From Alphaproteobacteria bacterium (GTDB lineage Bacteria; Pseudomonadota; Alphaproteobacteria; UBA9219): a stretch of 59,336 nt of DNA. Shown in pieces: positions 1-59,336 of this stretch (the first letter of the stretch is position 1; every line of letters starts with the position of its first letter). Location: positions 1 through 59,336 of the forward strand of contig JABDAH010000008.1 of the NCBI GenBank assembly GCA_013289265.1. Direction: 5' to 3'. The position numbers were made by a program, and so were the translations under genes. The notes under the pieces are model-generated. The model worked only from the letters and a program-made list of their open reading frames with translations. It searched no databases and was not told the origin of the DNA.

Positions 1-1
1 C

Positions 2-2368
2 ACCATTCCGGCCACAGCGGACCTGTTGGATGCTATAGCCAACATGCCTTTAGGCGCCGTGATTTTACCCGGCCTCGATCAGCAATTGAATGAAGAAGCG
101 TGGCAGGCCATAGGTCCGAGCCATCCGCAATATGGCCTCAAGAAATTATTGGAAAAATTCGAAGTTGAGCGGCGCGATGTAGGTTTATGGCAAGTATACG
201 GGCAGCAAGAGTACACGAATTCCTCCCCCCTTGAGGGGGAGGCTAGGAGGGGGGGCGATCCACAATCCGAATATGTGGAGCAAAGGATGGCCCTCTCCCC
301 TAACCCCTCCCTCGAGGGGAGAGGAATGGCACACTGTAGCTCTCGCACTTACTTGCTGCAAACCACCATGTTGCCGGCGGAAGTGACGGAGCAATGGCGC
401 CATCTGACGAGAGAGAATATTGCCAAGAATGCAGTGGAAGGCCTGGCACGGGTAGAGACCAATCACCCGCAAGAAGAAGCGCAGGTCATTGCGTTGATGA
501 TGCGGAAGGTTCTGGATACGTCAGACAAAACGGCCGCGCTCGTCACGCCTGACCGCGCTTTGGCCGAACGTGTTTGCACGATGCTTTCGCGCTGGGGAAT
601 TGCCGCAAATGACTCCGCCGGCTCTTCGCTCGCGGCGCAGCCTGTGGGCGCATTTCTGCAGGACGTATTGATGGTGGCGGCGCCGCATGCAGCATCGATA
701 GATTTTTTGTCACTACTGAAACATCCGTTGGCGGCTTGCGGACTTAATCCGTCTGAATGCAGGGCGCGCGCGAGGGAGGTTGAGATCAATGTCTGGCGCA
801 ATGAGAAACCCGAAACATCCGAATGGTTGCAACAATTGCAACAACAGCTGCAACCCATTACAGCAAGCTGGTATGAGAAACGTCCACTGCTGGACAGGCT
901 GAAAACCCATATAAAATTGGCCGAAACGTTAGCGACGACTGATATGGAAAAAGGTTCTGCGCGTTTGTGGCAGGAAGGTGCTGGCGAAGCTGCCGCCGAA
1001 TGGCTGGATGATTGGCAAAAAGCATCGCATCAATTTCCGCCGGTGACAGGGGAAGAATATGTGGGGCTATTCACCGAATTAATGCGTGCCGTAACCATTC
1101 GCCCCTCTTATGGCCAGCATCCGCGCCTGACTATTCTGGGTGCCCTGGAAGCGCGGTTGATACAGGCGGATCTGATCATTCTGGGCGGCATGAATGAGGG
1201 TGTCTGGCCACCGGAAGCGGCGATCGACCCATGGATGTCGCGCCCCATGAAGCAGGATTTCGGCCTGCCTTCGCCTGAAAGGCTGGTTGGCCTGTCAGCG
1301 CATGATTTTGTGCAGTTGGCCAGTGCGCCGGAAGTCGTTCTAACGCGTTCCAAACGGGCGGGCAGTGCCCCCACGGTGCCGTCGCGCTTTCTCCTACAGT
1401 TGGAAACAGTTCTGAAGGCCGTCGGGTATATTTCTGAAGCTGGAGATATTCTCAAACCACCAGAGCCCTGGCTGGAATGGGCGCAGCAGTTGGATGCCCC
1501 TGAAGTTCTGATCCAGATCAAGCCGCCGGAACCAAAGCCGCCTGTGGGTGCGCGGCCCAAGCAACTTTCGGTCACTGAAATCGGTACATGGCGGCGTAAC
1601 CCTTATGCGATTTATGCCAAGCATATTTTAAAACTTAGAAAATTGGGTGAACTGGAAGCGGATATTGATGCAGCGGACCGCGGCAGCATGATCCACGGCG
1701 CTTTGGATGAGTTTATAAAGAAATATCCGGATGAATTGCCAGCGAAGGCGGTTGATGAATTATTGGATGTAGGCCGCAAGATTTTCAGCGCCTTTGACCA
1801 GCATCCCGAAGTGCAGGCTTTCTGGTGGCCGCGTTTCGAGCGTATAGCTGCATGGTTTATCGAGCATGAGACGGAACGCAGGGACAGCGGCATAAAAATT
1901 CTGCAGGCCGAAGCCGACGGCAAAATGAGGCTCGGTGATTTTACGCTCAAAGGCCGTGCCGACCGCATCGACCAAATGCCGGGTGGTGGCCTGTCGATCA
2001 CGGATTACAAAACCGGCGGCGTACCGACGCAGAAGGAAATCAAGGCCGGGTTCGAGCCACAATTGCCTTTGCTGGCGCTGATTGCTGAAAAGGGTGGGTT
2101 TAAAAATATCCCGTCTCAGGCAACATCCGAGCTAGCCTATTGGAAACTAAGTGGCGGCCGGGTTGTGGCGGAAGAAAAACCGGTTGATGGGGATGTCGCC
2201 GAATTAATGCAGCAAGCGGCAGCCGGGCTGGAGCGATTAATTGAATTGTTCAGCAAGGCCGCTACGCCTTATCAGGCGGTTCCCAAACCGCAATATCAGC
2301 CGCGTTACGATGACTACGCACACCTGGCGCGGCTGGCTGAATGGGGCCGCACAGGAGGTGAGGAATGA
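2..2368 (+). CDS. addB: Double-strand break repair protein AddB, 5' end cut by window edge
   Basis: AddB is the non-motor nuclease subunit of the AddAB helicase-nuclease, which resects double-strand breaks for RecA loading (family knowledge). The frame is open from base 2, so the true start lies upstream; family members run to about 1000 residues and 789 codons are present here. The C-terminal RecB-like nuclease domain is clear: DRGSMIHGALDEF near nt 1676, then GRADRID and SITDYKTG near nt 1950-2010, which supply the metal-binding acids. The stop overlaps the addA start by 4 bases, so the two are translationally coupled. Odd feature: nt 219-330 are a palindromic repeat read in frame (residues such as SSPLEGEARRGGD and ALSPNPSLEGRG), with no counterpart that I recall in the family. 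The frame stays open through it, so the protein is probably still made. Confidence 0.93.
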   Translation, partial: TIPATADLLDAIANMPLGAVILPGLDQQLNEEAWQAIGPSHPQYGLKKLLEKFEVERRDVGLWQVYGQQEYTNSSPLEGEARRGGDPQSEYVEQRMALSPNPSLEGRGMAHCSSRTYLLQTTMLPAEVTEQWRHLTRENIAKNAVEGLARVETNHPQEEAQVIALMMRKVLDTSDKTAALVTPDRALAERVCTMLSRWGIAANDSAGSSLAAQPVGAFLQDVLMVAAPHAASIDFLSLLKHPLAACGLNPSECRARAREVEINVWRNEKPETSEWLQQLQQQLQPITASWYEKRPLLDRLKTHIKLAETLATTDMEKGSARLWQEGAGEAAAEWLDDWQKASHQFPPVTGEEYVGLFTELMRAVTIRPSYGQHPRLTILGALEARLIQADLIILGGMNEGVWPPEAAIDPWMSRPMKQDFGLPSPERLVGLSAHDFVQLASAPEVVLTRSKRAGSAPTVPSRFLLQLETVLKAVGYISEAGDILKPPEPWLEWAQQLDAPEVLIQIKPPEPKPPVGARPKQLSVTEIGTWRRNPYAIYAKHILKLRKLGELEADIDAADRGSMIHGALDEFIKKYPDELPAKAVDELLDVGRKIFSAFDQHPEVQAFWWPRFERIAAWFIEHETERRDSGIKILQAEADGKMRLGDFTLKGRADRIDQMPGGGLSITDYKTGGVPTQKEIKAGFEPQLPLLALIAEKGGFKNIPSQATSELAYWKLSGGRVVAEEKPVDGDVAELMQQAAAGLERLIELFSKAATPYQAVPKPQYQPRYDDYAHLARLAEWGRTGGEE
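219..330. repeat. G/C-rich palindromic element inserted in frame within addB
   Basis: Two G/C-rich hairpins, about nt 220-256 (CCTCCCCCCTTGAGGGGGAGG core) and nt 291-324 (CTCCCTCGAGGGGAG core), flank a small middle hairpin (TCCACA/TGTGGA, nt 260-280). The two outer blocks are also complementary to each other, so the whole unit can fold as one nested palindrome. The outer blocks match those at 11819-11943 and 18241-18367; the middle differs. It adds roughly 37 codons with no stop in the addB frame. I infer an element insertion; the exact ends need a comparison with an uninterrupted addB. Confidence 0.8.
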
Positions 2369-5300
2369 CCGAAGCTGTCCTTCTGAAACAGGTCCCGCCA
2401 CTGGAATTAGCGCCTGAAGTCAAACAGCGCCGCGCCTCTGACCCTGAAACATCAGTCTGGGTCAATGCCTCGGCGGGATCCGGCAAAACTACGGTTCTGA
2501 CAAACCGTGTGATGCGCTTACTGCTGGACGGCGTGAAACCGGAACGCATCCTGTGCCTGACTTACACGCGGGCGGCAGCAGCCGAAATGGCGATCCGCAT
2601 TACAGACAAACTTAGCCGCTGGGCAACCTGCAGCGATAACGATTTAAACGCCAGTATCGGCGATCTGCAGGGCTATGCACCCAGCCCAGAGCAGATGACC
2701 GAAGCGCGAAGGCTGTTCGCCCGAATTTTATCCTGCCCCGGCGGCATGCGTATTCGGACTATTCATGCTTTCTGTCAGGAAATTTTGCGGCGTTTTCCTA
2801 TCGAGGCAGGGCTGCCGCCGCATTTTACGGTGATAGAAGAAACTGACGCGCGCGCTTTGCAGGAAGAAGCGCAAACCGATTTATTGCAGCGTGCAGCCGC
2901 AGACCCCGGTGATGCTTTGGGGCAGGCGCTGAAAGTGCTTGTGCTTAATCTGGGTGAGCATGGTTTTACGGAGGCCATGCGTTCATCCCTGATGGAGCGT
3001 CCCCGGTTGCAGGCTGCGATTGCCAAAGCCGGTAGTGTTGAAAATCTGGTCATGTTGGTACGGGATCAATTGCAACTGGCGCCCGAAGATAGTTATGAAA
3101 CAATCTGCCATGCCGCTGTGCAGGATAGGGTTATACCGAAAACCGAATTGCAGCGCGTGGGAGAGGCGTTGGGTAGGGGCCTAAAAACCAGCCAGAAACT
3201 GGGTCGCGTTATCCTGAAATTTTTGGCGCTTATGCCTGTGGACCGGCAAGCAGCTTTCACTGATTATGCCGATGTGTTTTTCACGCAGAAAGGCGAATTC
3301 CTCAAGAAATATGCGGATAAGCAGACGCTCGCGGCGTGCGCGGAGGCTGAAGAAATCCTTAGCCGCGAAGCTGCCCGCCTGCAGTCGGTGCGCGAACGCC
3401 TGGAGACCGCGCAACTGGCGGAAACCACTGCGGCGACGCTGGTTTTTGGCTCGGCTTTGATCGAACAATTTGAGAAACGCAAAACGGCGCAGGCGGCACT
3501 GGATTACGACGATTTGATTATTAGAACCGACGCGCTGCTGCGCCGCCCCGGTATTGCGCCCTGGATTTTATTCAAGCTGGACGGCGGCATCGATCATATG
3601 CTGGTGGACGAGGCACAGGATACCAGCCGTGCGCAGTGGAGTATCGTCGCGGCCTTGGCTGATGAATTTTTTGCAGGCCTGACAGCGCGCACGCAAACCA
3701 ACCGTACCTTGTTTGTGGTCGGTGACGAAAAACAATCCATCTTTAGTTTCCAGCGTGCCGACCCCGAAGCTTTTCGACAAATGCGGGATTATTTTTCGCG
3801 GCGTATCAATGAGGCTGAGAAAAAATATGATGAAGTGCCAATGCGCGTTTCTTTCCGTTCCGCCCCCGCCATTTTGCAGGCGGTTGATAAAGTCTTTGCT
3901 GCCGCGCATGTAGTAAGTGGCGTTTCTGTAGAACCGGTCGAACATCTGCCGGTCCTGCCGCGCGTGGGCGATCCGCCCAAAATCGGGCGTGTAGAAGTCT
4001 GGCCACTACAGCCTGCGCCGAAAAAGGAAGAGGCGGACGAGGATGAATGGCAAGCCCCACTAGGTTATGAGAAAGAACAGGACCCGCAGGCAGAGTTGGC
4101 GCAACAGATAGCTGGCAAAATTAAAAATCTTTTAGACCAAGGTGAATGTGCCGCTGGTGATGTAATGATTTTGCTTCGCCGCCGCGGACGCTTTGCCGAT
4201 CTTATGGTGCGCGCGCTGAAAGAACGTAATGTGCCGGTTACCGGTGTCGACCGTATGCGCCTCATCCAGCAACTGCCTGTAATGGATCTGCTTGCACTAC
4301 TCCAGTTTGTTCTGTTGCCGGAGGATGATCTTAATCTGGCTACCGTCATGCGCGGGCCGCTGCTCGGCCTGAGCGAAGATGATCTGATGAATCTGGCCAT
4401 TGGCCGCGAAGGCACACTGTGGCAACGGTTGAATGAACTGCAGGGAAAACCAGCCTACGCCGCGGCCTGCAGTTATTTATCCGCTTTCCTTGCTATTGCT
4501 GATTTCACCACGCCCTTTGCGCTACTGGTTAAAATTCTTAACGAAACGTGCCCCGGCAGTGCTATCAGCGGCAAGCATGCTCTCTGGCAAAGACTTGGGC
4601 TGGACGCGCTGGACCCTATCGAAGAACTTTTGAATGCCGCGCAGAATTTCAGCCGCCGCCATACGCCGTCGCTGCAAAATTTCCTGCACTGGCTGATGGC
4701 AACCGAAGCCGACATCAAGCGTGAGTTGGACCGCAGTGGTGGGCAGGTGCGTATCATGACTGTGCACGCTTCCAAAGGGCTGGAAGCGCCGATAGTCTTT
4801 TTACCAGACAGCGCCAGCGTGCCGCGTATGCAGGATATACCTAAATTCCTGTGGGGCAGGGATGATTTACCGCTTTACGCTTCGCGCCGTCCCACAAGTG
4901 GCATGCCACGTTCCTTGTGGGAAACGGGCCGTCAGAAGCAGATGGAAGAATATCGCCGCCTTCTGTATGTCGCGCTGACGCGTGCCGCTAAACAGCTTTA
5001 TATTGTGGGCTGGGAAGCCGCCCGCAAAGAACCAAACAGCGAGCAGAGCTGGTATAATATTGCCAAAGACGCACTGCAGGATTTGCATCAACCAGCCGCA
5101 ACCCAAACCGAGCCGCAGCCGGAGATTGTTTTTGCTGATCCTGACTTTGGCAAAGTGAAAAAGAAAACCAGTTCCCCAATTGAAACTGCATCTAAGCAGG
5201 TACTGCCCGATTGGATCAGGAAATCACCGCCGGAAGAACAGCGTGCAATAAAGGTGGCGGTGCCGTCGCAAGCGGCGCAGGCTCCGGCAACAGCAACGCC

Positions 5301-5793
5301 GGACAGCGTCTTTGCCCGCGGGCGCATCATTCACCGTTTGCTGGAAAGCCTGCCATCTGTTGAAATTGCCCGCCGTGCGGAAGTGGCTGCGCGTTTTCTT
5401 GCCAACCCGCAGCATCAATTGTCGCAGGCGCAGCAGAACGAAATCCGCGATGAAGTTCTGAACATTCTCACGCATCCCGATTATGCGCCTTTGTTCGGGC
5501 CGGACAGCCGTGCCGAAGTGCCATTGGTCGGTCATGTCAAAGGTCAGGCGATGTCGGGGCAGGTGGATAGACTATGTATGGTCGGCGATGAAGTCTGGAT
5601 CGTCGATTATAAAACTAACCGTCCGCCGCCGGAAAGCCTGTCCGGCGTGCCTGAAATCTACCGTCAGCAGCTGGCCGCTTACCGTGCCATCTTGCAGGAA
5701 ATTTACCCGGGCAAAGCGATTCGCTGCTTCCTGCTCTGGACCTATAAATTGCGTTTTATGGAGCTTCCGGCGGATTTTCTCTGCGGTACTTGA
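2365..5793 (+). CDS. addA: Double-strand break repair helicase-nuclease AddA
   Basis: AddA is the UvrD-type motor and second nuclease of AddAB. Walker A is ASAGSGKT at residues 35-42. Later motifs in order are DEAQDTSRAQW (motif II, near nt 3607), VVGDEKQSIFSFQRA (motif III), VRIMTVHASKGLEAPIV (motif V) and LYVALTRAAKQLYIVG (motif VI). The C-terminal nuclease carries RGRIIHRLLE and then SGQVDRL and VDYKTNR. At 1142 residues it is of normal family length. The start is ATG in a 4-base overlap with addB, preceded by a strong AGGAGGTGAGGA ribosome binding site at 2352-2363. It works with addB as one complex in the cytoplasm. Confidence 0.96.
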   Translation: MTEAVLLKQVPPLELAPEVKQRRASDPETSVWVNASAGSGKTTVLTNRVMRLLLDGVKPERILCLTYTRAAAAEMAIRITDKLSRWATCSDNDLNASIGDLQGYAPSPEQMTEARRLFARILSCPGGMRIRTIHAFCQEILRRFPIEAGLPPHFTVIEETDARALQEEAQTDLLQRAAADPGDALGQALKVLVLNLGEHGFTEAMRSSLMERPRLQAAIAKAGSVENLVMLVRDQLQLAPEDSYETICHAAVQDRVIPKTELQRVGEALGRGLKTSQKLGRVILKFLALMPVDRQAAFTDYADVFFTQKGEFLKKYADKQTLAACAEAEEILSREAARLQSVRERLETAQLAETTAATLVFGSALIEQFEKRKTAQAALDYDDLIIRTDALLRRPGIAPWILFKLDGGIDHMLVDEAQDTSRAQWSIVAALADEFFAGLTARTQTNRTLFVVGDEKQSIFSFQRADPEAFRQMRDYFSRRINEAEKKYDEVPMRVSFRSAPAILQAVDKVFAAAHVVSGVSVEPVEHLPVLPRVGDPPKIGRVEVWPLQPAPKKEEADEDEWQAPLGYEKEQDPQAELAQQIAGKIKNLLDQGECAAGDVMILLRRRGRFADLMVRALKERNVPVTGVDRMRLIQQLPVMDLLALLQFVLLPEDDLNLATVMRGPLLGLSEDDLMNLAIGREGTLWQRLNELQGKPAYAAACSYLSAFLAIADFTTPFALLVKILNETCPGSAISGKHALWQRLGLDALDPIEELLNAAQNFSRRHTPSLQNFLHWLMATEADIKRELDRSGGQVRIMTVHASKGLEAPIVFLPDSASVPRMQDIPKFLWGRDDLPLYASRRPTSGMPRSLWETGRQKQMEEYRRLLYVALTRAAKQLYIVGWEAARKEPNSEQSWYNIAKDALQDLHQPAATQTEPQPEIVFADPDFGKVKKKTSSPIETASKQVLPDWIRKSPPEEQRAIKVAVPSQAAQAPATATPDSVFARGRIIHRLLESLPSVEIARRAEVAARFLANPQHQLSQAQQNEIRDEVLNILTHPDYAPLFGPDSRAEVPLVGHVKGQAMSGQVDRLCMVGDEVWIVDYKTNRPPPESLSGVPEIYRQQLAAYRAILQEIYPGKAIRCFLLWTYKLRFMELPADFLCGT

Positions 5794-5849
5794 TATGCGC
5801 CGTTATGCGCACTAGATAATAATCTTGATATTTAAACAGGAGATCCCCC

Positions 5850-6176
5850 ATGGGCGCAGCCACCAAAGCCATTACCGACACCAGTTTCGAAGCCGATGTT
5901 TTAAAATCAGGACAACCGGTATTGGTGGATTTCTGGGCGGAATGGTGCGGTCCCTGCAAGATGATCGGGCCTATCCTTGAAGAAATCGCCGGTGAAATGG
6001 GCGGGCAGGTTACAATCGCCAAAATGAATGTCGATGAAAATCCGATGACGCCGAGCAAATACGGCATTCGCGGTATTCCCACCATGATGCTGTTCAAGGG
6101 TGGCGAGCTGAAAGCTACCAAAGTTGGCGCCCTGCCCAAAGCCGCGCTTCAGGCATGGATCAAGGAACAAATCTAA
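5850..6176 (+). CDS. trxA: Thioredoxin
   Basis: A small dithiol-disulfide oxidoreductase of 108 residues, the usual single-domain size. The WCGPCK active site is at residues 32-37 (Cys33 and Cys36), and the cis-proline loop [11 protein letters not shown] follows. There is no signal peptide, so it acts in the cytoplasm as electron donor to reductases. An AGGAGAT ribosome binding site precedes the ATG. It sits 56 bases after addA, an order common in alphaproteobacteria. Its stop overlaps the convergent LysR gene by 4 bases, leaving no room for a terminator between them. Confidence 0.97.
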
Positions 6177-7078
6177 ACCGCGCTTTTTGCCGTTTTTATA
6201 AAGTTCTGCACGAGGGGTGATGTGTCATTGCTGCGATAGGTTAGCGACAGTGGCATGATGCGGTGAGCGCGTGGAATAAAGTTACAAGAATGCAAAACCG
6301 TGCCACTAGGTCGAATACGGTTATAAAATTCCGGAATAAAACTGATGCCCTGGGTCGCTGCGGCGATATTCATATTAAACGCTATCTGAATTACATCGGT
6401 ACGAATATCTGGCTCAAAATCCTCCTTCCGGCATGCTGTAATCAGCGCATCGTAAAAAGGCGTGCGGGTCTGCCGCAAGGTTAAGTATATCGTTTCATTT
6501 TTAAGATCACGGGCATTGATCATGCGTCTGTGCGCCAATCTGTGCTCCCGCGACATAATCAGCTTTAGCTCGTCGTTACTAAGCGGCAAAACGGTGATGT
6601 CAGAAGACGCATCGTCATGTGTTGCCCAGATAAAGCAAAAATCCAGTTTACGATGAAGTAATCCGTCCAACTGTTTTTCACCAATGTTTTCGTGCAGTTC
6701 CAGCCCGATATTCGGGTAAAGTCTGGTAAAATTCCTGAAAATGTTCGAAGGCAAAGAGCTGATGGGGGCCGAATAATTCAGGCCAATCCGCAATGTACCC
6801 GTCTGGCCTTCAGCGGCTCTTCTGGCCCGCATCCCAGCTTTGGTCATATCGGCAAGGATAAGGCGTGCGTCTTTTAAAAACTGTTCGCCAGCCGGGGTGA
6901 TTTCGACTTTACGTTTGGTGCGAACGAAAAGCTTCACACCCAGATCATATTCCAAAGCCGCAATCTGTTGGCTCAGTGGTGGCTGCGACATGTGCAAGCG
7001 CTTGGCCGCATTGCCGAAATGCAGTTCCTCGGCAACGGCAACGAAGTAACGCAACTGGCGGCGGTCAAAGTTATTCAT
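6173..7078 (-). CDS. LysR-family transcriptional regulator
   Basis: A 301-residue protein of standard LysR length. The N-terminal winged helix-turn-helix spans about residues 6-65 ([19 protein letters not shown], then [14 protein letters not shown]). The substrate-binding domain follows from about residue 90 ([13 protein letters not shown]). It is transcribed away from the small ORF at 7159 and the TSUP permease at 7452, the usual LysR arrangement. The 80-base gap holds ATAGT direct repeats within an A/T-rich stretch that could be its binding region. Regulating the permease is therefore a reasonable inference; the inducer is unknown. Confidence 0.9.
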
Positions 7079-7158
7079 ATGAAAATAATATCAATAGTGA
7101 ATGAATAGTATATTTCACATATTTATCAGATTGGGTCAATGTTGAGGAGTTCTAAATA

Positions 7159-7431
7159 ATGATGGAGAACTCCATGTTTGATTTTGTTGTTGATGTAGAA
7201 AAGAAAGATGAGGCTGATCTCCGGATTCCAGATGAGCTTAACTATGAATTTCCATGCGAAGTGCCTTGCGATGAGGAAGGAGTGAAGCCGCGCGATAGGA
7301 AGTCGCAATCATTTGTAGGGTGCGCGCATACTGCTTTGCGACGTCGTCAAGCATATGCATTGAGAACGGCAAGTTATTCTAGACTTAATCGAAACAATCA
7401 CGCAAAAATTAAGATATTAGCGATTGCGTAA
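7159..7431 (+). CDS. Small hypothetical protein of uncertain reality
   Basis: A 90-codon ORF with GAGGAG at 7143-7148 placed 10 bases before two adjacent ATG codons. The first half is acidic (FDFVVDVEKKDEADLRIPDE) and the second half basic with many Arg and Ala codons. I see no domain. It lies between the divergent LysR gene and the permease, so it may simply be leader sequence of the permease transcript. The well-placed ribosome binding site is the only positive evidence. Confidence 0.4.
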   Translation: MMENSMFDFVVDVEKKDEADLRIPDELNYEFPCEVPCDEEGVKPRDRKSQSFVGCAHTALRRRQAYALRTASYSRLNRNNHAKIKILAIA

Positions 7432-7451
7432 CTTTCTGCTGCAGGATGTAT

Positions 7452-8234
7452 ATGTCTGAAATTTCTTTCGCGACATTTGGTGCGCTGTTTTGTCTGGCGC
7501 TGGTGGCGGGGACTGTGGATGCGATGGCTGGCGGGGGTGGTTTGTTGACTGTTCCCGGCCTCTTGGCATCGGGTCTTGATCCGGTGTCAGCCTTTGCGAC
7601 CAATAAATTGCAGGCTATTTTTAGTTCACTCAGTGCCGCTTTGCATTTTTGGCGCAAGGGTAAAATTAAGCCGCGCGATCATCTTTTGCCAGCTTTGGCC
7701 GCTTTTATCGGGGGCCTGTTTGGTGCAGTAAGCTTGTCTTTAGCTGATCCAAGAACCTTAAAAACCTACGTGCCGTTTTTATTGATTGCTATTGCCATTT
7801 GGATTTTGTGCAGTCCTAAATTAGGCGATGTACCGCGAAAAGCGCGCCTATCTTTTGTCGCGGCCTCACTAACACTTATCCCACTGATTGCTTTTTACGA
7901 TGGTTTCATGGGGCCGGGGACCGGCGCTTTCTTTGCTTTAAGCGCCGTTGCCGTTTTGGGTGTGAAGTTGGACGAAGCCACGGTTCGCGCCAAGATTTAT
8001 AATTTGATGAGCAATGCCGGTAGCCTGATATTCTTCATCTGGGCCGGACATGTGGTTTGGATTTGCGGCTGCGTAATGGCTGTGGGCATGATGATTGGCG
8101 GCAATATTGGCGCCCGCCTTGTCCTGCGTCACGGCACAGGGTTGATTAAACCGCTCTTGGTTGTGATGTCGCTGGCGATGAGCGCCAAATTGCTGTGGCA
8201 GCAAGGCACGTTACAATATCTGCTCGGGTTTTAG
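7452..8234 (+). CDS. TSUP (TauE/SafE, YfcA-like) membrane permease
   Basis: A hydrophobic protein of about 260 residues with roughly eight predicted membrane spans. It carries the two family signature repeats: GTVDAMAGGGGLLTVP near the N-terminus and FYDGFMGPGTGAFFAL in the second half. TSUP proteins move sulfite, sulfoacetate or similar small anions across the inner membrane; the substrate here cannot be read from sequence. I prefer the ATG at 7452, five bases after AGGA, over the in-frame ATG at 7446. The divergent LysR gene upstream is the likely regulator. The stop overlaps the convergent flavoprotein gene by 4 bases. Confidence 0.88.
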   Translation: MSEISFATFGALFCLALVAGTVDAMAGGGGLLTVPGLLASGLDPVSAFATNKLQAIFSSLSAALHFWRKGKIKPRDHLLPALAAFIGGLFGAVSLSLADPRTLKTYVPFLLIAIAIWILCSPKLGDVPRKARLSFVAASLTLIPLIAFYDGFMGPGTGAFFALSAVAVLGVKLDEATVRAKIYNLMSNAGSLIFFIWAGHVVWICGCVMAVGMMIGGNIGARLVLRHGTGLIKPLLVVMSLAMSAKLLWQQGTLQYLLGF

Positions 8235-9631
8235 AACCCCGTTGCGATCCGCTCGACCAGTTGCTTGACCGTCGGTACAAAGCCGTTGGCGTACCAGGGG
8301 TCCGTCGCAAAGCGGTAGGCGTTATGGCCCGCGAACATCAGCTGTTGTTCGACATCGCCGTCATGGCTGATATTCTGCAGGGTCTTCTGGATACAGAAGC
8401 TGCGTGGATCGGGCTTGTGACCTGTAGTGCCGGCTTCATTCTGCGACCAGTTGGAGAAATGGCAGGCTGACAGGCATCCCATGCAGGCAACCTGGTCGGC
8501 CAGAATTTGTTGCGCACTTTCGGGGGTAACGAATACCAATGTGCTGTCAGGCGTGCGCAAAGGTTTGCTGAAACCGGCATCGATCCAGCCCTTGGCATGG
8601 GCCCTGTCGCCCGGCGTCAGGTAAACAGGTTTACCGACCGCGCCAATCTGGAAGGGTTCGGTATGCTCGCCTACCTGATCAACTGAGTAGGCAATCTGGC
8701 GCTCGGACCGTTCATGCAGATCCTGCAGGAAAGGATTGCGCACGGCAGAGGAATAAAAACCGGTTGGTGAGAATTTGTTGAGATAAACATCTCCCGCTTT
8801 CAACGTCAGCAGGCGCGTTTTCCATGCGTGGGAAATGGGGCTTTCCTTGGTCAGCAACGGCCTTGTACCGAACTGGAAAGCGATGGGGCCGAGTTCCGGA
8901 TTGCCGAGCCAATGTTCCCATTCGGAAATCCACCAAACGCCGCCTGCCATCACGATCGGCACACTATCCTTGACGCCGAGCTCGCGCATCATGGCGCGCA
9001 GGGCGACGACGCGCGGGTAGGGATCTTCCGGCTTCTTCGGATCTTCGCTGTTGGACAGGCCGTTATGACCGCCCGCCAGCCATGGATCTTCATACACAAC
9101 GCCGCCCAGCTTTTCGCTATGCTTGTTGTAGGCGCGCAGCCACAAAGCGCGGAACGCGCGGGCTGAGGAGACGATAGGATAGTAATAAATATTGTGCCGC
9201 ACGGCTATTTCGGCAACCTTGTAAGGCATGCCGGCACCGCAGGTAACGCCGTGGATCAAACCTTTGGCGCCTTCCAGAATATTTTCCAGAATCTGTTCCG
9301 CTGCCCCCATTTCCCACAACACATTGACGTGGATACGGCCCTGACCGTTGGAAAGCTCATGCGCCTTGCGGGCTTGAGTGATGCCACCCTGAATGGCGTA
9401 TTTGATTAATTCTTCGTGGCGTGCGCGGCGATCTTTGCCAGTGTAAATCTGGGGAATGACATTGCCTGCCGCATCGTAGCTGTCAGCATTGACGCCGGAA
9501 AATGTGCCGACGCCGCCAGCAGATGCCCAGGAGCCGGAGCTTTCACCGTTAGACACGGAAATACCTTTGCCGCCTTCGATGAGAGGCAGAACTTCGCGAC
9601 CAGAAATAACCAAGGGATTAAGAGGCTTCAC
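8231..9631 (-). CDS. Nitronate monooxygenase-like flavin oxidoreductase
   Basis: A 466-residue protein resembling the NAD(P)H-dependent flavin oxidoreductase / nitronate monooxygenase family, an FMN-binding TIM barrel. Supporting segments are EGGKGISVSNGESSGSWA with GGVGTFSG at the N-terminus, LIHGVTCGAGMPYKVAEIA in the middle, and IVMAGGVWW followed by FQFGTRPLLT in the phosphate-binding half. It is longer than typical 320-380-residue members. The C-terminal extra segment holds ACMGCLSACHF, a CxxCxxxC cluster that could bind metal. True substrate unknown. It stands alone on its strand, facing the permease tail to tail. Confidence 0.8.
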   Translation of the reverse strand: MKPLNPLVISGREVLPLIEGGKGISVSNGESSGSWASAGGVGTFSGVNADSYDAAGNVIPQIYTGKDRRARHEELIKYAIQGGITQARKAHELSNGQGRIHVNVLWEMGAAEQILENILEGAKGLIHGVTCGAGMPYKVAEIAVRHNIYYYPIVSSARAFRALWLRAYNKHSEKLGGVVYEDPWLAGGHNGLSNSEDPKKPEDPYPRVVALRAMMRELGVKDSVPIVMAGGVWWISEWEHWLGNPELGPIAFQFGTRPLLTKESPISHAWKTRLLTLKAGDVYLNKFSPTGFYSSAVRNPFLQDLHERSERQIAYSVDQVGEHTEPFQIGAVGKPVYLTPGDRAHAKGWIDAGFSKPLRTPDSTLVFVTPESAQQILADQVACMGCLSACHFSNWSQNEAGTTGHKPDPRSFCIQKTLQNISHDGDVEQQLMFAGHNAYRFATDPWYANGFVPTVKQLVERIATGF

Positions 9632-9705
9632 GCACTTTCCTTTTCAAGAGCAACGGCGAAGTATAGCGTCAAATAAAGGTGGTTCCAGCCTTTTAAGACA
9701 TTTTA

Positions 9706-10452
9706 TTACAAGGATTTAATAATTTCCTTCGGATTATCCGAAAAAACCGCCGTAACGCCCCAATGCAGCAATTCCTTGGCGCGTATCGGGTCGTTAACAG
9801 TATAGGACAGAACTATATGGCCGGATTCTTTTAACTGCTGCACGCGGTCAGCCGTCAAAACGGCTTCATTGATGTTGATCGTTGCCACATCGGTCATTTT
9901 GACAAGTTCTGGCCAGTTATCCTGCCATTGATCCAGCAACAAGCCGCGCGGCCAATCCGGATGCAGGCGCGATGCGATAATGAGGGCGTTAACATCAAAG
10001 CTGGAAATAAGTGGCGGCTCGAATTCCGGTGTCCAGATTTTGGCGGCTTCGATCATCGAAACCATAACCGTTGCCTGCGTACGACCGGGACAGGGCTTCA
10101 GTTCCAGATTGAGCCGTAATTTGTTATCAAGAACGAAACGCAAGGCTTCCGCCAGATGGGGGATGCGCGCATCGGCAAATGAAGGATTGAACCAGCTTCC
10201 AGCATCCAGATTTTTCATCTCCGCCCATACCATATCGGCTACCGGGCCGTGACCATTGGTGGTGCGGTCCAGCAGGTCATCATGAATAAGGATGGGCATG
10301 CCGTCATGAGTCAGCTTGACGTCCGTTTCCAGCCAGCGCACGCCCTGCGCAATAGCCTGCCGAAAGGCGGTCAGCGTATTTTCTGGCGCTTCAGCCCTGA
10401 CGCCGCGATGGGCGATGACGGGTGGGTCAAATTTAAGAGTAGATGCAGTCAT
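9706..10452 (-). CDS. Glycerophosphodiester phosphodiesterase
   Basis: Hydrolyses glycerophosphodiesters to glycerol-3-phosphate and an alcohol. At 248 residues with no signal peptide it resembles cytoplasmic UgpQ-type enzymes. Catalytic and metal-binding residues are in place: H15-R16 in VIAHRG, E42 and D44 in LETDVKLT, and H57 in LIHDD. A late VLSYTVND stretch matches the family. It is 58 bases from the next reverse-strand gene and does not overlap neighbours. The product could feed the same glycerol-3-phosphate pool used by gpsA nearby, which is inference from function only. Confidence 0.9.
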   Translation of the reverse strand: MTASTLKFDPPVIAHRGVRAEAPENTLTAFRQAIAQGVRWLETDVKLTHDGMPILIHDDLLDRTTNGHGPVADMVWAEMKNLDAGSWFNPSFADARIPHLAEALRFVLDNKLRLNLELKPCPGRTQATVMVSMIEAAKIWTPEFEPPLISSFDVNALIIASRLHPDWPRGLLLDQWQDNWPELVKMTDVATININEAVLTADRVQQLKESGHIVLSYTVNDPIRAKELLHWGVTAVFSDNPKEIIKSL

Positions 10453-10510
10453 AAGTTCAGGAACTTAGAGGGTGCCGCACCTAACAGCAAGAGTAACGGA
10501 CAGGTTCGTT

Positions 10511-10708
10511 TCACTTTTTATAAGCTACTACAGCCAGAATAAAGAGGATCAGCGCCCCGCCTTGCAGGTAGATGCGGGCCTGCATCAGCTTATTGCCATA
10601 TTTGCGGTTGAATTCGCCGCCTTTGGCCATGCCGAATACGCCTATGAAGAGCGAGGCCAGCACCGCCAGCATGGTCAAAACCATCAAGATGAAAAAGAGT
10701 GTGGACAT
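10511..10708 (-). CDS. Twin-transmembrane HIG1-type protein
   Basis: A 65-residue protein with two hydrophobic spans (about residues 4-26 and 45-62) joined by a basic, polar loop (KGGEFNRKYGNKLMQARI). This layout and the NRKYGNKLMQARIYLQ motif match small alphaproteobacterial HIG1-domain proteins, relatives of mitochondrial cytochrome oxidase assembly factors. Function in bacteria is not settled. It is divergent from tsaD across 81 bases. Confidence 0.8.
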   Translation of the reverse strand: MSTLFFILMVLTMLAVLASLFIGVFGMAKGGEFNRKYGNKLMQARIYLQGGALILFILAVVAYKK

Positions 10709-10789
10709 GATTGGCTCAACCCAGAATTGCTGTTAGGAATAAGACAATAATAATCGATTTCTAAATTACTGTCTGTAGGTTTTATCTTT

Positions 10790-11857
10790 ATGCTTGTTCT
10801 AGGGCTTGAAACCAGTTGCGATGAAACGGCGGTCGGCATTGTCTCGAACGGCGGTGGGCAACGTATTCTTGCGAATATTGTGGCATCGCAGCTGGAAGAA
10901 CACCGCCCTTATGGCGGTGTGGTGCCGGAAATCGCGGCGCGCGCGCATCTGGATTATATCGATGATCTCCTGCGTCAGGCGCTTGATGTCGCAGGTATAC
11001 AGTTAAAGGATTTATCCGGCATCGCTGCGACCTGTGGTCCCGGCCTTATCGGCGGTGTGATGGTGGGCGCGATGATGGGCAAAGCCATAGCTGCCGTGCG
11101 CAATCTGCCCTTCATGGCCGTCAATCATCTGGAAGCGCATGCGCTGACGGCGCGCCTTTCAAACGATGTGGCGTTTCCTTACCTGCTGCTTTTGGTATCC
11201 GGCGGACATTGTCAGTTGCTTTTGGTGCGCGGTGTCGGTGATTACCGGCGCCTCGGCACCACGATTGATGATGCTGTCGGTGAATGTTTTGATAAATCGG
11301 CAAAATTGCTTGGCCTTGGTTATCCCGGTGGGCCGATGCTGGAACACGCCGCGCGTCAAGGCGATGCCAAGGCATTTCCTTTGCCGCGCCCCATGCTGGG
11401 GCGCGAGGGGTGCGACTTCTCATTCTCCGGCTTGAAAACGGCAGTGCGGCAGTTGGTCGCGGCTCACCCGGATTTGGCGCCTGCTTTCACTGCTGATGCG
11501 GCTGCCAGCCTGCAAGCGGCGATAGCTGATATTCTCTATGATCGCACCCGCAACGCTTTGCAGATACTTAGCGATGAAAATCAAAAGGTAACGGCTCTGG
11601 TTGTTGCAGGCGGCGTAGCGGCCAACCTTGCCATCCGGACAAAATTGACGGAACTAACGGCGTCGCATCACCTGTCCTTTATTGCGCCGCCAATGGAGCT
11701 ATGCACCGATAATGGTGTTATGGTTGCATGGGCAGGGCTGGAGCGTTTAAAACTGGGCCTGACAGACGGGCTGGATTTCGCTTCACGCCCACGCTGGCCG
11801 TTGGACGAAACTATTATTCCTTCCCCCTCGCGGGGAGGGCTAGGGAGGGGGGCGTGA
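10790..11857 (+). CDS. tsaD: tRNA N6-adenosine threonylcarbamoyltransferase TsaD
   Basis: Transfers the threonylcarbamoyl group to A37 of ANN-decoding tRNAs, acting with TsaB and TsaE. The N-terminus [15 protein letters not shown] and metal ligands H113 and H117 in NHLEAHAL identify it, as do [13 protein letters not shown] and the C-terminal VAGGVAAN and [11 protein letters not shown]. The length of 355 residues is normal. The final residues ([12 protein letters not shown]) are encoded by a palindromic repeat beginning near nt 11819, so the native C-terminus has probably been replaced or extended. The conserved core ends before this point, so function is likely kept. gpsA follows 98 bases downstream. 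Confidence 0.96.
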
Positions 11858-11943
11858 AGCAAGAAGCCCCCTCACCTGCAAAAACTAAAGACTTAGCTGA
11901 AGCTAAGTCTAAGTTTTTGCTTCCTCTCCCTCAAGGGGAGAGG
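11819..11943. repeat. G/C-rich palindromic element across the tsaD 3' end
   Basis: Left G/C hairpin about 11820-11852, inner 43-bp palindrome 11878-11920 (GCAAAAACT at one end, AAGTTTTTGC at the other), right hairpin 11923-11943 (CCTCTCCCTCAAGGGGAGAGG). It shares outer blocks with the addB copy and nearly its whole length with the copy at 18241. It covers the tsaD stop codon and ends 12 bases before the gpsA start, so it also forms the tsaD-gpsA spacer. Confidence 0.88.
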
Positions 11944-11955
11944 TTAGTTTAGGGT

Positions 11956-12963
11956 ATGGAAAATAAGTTCAAAAATTTCGGCATCATTGGCGCAGGCGCG
12001 TGGGGCACGGCGATTGCGACTGCCTTAATACGTACGGGTCGCGACGCAACGCTATGGGCATATGAAGCCGATATCGTCAGCGCTGTTAATACCCAGCATG
12101 AAAACAAAACCTATCTGCCCGGCGTCAAGTTAGACACGGCCTTAAAGGCAACGAATAACCTGCAGGACCTTGTCGCCTGCGATGCGCTGGTCATAGCCAC
12201 GCCTGCGCAGCACACGCGCGCGATTGTTAAACAACTAAAAGCTGTTCTGGGCGATAAAAGAATACCTTTGATTATCGCCGCTAAAGGGATTGAGCAAACC
12301 AGTATGGCCTTGCTCAGTGATGTCATTGCGCAAGAATTACCACAAGCACCGATCGCGATTTTATCGGGACCGAGCTTTGCGATTGAAGTCGCCAAGGGCC
12401 TGCCTGCCGCCTTGACACTAGCCATTAAGGACAAGGATCTTGGCGAACAGCTATTGCAGGCAATGGCCAACCCCACATTCAGGCTTTATCTGACGGATGA
12501 TGTTATCGGCGCGCAAATCGGCGGCGCGGTGAAAAATGTTCTGGCTGTCGCGTGCGGCGTTATCGCTGGTCGCAACATGGGCGACAATGCGCGTGCGGCG
12601 TTGATAACGCGTGGCCTGACGGAACTGACGCGCCTCGGCATTGCGCTTGGCGGCAAGGCGGAAACGCTGATGGGGCTTTCCGGTATGGGTGATCTGGTGC
12701 TTACCTGTTCCAGTCCGCAGTCGCGCAATATGTCGCTCGGTATGGCGCTGGGGCAGGGCAAGAAACTCAGCGATATTCTAGGGGCTCGCGCTTCGGTGAC
12801 GGAAGGCGTCTATACCGCTGCTGCTGCCCTAAAATTGGCGCAGAAACATAATGTCGATATGCCGATTGTGGCATCGGTCGATGCCGTGCTGAATCGCGGC
12901 GCCGATATTGATGTGATGATCGCAGGCCTGCTGGCGCGGCCGTTAAAGACGGAAGGCGTTTAG
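11956..12963 (+). CDS. gpsA: Glycerol-3-phosphate dehydrogenase [NAD(P)+]
   Basis: Reduces dihydroxyacetone phosphate to sn-glycerol-3-phosphate for phospholipid synthesis. The Rossmann fingerprint GAGAWGTA is at residues 12-19, the ILSGPSFAIEVAKGLP segment follows, then GGAVKNVLAVACG with the catalytic Lys near residue 195, and GLSGMGDLVLTCSS. At 335 residues it is of standard length. It follows tsaD, separated by the palindromic repeat, and is followed one base later by the EVE-domain gene. The ribosome binding site is weak (AGGTTAG inside the repeat end). Confidence 0.96.
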   Translation: MENKFKNFGIIGAGAWGTAIATALIRTGRDATLWAYEADIVSAVNTQHENKTYLPGVKLDTALKATNNLQDLVACDALVIATPAQHTRAIVKQLKAVLGDKRIPLIIAAKGIEQTSMALLSDVIAQELPQAPIAILSGPSFAIEVAKGLPAALTLAIKDKDLGEQLLQAMANPTFRLYLTDDVIGAQIGGAVKNVLAVACGVIAGRNMGDNARAALITRGLTELTRLGIALGGKAETLMGLSGMGDLVLTCSSPQSRNMSLGMALGQGKKLSDILGARASVTEGVYTAAAALKLAQKHNVDMPIVASVDAVLNRGADIDVMIAGLLARPLKTEGV

Positions 12964-12964
12964 C

Positions 12965-13360
12965 ATGGCCTACTGGTTGATGAAATCGGAACCCAGCGCT
13001 TATTCGTGGGCGCAACTGGTCAAGGATAAGCGAACATCATGGAGTGGCGTGCGTAATTATCAGGCCAACAATAATATGAAAGCGATGCAGCTGGGTGACG
13101 AGGCGTTTTTCTATCACTCGAACGAAGACCGCGCGATTGTCGGCATTATGAAGATCGTCAAGTTGTGGCGCCCGGACCCAACTGATGAAACGGGCAAATT
13201 CGGTATGGTCGATGTCGCGCCGGTGAAAACCTTAACCAAACCCGTTACCCTTGCGGAGATTAAGGCTGATAAGCGTCTGGCGAATATGCAGCTACTGCGT
13301 CAGAGCCGGTTGTCAGTGTCAGTCGTGGCCGAAGAAGAATGGAAAAAGCTTATTGATTAA
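12965..13360 (+). CDS. EVE domain-containing protein
   Basis: A 131-residue single-domain protein matching the EVE (PUA-like) family, known to bind modified bases in DNA or RNA. Diagnostic segments are the N-terminal YWLMKSEPSAYSW, the WSGVRNYQANNNMKAM stretch and GDEAFFYHS followed by IVGIMKI. It starts one base after the gpsA stop and is probably cotranscribed. Its end overlaps the convergent orphan gene by 11 bases. Confidence 0.9.
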   Translation: MAYWLMKSEPSAYSWAQLVKDKRTSWSGVRNYQANNNMKAMQLGDEAFFYHSNEDRAIVGIMKIVKLWRPDPTDETGKFGMVDVAPVKTLTKPVTLAEIKADKRLANMQLLRQSRLSVSVVAEEEWKKLID

Positions 13361-14387
13361 TAAGCTTTTGTAATGCTGGGTCTTGGGTCAATTCATTTGG
13401 TTGTGGAGGTTTTTGGAATGATGCGAAGAAGCGGCTTGTTTGTTCCATATGTTGGGCTGTTATTGGCATATGCTTTTGCAATAAAGGCATTAAATCATAG
13501 ATGCTCTTTTCAAGACCTTTTAAGTGGATGCCTAAATTTTTCAAACTATCTGCCGCATAATTGCCTGGGGCCGAAGTTGCAAAAGCTTCCGCTAAATCAT
13601 CTTGGCTCACAAAACCTAATACACCGATTAGGTACCTGCTCTTATCTATAAGGGGTCTTTTTAGGTCCGGGATACCCTCAAGTTGTAAAAGAGGTAGGTT
13701 GGGGTGTATGGGCTGTTCAGAGGTGTGAATAGAGTACGTCTTCTGATTGGTCGAGTCATCGACAAGCAATCTCTCATTGACAGGAGGGAGTACTTTAGTT
13801 CTAGGGAAAGAAGCCCAATAAGTTTGTCCCGGTTCGAGGGGAAGTGTATCCCTCAAATGGGTTAGAAGATCATTAGTTGCTTTTAGAAACTTTATATTTT
13901 CTTGAATGCTAATTTTTGTATTGCAAACATCGCGTACCAATAAATGCGTATCGAGATCGCCTGCAGTTGGCTCAAGACGTGATTGAGCCAATTGAACCGC
14001 TGCCAATTGTTGGTCTTCTGTCAGTTGTTGGCCTAGATCCCCCGGTTTCGTAGAGTTATTAAAATGAATAACTGCTGCAGCAAAAATTTGTTCTAACTGA
14101 TCGGGTTCTGGAGTCTTTGGAAGTTCCCGCACTTGTAAAGCGCCATCTTTAGGTGGTGTATGTTTTAGTTTGGCATCTTTGAAAGTAAGGGCTGATTGAA
14201 GTTCCTGTCCTTTTGCCTGAGCTTCTCCCGTGATGTGGGTTAAGGTTGTTGTTGTTTCGGTGATACTTTTGACAAGTGAATCAAGACCATGGGATAGTTC
14301 ACTACGTGCTGGTGATGGAGTTCGCAGAAACTGAGAAATCTCATTATTCACACTTTTAATAATTTCTGCAGAATGAAAAACTTGCAT
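13350..14387 (-). CDS. Hypothetical protein, unrecognised (345 aa)
   Basis: I do not recognise this protein. It is soluble, with no signal peptide or membrane span, and rich in Gln, Thr, Pro and Leu. The first 75 residues look helical and coiled-coil-like (ELSHGLDSLVKSITETTTTL). A Pro-rich linker follows, and the C-terminus is helical again. Codon use is more A/T-rich than the tsaD-gpsA genes beside it. An AAGG ribosome binding site precedes the ATG. Overlap with the convergent EVE gene is 11 bases. It shares composition with other orphans in the window (28724, 41331), which suggests recent or fast-evolving genes. Confidence 0.7.
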   Translation of the reverse strand: MQVFHSAEIIKSVNNEISQFLRTPSPARSELSHGLDSLVKSITETTTTLTHITGEAQAKGQELQSALTFKDAKLKHTPPKDGALQVRELPKTPEPDQLEQIFAAAVIHFNNSTKPGDLGQQLTEDQQLAAVQLAQSRLEPTAGDLDTHLLVRDVCNTKISIQENIKFLKATNDLLTHLRDTLPLEPGQTYWASFPRTKVLPPVNERLLVDDSTNQKTYSIHTSEQPIHPNLPLLQLEGIPDLKRPLIDKSRYLIGVLGFVSQDDLAEAFATSAPGNYAADSLKNLGIHLKGLEKSIYDLMPLLQKHMPITAQHMEQTSRFFASFQKPPQPNELTQDPALQKLINQ

Positions 14388-14487
14388 TTCAAACCTTGGC
14401 TAAATTATGAAACAGCAAAATTATACGCATAATTTCGGGCAACTAAATACCCAAAAAGAGCAACATTGTTTCTTTTTGCAATAAAAA

Positions 14488-14523
14488 CGCCCGCTTTACG
14501 GGGGTTAACCATAAAAGCGGGCG
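14488..14523 (-). terminator. Rho-independent terminator of the 79-residue tip-like gene
   Basis: A perfect 10-bp stem (CGCCCGCTTT/AAAGCGGGCG) with a 16-base loop lies 42 bases beyond the stop of the reverse-strand gene at 14566. Read on the reverse strand the stem is followed by GTTTTTATTG, a typical U-rich tail. Confidence 0.8.
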
Positions 14524-14565
14524 GGGGAATTCTCTAAACTAGGGTCTTTGGCTGCGTAATTTTGG

Positions 14566-14805
14566 TTAACCGGCGCGTTGGTGCGGGGGCAGGGTCATGC
14601 CAACTTCGTGGGCGGCGCGGACGATACGTTCGCCGATGCTGCCGACGCGGGCCGCGGCCGCTGCGTAACTGGAGGTGGCGCGGCGGATAGCTGCGATGGT
14701 TTTATCCAGAGCCACCAGGTTCGTCTGATTGGTCATAGCTACCAGCCGTTCGAGGGTTTCGTCGGTAGAGCTGGGCGCATAACGCAATTCATTTTCTAGT
14801 GCCAT
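14566..14805 (-). CDS. 79-residue protein resembling the chemoreceptor signalling tip
   Basis: A short, helical, soluble protein. Residues 25-42 read TNQTNLVALDKTIAAIRR, close to the QTNLLALNAAIEAARAG hairpin tip of methyl-accepting chemotaxis proteins, the part that contacts CheA and CheW. The next stretch (SSYAAAAARVGSIGERIV) aligns in pattern with the GRGFAVVADEVRKLAE that follows the tip in chemoreceptors. No sensing domain, membrane span or HAMP domain exists. I chose the ATG at 14805 over a longer frame reaching 15114, because the extra part would cross the divergent gene's start and the protein-like composition begins here. It has its own terminator and shares a 232-base upstream region with the rod-like gene. 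Function is inferred only. Confidence 0.7.
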   Translation of the reverse strand: MALENELRYAPSSTDETLERLVAMTNQTNLVALDKTIAAIRRATSSYAAAAARVGSIGERIVRAAHEVGMTLPPHQRAG

Positions 14806-15037
14806 GGTGTCCGTCCTGCCAAAGTTTGATTCGGGTTTTCTGCTTCTTGATGAGTTGAATGTACCTGCGAATCTTGAATCCGAAGTTAATGTCAAAAACT
14901 TTTTTTCGGTTTTTTGAAAAAAGTTTGCGTCAAGAAGTTCAATATTTGCTAGGGAATCTTGAGAAACTATTAATCGCTTTGAATTACAATCGTAACTATA
15001 AACGCAAAGAAAGCCTGCAAATAAAGGAGAAGTCGCG

Positions 15038-15448
15038 ATGTCTGGCATTTTAGGTATTTCTGTTACCGGCCTTAACGCCGTCGCTGCGCGAATTGCTAAC
15101 GCCGCGGAAAACATAGTTAATGCTTCGTCAACATCATCTTTACCAAAAAATGCAGGCGATGCTTACACCGGCTATGCGCCAAAAGATGTCATCAGCCTTT
15201 CAGATTCTGTTGCCGGAAATAATCTCGGCGTTCATACGCAAAGTATCGCGCGCACACCTGCCTACAACGCAACTTACGATCCGAATTCTGCTCAGGCGAA
15301 TGCGCAAGGTTTAGTGGCGACGCCGAATGTCGATCTGGCTGGCGAGATTGTCAGCAGTATTACGGCGAAGGTGGATTACGCAGCGAACGCCGCCGTTATT
15401 AAAATAGCCAACAAGACTGAAAAGGCTTTGCTGGATATCAAGACCTGA
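15038..15448 (+). CDS. Small flagellar basal-body rod (FlgC-like) protein
   Basis: A 136-residue protein with both ends typical of axial flagellar proteins. The N-terminus SVTGLNAVAARIANAAENIV resembles the rod-family helix (SGL...R....NNIAN). The C-terminus TPNVDLAGEIVSSITAKVDY, then AANAAVIKIANKTEKALLDI, resembles the FlgC pattern (PNVNLVEEMV...AYQANV.VI..AD). The middle is short and variable. No other flagellar structural gene is in the window, so this is a stand-alone paralogue or a specialised axial protein. An AAGGAG ribosome binding site (15023-15028) is well placed. A repeat fragment follows the stop. Confidence 0.72.
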   Translation: MSGILGISVTGLNAVAARIANAAENIVNASSTSSLPKNAGDAYTGYAPKDVISLSDSVAGNNLGVHTQSIARTPAYNATYDPNSAQANAQGLVATPNVDLAGEIVSSITAKVDYAANAAVIKIANKTEKALLDIKT

Positions 15449-15450
15449 AG

Positions 15451-15476
15451 TCTCCTCTCCCTCAAGGGGGAAGGGA
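15451..15476. repeat. Fragment of the G/C-rich palindromic element
   Basis: CTCTCCCTCAAGGGGGAAGGG matches the right hairpin of the elements at 11923-11943 and 18345-18367 with small changes. The left hairpin and inner palindrome are missing. It lies directly after the rod-like gene and may serve as a weak terminator between convergent genes. Confidence 0.6.
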
Positions 15477-15485
15477 AAAGCTTCT

Positions 15486-16328
15486 TCACTTCGCGCGTTG
15501 TTCCCATGAGCGGGTGAATTCGCAGTCATGCTGCAGGCTGGGCAGGCAACGCCTTGCTTCAGCAACTTTGTCCATATCCAGTTCAGCCATAATAATACCG
15601 GGTTCATCACCGGCTTCGGCAATGATCTGCCCGTTGGGCGCCACGATCAAGGAATGGCCGTAAGTCATGCGGCCTGCTTCGTGGGTGCCGCATTGGGCAG
15701 GGGCTATCACATAGCATCCGGTTTCAATGGCGCGGGCGCGTAGTAAGACATGCCAATGTAATTTGCCGGTTGTCATGGCAAAGGCGGCGGGGGCCATAAT
15801 AATATTCGCGCCTGCCTTGGCCAAAGCGCGGTGCAGATGCGGAAAGCGCACGTCATAGCAAATAGTCAGTCCGATTTTACCCCAGGGCGTGTCGGCCAGC
15901 ACGGCGCGGTCACCGCCGCGGTAATTGGCGGACTCGCGGTAAGTTTCTTTTTCGCTGAGCTGCGCATCGAACATATGTATCTTGTCATATTGCGCGGCGA
16001 TGCTGCCGTCCGGCGCGAAAAAATAACTGCGGTTGGCGAGGCGGTCCTGCCCCGCATGAACGGCGATGCTGCCCGCCAATATCCATGCGCCTGTTTCAAT
16101 AGCCATCTTGCTGAAGAAGTGAATGGAAGGATGTTCGGCCTCAGCGCAACTCTGGGCAAAAAGTTTTTCACGGCAAGCGCCGAGCAGACAAACATTTTCC
16201 GGCAGCGCGATCAGTTGCGCGCCTTGCTCCCGCGCCTTGCGGATCATCGGCGCTATAATCTCAAGATTGGCTTTAATCTCCGGCCCGGAATTGGTTTGAA
16301 TGCAGGCGGCGATAACTTTGCTGCTCAT
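15486..16328 (-). CDS. Carbon-nitrogen hydrolase (Nit1/Nit2-like amidase)
   Basis: A 280-residue nitrilase-superfamily enzyme. The Glu-Lys-Cys triad is visible: E44 in LIALPENV, K116 in YDKIHMFD and C157 in IGLTICYDVRFP. The YDKIHMFD and RFPHLHRALA context fits the Nit1/Nit2 branch, which hydrolyses deaminated glutathione or omega-amides; substrate choice is inference. The start (ATG, 16328) overlaps the grxC stop by 4 bases, so I reject a longer upstream frame. The genes comF, grxC and this hydrolase run in one direction, an order also seen in other alphaproteobacteria. Confidence 0.9.
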   Translation of the reverse strand: MSSKVIAACIQTNSGPEIKANLEIIAPMIRKAREQGAQLIALPENVCLLGACREKLFAQSCAEAEHPSIHFFSKMAIETGAWILAGSIAVHAGQDRLANRSYFFAPDGSIAAQYDKIHMFDAQLSEKETYRESANYRGGDRAVLADTPWGKIGLTICYDVRFPHLHRALAKAGANIIMAPAAFAMTTGKLHWHVLLRARAIETGCYVIAPAQCGTHEAGRMTYGHSLIVAPNGQIIAEAGDEPGIIMAELDMDKVAEARRCLPSLQHDCEFTRSWEQRAK

Positions 16329-16582
16329 GATGCCAGAAGTCCATCCAACTTGCCCGCGGAGTCCAAAGCATACAGATCGTCGCAACCGCCTATATGCTGA
16401 CCGTTGATGAAAATCTGCGGGATGGTTTGTTTGCCGCCGGACTTCTGCAGCATTTCATCGCGCTTGCTGGGGTCGGCCTTGACATCGATCTCCTCAAACT
16501 TCGCGCCCTTTTTCTGCAGCAGCATTTTGGCGCGCTGGCAGTAGGGGCAGTTGGGACCGGAATAAACAGTAATGCTTGCCAT
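16325..16582 (-). CDS. grxC: Glutaredoxin 3
   Basis: An 85-residue monothiol-disulfide oxidoreductase with the dithiol active site CPYC at residues 12-15. The TIPQIFINGQHIGGCDDL glutathione-binding loop follows, with TVP-type cis-Pro and the GG-CDD motif. The chosen ATG at 16582 has AGGA seven bases upstream; an in-frame ATG 30 bases earlier would add MEQGEKRIPI, which is not family-like. It overlaps the downstream hydrolase gene by 4 bases. Confidence 0.95.
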   Translation of the reverse strand: MASITVYSGPNCPYCQRAKMLLQKKGAKFEEIDVKADPSKRDEMLQKSGGKQTIPQIFINGQHIGGCDDLYALDSAGKLDGLLAS

Positions 16583-16653
16583 GATAGGAATCCTCTTCTC
16601 CCCTTGTTCCACATCATTATGGCGCTATGTGGGCGATTCTTGAAGAACCTATA

Positions 16654-17406
16654 TTATGTATAGGCCCTAACCCGGGCGAGGGTCAGGACATGCACGGTTT
16701 TGGCTCCGGCCTTGAGCAGAACGCGGCTGCATTCGTTAACCGTAGCGCCGGTCGTCAGCACATCATCAACCAGAATAAGGGTTTTGTCCTGAATAGGTAT
16801 TTTGATGCTTGGGTTAAGGGCGAAAGCACCACGCACATTCTCAAAACGTTCTTTACGGTTACGATGGCCTTGTATGGGGGTAGGTTTAATACGCAGCAGA
16901 GCATCAATAAGGACGGGCTTGGCTGATATTTGCCCCAGCCCATGTGCCAGCAAAGCTGCCTGATTATAGCGCCGCTTGAATAACCGCCAGCGATGGAGGG
17001 GCACCGGCACAATACCGTCAGCCTCCTGCATCATTTCCTGCGCTGAGCGTGCCATCCATGCCGCCAGCGCCTTGGCCGGATGCGTCCTGTCGCTATGTTT
17101 AAAGCTGAGAACGAGGCGCTTGCTTGCGTCGTTATAGAGCATGGCGGCTCTGGCCGATTGAAAAGTAGGAGCCTCTGCGATGCAACTGCCGCAAAGCATG
17201 CCGTCACCAACCGGCACATCGAAAGGCGCGCCGCAGCAGGCACAAAAAGGTGAGGTAATAAAATGGATCTGTCCCCAGCAGGCGGCGCAGAGGGTGCGGG
17301 CTTCACCAACCGGCGCATCGCAGCTCAGGCACAAAGGTGGCAGCAGGAAATCCAGGGTTTTAGACACCGCGCGGCGCAGGGGCGATAGGGAAGATATAAA
17401 AGACAT
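16654..17406 (-). CDS. comF: ComF-family phosphoribosyltransferase-like protein
   Basis: About 250 residues. The N-terminus has two Cys pairs in a zinc-ribbon layout (PPLCLSCDAPV, TLCAACW, CACCGAPF, LCGSC), then a phosphoribosyltransferase domain ending in TLILVDDVLTTGATV, the PRPP-binding loop. ComF proteins take part in DNA uptake in competent bacteria; in many alphaproteobacteria the role is unproven. I chose the ATG at 17406 because the upstream residues in the longer frame overlap the divergent methyltransferase start. It heads the comF-grxC-hydrolase run. Confidence 0.9.
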   Translation of the reverse strand: MSFISSLSPLRRAVSKTLDFLLPPLCLSCDAPVGEARTLCAACWGQIHFITSPFCACCGAPFDVPVGDGMLCGSCIAEAPTFQSARAAMLYNDASKRLVLSFKHSDRTHPAKALAAWMARSAQEMMQEADGIVPVPLHRWRLFKRRYNQAALLAHGLGQISAKPVLIDALLRIKPTPIQGHRNRKERFENVRGAFALNPSIKIPIQDKTLILVDDVLTTGATVNECSRVLLKAGAKTVHVLTLARVRAYT

Positions 17407-17445
17407 GTGACTTGGGACTTGGGGTAGGTTAGGCATATTAGCTGA

Positions 17446-18237
17446 ATGAGCATTACAAACCAAATCCTGGTCTTTGACCGTGCTTTAATGCGCCAGCGCC
17501 GTAATCGCGCGGCGGCCTCATTTGTCGCGCATAGCGTTCTGTTTGACGAAATGGCCGCGCAATTGATGGACCGGTTAGCCGATATCAAGCGCAGCTTTTC
17601 GTCGGTACTTGATATTGGCGGGCAGAGCGGTTTTGTTGCCAAAACACCCGATACCTTTATTGTAAAGACAGATGTATCGGAACGAAGATTAAAACAAAGC
17701 TCCGATACGGCTGTTGTGGCCGATGAAGAGTTTCTACCCTTCGCAGTGCATAGTTTTGACCTGATTATCAGTAATGCCGTTTTGCACTGGGTGAATGATC
17801 TGCCCGGCGCCTTGGTGCAAATCAGGAAGGTATTAAAGCCGGAAGGGTTGTTTCTGGCTGCCATGCTGGGGGGGCAGACCTTGTGCGAATTGCGGCATTG
17901 TCTGATTGATGCCGAGCTCGCGGTAACTGGAGGCATTAGTCCACGCCTGTCACCAACAATAGAGCTGCAAAGTGCCAGCGGCTTATTACAGCGCGCTAAC
18001 TTCATTTTGCCGGTGGCGGATTCTGAAATCATTACCCTGACCTACACCGATATATATGCGCTGATGCGCGATCTGCGGGGCATGGGTGAAGCTAACGCCC
18101 ATCTGCACCGTCTGCGCCACACCACCCGTCGTGCGGTTTTCGAGGCCGCAGCTCACCTCTATAAAGAACGTTATGCAGGGGTTGATGGACGTATTCCTGC
18201 GACTTTCGAAATTATTTTCCTGCATGGATGGGGCTAA
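17446..18237 (+). CDS. NDUFAF5-like SAM-dependent methyltransferase
   Basis: A 263-residue class I methyltransferase. The N-terminal VFDRALMRQRRNRAA matches the opening motif of the BioC/NDUFAF5 group. A SAM-binding VLDIGGQSG follows at motif I, and LIISNAVLHWVNDLPGAL and LKPEGLFLAAMLGG at later motifs. The GGISPRLSP segment is typical of the NDUFAF5 branch, whose mitochondrial member acts as a complex I assembly factor (arginine hydroxylation). Motif I is slightly unusual (GGQSG). It is divergent from comF across 39 bases and followed by a palindromic repeat. Confidence 0.82.
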   Translation: MSITNQILVFDRALMRQRRNRAAASFVAHSVLFDEMAAQLMDRLADIKRSFSSVLDIGGQSGFVAKTPDTFIVKTDVSERRLKQSSDTAVVADEEFLPFAVHSFDLIISNAVLHWVNDLPGALVQIRKVLKPEGLFLAAMLGGQTLCELRHCLIDAELAVTGGISPRLSPTIELQSASGLLQRANFILPVADSEIITLTYTDIYALMRDLRGMGEANAHLHRLRHTTRRAVFEAAAHLYKERYAGVDGRIPATFEIIFLHGWG

Positions 18238-18240
18238 AGA

Positions 18241-18367
18241 ATTCCCCTCCCCTTGCGGGAGGGGTTAGGGGGGCTCGCTAAACAAGAAACCCCCTCACCT
18301 GCAAAAACTACGGGCTTAGCTAAAGCTAAACCCAAGTTTTTGCTTCCTCTCCCTCAAAGGGAGAGGA
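18241..18367. repeat. G/C-rich palindromic element downstream of the methyltransferase gene
   Basis: Left hairpin about 18243-18275 (CCCCTCCCCTTGCGGGAGGGG), inner 43-bp palindrome 18301-18343, right hairpin about 18346-18367 (CCTCTCCCTCAAAGGGAGAGG). The layout equals the copy at 11819-11943. Within the inner stem two A-T pairs of that copy are G-C pairs here, with one C-A mismatch, so pairing is mostly conserved. It begins 3 bases after the methyltransferase stop and could act as terminator or mRNA stabiliser. Confidence 0.88.
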
Positions 18368-18445
18368 ACTTACTCCATTTTAACCGGATTTTAGGGGGAA
18401 GAAACGAAGCTGAAGTGACAACTATATAAGGTCAGACCTGCCGCA

Positions 18446-20575
18446 ATGAACAAGCCTCTTTCCGATATCCATTCGCCGCTGATGGGGACGCCGCGCTTTC
18501 TCGGCCGGACTTTCAGCCTTTCGGCGCTTATTGCGGTTATCGGCATCGCCTTTTCTTTGTTGCTGTTTTATCTGGTGCGGCAGGAAGTCGACACCCTGTT
18601 GGCGCAGAAGCTGGAAAAACCCATCGTCAAGCTGGCCGAAGAGTTGCAGCAGAAAGTAACCAATGACGAGCATCTGGTCGACTCGCTCGCTGGATTGCTG
18701 GCGATCAATTCGGATATTTCGCGGGATGATCTCTATTCCTATATTAACGCCTCTTCCCGCGAGAGAAATAATATCGAACATGTTTATCTCGCAACGGTAA
18801 ATGATAAAAAAGTTCAGATCGAGCGCGAGCTATTTGATCATTCAAGTCTGGACGAAGCGCCATTCGCGCCTTCAACCATCGATGGATTGGACGGGCTGGT
18901 TCGTTATACCGGCGGCACAATGCGTCCGGCCTCTTCTGTATTTACGGCCAATGAGGGCGGACGCAAATGGCTGGTGATTGTCCGGCCCATTCATAGCCAT
19001 GCCGGCAAAGCCAACGTCATTTTTGGCTTTAGTCCGATTGATCATTTGTTCGGCGATTTGAACGCGATGCAGGAGAATGGCAGCCTGACGGAACTAAGCG
19101 TTATGGAAGATACCGGCACCGCGAAGCGGCCTTTTCTGCAGTTAAGCAAGGATTTGCCGCTGACTGCATCGCTTTTTTCCCTGCCGGAGAGCGAAGTCAA
19201 AATCACCCTGGATGATAGAAACTGGCGCGTTCATTTTACAAGCAATTTGCAGGGCCAGATTTATCTGATCATTGCGCTGCCCTTTATTCAACTCTTTATC
19301 GGGCTGTTATTAACGCTGGCCTTGATTATGTATCTGCGCATCATTCGTGAACGTGGCTCGGAAGTTACCAATCTGGCACTGTCATTGCGCCGCGCCAATA
19401 ATGAACTAAGCGACAAGATCGTTGAAGAAGAACGTATGGCGAGAGCCTTGCGGGAAGGCGAGCAACGTTACCGCGCCATTTTCGAAAATGCCGGTATCGG
19501 TATTTGCCAGATTGCGCTGAGCGGCGAATGGCTGAACGCCAATCATACGGCGGCGCACATTCTGGATTACGATAACCCGCAGGATTTGTTGTCGGACCAG
19601 CCGGATTATAATAAACGCCTTTTCCTCAACCACGCTGAACGCGATGAATTCTTTGCCAAGGTTATGGAAGGTAATGAGCGCGAATATGAAGCTGAGCTTT
19701 TTACCAAAACCAGACGCACCATCTGGGTTACACTCAGCGGCCATGGCGTGCATGGCAGGGAAAATGAGCCAGTATATTTCGAATGCACGCTCTATGATAT
19801 TACCGAACGGCGACAGGCGGAGTTTGGTCTGATACAGGCCAAGGAACAGGCGGATTTTGCCAATCGCAGTAAATCCGAATTCCTCGCCAATATGAGCCAT
19901 GAATTGCGCACACCGCTCAATGCTATTATTGGCTTTGCAGAAATCATCAAGGATCAGCTTTTCGGTGCCGTGGGACAGGCGCAATATGTCGAATATGCGC
20001 GTGATATATATGATTCGGGCGCGTTACTTCTGTCCCTGATCAACGATATTCTGGATATGTCAAAGATCGAAGCAGGCAAGCGCGCGCTGGCTGAGGCTGT
20101 GCTGGACATCGATAATGTCGTGAACTCGGTTGTGCGGTTAGTGGCGTCCCGCGCCAAGCTCAGCAAGCTGCACCTCAATTTGAAGGTGCCAAAAGATTTG
20201 CCTAGCCTGCGTGCCGAAGAACGCGCAGTAAAACAGGTGCTGACCAATTTGCTGACCAACGCCATTAAATTCACGCCCGAAGGCGGCGACGTTACGCTCA
20301 GTGTGTATTTGGATGATTCAAAGCGCATGTGTATCCGGGTGGAAGATTCCGGTATCGGTATCGCGCCAGAAGATATCGCCGTCGCGTTGGCACCCTTTGG
20401 CCAGATCGAAAGCGCGCTCAGCCGCAAAAATCAGGGTACAGGTTTGGGCCTGCCGCTTACCAAGGCGTTGGTCGAATTGCATGGTGGTATTCTGGATTTG
20501 CAGAGCAAATTCGGCAGCGGCACGACCGTGACGATTATTTTTCCGGCTGAGCGCGTCGTAACAAAAGCGATATAA
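18446..20575 (+). CDS. Membrane-bound PAS-domain sensor histidine kinase
   Basis: A 709-residue kinase. Predicted layout: membrane span 1 at residues 24-46, a periplasmic sensing region to about 270, span 2 at about 270-293, a coiled-coil, a PAS domain at roughly 335-455 ([19 protein letters not shown]), the HisKA helix with phosphoacceptor His485 in [19 protein letters not shown], and an ATPase domain with N box ([11 protein letters not shown]), G1 ([12 protein letters not shown]) and G2 ([12 protein letters not shown]). No receiver domain is fused and no response regulator is adjacent, so the partner is elsewhere. The HisKA segment resembles the PdhS/DivJ-type kinases of alphaproteobacteria. 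Confidence 0.9.
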
Positions 20576-20586
20576 ATCGGGTTTTG

Positions 20587-20634
20587 CTACGCAGAGAGCA
20601 TACGGTCGATCTCGTCCTGGCTGGTTGCGGCGCA
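20587..20634 (-). pseudogene. Possible relic of a CheY-binding (FliM/CheZ-type) peptide
   Basis: Between murI and the kinase gene, a 48-base reverse-strand stretch bounded by TAG codons reads CAATSQDEIDRMLSA. SQDEIDxLL is the signature of FliM N-termini and of C-terminal tails on some chemotaxis proteins. There is no start codon or room for a gene, so it is either a fossil 3' end or chance. The match is short. Confidence 0.3.
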
Positions 20635-20650
20635 CTATCGAACACGGACT

Positions 20651-21484
20651 TTATGTGCGGGCTGCGTAGGAATTTGTGGGTTCGCGATTTTCGACGTTGA
20701 TGTCATATCCAAGGAACCGTTCCGCCAGCCGTTCAAAACGCTCCGGCGCATTCGTCACATAAAAGCTGGTTTTGCCAACTTCGGTTCCTACGCGCAGCAA
20801 ATCATTTCGGACCAGGAAAGTTTCGACGGCGATAGCAGTGGTTGATGCGCTGTCGATAATTTGAACGGAGGCGGGCAAGTGTTTGCGGATGGTAGATGCA
20901 AGCAACGGAAAATGTGTGCAGCCCAAAACAAGAACATCAAAGTCTGGCTGTAACATACTGAGATATCGCGAAATAATAGCGTCAGCTTCCGCGCCGTCAC
21001 TCCAGCCTTCTTCCACTAATGCTACCAGTAGATTGCAGGCTAGCATCTGTATATGGGCGTCAGGCCGGTAATGTTTAATGGCTGCGGCATAGGCACCGGA
21101 CTTGACCGTGCCTTCGGTTGCCAGCACAGCGATACGACCGGTAATGGATGTTTTAGCAGCAGCCTGTGCGCCAGGGTCAATAACGCCGAGGCAGGGCAAG
21201 TCTTCTAATAGGGAAGGCAGGCTCGGCAGGGCAACAGCCGTCGCCGTGTTGCAGGCGATGACCAGTAGCTTGATATTATTTTCCATCAATTCCCGCGCCG
21301 CCTGCACGGTATATTGCAGAACAGCCTCTGGACTTTTGGTGCCATAGGGTAGATGAGCGGTATCGCCGAGGTAAATAAAATCCTCATGCGGTAATGCGGC
21401 GCGCAACGCCTTGTAAACCGTGAGGCCGCCGATACCGGAATCAAAAACGCCGATAGGGCTGGTGCGCTTATCTTCCGAACTCAT
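20651..21484 (-). CDS. murI: Glutamate racemase
   Basis: Makes D-glutamate for peptidoglycan. A 277-residue protein with [12 protein letters not shown] at residues 12-23 and both catalytic cysteines, C78 in IACNTATA and C189 in LGCTHFPLL. The start overlaps the stop of the upstream aminotransferase by 4 bases, so the two are co-translated. The C-terminus ([12 protein letters not shown]) is not conserved. Confidence 0.95.
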
Positions 21485-22695
21485 GCGGCGCTTAAATGTC
21501 CGTCGCGGCGGAACATATCCTTGATGCCGCGAATGGCTTGGCGTGTGCGTTCTTCATTTTCGATCAGGGCGAAACGCACATAATCGTCGCCGAATTCGCC
21601 GAAGCCGATGCCGGGGGAGACGGATACTTTCGCATCCAGCATCAGTTTCTTGGTGAATTCCAGCGATTTCAAAGCTGCATAGGGTTCTGGAATCTTCGCC
21701 CAGATATACATTGTGGCTTTGGGTTTATCGACCATCCAGCCCGCTTCGTGCAGGCCTTTCACCAGCACGTCGCGGCGTTTCTGGTAAATGGCGCAGATAT
21801 CGCTGACGCAGTCCTGTGGTCCTTCAAGGGCCGCGATGGATGCCACCTGTATCGGCGTGAAAGTGCCATAATCATGGTAGCCTTTGATACGCGCCAGCGC
21901 ATGCACCAAAGTTTTGTTGCCAACCATAAAGCCGACGCGCCAGCCCGCCATATTGTAGCTTTTGCTCATCGTGAAAAATTCGACGGCGACATCTTTCGCA
22001 CCCGGCACCTGCATGATGCTGGGGCATTTCCAGCCATCGAAACAGATATCGGCATAGGCAAGGTCATGGACGACATAGATGCCGTGTTCCTTGGCCAACG
22101 CCACGATACGCTCAAAGAAATCCAGCTCCACGCATTGCGCGGTTGGGTTCGCGGGGAAATTAATAATCAGCATCTTGGGCTTCGGGATGCGCGACTTAAT
22201 CGCTTTCTCAAGCTCGGCGAAAAAATCGATACCGGGTGCCATCGGCACTTGCTGAATATCGGCGCCCGCAATCACGGGGCCGTAAATATGAATGGGGTAG
22301 CTGGGATTCGGTACCAGAACGCAATCGCCGTGATCAAGTGTCGCCAGCGCCAGATGCGCGATACCTTCCTTGGAACCTATCGTAACAATGGCTTCTGACT
22401 CAGGATCAAGCTCCACGCCATAACGTGTCTTGTACCAGTTGCAAATCGCGCGACGCAGACGTGGAATACCTTTGGAAGTCGAGTAGCCGTGCGTATCCGG
22501 GCGCTTGATCGTCTCCACCAGTTTATTGACAATATGGTCTGGTGTCGGGCCATCCGGGTTGCCCATGCCAAAATCGATGATGTCTTCACCACGGCGCCGC
22601 GCGGCGAGTTTCAGCTCAGACGTGATATTGAAAACATAGGGGGGAAGGCGTGTCACGCGTGAAAATTCACGCGGCAAGTCTGGGAATTCCGACAT
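21481..22695 (-). CDS. PLP-dependent aminotransferase (AlaC-like)
   Basis: A 404-residue fold-type I aminotransferase. The PLP lysine is in [15 protein letters not shown], the substrate arginine lies in [12 protein letters not shown], and NFPANPTAQ and [11 protein letters not shown] mark the cofactor pocket. Its sequence is closest to alanine-glutamate transaminase AlaC and LL-diaminopimelate aminotransferase-like proteins; the exact substrate is not certain. Coupling to murI by an ATGA overlap fits a supply of glutamate or alanine to wall synthesis, which is inference. Confidence 0.88.
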
Positions 22696-22786
22696 AATAA
22701 CCTCAACGTCAGCGCCTGGAACCGTCCAAGCGACGTGTCACGCTTTGTTGCGTGACGAGGTTATCTTAGCCTGCTTTTATAAAAGC

Positions 22787-23404
22787 TCAAGCCGCGCTTC
22801 GCGCCTGCGTCTGATCCATATTCTGGGCGACGAATTCCCAGTTGATAAGGTTATCGAGGAACACTTGCACCATATCGGCGCGGCGGTTCTGGTAATCAAG
22901 GTAATAGGCATGCTCCCACACATCGCAGGTCAGCAGCGCTTTCTGGCCTTGCACCAGCGGGTTTTCTGCGTTGCCGGTTTTAGTGATTTTCAACTTGCCC
23001 TGTTCGTCCAGCACCAGCCAGGCCCAGCCGGAACCGAATTGCTCAGTCGCCGCTTTTTTAAATTCGGTCTTGAAGTCACTCAGATTACCAAAAGCCTTGT
23101 CTATTTGCTGCACAACCGTGCTGTCGGGTTTACCGCCTTTAGGTGACAGGCAGTTCCAGAAGAAATTATGGTTCCAGACCTGTCCCGCATTGTTAAAGAT
23201 TTTGGTCTGATCCTGATTTTTATGGCTTTCCTTGATGATATTCTCGAGCCCGGCTTTTTCGTAAGGCGTCCCCTCGATCAGCTTGTTCAGCGTATCGACA
23301 TAGGTTTTGTGATGCTTACCATGATGGAAATCGAGCGTCTGTTCCGACATATGCGGGGCCAAGGCATCTTTGGCAAAGGGGAGGGGCATAAGGCTGAAAG
23401 TCAT
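22787..23404 (-). CDS. sodB: Superoxide dismutase, iron type
   Basis: Converts superoxide to hydrogen peroxide and oxygen in the cytoplasm. A 205-residue protein with metal ligands H27, H79, D161 and H165 (HHGKHH, WNHNFFW, DVWEHAYYLDY). The AGQVWNHNFFWNCL and GSGWAWLV segments indicate the Fe-type. I chose the ATG at 23404 with AGGAG before it, and rejected an upstream frame of 47 residues without family match. A short stem (CCTG/CAGG, 23412-23424) overlaps the ribosome binding site and could modulate translation. Confidence 0.95.
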   Translation of the reverse strand: MTFSLMPLPFAKDALAPHMSEQTLDFHHGKHHKTYVDTLNKLIEGTPYEKAGLENIIKESHKNQDQTKIFNNAGQVWNHNFFWNCLSPKGGKPDSTVVQQIDKAFGNLSDFKTEFKKAATEQFGSGWAWLVLDEQGKLKITKTGNAENPLVQGQKALLTCDVWEHAYYLDYQNRRADMVQVFLDNLINWEFVAQNMDQTQARSAA

Positions 23405-23515
23405 GGGATCTCCTGAAAAACAGGTTGGGACGGCGCGGGAAGTTTGGCTTAATCCATATAAAGTCTCTATTAAAAAGAGCTTGGATTTCGTCGCAATTAC
23501 TGGGAAAACAGCGTT

Positions 23516-23968
23516 ATGGGCGAAAAAGCACTCGAGGTTTACCAAGGCAATGACTGGCTGACTTACCGTTGGCCGGTGGCGCAGGTCTTTGACACACTCG
23601 ACCGTATTCGCGACCTATGCCACAGCCTGTCGCCGGTTGGCGGCGCTATACCGCAACTGCCCGTTTCATCCGCGCCGCGCTACGATGTACCGATGGAGGA
23701 CGAGCGGCTCAATCTGTTCGTCGGCATTATCGAACTATGTGACGATCTGTCGGGCGAGATGGATACGTTGCTCGCGGACTTATCTTCTTTCATGCAAAAA
23801 GAAATGAAGCTGCGCTGGATGGGGTTTGAGATGCGGCTGCATCTGACCGAGATGCGAACGATCGCCTTGCTCGAGCATCAGGCTTATGAGCCTTCCGGCC
23901 ACGCCGTCGATGCGGTTTTGGCGCTAGCGGCGCGCATCCGCGATCTGTTGCGACAGGTCGATCAGTAA
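23516..23968 (+). CDS. Hypothetical protein (150 aa)
   Basis: Not recognised. A soluble, mostly helical, acidic protein with no signal peptide; the middle (LNLFVGIIELCDDLSGEMD) and end (VDAVLALAARIRDLLRQVD) are amphipathic helices. Composition and codon use are like those of housekeeping neighbours, so it is probably a real lineage-restricted gene. It is divergent from sodB across 111 bases. Confidence 0.7.
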   Translation: MGEKALEVYQGNDWLTYRWPVAQVFDTLDRIRDLCHSLSPVGGAIPQLPVSSAPRYDVPMEDERLNLFVGIIELCDDLSGEMDTLLADLSSFMQKEMKLRWMGFEMRLHLTEMRTIALLEHQAYEPSGHAVDAVLALAARIRDLLRQVDQ

Positions 23969-24030
23969 AATTATATTTTGAGTCTCAACAGTTTTTATTA
24001 CTGTTAGTTGCTTCGCTATAATGCAGAAAT

Positions 24031-24591
24031 CTAACGCCCGTCGTTCGGCGGTAATTGCGATGGTGGGCTACCTGCCGGATGCGCGTCTTGCATCGCAGGT
24101 GCTGCGTTCGGGCGGTTCATTGCATGATGTTCATCGCGGCGATCAGGATTGCCGGGGCTGCGATGCTCGGCACGTGCAGCATCCATTTTCTCCCGAAGAG
24201 CCATAATGCGTCCGTGTAAGGCTTCACGCTGTTCACGCAATGTCTGCCATTTCTGTTGGCAGTCAGTACGGTCCTGACCTTTGGAATTCATACACTGTGT
24301 TTTAAGCTGATCATGTTGCGCTTCGAGATTTTCATGCTCGTCGCGAATTTTTTGCATCTCCTCGCGGACTTCCTGCCGCGCCATATTGTGCGCGCCGATT
24401 TCATCTTCCGTCGGTGGAGTGGGTGATTGCGCGCTATCATGCGGCTCGTCGGCGTTGTGCCCCATATGCTGGAGCGGCGCTTCCTTGCCACCTGGCTGTT
24501 GTGCATAGGCACCAGCGCCAAAGGCAAGGATGCAAGTCAGGGCAATAAGAAAACTGGTGTTCCGTGGGGCGCTTGGGAAGGAAAAGGGCAT
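24031..24591 (-). CDS. Hypothetical exported coiled-coil protein (186 aa)
   Basis: Begins with a signal peptide: a hydrophobic core at about residues 14-28 and a likely cleavage after AYA (residue 30). The mature part is polar and His/Pro/Gln-rich, with a long charged helix (EVREEMQKIRDEHENLEAQ) that should form a coiled coil, and two Cys 11 residues apart (C101 and C112 region) that could form a disulfide in the periplasm. No family recognised. The Pro/His-rich tail (HHAMNRPNAAPAMQ) is low complexity. Confidence 0.65.
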   Translation of the reverse strand: MPFSFPSAPRNTSFLIALTCILAFGAGAYAQQPGGKEAPLQHMGHNADEPHDSAQSPTPPTEDEIGAHNMARQEVREEMQKIRDEHENLEAQHDQLKTQCMNSKGQDRTDCQQKWQTLREQREALHGRIMALREKMDAARAEHRSPGNPDRRDEHHAMNRPNAAPAMQDAHPAGSPPSQLPPNDGR

Positions 24592-24685
24592 CCATATCTC
24601 CGGCTCAGGACAGGCGGTTCATCGCCTCTGCATTGTTAGAGTGTCATAGAATTGGGACTGAACTATGGCGGCTTTAAGGTAATGA

Positions 24686-25264
24686 CTAGAAAACCTGAAG
24701 TTCTGTGGCCACTTTGTCAAGCGGTGCATCATGCAAACCGGCTGGAATTTCAGCTACTTCCTGCTGGCTGTAGGCAATACCGATAGCGATTATTGCTTTG
24801 CGCTGCCGCAGTTGCGTCAGGGTGCGGTCATAATAACCGCCGCCATAGCCCAATCGGTTTTTGTGATTATCAAAGCCCAAAAGCGGCACAAAGATGATAT
24901 CGGGATCGGTAGTCGCCGCTTCCGGCAGAGGCTCATGAATACCAAATAGACCCAGTTCAAGCGCATCCCCCGGATAATAGGTGCGAAACAACAATGGCTT
25001 TTTTTTGCCGATGATAACGGGCAGAGCGATAGGACAGCCTTGATTCCGCAAAGCGTCAGCCAGCGGCATGGGGTCGATTTCCGTTCCACGCGCATGGTAG
25101 ACGGCGACAGTGCAACCGGCAGGAAAAGCAACGTTTTTTAAAATAGCATCGCGCAGCATCAAACCTGCCTGTGGGTTTTGCGCAGCTGCTTCCCTGCGGC
25201 GTGCATCCAGCAAGCGGCGCAATTCCTGTTTTTGTTGCCGCAGATGGATGGGGGGATAAGTCAC
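24686..25264 (-). CDS. 5-formyltetrahydrofolate cyclo-ligase
   Basis: Converts 5-formyl-THF to 5,10-methenyl-THF with ATP. Conserved segments are KQELRRLLDARR at the N-terminus, AVYHARGTEIDPMPLA, FVPLLGFDNHKNRLGYGGGYYDRTL (the ATP and folate loop) and IGIAYSQQEV. I propose a GTG start at 25264, giving 192 residues, the usual size; a longer frame to 25372 would run into the 6S-like RNA. No good ribosome binding site precedes the GTG, so the start is uncertain. The order zapA, 6S RNA, cyclo-ligase is conserved in many proteobacteria. Confidence 0.9.
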   Translation of the reverse strand: MTYPPIHLRQQKQELRRLLDARRREAAAQNPQAGLMLRDAILKNVAFPAGCTVAVYHARGTEIDPMPLADALRNQGCPIALPVIIGKKKPLLFRTYYPGDALELGLFGIHEPLPEAATTDPDIIFVPLLGFDNHKNRLGYGGGYYDRTLTQLRQRKAIIAIGIAYSQQEVAEIPAGLHDAPLDKVATELQVF

Positions 25265-25321
25265 GGGAGGGTTCGTTCTAAAGCCAAGAAAGCGGAAGGC
25301 CCCACATTGGCCGGTGGCTAT

Positions 25322-25480
25322 ACTATCCTCCATGGCCTGCATAAGCAGGTGGGCGCCATATAACCAAACCACGGTCTGGTCAGGGACAGCTCCCTAGGAG
25401 TTCTAATTATCGGCCCTGGGGATTTGATGCCTATCGCACCACGCAGAAACCTTCCAAGAGGTACTTTAAGCTTTGGTGGC
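25322..25480 (-). ncRNA. ssrS: Probable 6S RNA (approximate ends)
   Basis: Called from synteny and structure. It lies between zapA and the cyclo-ligase gene, where ssrS sits in many proteobacteria. On the reverse strand an internal hairpin has CTCC-TA-GGAG at its tip (plus-strand AGCTCCCTAGGAGT near 25389), closed by CAGGG/CCCTG, then an outer stem pairs GGTGCGATA with TATGGCGCCC. A CCTGC-TTAT-GCAGG hairpin follows near the 3' end. 6S RNA binds the sigma70 RNA polymerase holoenzyme in stationary phase. Ends are estimates within about 15 bases. Confidence 0.62.
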
Positions 25481-25537
25481 TCTAAAAGGAAGGCTTTGTT
25501 TTGCTTTCATGGCAAAAAGCATACAGCTTCTTTAGCG

Positions 25538-25846
25538 TTAAGCATTACCGATTTGCGCTGTAATATCAGCTACGCGCTGGCGTAAATGTTCAACTGCCGC
25601 AACCAGTAAGTCCTCGTCATCGGTCAGTTTCTGGCTGGTATTCTGGTGCAGATCGAACAACTGATCGGCCAGATGCAGGCAGGTTAGCATAAGAAGCCGG
25701 GGCTCGGTCGTATTGCCGACTTTGTCGGCCACAACCTGCATTTTTTCTTCGACGAACTGAACCAGCTGCTTTAGCCGTTCTTCTTCACCGGGGCTGCAAT
25801 TGATGCTGTAATCGCGGCCATAAAGTTTGATGGCGAGTTTTGACAT
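25538..25846 (-). CDS. zapA: Cell division protein ZapA
   Basis: A 102-residue protein of the ZapA family, which crosslinks and stabilises FtsZ filaments. Matching features: the N-terminal strand LAIKLYGRDYSINCSPGEEERL, the RLLMLTCLHLADQLFDL helix and a C-terminal coiled coil (LLVAAVEHLRQRVADI). It begins 2 bases after the upstream coiled-coil gene, so the two form a unit. Confidence 0.88.
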   Translation of the reverse strand: MSKLAIKLYGRDYSINCSPGEEERLKQLVQFVEEKMQVVADKVGNTTEPRLLMLTCLHLADQLFDLHQNTSQKLTDDEDLLVAAVEHLRQRVADITAQIGNA

Positions 25847-25848
25847 GT

Positions 25849-26073
25849 TTAGTGCCTCAAGATGTTTTCGACATGTTCAATGCTTTGGTCGAGCCGTGAG
25901 GCTACCTTCTGCGCGACGGCCATAACACCGGCTTCGCGGGCGCGTAACTGCTTGAGAAGATCATTGTATTTTTTCGAGGCTTCGCGGCGATGGCTGCTGT
26001 CGATACCGACTTTATCTTCGAGCGCAAAAAGGAGTTCATCCAGCTCTTCAAGCTTTTGCTTCAGGCGTTGCAT
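25849..26073 (-). CDS. Short coiled-coil protein upstream of zapA (DUF4164-like)
   Basis: A 74-residue all-helical, highly charged protein (KQKLEELDELLFALEDKV, LLKQLRAREAGVMAVAQKV) with heptad spacing. The family is placed by size and by position directly before zapA in alphaproteobacteria; I infer a division-related partner. No enzymatic motif. The 2-base gap to zapA implies cotranslation. Confidence 0.75.
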   Translation of the reverse strand: MQRLKQKLEELDELLFALEDKVGIDSSHRREASKKYNDLLKQLRAREAGVMAVAQKVASRLDQSIEHVENILRH

Positions 26074-26234
26074 GAGTATCCTCCCGAATCTGTTTATATT
26101 CCAAGACTATGCCTCCCTTTTGCTGGCGTCAATTGATGAGTCGTGGTTTAACAAATTTGCTTTACCGGTTTACAGGGATTAACTGCATGATAGAATGGCT
26201 CTATTATTTTTTTAGCTAATATTTGGAGGTTATA

Positions 26235-26585
26235 ATGGGAAGCAAAGGATCCGATAATTCAGGTAGCACCGGTGGCTTTTTTGATCACCTATCTTCAGAT
26301 CCGCTCATGACTGATGCCAGTGCCGCATTAACTGGCGGCGGTGATTTAGAAAAAATAAGGTTGTTAGCTGATACTCTTACTCAATATAATAGAGACATCG
26401 TAGCTTACAGCAGTCTTGTTGAAAGTCTTAACACTTTAGGTGATTTAAGAAAAGTATTGCTTAAAGGATCCCCACTAAAATCGGAAACAAGGGTGTTTGG
26501 CTACACAGGTGAAATTGATCACATGGTTATAAGAGTTGATTTTAGGCGCAGAAATCAATGGCCTTTTCCTTTTGTGACACCCTAA
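26235..26585 (+). CDS. Hypothetical protein (116 aa), A/T-rich
   Basis: Not recognised. GGAGG at 26225-26229 with a five-base gap selects the ATG at 26235 over an earlier one. The N-terminus is Gly/Ser-rich and flexible ([17 protein letters not shown]), the rest mixed. No signal peptide or span. Base composition is more A/T-rich than tkt next to it, and the strong ribosome binding site supports translation. Possibly a lineage-specific gene. Confidence 0.6.
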
Positions 26586-26659
26586 CTAATCAGTTGCGCC
26601 AGGGCAGTAAATTCGGCATTTTGCCTGCATATTTAAGCCAATCCCAATCAGGATATGAA

Positions 26660-28684
26660 ATGTCGCCTGCTGCCACCGCAACCGCTGCCGTATCACCTAC
26701 TGCAACTTTGTCTGCCATTGACCCTGCGCACAAGGATATGGCCAATGCCATTCGCGCACTGGCGATGGATGCAGTGGAGCAAGCCAAGTCCGGCCACCCC
26801 GGCATGCCTATGGGCATGGCTGATGTCGCTACGGTTTTGTGGTCGCAGTTCCTGCGCTTCGATCCGGAAAATCCCGCATGGCCAGATCGCGATCGTTTCA
26901 TTTTGTCTGCCGGGCACGGCTCCATGCTACTTTACGCGCTGGGATATTTGTCGGGCTATAAAAAAGTAACGCTGGAGGAGTTAAAGAAATTCCGTCAGTT
27001 GGGGAGCCTAACGCCCGGTCATCCCGAACATGACGTCGATATGGCGATTGAAACCACCACTGGCCCGCTGGGGCAGGGGATTTCGAACTCCGTTGGTTTT
27101 GCGCTGGCGGAACGTATCCTCAATGCGCGTTTTGGGAGCGATCTTGTCGATCATTATACCTACGTCATCGCTTCCGACGGCGATTTGATGGAAGGCATCA
27201 GTCACGAAGCCTGCTCGCTTGCGGGGCATTTAAAACTCGGCCGCCTGATTGTTTATTATGACGATAATAAAATCTCCATCGATGGCTCAACGGAACTCTC
27301 TTTCACCGAAGATGTGCAGGCGCGGTTCCGTGCTTATGGCTGGCATGTGCAGGCGATTAGCGGGCATGATCCCGCCGCCATTAAGGCTGCAACGGAAGAA
27401 GCGCTAAAGGTTACGGATAAGCCCTCACTCATCGCCTGTAACACAATCATCGGTTACGGCTCGCCCAAGAAACAGGGCACACATCATTCGCACGGCGCGC
27501 CGCTCGGTGCCGATGAAATCAAGGCCGCGCGTGAACATCTGGCCTGGCCGCATGAAGCTTTCGTCGTGCCGGAAAATATTTTGCAGTCATGGCGCAAGAC
27601 CGGTTCGCGCGGCAAATTGGAAAGCGCGGCCTGGCAAAAACGTTACGCGGCATCCGCCAGTCGCGGCGAGTTTGACCGTGTGATGAAGGGTGAGCTTGCG
27701 CCCACCGTCGAAGATGCGATTACAAAATTAAAGCAAAAAGTTGCTGCGGAAAAACCAAAACATGCGACACGCCAGTCTTCCGGTGCGGTGCTGGAAGCCT
27801 TGCTTCCAGTGATGCCCGAATTGATCGGCGGTTCTGCCGACCTGACGCCAAGCAATAATACCCAAGTGAAAAATTTCGGTCCGGTCACACCGGATAATTA
27901 CGGCGGGCAATATATTCATTTCGGCGTGCGCGAACATGCGATGGCCGCAGCGATGAACGGCATGGCCCTACATGGCGGGCTTATTCCCTACGGCGGCACC
28001 TTTATGCAATTTGCGGATTACTGCCGCCCCAGCATTCGCCTCGCCGCCTTGATGCATCAGCGCGTCATCTTCATCATGACGCATGACAGTATCGGCCTTG
28101 GTGAAGATGGCCCCACGCATCAACCGGTGGAACATCTGGCATCATTGCGCGCGATCCCGAACCTGCTGACCTTCCGCCCCTGCGACGGCATTGAAACGGC
28201 GGAGTGCTGGGAGCTGGCGCTGAAGAATAAAAACCGTCCGAGCCTGCTGGCGCTCAGTCGCCAGGGCTTACCGACAGTGCGCGGCACCAATACCGATAAT
28301 CTGTCGGCGCACGGTGGTTACATATTGGCTGAAGCCGAAGGTCCGCGTCAGGTGACGATTATGGCAACCGGCTCCGAAGTCAGCATCGCCCTCGATGCGC
28401 GTCAGCAGTTGCAGAAAGCAGGCATCAATGCTGCTGTTATCTCTATGCCTTGCTGGCTATTGTTTGACGAGCAAACGGCTGAATACCGCGCCTCTGTCCT
28501 CGGCACAGCGCCGCGCATTGCGATTGAGGCAGGCATCCGTCAGGGCTGGGATAAGTATCTGGGCGATAACGGTATTTTCATTGGCATGACCGGCTTCGGC
28601 GCCTCCGCCCCAGCCGAAAAACTCTATGAGCATTTCGGGATCACGGCCATGAAAGTAATTGACGCTGCTAAAGCACTTGTGTGA
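26660..28684 (+). CDS. tkt: Transketolase
   Basis: Transfers two-carbon units between sugars in the pentose phosphate pathway, with thiamine diphosphate. A 674-residue protein. Conserved motifs are [15 protein letters not shown] near the N-terminus, [13 protein letters not shown] (the TPP-binding GDG), [12 protein letters not shown], and [19 protein letters not shown] in the pyrimidine domain. I chose the ATG at 26660, preceded by AGGA, because the upstream 34 residues of the open frame have no family match. Confidence 0.96.
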
Positions 28685-28723
28685 TACAGGCCTATAATTA
28701 GAATATTTTCGCAGGGTGTTTTT

Positions 28724-29515
28724 ATGAGTGTTTTTCAGGATTTTTTTAGAGATCTGCGCACAGCCAAGGCTGTCGGGACCGCTGAAGCCTTTTTAGGCCT
28801 CAAGCCTCGTTTTGGGTCGTTATCAGCTAGTGTTGATTTTGACAATATAGGGAATTTTCTTTCGGCCAATGGGGTGGATTGCCTAAGCTCGCGCTTGAAA
28901 AGCGTGCGTGATATCGTCTCTAAAGATTTTACTCTTCAAGGGAATACCGATGGGAAGGGACGGGATATATCCCCCATTATCAAAGACATAAATCCGTTTA
29001 TTCAAGAATTTTTATCAGCTACCGCTGCTGATTTAGAAGGCAAAGCATTTGGATGGTATATAACCAAGGCTAATTATGCTCCCCGTGAATACCAAACGGG
29101 CAATTTGAACGAAGATATCTTTATATGTAAAGGAAATTTTCGTCCTGAAATTATAGAGAATGGACAGAACGTAAGCGCTATTCTTTCCAATCAAGATCCA
29201 ATAGCTGTTTCTTCCTTCAGCGATATTAGAGATCTAAAGCCTGCTACGCTTTCATCAGAAGATTTCTACTTCCTAGCCCAGCATTTATTAATATCGGGCA
29301 AGCAGTCGCTCCGTGAGCTTTATGCTTCTGCTGAAAGAGACGATTTCGATGCGTGCCTGCCGTCGATTGAGCGTGCTGCAACTGTTCTTAAGTGCAGCTT
29401 TAAACAAGCGGGTAATTCCCAAGTTGTCTGTTCTACTGACCTTAATTTGATCAAGTCTATTCACCGGGTTGATCCGAAGCGGCTTTCGATTGAATTAACG
29501 TTGAAGCCAGCATAG
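28724..29515 (+). CDS. Hypothetical protein (263 aa)
   Basis: Not recognised. Soluble by sequence, with no signal peptide or membrane span. It mixes short hydrophobic strands and helices and has a Cys pair near the C-terminus (CSFKQAGNSQVVC). Codon use is more A/T-rich than tkt and dnaN on either side. The ribosome binding site (AGGGTG) is modest. It lies between two core genes on the same strand, so it may ride on the tkt transcript. Confidence 0.62.
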   Translation: MSVFQDFFRDLRTAKAVGTAEAFLGLKPRFGSLSASVDFDNIGNFLSANGVDCLSSRLKSVRDIVSKDFTLQGNTDGKGRDISPIIKDINPFIQEFLSATAADLEGKAFGWYITKANYAPREYQTGNLNEDIFICKGNFRPEIIENGQNVSAILSNQDPIAVSSFSDIRDLKPATLSSEDFYFLAQHLLISGKQSLRELYASAERDDFDACLPSIERAATVLKCSFKQAGNSQVVCSTDLNLIKSIHRVDPKRLSIELTLKPA

Positions 29516-29604
29516 AAATCTCACGACCCCTAGCCATCTCCCAGATTCTCTGCTATCTCATTGAAAGCGCCCGATTCTTATCGCTTCTCTGAGGCCTGTT
29601 GACC

Positions 29605-30720
29605 ATGAAATTTACGCTTGAACGCGCCGCACTCCTGAAAAGCCTTGGCCATGTGCAAAGCGTGGTTGAACGCCGCAACACTATTCCTATCCTCGCCAAC
29701 GTCCTGATCCGCGCTGCCAACAGCGATGTTTCTTTTGCCGCGACCGATATGGAAATCGAAATTAACGAGACGGTACCGGGGCAGGTGGCAAAGCCCGGCG
29801 CGATCACCGCGCCCGCCCATACCCTCTATGAAATCGTGCGCAAATTGCCGGAAGGCGCGCAGGTTGAGCTGTCTGCCGCGAATAGCAATCAGCTGACTTT
29901 GTCCTCAGGCCGTTCGCATTTCAAACTGGGCTGCCTGCCGGTTGAAGATTTTCCGAAAATGCCGGAAGGGGACCTGAAACATAAGTTCAATCTCTCGGCA
30001 TCAGATCTTCGCGCCTTAATCGACCGCACCCGTTTTGCGATGTCGACGGAAGAAACGCGCTATTACCTCAACGGTATTTACCTGCATACGGCGAAGAACA
30101 AAAATGTTGAAGTGTTGCGCGCCGTAGCAACCGACGGCCACCGTTTGGCCCGGGTTGAAATGCCTGCCCCCGGCGGCGCTAAAGGCATCCCCGGTATTAT
30201 TTTGCCGCGCAAGACAGTTGGTGAAGTGCGTAAGTTGATCGAAGAAAGCCCCGGCGAAATCGAAATCGCCTTAAGCGAAGCCAAGGTTCGCTTTACGTTT
30301 GACGGCGTTGTCATCACATCCAAACTCATCGATGGCACTTTCCCGGATTATGAGCGTGTTATCCCGAGCGGCAATGACAAGGTGATGGAAGTGGACGCCC
30401 GTGTGTTCGCCGCCGCTGCTGACCGCGTTGCCACAATCTCTTCCGAAAAATCACGCGCTGTAAAACTCAGCGTGACGCCGAGCCATCTGGTGCTGAGCGC
30501 AAACTCACCGGAAGCCGGAAGTGCGACGGAAGAGCTGGAAGTCAAATATGACGGCGCGTTGCTGGATATCGGTTTCAACGCGCGTTACCTGCTGGATATC
30601 ATGCAGCAGATCGAAGGCGAAGGCGCGCGCTTTAACCTCGCCGATGCCACGGCTCCCGCCATCATTCAGGATGTCGCCGACGCCAGCGCGCTCTATGTCC
30701 TGATGCCGATGCGGGTGTAA
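29605..30720 (+). CDS. dnaN: DNA polymerase III beta sliding clamp
   Basis: A ring-forming processivity clamp of 371 residues, the normal length. The N-terminus MKFTLERAALLKSLGHVQSV with RRNTIPILANVLI and the third-domain tail ending in SALYVLMPMRV are diagnostic. I use the ATG at 29605; an upstream TTG would add two residues. In this genome dnaN is not beside dnaA or recF in the window. Confidence 0.97.
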   Translation: MKFTLERAALLKSLGHVQSVVERRNTIPILANVLIRAANSDVSFAATDMEIEINETVPGQVAKPGAITAPAHTLYEIVRKLPEGAQVELSAANSNQLTLSSGRSHFKLGCLPVEDFPKMPEGDLKHKFNLSASDLRALIDRTRFAMSTEETRYYLNGIYLHTAKNKNVEVLRAVATDGHRLARVEMPAPGGAKGIPGIILPRKTVGEVRKLIEESPGEIEIALSEAKVRFTFDGVVITSKLIDGTFPDYERVIPSGNDKVMEVDARVFAAAADRVATISSEKSRAVKLSVTPSHLVLSANSPEAGSATEELEVKYDGALLDIGFNARYLLDIMQQIEGEGARFNLADATAPAIIQDVADASALYVLMPMRV

Positions 30721-30726
30721 CGGATT

Positions 30727-31215
30727 TTATCCGTGAACTAAATCGCGAAGCATGCCCACGGCGATCACGGTTGTAGCGGCGCGCATTTCGCCGGAACTGC
30801 CGCGCCGTTCGCTTGGTTTTCTCTGGGTTACCGTTAAGGCTTTCAGCCATGCGGGTTTGGCGCCGCTGTGTTTGTAGCGCCAGACAGGACGTTTAAGTTC
30901 TCTTTGTGCGACTGTCATATCCAGCAAAAGAGAGGGTTTTTTCTTATCCTGTAGAAGCTGAGCTTTGCCACCCTTCATGTGCGTGACCGCATTGTCAAAA
31001 ATTTCTACGAATTTATCCGTACCCTGTTTTGTTGACAGAAAACCGTCCACATCGAGAGCTTCGGCGCGGGCTTGTAATTCTGTTGCCCATTCTATGCGCT
31101 TGGCGTAATCCTCGTTTGTGTCCATGGGCAACCCAAGTGCTCTATAAGCTTCTTGCTTGATCTGCCACAACATGCCCCTATAATGCGCCATAATAAGTGG
31201 ATCTATATCAGCCAT
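30727..31215 (-). CDS. Hypothetical protein (162 aa)
   Basis: Not recognised. A helical, mildly basic protein with no signal peptide. The N-terminus MADIDPLIMAHYRGMLWQI is followed by Lys/Arg-rich middle and end (KKKPSLLLDM, RKPSERRGS). The ATG is preceded by AAGGA and a T-rich spacer. Convergent with dnaN across 6 bases. Possibly a nucleic-acid binder from its charge, but this is a guess. Confidence 0.6.
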   Translation of the reverse strand: MADIDPLIMAHYRGMLWQIKQEAYRALGLPMDTNEDYAKRIEWATELQARAEALDVDGFLSTKQGTDKFVEIFDNAVTHMKGGKAQLLQDKKKPSLLLDMTVAQRELKRPVWRYKHSGAKPAWLKALTVTQRKPSERRGSSGEMRAATTVIAVGMLRDLVHG

Positions 31216-31368
31216 AAAATATTCCTTTTAAAATTACTTTTGCAGACAATATTCGTAACACTCGGCAGATAACCCGGTCAATGACGCACTAATGCTTGCG
31301 GTTGCCGCGGTAAAAACTTAAGCAAAACAACTCTTAACCATATGAATCTGCTTATATTTATACATGGA

Positions 31369-31396
31369 TTGAATCTGGCGTATTCTTTACTATATG
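31369..31396 (+). promoter_or_regulatory. Candidate sigma70-type promoter of ftsH
   Basis: TTGAAT (31369-31374), a 16-base spacer and TATATG (31391-31396) lie about 97 bases before the ftsH start, within the 277-base gap shared with the reverse-strand orphan. Sequence match only. I see no clear sigma32 site, although ftsH is a heat-shock gene in many bacteria. Confidence 0.3.
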
Positions 31397-31492
31397 TTTA
31401 GGCAGATCACCGACAATATCGCACTGCGGTATTAGCCACAAAATGGCCACAAGCGCATGGCCTGCTTCTTATGAAATTGAAAGGCGCGTCAC

Positions 31493-33442
<1,950 letters not shown>

Positions 33443-33457
33443 CGAAAGGCCCTGATT

Positions 33458-33485
33458 GAGTTGAATGTCTAAACACATTCAACTC
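33458..33485. terminator. Hairpin between ftsH and the VanX-like gene
   Basis: A perfect 11-bp stem GAGTTGAATGT/ACATTCAACTC with a six-base loop. It overlaps the 3' end of the reverse-strand dipeptidase gene, whose stop lies in the loop. There is no T-rich tail on either strand, so it may be an mRNA 3' stability structure rather than a true terminator. Confidence 0.5.
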
Positions 33486-34284
33486 GGCCCATACAGTTCA
33501 TGTGCCTGACCCCCACTGTGGCGGCTTTGCTGCGCACTAGCTCATCTGTTGCTATGGCATAAAGCCGCAGATCTTCTTCGATGTTAGCGGGTATGGCGCC
33601 GGGTTCGCCAACAAGGTGCATGTAAGAAGGTAAATCGCTTTCCCGGAGAGGCGCGTAGTCACCCCAATAAGTAGCCGCCGCGCAGCGGTTTTCTACACCT
33701 TCTTCAAAACGGAAGTCCCACCATTCTTGTGGTAACGGCAGAATGCTTTGACCAAGAATATCAGCAGCTACGCACATGGTTGTTTCAAGATCATTACGCT
33801 TTCGGCGTACAGCGAAAATCTCAGCCAAATTTTCTGCGGGGAAGCGCGTATAATTTCTTGCAGCCGGGTTGTCGTTTAAATTATCCGTGAAGTGATCGAA
33901 GGCCGTTCCCATTTCTTCTGAAATGTTCGGCCCCAATAAAGGTTGGATGTCAATCGCCATGCCCCTGGGGTGCGCCCCGGCGCCAGGTGTCGAAACCAGA
34001 TTGGGGTCATAACCATATTGCGCCATTCTTTCCTGCGCCTCAACGGGACGCAGGCAATCATTAAGTTTGAGTGTCCATCCCATCTGGTAGCCAATAAGTG
34101 AGGCCAGCAATACAATCGGTATGATGTCTTTGTGTGCCCATAATAAATTGGCATCAGGGTGATAAAGGTTTTTGAAGTGATTATCAGGATGACCCACTCG
34201 TGCGTAAACCAGATCAGTTTTGATCGGGTAGTGGGGTTCGAATATATTGAAGGGGGCGAAATTAGTGGCAGTGAGGGTTTTCAT
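33469..34284 (-). CDS. VanX-like D-Ala-D-Ala dipeptidase, zinc ligand changed
   Basis: A 271-residue member of peptidase family M15 (VanX/DdpX). The first zinc segment AHPRGMAID has H105 and D112 in the HxxxGxxxD spacing seen in VanX, and QEWWD has the catalytic E187. In VanX-type enzymes the residue three after this Glu is the third zinc ligand, His; here D190 takes its place. The enzyme may still bind metal through Asp, bind weakly, or serve another role. I use the ATG at 34284; an earlier frame start lies in the divergent promoter region. It is divergent from the LysR gene 34388, the probable regulator. Confidence 0.75.
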   Translation of the reverse strand: MKTLTATNFAPFNIFEPHYPIKTDLVYARVGHPDNHFKNLYHPDANLLWAHKDIIPIVLLASLIGYQMGWTLKLNDCLRPVEAQERMAQYGYDPNLVSTPGAGAHPRGMAIDIQPLLGPNISEEMGTAFDHFTDNLNDNPAARNYTRFPAENLAEIFAVRRKRNDLETTMCVAADILGQSILPLPQEWWDFRFEEGVENRCAAATYWGDYAPLRESDLPSYMHLVGEPGAIPANIEEDLRLYAIATDELVRSKAATVGVRHMNCMGRVECV

Positions 34285-34368
34285 GATAAGTTCCTTTGTT
34301 TTGTTCCATGACTTAAATCTATGACTATTGTTTCGAAAGCTTTTTGTATAATTGTGTTTTCTCATCAC

Positions 34369-34389
34369 ATTATGCTATAAATGCATAAT
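34369..34389. promoter_or_regulatory. Likely LysR-type operator overlapping a start codon
   Basis: A perfect inverted repeat, ATTATGC-N7-GCATAAT. The right arm ends on the second base of the ATG (34388-34390) of the LysR gene. The T-N11-A spacing suits LysR-type binding. Binding here could block the regulator's own translation or transcription and switch on the divergent dipeptidase. This is inference from symmetry and position. Confidence 0.45.
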
Positions 34390-35197
34390 GGAACTCACCT
34401 GGATCGAAGATTTTCTGGCGCTTTACCGCACGCAGAATTTTACGGAAGCGGCAGCGCAGCGTTGCACAACACAGCCTGCCTTCAGCCGCCGCGTGCAACA
34501 GTTGGAAGAATGGCTCGGCACGACCTTGTTTGACCGCACGACAAGACCTGTGCAATTGACCGTGGGCGGTGAAGAATTTTTGCGACGAGCGCAGAGGATG
34601 AGGGAAGATATTCTGGACGCGCGTCGCATTGCTAAATCGTCGCAAAGCCATTATCCGCAAACAGTTCGCATATATACCACAACGGCTATTGCTGTGGGCA
34701 TCCTGCCAAAATGGCTGAAAGAGTGTGACGTTCTCAATCATTCTATTTTGACATCGTCAACGGGTGGATCGTTGGAGGCGTTGCGCCAGAAGCGCGCGGA
34801 TCAGATTTTGCTGCCGTGGTTTAAGGGAGATATTAAAGACACCCAGCTAAATTATGAAAAAATTGCCGAAGACAGATTGGTGCTGGTTGAAGCACCACAA
34901 GTGAAAATGCACACCATTTTTAAAAACAAAATGCTTAGTGGTCCGCTGTTGATGCATTCGCCAGGAACAATTTTCGGCGAACAGATCGCACGGCATTTAT
35001 CGGTTGCGCACATTACTTGCAATAGGCAGGTAGTTTGTGAGAGCTCGTCGGTAGAAACTTTGCTGGCGTTGGTCAAGGAGGGGTTCGGTGCAGCATGGGT
35101 GCCGCAGTCGCTCATCTCACGCGAAATTGTACGCTGCGCCGTGCCAGAAAAATTGGATGTGCCTTGCGATATTATGCTTATAACGCTTAAAAACTAG
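34388..35197 (+). CDS. LysR-family transcriptional regulator
   Basis: A 269-residue LysR protein, somewhat short. N-terminal helix-turn-helix ([36 protein letters not shown]) is intact. The ligand domain from about residue 90 is variable. I place the start at the ATG at 34388 (MELTWIEDF); there is no ribosome binding site upstream, so it may be leaderless. It is divergent from the VanX-like gene, which suggests that it controls it. Its stop overlaps the convergent phosphohexomutase gene by 11 bases. Confidence 0.88.
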
Positions 35198-36578
35198 GCA
35201 GGCTCAAGCCGCTTGCTTCCAGCTGGCCGCTGAGGAGCGTTTTGAGGCGGGCAAGACCGGCCTCAGTTTGCGCTTCGGCGCGCGCCACCAGTACCGCTTG
35301 TGTGTTTGAGGCGCGCAGCAACCACCAGCCATCTTCCGTCATCACGCGCACGCCGTCGATATCGTTGACGTCGGCCTTGGCGTTTTTCAGGCGCTTTTTC
35401 ACTTCATCAATGACGGCAAATTTGCGCTCGTCACTAACAGGAAAGCGCAGTTCTGGTGTGCTGACGGTAGACGGCAGGCTATCGCGCCATTCGGCGAGGG
35501 ATTTGCCTGATGAGCCTACGATCGACAGCAGGCGGATCGCAGCATAGATCGCATCGTCATAGCCGTAATATTTATCGGCGAAGAACACATGGCCGCTCAT
35601 CTCGCCTGCCAGCGGCGATTTGGTTTCCGCCATCTTGGCCTTGATCAGCGAGTGGCCTGTCTTCCACATAATTGCTTTGCCGCCAAGTTCCGTAACCTTG
35701 TCGAACAAAATTTGCGAAGCTTTGACATCGGCGATAATCGCGGCACCCTTATGGGTTTGCAAAACTTCATGCGCGAATATCGCGAGCAGCTGGTCGCCAG
35801 CGACAATACGGCCCTTGCCGTCAATAGCGCCGATACGGTCAGCGTCACCGTCAAAGGCAATGCCGAGATCAGCTTTTTGTTCGGCTACCGCCTTTTGCAG
35901 ATCGACCAGATTCTTGGCTTCAGTCGGATCGGGATGATGATTAGGAAAACGCCCGTCGATATCGGCGAACAGTAACGTATGCTCGCCCGGCAATTGCGCG
36001 GTGACACGGTGAACAATGTCGCCGCCCGCGCCGTTACCACAATCCCAAACGACTTTTAAGGGTTTGGAGCTCGTATAATCCTGCAACAATCGCGCTGTAT
36101 AGGTTTTGCGCACATCAATGATGCGCGACGATCCTTGCCCTGCGACGAAATCATCTTTGGCGGCCATCTCCGCCAGCTTCTTGATCGCGGCGCCGTAAAT
36201 AGGGCCGCCGCCGGGCAGGTGCTTGGCCATCAGCATTTTAAAGCCGTTCTGGTCTGGCGGATTGTGCGAGCCGGTGACCATGATCCCGGCGCTGGCATTG
36301 GAATGAAAGGTAGCGAAGTAAAGCATCGGCGTGGGGCCCAAACCGATGCGGTCGACTTTAAGGCCGGTGGACAGCAAACCTTCGACCAATGCGGTTTCGA
36401 AATCCGGCGAATGGGTGCGCCCGTCATAGCCGACCATAATATGGTTGCCGCCCGCGCGCGCAACCATCGTGCCGAAGGCGCGGCCCAGGGCAGAGGCATC
36501 GGCAATATTCAGGGTTTTTCCGACAACGCCGCGAATATCATATTCACGAATAACGGTGGGATTAAATATATGGGGCAT
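35187..36578 (-). CDS. Phosphomannomutase/phosphoglucomutase
   Basis: A 463-residue alpha-D-phosphohexomutase that interconverts sugar 1- and 6-phosphates for envelope polysaccharides. The catalytic phosphoserine is S104 in [14 protein letters not shown], the magnesium loop is [13 protein letters not shown], and the C-terminal [19 protein letters not shown] loop binds substrate phosphate. Substrate preference cannot be read (AlgC/ManB group). Confidence 0.93.
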
Positions 36579-36645
36579 GATGTGACGCTCGGGCTAAAAT
36601 AGCAGGTGCCGCATTATGCGGTAGCCCACACGTCAAGGCAAGCGA

Positions 36646-36978
36646 TCAGGCTGTAAAAGAAAGTGTTCTGCCATGGGGCTTTACGCCGCTGCCGGTTTTG
36701 ACAGGTTCTGTAGCGGCAACAACAATAGGTGCAGCGTCTTTCGGGTTGCTTTTGGCGGCAGCGGTGATGGTCTTGCCTTCTTTTTTGAAACAGGCGCCCG
36801 CCAGATGTTCGCCAATCGGTGTTGTAAAAGCGGTTATTGTTTCGCAAGCAATTTTAGAGAGACCAATTGTCGGCAGAGCAAATTGGAGGCCTAGAGAAAG
36901 CGCACCGACGGCGGCCGCTACAGCGCACACAGGACCTGCTGCTTTACAAAAAGCACCTATAATATCTTTTGCCGCCAT
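36646..36978 (-). CDS. Small membrane-associated hypothetical protein (110 aa)
   Basis: Not recognised. A hydrophobic, Ala/Gly-rich segment at residues 15-40 (GPVCAVAAAVGALSLGLQF) is probably a membrane span; it is not a classical signal peptide since charged residues precede it only weakly. The C-terminal half is polar (KEGKTITAAAKSNPKDAAP). AGGAAAT precedes the ATG. It lies alone between the phosphohexomutase and tRNA genes. Confidence 0.6.
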   Translation of the reverse strand: MAAKDIIGAFCKAAGPVCAVAAAVGALSLGLQFALPTIGLSKIACETITAFTTPIGEHLAGACFKKEGKTITAAAKSNPKDAAPIVVAATEPVKTGSGVKPHGRTLSFTA

Positions 36979-37128
36979 AATATTTCCTGTAAATAAAATC
37001 GAAAAAATTAGGTAATTAATTGCCGCTATTTATATACACTATTTTTGCCGGGATTGAAAAAACATATTTAATTTCATCGCGGCGAAAGGGTTGGTTTAAC
37101 CAACAAAAATGCGATGGTTGCGGACTAA

Positions 37129-37156
37129 TTGAGGTAAAGATTGACGCCGATATTTT
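37129..37156 (+). promoter_or_regulatory. Candidate promoter of tRNA-Ala
   Basis: TTGAGG, a 16-base spacer and TATTTT end 29 bases before the tRNA. A short palindrome (GTTGGTT-T-AACCAAC, 37090-37104) lies just upstream. The rest of the stretch 36979-37185 is A/T-rich and I see nothing else in it. Weak sequence match only. Confidence 0.3.
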
Positions 37157-37185
37157 TTCTGGCAAGAAAGGGCGTAAATCTCAAA

Positions 37186-37261
<76 letters not shown>

Positions 37262-37368
37262 TTCCTTGTCAGAAATGCTGTTGCTTCAATAGGCGATTTT
37301 TGACGAGACCGGATGGCAGGAAATATCCCGAAGAATGCCAGGATCAATTCTGCGCGACGATTAACGAA

Positions 37369-38067
37369 TTACTGCCTCACATAAAGCTCAGGGAAAGTTT
37401 TCTCCAGAGCGGCTATTTTGGGTAAATCGTTGATTATGATGTAGGGATTATCAGGATGTAGTTTGGCGAAGTTCTGATGGTAATCCTCCGCTGGGTAAAA
37501 GGCGGGCAGCGGTTCGATCGTTGTTACAATCGGTTGGCTGAAAATCCCGGCTTGATTGAGTTGTGCAATATAGGCCCGCGCCACTTTTTGTTGCTCTGGC
37601 GCATTTGTAAAAATGGCAGAGCGATATTGCGTGCCGCGATCCGGCCCCTGACGGTTGAGTTCGGTCGGGTCATGCGCCACTGCGAAAAACACCTTCAGGA
37701 TTTTGCCCAAGGTAATTTGCGTAGGGTCATAGGTCACCTGCACAGCTTCGGCATGACCCGTCGTACCACTGTTGTCCATTTCATAATGGGCGGTCTCGGC
37801 TTTACCGCCCGCATAACCGGAAATGGCTTTCACAACACCCTTGGTATGTTGGAACACAGCCTGCACGCCCCAGAAACAACCACCAGCTAAAACAATCTCC
37901 GCTTGCGGTTTGGGCGCGGATCCATTGCTTTGCATGAGAGGAGTGTCCAGAACTGGATCGGGCAGTGGGGACAGAGGCGCAGCCACTGCCATACTGCAGG
38001 CCAACCCTGTCATCGGCGCCATGCCGAGCGCTTTTTTCAGCCAGGTGGTTTTTGGTTTTTCTGACAT
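37369..38067 (-). CDS. msrA: Peptide-methionine (S)-S-oxide reductase MsrA, with N-terminal export signal
   Basis: Repairs oxidised methionine. Catalytic Cys64 is in AGGCFWGVQAVF; FFAVAHDPTELNRQGPDRGTQYRS and YHQNFAKLHPDNPY are family landmarks. The 232-residue protein has an extra N-terminal stretch of about 55 residues with a hydrophobic core (ALGMAPMTGLACSMAVAAPL) that looks like a signal peptide or anchor, so it may act in the periplasm. I use the ATG at 38067, five bases after AAGGAG. Confidence 0.92.
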   Translation of the reverse strand: MSEKPKTTWLKKALGMAPMTGLACSMAVAAPLSPLPDPVLDTPLMQSNGSAPKPQAEIVLAGGCFWGVQAVFQHTKGVVKAISGYAGGKAETAHYEMDNSGTTGHAEAVQVTYDPTQITLGKILKVFFAVAHDPTELNRQGPDRGTQYRSAIFTNAPEQQKVARAYIAQLNQAGIFSQPIVTTIEPLPAFYPAEDYHQNFAKLHPDNPYIIINDLPKIAALEKTFPELYVRQ

Positions 38068-38099
38068 AACCACTCCTTACGAATACCGTATAAACCGAT

Positions 38100-38246
38100 G
38101 TCATTCCGGAACATTTTATCTTCGCCTCTTCAGGCGAAAGAAAATGTATCCGGAATCCGATTTGGTTTCTTTATGCTTACCAGGAAAATCGGATTCCGGA
38201 TAAAGGTACATTTTTGCGAGCAAAAAAGCACCTTTTCCGGAATGAC
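38100..38246. repeat. Nested palindromic element between msrA and parC
   Basis: Terminal inverted repeats GTCATTCCGGA/TCCGGAATGAC bound a 147-bp unit. A second inverted pair (ATCCGGAATCCGATTT/AAAATCGGATTCCGGAT, about 38149-38200) lies inside, and a TCTTCGCCT/AGGCGAA hairpin sits in the left arm. The whole unit can fold as a branched cruciform. No other copy is in this window. Type is MITE-like by structure. Confidence 0.72.
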
Positions 38247-38353
38247 GTATTCATATAATTGCCCAATCATTACGGCTTTCGTAGGGCGTCGGCAGATGGT
38301 ACATAATGGCCCGATTCATTGATTCGCTGACCTTCAAACCCTGATTCTGATTA

Positions 38354-40612
38354 ATGGCACGCACCTCGACCAAAACCCGCACTCCCGAAGAACCACCGGC
38401 TGAGATTGTTGACAAGAAACTGTCCGAGGCTCTGTCGGAACGGTATTTGTCCTATGCGCTGTCCACGATTATGTCGCGTTCGCTGCCGGATGCGCGCGAC
38501 GGGTTGAAGCCTGTGCATCGCCGTTTGATGTATGCGATGCGCGAATTAAAGCTGGAGCCGCATCTGCCGCCCAAGAAATCCGCCCGCGTCGTCGGTGACG
38601 TTATCGGTAAATTCCATCCTCACGGCGATAGCTCGGTTTACGAAGCGCTCGTGCGTTTGGCACAGGATTTCTCCCAGCGCTATCCATTGATCGAAGGGCA
38701 GGGAAATTTCGGCAATATCGACGGCGATAATGCCGCCGCGATGCGTTATACCGAAGCCCGCCTGACGGAAGTCGCATGGCTATTGCTGGAAGGTATTGAT
38801 GAAGACGCCGTTGATTTCCGCGCCACCTATGACGGCAGCGGGTCTGAACCTGTTGTATTGCCAGCGGCGTTCCCGAATTTGCTGGCCAACGGTTCCAACG
38901 GTATTGCGGTCGGTATGGCAACCAGCATCCCGCCGCATAATGTGGCGGAACTGTGCGATGCGTTGCGGCACCTCATTCAATATCCTAATGCTGGGATCGA
39001 AAAACTGGTCAGTCTCGTGCCGGGCCCTGATTTCCCGACTGGCGGCGTTCTGGTTGAAGGCCGCGAACAAATTATCGAAGCCTACAAAACCGGCAGGGGC
39101 GCGTTCCGCCTGCGCGCCAAGTGGGAAAAAGAAGAATTAAAGCAGGGCACATGGCAAATCATCGTCACCGAAATGCCGTATCAGGTACAGAAGTCGCGTC
39201 TGATCGAGAAAATTGCCGAGCTGCTGCAAAACCGCAAATTGCCTTTGCTGGGCGATGTGAACGACGAATCCGCTGACGATGTTCGTCTTGTCCTGACACC
39301 GAAATCTCGGACAATCGACCCCGCTATTCTGATGGAATCGCTGTTCCGCCAGACTGATCTGGAAACGCGCATTCCGCTGAACCTCAATCTGCTGGATAAA
39401 GATTGCATCCCACAGGTAATGGATTTGCGCGGCGCGCTTCGCGCCTACCTTGATCACCGGCAGGACGTATTGGTTCGCCGTTCGACGTATCAACTGGCGC
39501 AGATCGAACATCGGTTGGAAATTCTGGCCGGTTACCTGATCGCTTACCTTGATCTGGATAAGGTCATCAAGATCATCCGTACCGAGGATGAACCGAAGCC
39601 CGTTTTGATGAAGGTCTTCAAGCTGACCGATATTCAGGCGGAAGCGATTTTGAATATGCGCTTGCGGTCTTTGCGCAAGCTGGAAGAAATGCAGATCAAG
39701 GGCGAGCAGAAAGAACTCAGCGGCAAGCAGGCGGAACTGAAGAAACTGCTGAAGTCCGAGGAAGCGCGCTGGACCCATATTGACGCCGAAATCGCCGAGC
39801 TTAAAAAACGTTTTGGCAAAAACACCAAGTTAGGCGCGCGCCGCACCGAAATCGGCGATGTACCGGCCTTGCTGGATGTGCCGGTAGAAGCGACGATTGA
39901 GCGCGAAAATATCACCGTCGTATGCTCTGCCAAGGGGTGGGTAAGGGCGATGCGCGGCCATATCGAAACGGATGCGGCAGCGCGCGCAGGCGTGAAATAT
40001 AAAGAAGGTGACGAAGAACGCTTTGTTCTCAACGCCGAAACTACCGATAAAATCCTGCTCTTTGCCAGCAACGGGCGTTTCTACACATTGGGCGGCGACA
40101 AGCTGCCGGGCGCGCGCGGCTTTGGCGAGCCGGTGCGTATTATGCTGGACCTTCCTGCGGAAGCAGAAATTCTGGGCCTCACCAAATATCAGCCGGAGCA
40201 AAAATTCGTCGTGGCTTCCAATGACGGGCGTGGCTTCATTGTGAAGGCGGAGGATGTTCTGGCGCAGACCAAGAACGGCAAGCAAATCCTCAATCTGGAT
40301 GAAAAAGGCAAGGCTGCCGCCTTCGCGCCGGTTACAGGTGACCATATCGCCGTCGTTGGCACCAATCGCAAGCTGCTGATCTTCAAGCTGGAAGAGATTC
40401 CCGAAATGGCGCGCGGTCGCGGCGTGATCCTCCAGAAATACAGCGGCGGCGAATTGTCGGATATCAAAACCTTCACCCGCAAGGAAGGCCTGTCATGGAA
40501 GTCTGGCGACCGTGAACGCGTCGAGACCGACTTGCGGGGCTGGGCGGGTAACCGTGCGCAAGCCGGCAAACTGCCCCCCACCGGCTTCCCCCGGAGCAAT
40601 AGGTTCAGTTAA
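38354..40612 (+). CDS. parC: DNA topoisomerase IV subunit A
   Basis: Decatenates daughter chromosomes. A 752-residue protein with the family N-terminus [28 protein letters not shown], the quinolone region [14 protein letters not shown] (residues 88-101) and catalytic Tyr132 in [11 protein letters not shown]. The length and the C-terminal tail [10 protein letters not shown] are those of alphaproteobacterial ParC rather than GyrA. A start at ATG 38354 follows the palindromic element. The last 120 bases overlap an antisense ORF. Confidence 0.93.
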
Positions 40613-41221
40613 AGCTAAGGTGGGATTTGATGCTGATGCATTGTCGCCAAATATTGCGGCAGCCAATCCAACGAGCACCCTTTCCGTTCTTTCTTGAGTA
40701 GAATCGGAGGCGATTTCGCCCGCCTCGGTCGGTTTTAAAATTGCAGAAATCCATAGGGAGAAAATCGGATGCAATTCTTTGTTAGCGCATCTGCGAAAAG
40801 CGGACTCGGCAACAAGTGGTTTTGGGTGTTTTCTTGAACCCTTATCGTGAAGCAATTCCAGAACTGGAATTTGGAGAAATGCAAGTACATCAGCCCGCTT
40901 TGGACTTAACCATAGTACAGGGGCAATAACGACCATGGCCGCATAAGCTTCAACAATTATGCTAAAGTTTGAGAGGCGTTCCTCAAAAGTTAAAACGTTT
41001 TTGCTGGAGCTTTCCCTTTTTGGTCGCTCCCCAATTTCTTTAATTCTCTGGGGGTTATGATGACCTGAAGCTTGGTAGAAATTTTGATAGAAAAACTGAA
41101 ATTTTTGAGCCAGCGCCAGTGGATCGGAACAACAAGCTACCGATTTGTTGCCATATTTCTGGCCTTTCAGAATTGCTTTACCTGCATAGGCCAAAAGAAA
41201 CTCTTCCGAAATACTATCCAC
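40493..41221 (-). CDS. Hypothetical protein overlapping the parC 3' end (242 aa)
   Basis: Not recognised. A GTG start at 41221 with AAAGG about nine bases upstream. The first two thirds read like a real helical protein with a hydrophobic stretch ([19 protein letters not shown]). The last 40 residues ([19 protein letters not shown]) are only the antisense of the conserved parC tail. It therefore probably lost its own stop when it came to lie against parC, or its true end is elsewhere. Confidence 0.5.
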
Positions 41222-41330
41222 GATACATGCCTTTATGAGGAATGTTGTTACACTCTATTATCGCCGCGACATTATGCTGCGTCGTAAAAAAGGCAAGCGG
41301 AATATAGATGATTCGCAAGCGATAAAGAGC

Positions 41331-42200
41331 TTATTGGAGAGCGAGGGTATAGCTCGCAGGGCGGCTCAATACCGTTGGTGACTTCCAGTCATTCAGATCA
41401 CGAACGGTCATTTTAAAAACGTTTTTGCCGACTTGCTGAAAGTGAGCCTGGTCAAACTGTGCTGCTACAGTCAAAAATTTATGCGCTTCCTGTGCGCCGC
41501 GTTCATTGCCAATCTGACGTGCTGCACTTTGGAAGGCAGCGGCTGTCAAATGCGCGCTGCCTGTCGAAAGCGCCCGATCTACTATGTGTTGCACTTTTTC
41601 AGAAGAGTGTGCGTAGGTTTCCGAAGCTTGGAATTTTGTTAATTCAGCTTTTGCCTGCTGATTGATATCGACACTTGCCGTTGATAACTGGGTAGCTGAG
41701 ACTGCGACATTCTGATGTGCAGGCGCAGGTACCGTTGTTGGCGCAGCAGTTGGGTGTCCAAGCATCAATGATGCGGCTATAATAAATCCGGCAGTAACTG
41801 TACCGCCTGCGGCAGAACCTAAAGCAGGCAGTAAATTCTTGGTTGAAGGAGAAGTAGGAACACCTTGTGTTTTAAGTTTATGAACTCCTAATGCCCATAA
41901 TATGTCTTCACGGAGTTCTCTAGCATCTTGTATTGTAATATCTATAGCGCGATGAAAATTAGTAAAAACACCTGTGTCATATTTCGAAAAGAGGGATTCA
42001 GATGGCAATGTAGGGGGTTGTTGAGGAATAAAACGTCGAGCCCGGTCTATAAAAGCGTTAGGAGTGCGGGTGCGAAGTTTACCTCCAACCGGCATATCAG
42101 TTTCAAACAGAGTTTTAACAAATAACAAAATATCGGAAAGGGGATTGCTGCCCTTACCGCTTCTTGATCGGCTAATAATTGTTGTCGCACCAGACGGCAT
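41331..42200 (-). CDS. Hypothetical membrane protein (289 aa)
   Basis: Not recognised. A polar N-terminal region of about 125 residues, one membrane span at residues 127-148 (GGTVTAGFIIAASLML), a Pro/Ala/Thr linker and a helical C-terminal domain (KVQHIVDRALSTGSAHLTA, EAHKFLTVAAQFDQAHF). The internal span implies a bitopic inner-membrane protein, orientation unknown. An AAGG ribosome binding site precedes the ATG. Its A/T-leaning codon use matches other orphans here. Confidence 0.65.
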   Translation of the reverse strand: MPSGATTIISRSRSGKGSNPLSDILLFVKTLFETDMPVGGKLRTRTPNAFIDRARRFIPQQPPTLPSESLFSKYDTGVFTNFHRAIDITIQDARELREDILWALGVHKLKTQGVPTSPSTKNLLPALGSAAGGTVTAGFIIAASLMLGHPTAAPTTVPAPAHQNVAVSATQLSTASVDINQQAKAELTKFQASETYAHSSEKVQHIVDRALSTGSAHLTAAAFQSAARQIGNERGAQEAHKFLTVAAQFDQAHFQQVGKNVFKMTVRDLNDWKSPTVLSRPASYTLALQ

Positions 42201-42307
42201 TTTTAACCTTAAATTCTAATGATTATGAATATTAATTCGTGGGCGCTTTATACAATATTTCAGCAACAAATCGAAGCAAAACATTACTTTCATTAGTAAA
42301 CACTTGA

Positions 42308-43480
42308 TTAAATAAGATTTTGCGCCTGTTCTTTCTCCTTAATAATGGCGTCGATGGAGGCGCGTTCGGCGGCAGAGAGTCGGATGCTGGCGGATTTCAG
42401 CTGACCGCAGGCGGCCATGATATCGCGCCCGCGCGGGGTGCGGATGGGGCTGGCATAGCCTTCGGCATTCAGGATATCGCCGAATTTTTCGATCGTGCCC
42501 CAGTCGGAACATTCGAAAGGCGAACCCGGCCAGGCATTGAAGGGGATAAGGTTGATCTTGGCAGGAATGCCACGCAGCAGGCGCACCAGATGCTTGGCAT
42601 CGACGGGGCTGTCATTGATGCCTTTCAGCATGACATATTCAAAAGTGATGCGGCGCGAATTGCTAACGCCGGGATAATCGCGGCAGGCCTGCAGCAATTC
42701 CTTGATCGGGTATTTACGGTTGATCGGCACGATCTGGTCGCGCAGCTCATCCGTCACGGCATGCAGGCTGATCGCGAGGCCGACATCCAGTTCCTCGCCG
42801 CAGCGTTTGATCATCGGTACAACGCCGGAAGTAGAGAGCGTAATCTTGCGTTTGCTGATGGCAATGCCCTCGCCGTGCATGACGATGCGCAGGGCCTTGG
42901 CGACATTCTCAAAGTTATACAGCGGCTCGCCCATGCCCATCATGACAATGTTGGACAGGAGCCGGTCTTCCTTGCCAGAAGGCCATTCTTTCAAGGCGTC
43001 GCGTGCCAGCATAATCTGCATCACGATTTCAGATGCTTCCAGATTACGCACAAGGCGTTGCGTGCCGGTATGGCAGAAACGGCAGGTCAGCGTGCATCCG
43101 ACCTGGCTTGAAACGCATAGGGCGCCGCGGTCGCTTTCCGGGATATGGACGCATTCCACTTCCTGACCGTCCAGCATTTTAACCAGCCATTTGCGGGTAC
43201 CATCCTCGGATTTCTGGTCCTGTGCAATGACGGGGCGTGCCAGCGTGAAATTCTCCGCCAGCTTGTCACGCACGGGTTTAGCGAGCGTCAGCATCTGGGC
43301 GAAGTCAGTTACGCCGTGATGGTAAATCCACGACCAGACCTGCTTGGTGCGGAATTTTTCCAGCCCGAGCGCGGCCAAAGCCTCCGCCAGTTCCTCGTAA
43401 CTGAGGCCGATCAGATTGCTTTTACCCTCGCTGTCCTGCAGCGGCGGTGCGAAATTTTGTGCGTGATTGGTAATGCCCAT
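42308..43480 (-). CDS. rlmN: 23S rRNA/tRNA adenine-C2 methyltransferase RlmN
   Basis: A radical-SAM enzyme methylating A2503 of 23S rRNA and A37 of some tRNAs. The 390-residue protein has the iron-sulfur motif [44 protein letters not shown] and a C-terminal [20 protein letters not shown] segment with the methylated-cysteine region. It is 45 bases downstream of the ialB-like stop on the same strand. Confidence 0.95.
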
Positions 43481-43525
43481 GGGCGCTTAAATGCCCGGAA
43501 ACAGGGGCTGCTGTCAAAACTTGCT

Positions 43526-44104
43526 TTACTTATGGGGTTTTTTTCTCTGCGTTGCTGGCTTTTTCAGCGTTTCGGCCTCGTAACCGCAAGCCTTATTAAT
43601 GGCTTGGTACGCAAGGGCTGCGCCGTTCAGGTCCAGCGTATCAGTCATTTTACGGGCGCTTTTCTGTGCCGGTATACCGGTTACTTTCATAAAACTGCCA
43701 TTGCGAATGGCGGCTGTCAGCGCATGGTCGGTCTTGGCATCGCGCGACCAGGCCGTATCTTTGTTCGGGAACAGGCTGAAGGAATTTTTGCCGATAGTCA
43801 CGGCGACATCGGTCGCGGGTTTAAAATTATATCCGGCGATGTAGCTGACGACATCTTTTGTGTTTTCTGCCGGGCGGTGCGTAATCATCAAATAAGTCGG
43901 GCCGCGTTTGAATATGGATTTTTTAGAAGCGGGGAATTTTGCCGTCTTGACCATATAGCAAACTGGCAGATCACCTTCCTTATAGGCATAGCTTTGCCAG
44001 TTACCGAAAGTACCGAGCAATTTCTGCGCATCCTTGGCTTGTGTCGAAACGGAAATCAGCGACAGGAAGACCAGGCAGAGGAAGGTGAGAAGTTTCCCGC
44101 GCAT
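43526..44104 (-). CDS. Invasion-associated locus B (IalB) family protein
   Basis: A 192-residue exported protein. The signal peptide is residues 1-22 (LLTFLCLVFLSLISVSTQA). The mature protein has the IalB pattern: a FGNWQSYAYKEGDLPVCYM start, then repeats of short beta strands and a Cys in the C-terminal half (NKACGYEAE). IalB homologues in Bartonella aid erythrocyte entry; most relatives are of unknown role. I use the ATG at 44104, downstream of the PBP stop. Cotranscription with the PBP gene is likely. Confidence 0.75.
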   Translation of the reverse strand: MRGKLLTFLCLVFLSLISVSTQAKDAQKLLGTFGNWQSYAYKEGDLPVCYMVKTAKFPASKKSIFKRGPTYLMITHRPAENTKDVVSYIAGYNFKPATDVAVTIGKNSFSLFPNKDTAWSRDAKTDHALTAAIRNGSFMKVTGIPAQKSARKMTDTLDLNGAALAYQAINKACGYEAETLKKPATQRKKPHK

Positions 44105-44111
44105 GCTTATC

Positions 44112-47100
44112 TCACGGTTGTGGCGGCGTTGCGTTGCCGTTGGATGCCGTCGCCGGTGTGCCATTAATCAGCGGCTGCAAAATAGGGGATAGGGATTTCA
44201 GCATCTGCGCCGATAAAGCGCTGGTGAATTTGTAATCAGCAGCATCTTCGCCGGCGACATGGGCGGTGATCGTGCCGAAGAAATGATCGCCAAGGAAGAA
44301 TGCAAAAGTGCCTGTGCGGTTAACAACGCGGGAAGAAAGCAAGCGCCCGCCTGAACCAAATTCGTCATAACGCTGGTCCCCGGTGCCTGTTTTACCGCCG
44401 ACAAGAAGGGGTTGCCCAGCAGTATCTTTGTAAACGCCGCGTACGCGTTTGGCGGTGCCGTTATCTACGACTTCCGTCATGATACCCCTCATCGCGCGGG
44501 TGATAGCGGGATCGAGCAATTGCTGGTCTTGCGATTTGTTATGCAGCAGCAAAGTTTGATAAGGTGTGTTCTCGCCAAATTGCAGGCTGTCAAAACGCAG
44601 TGTTGGCAGCTTGGTTCCGTCATTGAGGATAATGCCGACAAGTTCCGCCAGGGCGCCGGGGCGGTCTGCCGAGCTACCGATGGCTGTTGCAAGGCTCGGC
44701 ACCAGCCGGTCAAAAGGATAGCCGAGCCGCGCCCAGCGTTTATGGATTTTGGCGAATGCGTCTTCTTCGAGAATAATACGGATGCGTGTATCCTGCGCAT
44801 GTTTCAAATGCGGATGGAATAGCCAGGCATAGCTTTCGATGCGCAGTGGTTTGCTGACTTCCAGAATGGCGCGACGCGACGCATGCGGATTGGTTTGCAG
44901 ATAGCTGACCAGCCATAATTCCAGCGGATTGACACCGGCGATATAGCCGCGGTCGGACAGGTTGTAACGTTCCACCGGATAATCGTGATAAAGCTGGCGC
45001 AGTCGTGCGTCACCGATATCCTGAGTCATATGCTTGGCCATATAGGCCGCATATTCAGTATAATTTGCCTGCGGCCGAATGGAGCGGAATAGAATAGTGC
45101 GGGCGGTCGCACCTTTATGGCCATGCATGGTGATGTGGTCCAGCGCAGCATCACGCTGCAGGTCGATATAATCGGTAATATAGCGATTGAGAAAGACACT
45201 GCCTTCCTGATCGGCAAAACGTTCCAGATAGCCTTGCCGCGCTGGTTCATCCGGATCATCCAGCAAATCTTCTTTGGTATATTCGCCTTCGGCAATTGTG
45301 TAATTGACGATATCGCGCATCAGCCGAATAAAAGCGAGGTTGACTGAATTACGAAACGCCTCGTGCAGATCCATGATCTCGCCGTCTTCCGATTTTTCAA
45401 AATTGGCGAATGTATGCGCACCGCTACCGGTAAAGAACGTCTCGTAAGGGCTGGCGGAATATTTGCGTTCTAGGGCCGCATCCAGCATTGCATCCAGCTT
45501 GGCATCCGTATGATTAGCTAGCCATGTTGTTGACCATTCGGTCAGAATATCCGGCGCGTCATCGGCGAGGTCGAGAAGGTCCTCATGCGAAAGGCCCGCA
45601 TAGCGTTTATGTAGTTCGGTAATTATTTCGAGATAAGTCACCAATGTGCGCAGTTTGGCAGTTGATCCCAGATCCAGCTTCATGCCTTCGTTCATGTCGA
45701 ACGGTTCATCGACATTGTCGGCCTGAATACGCATTTTGTTGCCGTCAGGCGTGCGTTCGAACAAGACGACGCTCCATTTAATCTTGGCCGGATCGTTCTC
45801 GGGGTCAAGCAGGCGAAAGCCGTAAAGCCCGATTGATTTCAGAAATTCCGGATCGCTCATTTTCTTTAAGAAGTCGACAGTCTTCTGCTGTGCGTTCTGA
45901 TCGAGCGTGGTTTGCGCCGACAGATCAAGTCGGTCCACTTCATAAAGCTTCTTGAGGCCCAGCATGCTCAGCAAATGGCTGCGGAAAGCGTTGACGGCTT
46001 TTTGTTCGATGAAAGGTGGTTGTACCGTCTGCGGCGGCTCATTCAGGAATTTGAAGGTCGCAGCCTTTGCCGCCACATGCAGGGCAGGGGTGATAACGCC
46101 CGCATTTGCTAAACGGTCCAATGTCGCATCGGTTAGGTCGTCCAGCGCAGCATGATCTATCAGCAGATAATAGCTAGGGCGGCGCTGCGCCAGAATAAGG
46201 CCAAGCGCGGAGCGGTAAACTTTGGCTTTGGCGCGAAGTGAGTCAGGATCGGTATCCGGCAGGTTAAGGGCGATTGTTGCATCATACAGGTCGATGCCGA
46301 ACCATGCCCACAGCCCGTCGCCGATGCTGTTGACCTCACCGAAACCGGGGCGGGCGCTGAGCGGCGTGCTGTTCAGGTAATCCAAAACGATTTGTTTGCG
46401 CGCCTGCCTTGTATCGGCGCCGTCCAGATAAACGCGCAGGCTGGCCGAAGCAATCTGCCGCAATTTATCGATACCATTATTGGTTTGTCCGCCGGGCGAG
46501 AAGCGGAATTTTTCGATTTGGGTCGCCAGTGTGCTGCCGCCACCAGCGTTAAAGCCAGGAACAAATTTATGCACGATCTGGCCGAAGGCGGCATAGAAAA
46601 ACCGGTCCCATTCAATGACCGGGTTGCGCGTAACCGGTCCGTCTTTCAGTAACTGGCGGTTCTCAACATAAAGCAATGTGTTCACCAGCAGAGGCGGGAT
46701 GCTCTGAAAATCGGTAAAAACATGATTGGGATAGCTAGCGTTATACAGGCGGTTGCCGTCACGGTCATAAAGTGAAAGCCCGGCTACGGTTTTAGCGTGA
46801 TATATCGGATAGATACCGCGAGACTCAAAGAAGCGATAAGTTTTCGAGACGCGCATTTGCGACGCGACATTATAACCGTCTGCCTGCAGTGATTTCAGGA
46901 AGAACGGCATATAGCTGTAACCAAGGCGCTGGTTATAAGGCCCCTTGGCAGGATAGCGCAGTTCGGGGTTAGGGCCAGGCTGAGGCGCGAAACTTATCTT
47001 GCCGGCATAGGCCGTGAGCCATTCGGACTGTATTTTGGAAGTGCGCATTTCGTCGCGGGCCATAGAGCCCAGCACGATCATGATACCAAGTGCGATAGCA

Positions 47101-47246
47101 ATCGGGATCAGCCACAAAGCCCGTGGGATACGCATGCGGTAGGGGAGTTCCGGCTCGTGCCCGTCATCAGGATCGGCAAGCCATGAGTGAGTCACATCAT
47201 GACTCGCTTGTTTCATTTGGTGCTTCAGGTGCGGGCGCTTCGGCAT
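44112..47246 (-). CDS. Bifunctional penicillin-binding protein (GT51 plus transpeptidase)
   Basis: A class A PBP of 1044 residues, long for the class. A membrane anchor at residues 42-62 leads to the GT51 glycosyltransferase (YVENRQLL, then GGSTLATQIEKFRF near residue 234). The transpeptidase has the active-site SxxK in GSTAKLRT (near 526) and KTGTGDQRYDEFG (near 949). It polymerises and crosslinks peptidoglycan. The start overlaps the upstream aminomutase gene by 50 bases; an internal ATG at 47216 would reduce this to 20. It lies in a hisS-aminomutase-PBP-ialB run. Confidence 0.9.
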   Translation of the reverse strand: MPKRPHLKHQMKQASHDVTHSWLADPDDGHEPELPYRMRIPRALWLIPIAIALGIMIVLGSMARDEMRTSKIQSEWLTAYAGKISFAPQPGPNPELRYPAKGPYNQRLGYSYMPFFLKSLQADGYNVASQMRVSKTYRFFESRGIYPIYHAKTVAGLSLYDRDGNRLYNASYPNHVFTDFQSIPPLLVNTLLYVENRQLLKDGPVTRNPVIEWDRFFYAAFGQIVHKFVPGFNAGGGSTLATQIEKFRFSPGGQTNNGIDKLRQIASASLRVYLDGADTRQARKQIVLDYLNSTPLSARPGFGEVNSIGDGLWAWFGIDLYDATIALNLPDTDPDSLRAKAKVYRSALGLILAQRRPSYYLLIDHAALDDLTDATLDRLANAGVITPALHVAAKAATFKFLNEPPQTVQPPFIEQKAVNAFRSHLLSMLGLKKLYEVDRLDLSAQTTLDQNAQQKTVDFLKKMSDPEFLKSIGLYGFRLLDPENDPAKIKWSVVLFERTPDGNKMRIQADNVDEPFDMNEGMKLDLGSTAKLRTLVTYLEIITELHKRYAGLSHEDLLDLADDAPDILTEWSTTWLANHTDAKLDAMLDAALERKYSASPYETFFTGSGAHTFANFEKSEDGEIMDLHEAFRNSVNLAFIRLMRDIVNYTIAEGEYTKEDLLDDPDEPARQGYLERFADQEGSVFLNRYITDYIDLQRDAALDHITMHGHKGATARTILFRSIRPQANYTEYAAYMAKHMTQDIGDARLRQLYHDYPVERYNLSDRGYIAGVNPLELWLVSYLQTNPHASRRAILEVSKPLRIESYAWLFHPHLKHAQDTRIRIILEEDAFAKIHKRWARLGYPFDRLVPSLATAIGSSADRPGALAELVGIILNDGTKLPTLRFDSLQFGENTPYQTLLLHNKSQDQQLLDPAITRAMRGIMTEVVDNGTAKRVRGVYKDTAGQPLLVGGKTGTGDQRYDEFGSGGRLLSSRVVNRTGTFAFFLGDHFFGTITAHVAGEDAADYKFTSALSAQMLKSLSPILQPLINGTPATASNGNATPPQP

Positions 47247-48267
47247 TATCGGTTACGGCGTCTCTGTAATTATGGTGGTTGCCTTGATAGTCTTCCACGG
47301 CCCAGCCTTCTGCCGTTTTTTCAGCATAGGCGGGCGCCAGCGAAACTTTGCCATGGCCGCCGGGAATATCCAGCAAATAAGTAGGCTGGCAAAGGCCGGA
47401 GAGAGAACGCAAGCCCCGCAGAAGGTTACGGCCTCTTTCAACCGTGGTACGGAAATGGGTCGTACCGCGGGCAAGGTCGCCGTGATGCAAATAATGCGGT
47501 TTGATTCGGTTTTCGACGAAGCATCGCATCAGCTCAGACAGCGTTTCCGGGTTGTCATTAACACCGCGCAGCAAAACACTTTGCGACAGCATTGGTAAAC
47601 CGGCATCGACCAGAAGGGCGCAGGCTTTACGGGCTTGTTCGGTCATTTCGCGTGGGTGGTTGCAATGTAGAAGAATGTAAACTGGGGCGCGGCCTTTCAA
47701 GGCGTCAATCAGAACCGAGGTGATGCGAACAGGATTGACGACAGGAATGCGCGTATGAATGCGGATGATCTTGATATGAGGAATGGCATTCAGGCGATTA
47801 ATGATATCCTTGATGCGGCGGTCAGACAGCACCAGCGGATCACCGCCTGTCAGAATAACTTCCCAGATTTCAGAATGCTGCGCGATATAATCCAGCGCTT
47901 TATCAAGTCCAGCATCGCTTAGGTTATTTTCCGGTACATTAATTTGTTCCCGCCGGAAACAAAAACGGCAATGCACGGCACAAACATTCAAAAGCTTCAA
48001 TAGAACGCGGTCAGTATGGCGGTGAACGATGCCCTCTACAGGGCTAAAGGTATAATCGCTGATCGGATCTTTGATTTCTTCGGGATGGATAAAAAGTTCA
48101 TCCGGCGTCGGGATAAATTGCGCGGCGATAGGGTCTTTGCCGTCATTCGGATCGATCAGTTTTTTCATCGCAGGCGTTATCTGCAGCGAAAATTGTGCTG
48201 CGACCTGCTGCAATTCCCTTGCCGCCTTTATGCCATCCAGCGCCTGTTGGTTGATCGGCTTATTCAT
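47197..48267 (-). CDS. Lysine 2,3-aminomutase / EpmB-like radical SAM enzyme
   Basis: A 356-residue radical SAM and PLP enzyme. The iron-sulfur motif is CAVHCRFCFRRE. PGGHGKVSLAP near the C-terminus corresponds to the PLP-lysine segment, and the TGGDPLVLSD and LLHCNHPREMT strands fit the KamA/EpmB family. EpmB converts alpha- to beta-lysine for modifying elongation factor P. epmA and efp are not in the window, so the role is inferred from family only. The start overlaps the hisS stop by 8 bases. Confidence 0.88.
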   Translation of the reverse strand: MNKPINQQALDGIKAARELQQVAAQFSLQITPAMKKLIDPNDGKDPIAAQFIPTPDELFIHPEEIKDPISDYTFSPVEGIVHRHTDRVLLKLLNVCAVHCRFCFRREQINVPENNLSDAGLDKALDYIAQHSEIWEVILTGGDPLVLSDRRIKDIINRLNAIPHIKIIRIHTRIPVVNPVRITSVLIDALKGRAPVYILLHCNHPREMTEQARKACALLVDAGLPMLSQSVLLRGVNDNPETLSELMRCFVENRIKPHYLHHGDLARGTTHFRTTVERGRNLLRGLRSLSGLCQPTYLLDIPGGHGKVSLAPAYAEKTAEGWAVEDYQGNHHNYRDAVTDNAEAPAPEAPNETSES

Positions 48268-49612
48268 GGCCCGGTTGCAACATTGCTTTCAGTTTGGCGA
48301 TCATCTCCGCTTGCGGTACTTCAACCTGCTGTTTGATCATCAGGTCTTTAATAACGACGGTGCCTTTGGCCTGTTCGTTCGAGCCGATCAGAATGCCGAT
48401 GGGAATACCTGCTTTATCCGCGTATTTAAGTTGCTTATCCAGTTTGGCGGGCTCCAGGTAATTTTCGACATTGAACCCGGCACGGCGCAGTTCTGCCGCC
48501 AGCTTCAGATATTCCGCGCTTAGTTGCGGGTCGAGTTGCATGATCAGAATTTGCACATGGCTCGGCACAGAAGGAAGAAGCTTATGCGTATTCAGTTGAT
48601 CAAACAGCCGCGTCAGGCCGATGGAAATGCCGACGCCGGGCAATTTTGATTTGGTGTAAAAGCTAGCCAGGTCATCATAACGGCCGCCGGAGCAGACGCT
48701 GCCGAACTCCGGATGTGCATCAATCAATGTCTCATAAACGGTGCCGGTGTAGTAATCGAGGCCTCTGGCGATAGCGAGATTAAGTCTTGTGCGTTTTTCT
48801 GGCACGCCGAGAGCCTTTAAAGCATTCACAGTTTGTGTGACTTCAGAAAGCCCTTGCTGGAACAGAGGGTGATCCGCCTTTTGTGCCTGCAGTGCAGTCA
48901 AAATTTCGTCATTGCTGCCGGTATGAGCGATTAGATTTAGAATGCCGCCGGCCTGCGCGTCACTCATGCCAAGGGTGATAATGGCTTCGCGCACTTTGGC
49001 GGTGCCGATTTTATCCAGCTTGTCGATTTCGCGCAAAATCAGTTTTTGCTTTTCTGCATCTTCAATGCCGAAGCTGGCCAGCAACCCCAGTAAAATTTTG
49101 CGATTGCTGAAATGAATGGTGAAGTCGCCGATTTTCAATTCTTCGAAAATCTGCACGATGATGGCAGGAATTTCGGCGTCATAGGCGGGGTCTAGTTTAT
49201 CTTTGCCGATAACATCGATATCGCATTGGTAGAATTCGCGGAAACGGCCTTTTTGTGCGCGCTCGCCGCGATAGACGCGCTGCATCTGGTAGCGACGGAA
49301 GGGAAACGCCAGGTCGCGTTCATGCTGAGCAACATAGCGTGCTAGCGGTACCGTTAGATCAAAACGCAAAGCAAGATCCGCTTCATGGCCTTGCTGCAGG
49401 CCACCCGTCGACTGAACGTAATAAACCTGCTTTTCGGTTTCGCCGCCGGATTTGGTCAACAGAATATCTTTCAGCTCGAACACCGGCGTTTCGATCTGCA
49501 CAAAACCGAAACGCTCATAGCCGCGGCGGATCGTATCCAGCATATGCTGGAAGATCATTTGTTCGCGCGGCAGTAATTCGAGGGTGCCGGTAGTCGTACG
49601 AGGCTGAATCAT
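48260..49612 (-). CDS. hisS: Histidine-tRNA ligase
   Basis: A class II aminoacyl-tRNA synthetase of 450 residues. Class II motif 2 (FPFRRYQMQRVYRGERAQK, then FREFYQCDIDVIG), the histidine A loop RGLDYYTGTVYE and the SGGRYDDL segment are intact, and the anticodon domain ends the protein. It is the first gene of the reverse-strand run that continues to ialB. Its upstream side faces the palindromic element at 49620. Confidence 0.95.
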   Translation of the reverse strand: MIQPRTTTGTLELLPREQMIFQHMLDTIRRGYERFGFVQIETPVFELKDILLTKSGGETEKQVYYVQSTGGLQQGHEADLALRFDLTVPLARYVAQHERDLAFPFRRYQMQRVYRGERAQKGRFREFYQCDIDVIGKDKLDPAYDAEIPAIIVQIFEELKIGDFTIHFSNRKILLGLLASFGIEDAEKQKLILREIDKLDKIGTAKVREAIITLGMSDAQAGGILNLIAHTGSNDEILTALQAQKADHPLFQQGLSEVTQTVNALKALGVPEKRTRLNLAIARGLDYYTGTVYETLIDAHPEFGSVCSGGRYDDLASFYTKSKLPGVGISIGLTRLFDQLNTHKLLPSVPSHVQILIMQLDPQLSAEYLKLAAELRRAGFNVENYLEPAKLDKQLKYADKAGIPIGILIGSNEQAKGTVVIKDLMIKQQVEVPQAEMIAKLKAMLQPGHE

Positions 49613-49619
49613 TTGATAA

Positions 49620-49753
49620 GGGGTTGAGGCTTGGGGTTTAGGGTTCGGACGGGCTTGATAACATAGTCATTATTGGCAAGAAAGAAGATGTTCTTTTCTA
49701 GGATGTTGACATCTTCTCGCTATCTGAACCCTAAACCCCAAGCCCCAGCCCCC
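49620..49753. repeat. Imperfect inverted-repeat element between hisS and the ATPase pair
   Basis: The left arm 49620-49649 (GGCTTGGGGTTTAGGGTTC core) pairs with the right arm 49723-49753 (GAACCCTAAACCCCAAGCC core) over about 30 bases with three or four mismatches. An inner stem AGAAGATGT/ACATCTTCT (49683-49691, 49709-49717) sits in the middle. It is MITE-like and unrelated to the other three palindromes. Its position, in the gap between two divergent genes, could place it in their regulatory region. The rest of this 257-base gap is A/T-rich and holds the likely ribosome binding site CGGAG of the first ATPase. Confidence 0.75.
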
Positions 49754-49869
49754 GATTGAAATTAAGCCGATATTAACCGGAAATGGTGCCAAATAGGGGC
49801 TGTCCATCGCAGCGCAACATGATTCTAGGTAAGATGGATATTTAGGTCTAATTCCCTCCGGAGTTGTAA

Positions 49870-50904
49870 ATGACGGTAACCGTTAACGATCTCCCTTTTA
49901 TCGATCTGTATGTGCGTCTGGATAGGCCGGATCAGGCGCTTTACCGTTCCAAGGAACGCGGCAAAGGCACGATCAATCAATTAGTGCCTGAAGAATTCCA
50001 GCTGGCCGTCGACCGTTTCATGTCGGCTGTGAATGATCAGCTGAAGGATGCCAACGACGGCGCTATTGATTTTGAGGGCGTGCGTTGCCGTCTCTCCAAA
50101 CAGAGAATGTCGGATAACAGCAGCTGGGTTTGCGCCCGCCGCATCAACACCATCATTCCCGATCTGGATAAGCTGGGCATCACCCCGCATTTAGCCGAGC
50201 ATATGAAAAATCTCGGCAAACGCGATGGGCTGGTGCTTGTTTCGGGTGCCACGGGTCAAGGTAAGACCACGACCGCTGTCGCCTTGCTTGCTTATTTCCT
50301 GCGAACCTACGGTGGTGCCGCTGTTACCATTGAAGATCCCGTTGAATTCATGCTCAAAGGCCGTCACGGCGACGGCGGCCACTGTTTCCAGGTAGAAGTG
50401 CGTCAGGAAGAAGAATGGGCGATTTGCCTAAAACGCGCCCTGCGTTGGGCGCCGCGCTATATCTATGTCGGCGAAATTCGTACGCCCAAAGCAGCGGAAC
50501 AGGTTCTGCGCGCCGCCACAACGGGCCATTTGGTTATCACAACGGTGCATGCAGGCGCACCCGAAGAAGCCTTAATGGGCTTGATCTTTTTAGCTGAGCA
50601 GGCCATGGGTCCTGGTGTCGAAAATATTCTGGCTGCAGGTTTGACCGGTCTTGTTTATCAGACAATGAAAGAAACGGGGCCTGCCATTAAATATCTCTAT
50701 ACCGAAGCGGATTCTCCCGGTGATCCGATCCGCTCACTGATCCGTGAGAAAAAAATCGGCATGATGTCGACTTATATCGACCGCATCGCCGCGCGTCTGG
50801 CCAATAGTCCCGAAGCGCAGGCGCTGGCTAAAGGAGCAACCACTTTTGCTCCTGCGCCGGTCGCCTTTAAGCCCGCAACAGCAACGCCGCCCACCAAGAA
50901 ATAA
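49870..50904 (+). CDS. PilT-like secretion/retraction ATPase, first of a tandem pair
   Basis: A 344-residue member of the PilT/GspE secretion ATPase superfamily. Walker A GATGQGKT at 126-133, TIEDPVEFM (Asp box) at 153-161, then the Walker B region VGEIRTPKAAEQVLRA with E202, TTGHLVITTVH with H220 and H227. In PilT the Walker B segment is GE.RD; here it is GEIRT. The N-terminal 115 residues (LPFIDLYVRLDRPDQALYR) are shared with the next gene. No pilin or secretion genes lie nearby. The C-terminal tail is Pro/Ala/Thr-rich. Could be a retraction motor or part of a secretion system encoded elsewhere. Confidence 0.8.
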   Translation: MTVTVNDLPFIDLYVRLDRPDQALYRSKERGKGTINQLVPEEFQLAVDRFMSAVNDQLKDANDGAIDFEGVRCRLSKQRMSDNSSWVCARRINTIIPDLDKLGITPHLAEHMKNLGKRDGLVLVSGATGQGKTTTAVALLAYFLRTYGGAAVTIEDPVEFMLKGRHGDGGHCFQVEVRQEEEWAICLKRALRWAPRYIYVGEIRTPKAAEQVLRAATTGHLVITTVHAGAPEEALMGLIFLAEQAMGPGVENILAAGLTGLVYQTMKETGPAIKYLYTEADSPGDPIRSLIREKKIGMMSTYIDRIAARLANSPEAQALAKGATTFAPAPVAFKPATATPPTKK

Positions 50905-50907
50905 AAA

Positions 50908-51930
50908 ATGAATCTCCCCAGTAAAGAAACTTCCAAGGAATTTAAAGAGGCTCCAACCCGGCTGCGGGATCTGCCTTTCATGGATTTGTATGTGCGGCTT
51001 GATTCTGGTGGCTTGGGTCAGGCCCGTTACCGCTCGCCGGGCCGCGATTATACAAATAACTGGAGCCGTATCCTGCCGGATCAGTTTCGCACCGAAAGCG
51101 GTATCATTGCCAAAGAGCTTTTGCAAAATCTGGAAAACCCGGATTCCTCATATCAATATGATGGGATCCGTTTTCGTCAATCTTATCAAAGACTAGCAAA
51201 TGGCCAGCAATGGGTGATTTTGCGCCGCATCAGTTCGCGTGTTCCAAGCCTGGAAGAACTCTCTTTTGCCTCGCATATTTGCGAGCATTTACGCCGCTTA
51301 GGGCAACGCGACGGCTTGATTTTAATTTCGGGACCTACAGGTCACGGTAAAACTACAACATCATTCGCGCTGCTTGCGGATTATCTTAAACGCTTCGGCG
51401 GTGTCGCGCTGACGATTGAAGATCCCGTTGAATATATGCTCGACGGTCCCGTTGGCGATTACGGCTATTGCTATCAGGTGCAGGTCGAAAAAGATGAAGA
51501 CTGGGCCACACCGTTGAAACGCGCCTTGCGCTGGACGCCACGTTTCATCTTGGTTGGCGAAGTGCGTTCGCCGCGCGCGGCAGAGCAAATTTTGCGCGCC
51601 GCCACCACGGGCCATTTGGTTATCACTACCATCCATGCGGGTTCCGTCGAAGAAAGCTTCATGGGTTTAATGCATCTGGCTGAGCAGAGCATCGGCCATG
51701 CGGCTAACTACATGCTGGCACAAGGTTTGACGGCGGCATGGCATCAAACCTTAAGTTCATCCGGCCCTTATCTGCGGTACATCTTTACCGAAGAAAATAA
51801 TAATGGCGACCCGGTTCGATCACTGATCCGTGAAAACAAAGTCGGTATGATTAACAGCTATATCGACCGGCAGGCAGCGCGTATGGATGTGTCGCGCGGT
51901 GTTGATCCTGTCAAAGGCAAGCGGGTTTAA
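50908..51930 (+). CDS. PilT-like secretion/retraction ATPase, second of a tandem pair
   Basis: A 340-residue paralogue starting three bases after the first. Walker A GPTGHGKT at 142-149, LTIEDPVEYM, Walker B VGEVRSPRAAEQILRA (S where PilT has D), TTGHLVITTIH. The two share the DLYVRLD N-terminus and the C-terminal SLIRE.K.GM pattern. Together they probably form a homo- or hetero-hexamer. Its stop abuts the stop of the convergent phosphoribosyltransferase-like gene with no gap, so no terminator is visible. Confidence 0.8.
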   Translation: MNLPSKETSKEFKEAPTRLRDLPFMDLYVRLDSGGLGQARYRSPGRDYTNNWSRILPDQFRTESGIIAKELLQNLENPDSSYQYDGIRFRQSYQRLANGQQWVILRRISSRVPSLEELSFASHICEHLRRLGQRDGLILISGPTGHGKTTTSFALLADYLKRFGGVALTIEDPVEYMLDGPVGDYGYCYQVQVEKDEDWATPLKRALRWTPRFILVGEVRSPRAAEQILRAATTGHLVITTIHAGSVEESFMGLMHLAEQSIGHAANYMLAQGLTAAWHQTLSSSGPYLRYIFTEENNNGDPVRSLIRENKVGMINSYIDRQAARMDVSRGVDPVKGKRV

Positions 51931-52842
51931 TCAAGCATTCCGGCGCTTGGCGATTTCCACTTTCATAGCATCGAAAAAGGCGACATGGTTTTCGCCCAAA
52001 TGCCACGGATCATTCGTAAAGAACGACGCCAGCCGCTCGAACGATTTCGCATCCAGATTTTGCGCGTCGAACAGTTTGACGTCATGCATCAGATAGCGTT
52101 TGGCCCAGTCAATATTTGAGGTGAAATATGCCGCGATTTCATCACGCGTATCGCGGTCTATCAGGCCGCTGGCCAGTGATTTATCGAAGAAAGACAGATC
52201 AACGCTGTTCAGTGTCACAGTTTTCTTGCCATGATCCTTGAGCCGGTTAAGGCCATTACTACCGCGGCTGTTGATGCAGAGAGTGCCGATATAATCCAGT
52301 TTTGCTTTCACCAAAATCGGGAACCATAGATCAAAATAACTGGCGGCATTGTTGATCAGGTCGGCCACATGTAACGCGCGTTCATTTTCCTTGAAAGATT
52401 CTTTGCAATAAGCTGTCTGGTTTTTGAACAGGAAAACATGGCGCACGCCGAGTTCTTGCGCCAGCGGGATTGAAAACAGCCAGTCGCGGCGCTCGCCGCC
52501 GGAGATAACATTAAAACTACCCGCCGGAAATTCACGCTCTGCCGCAAGCTTCATCGCGCTAATGACTTGCTGATATTGCGGGCTCATTTGGTAGGCGCCG
52601 AGAATAAGCTTATTCAGCTGTTCGGCACGCGCGGCGTTATCCTTTGTCGCTGCAATAATCGCGGTAATTTTTTCCAGAAGTTCGGCGGCCAAAGCGGGGC
52701 CGATAACCAGTTCCGTATTCACATAAAAGGGGCCGGGAACACTGGCGGCATACCAGAAGACCGGGCCAGTTTTGTGGTTCCAGATCGATACAGCCTTAGT
52801 GTCGTGGATCAATTTTAACAGGGTATTGGTTGCGTCAGTCAA
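51931..52842 (-). CDS. Orotate-phosphoribosyltransferase-like protein, divergent
   Basis: About 303 residues. A mid-protein stretch VISGGERRDWLFSIPLAQEL resembles the substrate-binding region of phosphoribosyltransferases such as PyrE, but the expected acidic PRPP loop (DDVxTTG) is not visible. The C-terminal 100 residues are helical and unrecognised. I prefer the TTG at 52842, with GGGAGA about seven bases upstream; an ATG at 52878 gives 12 more residues. Catalytic activity is uncertain. Confidence 0.55.
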   Translation of the reverse strand: MTDATNTLLKLIHDTKAVSIWNHKTGPVFWYAASVPGPFYVNTELVIGPALAAELLEKITAIIAATKDNAARAEQLNKLILGAYQMSPQYQQVISAMKLAAEREFPAGSFNVISGGERRDWLFSIPLAQELGVRHVFLFKNQTAYCKESFKENERALHVADLINNAASYFDLWFPILVKAKLDYIGTLCINSRGSNGLNRLKDHGKKTVTLNSVDLSFFDKSLASGLIDRDTRDEIAAYFTSNIDWAKRYLMHDVKLFDAQNLDAKSFERLASFFTNDPWHLGENHVAFFDAMKVEIAKRRNA

Positions 52843-52909
52843 CTTTGCTCTCCCGCTTTTGCAGGGCTGTGATAGCATGCGGCAGGAAAATTCAAAAGAC
52901 GGCACGACT

Positions 52910-53416
52910 ATGGATTTAATCGTTAAAAACAGCCATTCGGCTTTGTGGGGTGATACAGAATTTCCCTGCGCCATTGGGCGTGGCGGTGTAATTGCTCCCA
53001 ACGCCAAAAAAGAGGGCGACGGGGCAACGCCTGCAGGACGCTGGCTTATGCGCGAAGTTTTTTATCGGGCCGACCGTGTCAAAAAGCCGGAAACTATCCT
53101 GCCGGTTCGTGCGCTCTGTCCGCAAGATGGCTGGTGCGATGCGCCCAATGACCCCAATTATAACAAATTCGTGCAACACCCTTACCCGGCAAGTGCCGAG
53201 CATCTATGGCGCGATGACGCCCTTTATGATGTGATTGTGGTTCTGGGCTATAACGATGATCCCGTCGTGCTGGGAAAGGGCAGCGCTATTTTCTTGCATC
53301 TGGCGCGACCGGATCTGGGGCCGTCCACAGGCTGTGTGCATTTGCGGCTTGAGGATATGCTGCGGGTGCTGGGCGAAGCAACCGCAGCATCGACCGTAGT
53401 GATTCCTACGCCATAA
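52910..53416 (+). CDS. L,D-transpeptidase (YkuD) family protein
   Basis: A 168-residue YkuD-type domain. The catalytic motif is H130 in AIFLHLARP and C142 in GPSTGCVHLRLEDM. The N-terminal AIGRGGV and KEGDGATPAGRW strands fit the family. L,D-transpeptidases crosslink peptidoglycan or attach lipoprotein in the periplasm, yet this start gives no signal peptide. An ATG at 52876 would add 11 residues without creating one. The last bases overlap the convergent hydrolase gene. Confidence 0.8.
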   Translation: MDLIVKNSHSALWGDTEFPCAIGRGGVIAPNAKKEGDGATPAGRWLMREVFYRADRVKKPETILPVRALCPQDGWCDAPNDPNYNKFVQHPYPASAEHLWRDDALYDVIVVLGYNDDPVVLGKGSAIFLHLARPDLGPSTGCVHLRLEDMLRVLGEATAASTVVIPTP

Positions 53417-54335
53417 CCTTTGCCAAAAATCCATCAATATAGCGCCACGCCTGCGCACGATAATTATCGGCTTCATTCATAATGTCGTGCAAGGCGCCTG
53501 GGATGATGTGATTTTCGGCTTTGCGAATGCGTTTGAGGGTGCGGTCCAACTCGTGCGGCGGCGTAACGCGGTCGGCTCCGCCGGTAATCGTCAGAACCGG
53601 CAATGACATGCGCTCGAAATAGTAACGATGCTGGACATAACTCATGCTCTTCAGGGCGGCATCCAACCAGCCCCATGTCACGCCGCCCACGGTCATTTCC
53701 GGATATGCCGCGAAATACTTTTCCATAATCGCAAAGCGATCCGGGTCGTGCGTCAGTGGATTATTGGCGAAAGTATAATCCTGAATCGCATAATCATGTT
53801 GGGCGGGCGCATAGTCTGCGCCGTGGCCGAGGCGCGCAGCAGTCCATGTCATGCTACGAGCGACTGCATGCACGGGTAGGGAGGCCAGCGCCAGCATCGG
53901 CGCTGTGAGTATCACGCCTGCGATATCCATGGGCTGGCGTTCTGTCACCCAGCGCAGCAGCAAATGCGAACCCATCGAATGGCCGAAGAGAAACAGCGGC
54001 CCCGTTTGAAAGGGTTGAACGATCTTTCCGTATAGCGAGCCCAGATCAGCAAGATGGTTATTAAAATCAATGGCATGGTCGCGCTGACGTTTGGCTCCGG
54101 TCAGGAAACGGTCGGACAGTCCTTGGCCGCGCCATTCAAAGAAAACCAGCCGGAAGTTGCGTTGCAGCAACCCTTCGCCTAGTTCTGCATACTTCTTTTC
54201 GATAAATTCGCGCCGTCCGGGGGCAATCAGGATCGTGCCACGTGGGTTTGGTGGCTCAAACAGGGCATAGCGCATTTGCTTGCCACCACCGCAATCATGG
54301 AATTTATAATGGGAAGTCAGGGAAGGAGTAGGCAT
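53406..54335 (-). CDS. Alpha/beta hydrolase (lysophospholipase-like)
   Basis: A 309-residue serine hydrolase. The oxyanion segment GTILIAPGRREFIEKY precedes the nucleophile GHSMGSHL; the acid is in ITGGADRVTPPHE and the His in PGALHDIMNE. The arrangement matches the PldB/monoacylglycerol-lipase group (S33). No signal peptide. Substrate unknown. Confidence 0.85.
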   Translation of the reverse strand: MPTPSLTSHYKFHDCGGGKQMRYALFEPPNPRGTILIAPGRREFIEKKYAELGEGLLQRNFRLVFFEWRGQGLSDRFLTGAKRQRDHAIDFNNHLADLGSLYGKIVQPFQTGPLFLFGHSMGSHLLLRWVTERQPMDIAGVILTAPMLALASLPVHAVARSMTWTAARLGHGADYAPAQHDYAIQDYTFANNPLTHDPDRFAIMEKYFAAYPEMTVGGVTWGWLDAALKSMSYVQHRYYFERMSLPVLTITGGADRVTPPHELDRTLKRIRKAENHIIPGALHDIMNEADNYRAQAWRYIDGFLAKVMA

Positions 54336-54430
54336 AGGATTGCAATTTAAACAAGTTCTTGAGCTCTGTCAGCTTTTCTTTGTATTATAAGGCATTAGAA
54401 GATCACCTTATACCGGAATTTGAATCAATC

Positions 54431-55372
54431 ATGCCTCAGCTTGCTGCCAAACTGCCAGAGCCTGATCTTAAAGGCGGCGTCTTTGCGCTCGGCAATTTCG
54501 ACGGCGTGCATCAAGGTCACCAGAGCGTCGTGAAAATTGCGCGTGACAAGGCGCGTGGCCTCGGCGTTCCGGTTCGCATCCTGACGCTGGAGCCGCATCC
54601 GCGTTCTGTCTTCAGGCCGGATATTCCGCCTTTCCGCCTGACGCCAGCTCCGGCCAAAATCCGGTTGTTGCAGCAGCTGGGTGTCGAGGACGTTATTGTT
54701 ACACCCTTTACTCTGGAATTCTCGCAATTACCGGCGGAAGATTTTGTCGAAAAGATCCTCATGCGCAGCTACGGCGCGCAGCATGTGGTTGCGGGTTCAG
54801 ACTTTGTTTTCGGCAATGCGCGTGGCGGCAACATGCAAAATCTGCGCGGCTGGCTTGCGCCGCATAATGTCGGCGTGACCGAAGTGACGCCTTTCCGCGA
54901 CGGGCAGGGTATCGTGATGTCGTCATCGCGCACGCGCATCGCCTTGCAGGAGGGGGATCTTCAAACCGCGGCGCATATATTGGGCCGCCCCTGGTCGATC
55001 GCGGGTATCATCCAGCATGGCGATAAGCGCGGACGGCAGCTCAGCGTACCGACGGCAAATATCGCCTTGGGCGAATATCTGCGTCCCAAATTCGGCGTTT
55101 ATGCCGTTATGGCGGGGCCTGTCGGCAAGTCGCTACGTCATCAGGGTGTTGCCAATATCGGTTCGCGCCCGACCGTTGATGGCAAAAACGAAATACTGGA
55201 ATTCCATTTGTTTAACTTCGAAGGCGATCTTTACGGGCAGGAATGGGAAGTGGAATTGCTTCATTTCCTGCGCCCGGAACAGGCTTTTCCCGATCTGGAC
55301 AGCCTGCGGGCCCAGATTATGCAGGATATAGAAACCGCCAAAGGGCGGTTGGCGGCGGCGATTATTCGCTAA
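54431..55372 (+). CDS. ribF: Bifunctional riboflavin kinase/FAD synthetase
   Basis: Makes FMN and FAD. About 313 residues from the chosen ATG. The N-terminal adenylyltransferase has [13 protein letters not shown] and the [14 protein letters not shown] helix; the C-terminal kinase has the [17 protein letters not shown] loop and [10 protein letters not shown] longer frame from a TTG at 54359 adds 24 residues with no match. Seventy bases upstream of ileS, and the genes ribF, ileS and lspA run together. Confidence 0.93.
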
Positions 55373-55442
55373 AAACGCTGTTTACCATCGTGGCTTCGAC
55401 CACTATCTTCATTCCTTCAATTGTCATTCAGGTCACCTTATT

Positions 55443-58355
55443 ATGAACGAGCCGAAAAAAGCCGATTACCGCGACACCGTGTTTCTGCCGAAAACCGACT
55501 TCCCGATGCGGGGCAGCCTACCGCAGAAGGAACCGGAGTTGCTGGCGCGCTGGAAGGATATGAATCTCTACAATCGCCTGCGCGAGCAAAGCAAAGGCCG
55601 CGAGAAATTTATCCTGCATGACGGCCCGCCTTATGCGAATGGTAATATTCATATCGGCCATGCTCTCAATAAAATTCTGAAAGATGTCGTTGTGCGCAGC
55701 TACCAGATGCTGGGCTTTGACGCGCCTTACGTGCCGGGTTGGGATTGTCATGGCCTGCCGATCGAATGGAAGATCGAAGAACAGTACCGCGCCAAGGGCA
55801 AAGACAAGGACGAAGTGCCGAAGTTGCAATTCCGCGCCGAATGCCGCGCCTTCGCCCAGCACTGGAAAGATATCCAGTCGGAGGAGTTCCAGCGCCTCGG
55901 CGTGCTCGGTGACTGGCCGCATCCTTATTTGACGATGACCAAGAAAGCCGAAGCGCAGATCCTGCGCGAGATTCATAAATTTCTGCAAAATGGCTTGCTC
56001 TATAAAGGCGTGAAACCTGTCATGTGGTCAGTGGTTGAAAAGACCGCTTTGGCCGAAGCTGAAATCGAATATCAGGATCACAAATCCACCACGCTTTGGG
56101 TGAAGTTTCCGGTTATCAAATCCGCCAATAAAGCTTTGGAGGGTGCCAGCGTCGTTATCTGGACGACAACACCTTGGACTATTCCGGCTAACCGCGCTGT
56201 TGCTTTTGGTGATTTTGCCTATGCCGTTATTCAGGTCGAAGAATTGGCTGAGGGTGGCCTCGCTAAGATCGGGGAGAAGCTGGTTGTTGCCGAAAGCTTG
56301 ATTGACCAATTCTGCAAGGACACGAAAACCACGCGTGTTACAAAAATTGCGACGCTGCAGCAGAGTGATTTAACCGGCGCAGTCGCACATCATCCCTTCC
56401 GTGGTCGCGCTGGATCTGAAGATTATTTCGATTATGACGTGCCGCTCTATTTCGGTGACTTCGTTACGACCGATGCTGGCACCGGTTTTGTGCATATCGC
56501 GCCAGGTCATGGCGAGGACGATTTCAATCTCGGCCAGAAATACAAGATCGAGTTTAAAGATACCGTTGGTGATGATGGACGCTATTTACCTAACGTCAAA
56601 GGTTTCGAAGGGCTTTACGTGTATAAGCCCGATGGCAAGGTCGGCGAAGCTAATGGCGCTGTTATCAAGGCATTGCTGGAAGCAAATGCGCTGCTGGCAA
56701 AATTGAACATCACACACAGCTATCCGCATTCGTGGCGTTCAAAAGCACCGCTGATTTTCCGCACCACGCCGCAATGGTTCATCGCGATGGATGAAAAGCC
56801 TGTGGGCAAGGACAAAACCCTACGCGAGCTTGCAATGCAGGCGATTGGCGATACGCAGTGGTATCCGGAAATTGGCGAGAACCGTATCCGTGGCATGATC
56901 GAAAGCCGTCCCGACTGGTGCATCAGCCGTCAACGCGCCTGGGGCGTGCCGATCGCCTTATTCGTTCACAAAACAACCGGTGAAGTGCTGAAGGATAAAG
57001 CGGTTCTGGACCGCATCACGGCGTCATTCGATGCCGAAGGTGCTGACGCTTGGTATAGTCACAAACCGGAAGACTTCCTCGGTAGTGGTTATAAAGCGGA
57101 TGATTACCATCAGGTCTTCGATATCGTCGATGTCTGGTTTGAATCAGGTTCCACCCATAGTTTTTGCCTCAATCAGGAATTAGGCAATGAATGGCCTGAA
57201 TTGAAATGGCCGGCTTCGCTGTACCTCGAAGGTTCTGACCAGCATCGTGGCTGGTTCCATTCTTCATTGCTGGAATCGTGTGGCACTACGGGCCGTGCGC
57301 CTTATGATAAGGTGCTGACTCACGGCTTTTCGCTCGATGAGCAGGGACGCAAAATGTCGAAATCGATCGGCAATGTCGTCGCCCCTCAGGAAGTGTATGA
57401 GAAGATGGGCGCGGATATTCTGCGTTTGTGGGTGGTAGCTTCCGATTATACGCAGGATTTGCGTATTGGTCCGGATATTCTGAAACAGATGGGCGACCTC
57501 TACCGCCGCTTCCGCAATACACTACGCTATTTGCTTGGTGCTCTGGATGGTATGAGTGCGGCGGAGCATGTGGATCATGCGCAGCTGCCGGAGCTGGAGC
57601 AATGGGCACTGCATCGCTTGCATGAAATGGATCAGATCATCAGGGCGGACATCCAGAAATTTGACTTCAACCATATGCTGCAGAGCCTGCATGATTTCTG
57701 CAATGCGGATCTATCGGCTTTCTATTTCGATGTACGCAAGGACAGCCTCTATTGCGACAAACCGAATGAATTGCGCCGCAAGGCTTCGCGCACGGTGCTG
57801 GAACTTATCTTCAATCACCTGACGGCGTGGCTGGCGCCCTTCCTCTGCTTTACCGCAGAAGAAGCCTATCTGATGCGGAATGGCAATGAGGGCAGCCTCC
57901 ATCTGCAGGCTTTCCCGGATGTGCGCAAAGAGTGGCGGAACGATAGCTTGGGTAAAAAATGGCAGGACATCCGTCTTGTTCGTCGCATCGTAACGGGGCA
58001 ACTGGAAGCAGCAAGAATGTCAAAGAAAATTGGCTCCAGCTTGGAAGCTCACCCCGTTATTTATGTGTCGCCGAAGATTAAAGATCTCTTGCAATCCATA
58101 GATTTTGCTGAGGTTTGCATTACTTCTGATTTAACCGTCATGCCTCATGAAGACGTAAAGGATGTAACAACCAAAACGCAGATATGGTCGGATTCTCCTG
58201 ATGCTATCTATTTTGATGATATTTCTCTAGCCAAAGGCATGAAATGCGAACGCTGCTGGCAGGTCCTGCCGGAAGTGGGTAGTCATGCGGATTGCCCCGA
58301 CCTTTGTAATCGGTGTCATGATGCCGTGACCCATATCAGGAAAGCGGCCGCATGA
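55443..58355 (+). CDS. ileS: Isoleucine-tRNA ligase
   Basis: A class I synthetase of 970 residues. HIGH at residues 70-73 ([12 protein letters not shown]), the editing domain with [22 protein letters not shown] at 637-641 ([10 protein letters not shown]), and C-terminal zinc knuckle CERCW...CPDLCNRC. The bacterial-type zinc site suggests the standard IleS1. The stop overlaps lspA by 4 bases. Confidence 0.97.
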
Positions 58356-58828
58356 TCATCCACCGTCGCTTTAACATTGCCATCTATCTGCTGGCACTTA
58401 TCACTATGTGTGACCAGCTCAGCAAATGGTGGGTACTGAACGAGGCCATGCGCCCGCCGCACACTATGCCGGTGACCAGTTTCCTGAATATCGTTCTGGT
58501 CTGGAACAAGGGTGTGACTTTCGGCTTCTTCAGCCATTTTGATCATCATCTGATGGCCTATTTCCTGATCGCCGTTGCTGCCATCATCCTGTTTCTGCTA
58601 GGGCGCTGGCTCTGGCGGACATCATCGACTTTGGTCGCGGTAGCTCTTGGGGCGGTCATGGGCGGCGCCATCGGTAACGTTATCGACCGTATAAGATACG
58701 GCGCGGTGGTTGATTTTCTGGATTTCTATTACCAAAACTACCACTGGTACGCCTTTAACATAGCCGATGCCGCTATCGTAACCGGAGTCGGGCTGCTGCT
58801 GCTGGATAGTCTGGTCAGGGGCAAGTAA
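58352..58828 (+). CDS. lspA: Lipoprotein signal peptidase
   Basis: An inner-membrane aspartic protease that cleaves prolipoprotein signal peptides. A 158-residue protein with four hydrophobic spans. The NKGVTFGFF motif, [19 protein letters not shown] with Asp124 and NIADAAI with Asp139 are the catalytic features. It overlaps ileS by 4 bases, a common alphaproteobacterial order. The lipoprotein gene at 59040 is a plausible client. Confidence 0.95.
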
Positions 58829-58835
58829 AAAGGCC

Positions 58836-58979
58836 GGGCATGCCCCAATTGCGTGAACTTGGCCTGCAAACCGCGCTTTTTTGTTCTTTCGCTGCTCACG
58901 TACAGAATAGTACGCTGCGCAGCGAAAGAACAAAAAATCACGATTTTCGTCTCAAGTTGACGCAATTAAGGACACGCCC
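58836..58979. repeat. Nested palindromic element after lspA
   Basis: Outer arms: GGGCATGCCCCAATTGCGTG side (from 58836) against the complement ending at 58979, 27 bases with few mismatches. Inner arms: TTTTTTGTTCTTTCGCTGC at 58877-58895 and its exact complement at 58919-58937. The loop holds GTAC twice. The 144-bp unit can fold as a long stem with a bulge. It separates lspA and the lipoprotein gene and may terminate the ileS-lspA transcript. Confidence 0.78.
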
Positions 58980-59039
58980 TAATAACTGTTGTTACAATCA
59001 CGCCGCAATTCAGCCAAAATCACAAGTCAGGGTGCCCTT

Positions 59040-59336
59040 ATGACATCGCCGCGTTTGTTTCTCGCTTTAGGTCTCGCAGCACTTGCCCTTTCCGCCTGCA
59101 GTGATATGCGCGAAAGCTTGGGCCTTGGCCGTAATCCGCCGGATGAATTCGCCGTTGTTGATCGCCCGCCTTTGTCGATGCCGCCAGATTTCGGCTTGCG
59201 TCCACCTAAGCCCGGAGCACCCCGCCCGCAGGAAGTCGATATGACTCAGCGCGCAAGTCAAACGCTGTTTGGCACAGAAATTAACAAGACACCGGGCGCA
59301 ATCGCAGGGGATCTGTCGCCGTCCGAAAAAGCCTTG
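59040..59336 (+). CDS. DUF3035 lipoprotein (BamF-like), 3' end cut by window edge
   Basis: A lipoprotein precursor: the signal ends in the lipobox LSAC with Cys20. The mature part (DEFAVVDRPPLSMPPDFGLR) is Pro-rich with the PP-PxFxLRPPxPG pattern of the alphaproteobacterial DUF3035 family, which I recall as being linked to the beta-barrel assembly machine. Its position after lspA fits. The coding frame continues past base 59336. Confidence 0.82.
   Translation, partial: MTSPRLFLALGLAALALSACSDMRESLGLGRNPPDEFAVVDRPPLSMPPDFGLRPPKPGAPRPQEVDMTQRASQTLFGTEINKTPGAIAGDLSPSEKAL

Follow-up and report, generated by a model that had tools for sequence, protein, structure and literature searches.

The segment at positions 218 to 327 on the forward strand is very probably an insertion, within a permissive linker of AddB, of a palindromic element that is dispersed and non-autonomous and resembles BIMEs or MITEs. 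The element is built from two inverted stem-loop units and a variable middle that joins them. Five observations form the basis of this reading: repeats of the element occur at other loci, the orthologous sites are mostly empty, the addB frame reads through the insert, further in-frame cases exist, and differing elements occur at the addB site. AddB most likely functions with an additional loop, predicted to be disordered, of some 37 residues or slightly more.

The window, i.e. the whole stretch of 59,336 nucleotides that was analyzed, is contig C8 of a 1.49-Mb MAG of an uncultured alphaproteobacterium that is 64% complete. This genome is designated G000; G001 is its genus-mate, and G006, G007, G010 and G020 are relatives. 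Judged by addB matches, the nearest cultured organism is Azospirillum. The addB gene, encoding a double-strand-break repair nuclease/helicase subunit, lies at 2 to 2368 on the forward strand and was recognized by the NCBIfam model addB_alphas (TIGR02786, E 2.4e-224) and by a PDDEXK_1 Pfam domain. Its visible frame comprises 788 codons and is stop-free, with the 5′ end cut off by the contig end, and an addA-like frame follows from 2365. Elsewhere in the window a 6S RNA was found on the reverse strand at 25295-25452 (Rfam RF00013, 65.8 bits). A G-rich inverted repeat with 30-nt arms 73 nt apart is present at 49620-49752, flanked by a hisS-like gene and a gene for a GspE/PilT-like ATPase. Another long palindrome at 58845-58969 (−59.2 kcal/mol as RNA, shuffle z −10) is unlike the elements described below. 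It separates a signal-peptidase-II-like gene (58352-58828) from a lipoprotein-like gene, and a search of the G000 genome for a second copy found none.

The addB element and its copies in the genome

The element in addB, which we call F1 type, spans 110 nt (AATTCCTCCCCCCTTGAGGGGGAGG...CCCCTCCCTCGAGGGGAGAGGAAT), and its outer boundary is uncertain by as much as about 20 nt at either end. The addB frame translates it without a stop as NSSPLEGEARRGGDPQSEYVEQRMALSPNPSLEGRGM (residues 73-109), and the insert includes the peptide NSSPLEGEARRGGDPQSEYVEQR.... Its G/C content is 61% versus 55% in the remaining addB. The left terminal stem-loop at 222-242 reads CCTCCCCC-cttga-GGGGGAGG and is followed by a CTAGG tag. 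The right one, at 303-327 with the stem-loop itself at about 303-324, is inverted with respect to the left one and is preceded by a CCCCTA tag; both are on the forward strand. Folded as RNA, positions 218-327 reached −74.8 kcal/mol against a mean of −48.1 for dinucleotide shuffles (z −7.1), and as DNA −29.9 against −21.0 (z −3.4); none of 200 shuffles folded as well. The initial annotation had described a palindromic element of about 37 residues in frame inside addB, and both the folding and the open frame bear this out. It had also proposed two hairpins joined by a third. Both terminal stem-loops indeed exist, but the lowest-energy fold is a single long imperfect hairpin spanning the whole element. 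An Rfam search gave no match at 218-327.

DNA copies of the element were found at other loci of G000, as the initial annotation had suggested looking for. Near-full-length F1 copies are present on contigs C32 (86% identity), C12 (78%) and C3 (71%), over about 106-114 nt. A related type, D1, is about 128 bp long compared with about 110 bp for F1; the left stem-loop is common to both, whereas the middle (CCCCTCACCTGCAAAAACT...AGTTTTTGC) and the right unit differ. Together the two types amount to about 17 copies in the partial 1.49-Mb genome, a count from similarity searches in which diverged copies may be missed. A pattern search with the exact stem returned one site only. The majority of the G000 copies are intergenic or at gene ends. 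Two full D1 copies lie within the window on the forward strand, and further D1 copies occur elsewhere in G000. The copy at 11818-11943 lies in the space that separates tsaD from the following gene and extends into the 3′ end of tsaD, whose last codons and stop it provides (the frame ends at 11857); the copy at 18240-18369, detected by D1 similarity search, is intergenic. Copies across a gene end and outside genes had been noted at 11819 and 18241 before, and both are real, although they belong to the D1 type and not to the F1 type of addB. A lone terminal stem-loop unit occurs at 15453-15474 on the forward strand, directly after an apparent gene end. The terminal units of the F1 copies are inverted with a spacer between them, which is a BIME-like organization. 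In G006, single units are repeated in close pairs and arrays, also BIME-like. On contig C13 of G000 (L075), a large protein with a GTA/phage head spike fibre domain has an element copy at its N-terminus.

Occupied and empty sites in conserved genes

The proposed comparison of addB across relatives was carried out by orthologue alignment. A short linker alone was present at the site in 21 of 24 orthologues, and G000 carries the insert. Within the set there was no near-identical genome with an empty addB site. In 44 of 46 alphaproteobacterial loci the HPQ-to-RPA span is 42-53 aa; the two exceptions, at 71 and 94 aa, are L010 and L013, which both bear an element. Since diverged copies occur in the genome and 21 of the 24 orthologues have only the short linker, the segment is better read as a dispersed element than as a native loop, and the proposal of an inserted element survives this comparison.

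Besides addB, three G000 genes carry in-frame interior elements. In ubiG a D1 element lies between VEDLAR and YDMI, at a site that is empty in all 23 relatives compared. In tilS a D1 element precedes the FIVDH strand, and the site is empty in relatives. In recG an F1-like element separates the ERA..LL helix from GLVHGRM; the site is empty in most relatives, and G001, G006 and G007 also have inserts. Such interior insertions were accepted on the basis of orthologue alignment or of family models matching on both sides. In G001, trmFO and an ogt-like gene are interrupted in frame by D1 and a 2OG-Fe dioxygenase gene by an F1-like element. Two genera other than that of G000 contribute pdxA of G007, with an in-frame F1-like element, and uvrA of G010 (L290), with a double D1-like insert, in frame and about 63 residues long, at a site that is empty in 17 relatives. 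A family model matches on both flanks of the insert, or extends across it, in trmFO, the dioxygenase, pdxA and uvrA; in the ogt-like gene the match is confined to the downstream domain. Copies at the starts of ftsW, yidD and the genes for an SH3 protein, a fibre protein and a GPP34-like protein were left out of the insertion count because the true start possibly lies further downstream. Four of the nine insertion-bearing genes are repair genes (addB, recG, uvrA and the ogt-like gene), a proportion that is striking at first sight, but with so few cases and no measured background we do not claim an enrichment.

AlphaFold models were compatible with the inserts being tolerated loops, a prediction that concerns the fold, activity aside. 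In the AddB model, residues 61-112 had pLDDT values below 50, from a shallow alignment of 13. The UbiG model with its insert kept the methyltransferase fold at a mean pLDDT of 86, with the insert itself at low confidence, and its best PDB matches were the UbiG structures 4kdc, 5dpm and 4kdr.

The addB and recG sites are occupied by differing elements in different genomes. At the addB site G000 carries F1 and G001 carries D1 into which a hairpin is nested; G007 retains a decayed remnant and G020 half an element. A refinement of the main reading is that each of the two sites goes back to a single ancestral insertion whose descendants diverged by recombination, as opposed to repeated independent insertion into a hot spot; we give this about an even chance. 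The addB inserts of G000, G001 and G007 all open with a left unit of one kind and one orientation, and these three genomes form one clade in the addB tree (support 0.987), which makes a single ancestral insertion, later replaced, plausible. Likewise, the recG inserts of G000, G006 and G007 have the left unit, place and orientation in common, and those of G000 and G007 additionally share part of the middle. Against a single event at each site, however, G020 stands apart in the addB tree, nested in a clade that is insert-free, the recG insert of G001 is a different repeat, and G006 falls outside the grouping of G000 with G007 in the recG tree.

Unit tags and the search for a mobilizer

The dominant tag of the units is CTAA/CTAG (TTAG/CTAG on the opposite strand), on stems of the CCCCTCCC/CCTCCCCC type. 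Counted on both strands, GTAG was found on 0 of 198 units, so that the GTAG at the stem foot which defines the GTAG superfamily is absent. A CGTC tag was found on 6 of 198 units, a count in which TGTC and CCTC variants and the tail are not listed separately, and the units do not fit the CGTC superfamily, which is characterized by a CGTC tag (or its TGTC and CCTC variants), by AT pairs where the stem begins and by a CCA tail. These counts bear on the possibility of a typical REP that is mobilized by a RAYT, a Y1 tyrosine transposase. The two inverted stem-loops with a short linker do resemble a BIME, units are paired in G006, and Y1_Tnp genes were found in 8 of the 23 genomes searched. Nevertheless we consider this origin unlikely: besides the missing GTAG tag, no Y1_Tnp gene was found in the incomplete genomes G000 (64%) and G001 (69%), and none of 17 Y1 loci in relatives had element stem-loops in the flanks examined.

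The flanks of 30 copies, compared without a near-identical empty site, gave no consistent target-site duplication. The 10-mer GCAGCAAGAG occurs just outside three G000 copies, at addB (L001), tilS (L070) and an intergenic locus (L003), and could reflect either a target preference or an extended end of the element. A AAGAGCGGTG-like sequence lies outside some other copies. Overall the F1/D1 element looks non-autonomous.

Frame survival and relation to known elements

Of the six possible frames of D1, one is open in each of four copies tested and none in two degenerate copies, and every D1 insertion in a gene uses one and the same frame (SPAKTKDLLRKSKFLLPLPQGER). In the F1 copy in addB four of six frames are open, and with this type an open frame is thus not unlikely. 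In leuB of G007 (L039), near a contig end, the frame ends inside an element copy and no frame continues; this seems to be a truncation or a chimeric contig end. If leuB is truncated, the frame is not kept by every genic copy. The single used frame of D1 and the more permissive F1 fit survivorship, in which incompatible insertions are lost. The initial annotation had suggested that the frame was selected to survive, which is best retained in this sense of survivorship rather than of adaptive value.

The four open frames of the addB copy and the apparent truncation of leuB could also be taken to mean that addB is inactivated or being inactivated, as a pseudogene in progress whose open frame is a coincidence of G/C-rich, stop-poor sequence. 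This is improbable given that the 788-codon frame is otherwise intact and matches its family model at the E-value quoted above, that in-frame insertions also occur in ubiG, tilS and recG, which are normally important genes, that the sole open D1 frame is always the one used, and that inserts at the addB and recG sites have open frames across genera. That the segment is a native, variable AddB loop of G/C-rich low complexity, palindromic by chance, is scarcely credible: the linker does vary in length across Alphaproteobacteria (the 42-53 aa span given above), but the DNA copies at unrelated loci, the related elements in ubiG, tilS, recG and other genes, the folding far beyond shuffles and the 21 insert-free orthologues all speak against it.

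For the inserted element we propose the following course of events. Insertions would fall into and out of genes, and those that break a gene would be purged by selection. Insertions that keep the frame and lie in surface loops would persist as near-neutral additions to the protein. At an occupied site, elements with a common left unit may later be replaced by recombination or by nested insertion.

In-frame insertions of REP, RPE, WPE and MITE elements have been published (PMC3733652, PMC2229807, PMC3767692, PMC10969869). The statement in the initial annotation that no such case was known for this sequence is thus fair for the F1/D1 family and does not extend to the phenomenon. In Rickettsia and Wolbachia palindromes occur in frame in genes, and orthologues may carry different element groups at one locus (PMC3767692, PMC2229807); as cited in PMC2229807, the Rickettsia gmk enzyme with an insert is still active. 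The F1 and D1 elements resemble RPE and WPE, which are palindromes of about 100-150 bp with a long stem-loop, dispersed within and between genes, in frame in conserved genes and of different groups at the same orthologous locus (PMC2229807, PMC3767692, PMC10969869). F1 and D1 are palindromic repeats in this size range, dispersed in about 17 copies, and lie in frame in addB, ubiG, tilS and recG, and in other genes of relatives, at sites that are empty in related genomes. They differ in their G/C-rich stems and, as far as addB shows, in lineage. By analogy the element would work like an RPE, as the initial annotation had anticipated, and the several in-frame copies in conserved genes agree with this. 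The likeness drawn here is one of behavior, and we therefore do not file the element as an RPE.

REPs and BIMEs share the 8-bp stems, 5-nt loops, inverted dimers and in-frame intragenic copies. Intragenic in-frame GTAG and CGTC REPs have been described, many of them in DNA repair genes such as uvrA, recB and uvrB, including a pair of recB insertions whose sites roughly coincide (PMC3733652). The element described here differs by its CTAA/CTAG tag, and a link to a Y1 transposase was not found. MITEs such as Correia/NEMIS, ERIC/RU-1 and QMITE are similar in their length of about 107-130 bp, inverted ends, non-autonomous nature and open frames fused in frame with host genes (PMC2229807, PMC10969869), whereas a target-site duplication was not identified for the element here. 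Work on Rickettsia, Wolbachia and REPs had thus already described palindromes that are translated in frame, turnover at one site and elements within repair genes. What is new for this known phenomenon is an uncultured host lineage and an element family with a CTAA/CTAG tag instead of GTAG or CGTC.

A broader and rather doubtful extension would be that a few loops of conserved proteins, chiefly of repair enzymes (addB, recG, uvrA), are long-lived landing sites where one element family succeeds another, with the frame kept, for as long as genera last. They might then be a standing source of new protein segments, possibly gaining by modulating the repair enzymes that they entered. The present results extend protein-coding palindromes to an uncultured alphaproteobacterial family, with several clear in-frame cases and empty-site controls. 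They support two published but little-tested points, the turnover of differing elements at the same site and the frequency of such elements in DNA-repair genes. For the annotation of such genomes they also serve as a warning, since a stretch of about 37-65 extra residues in a core protein can be mobile DNA.
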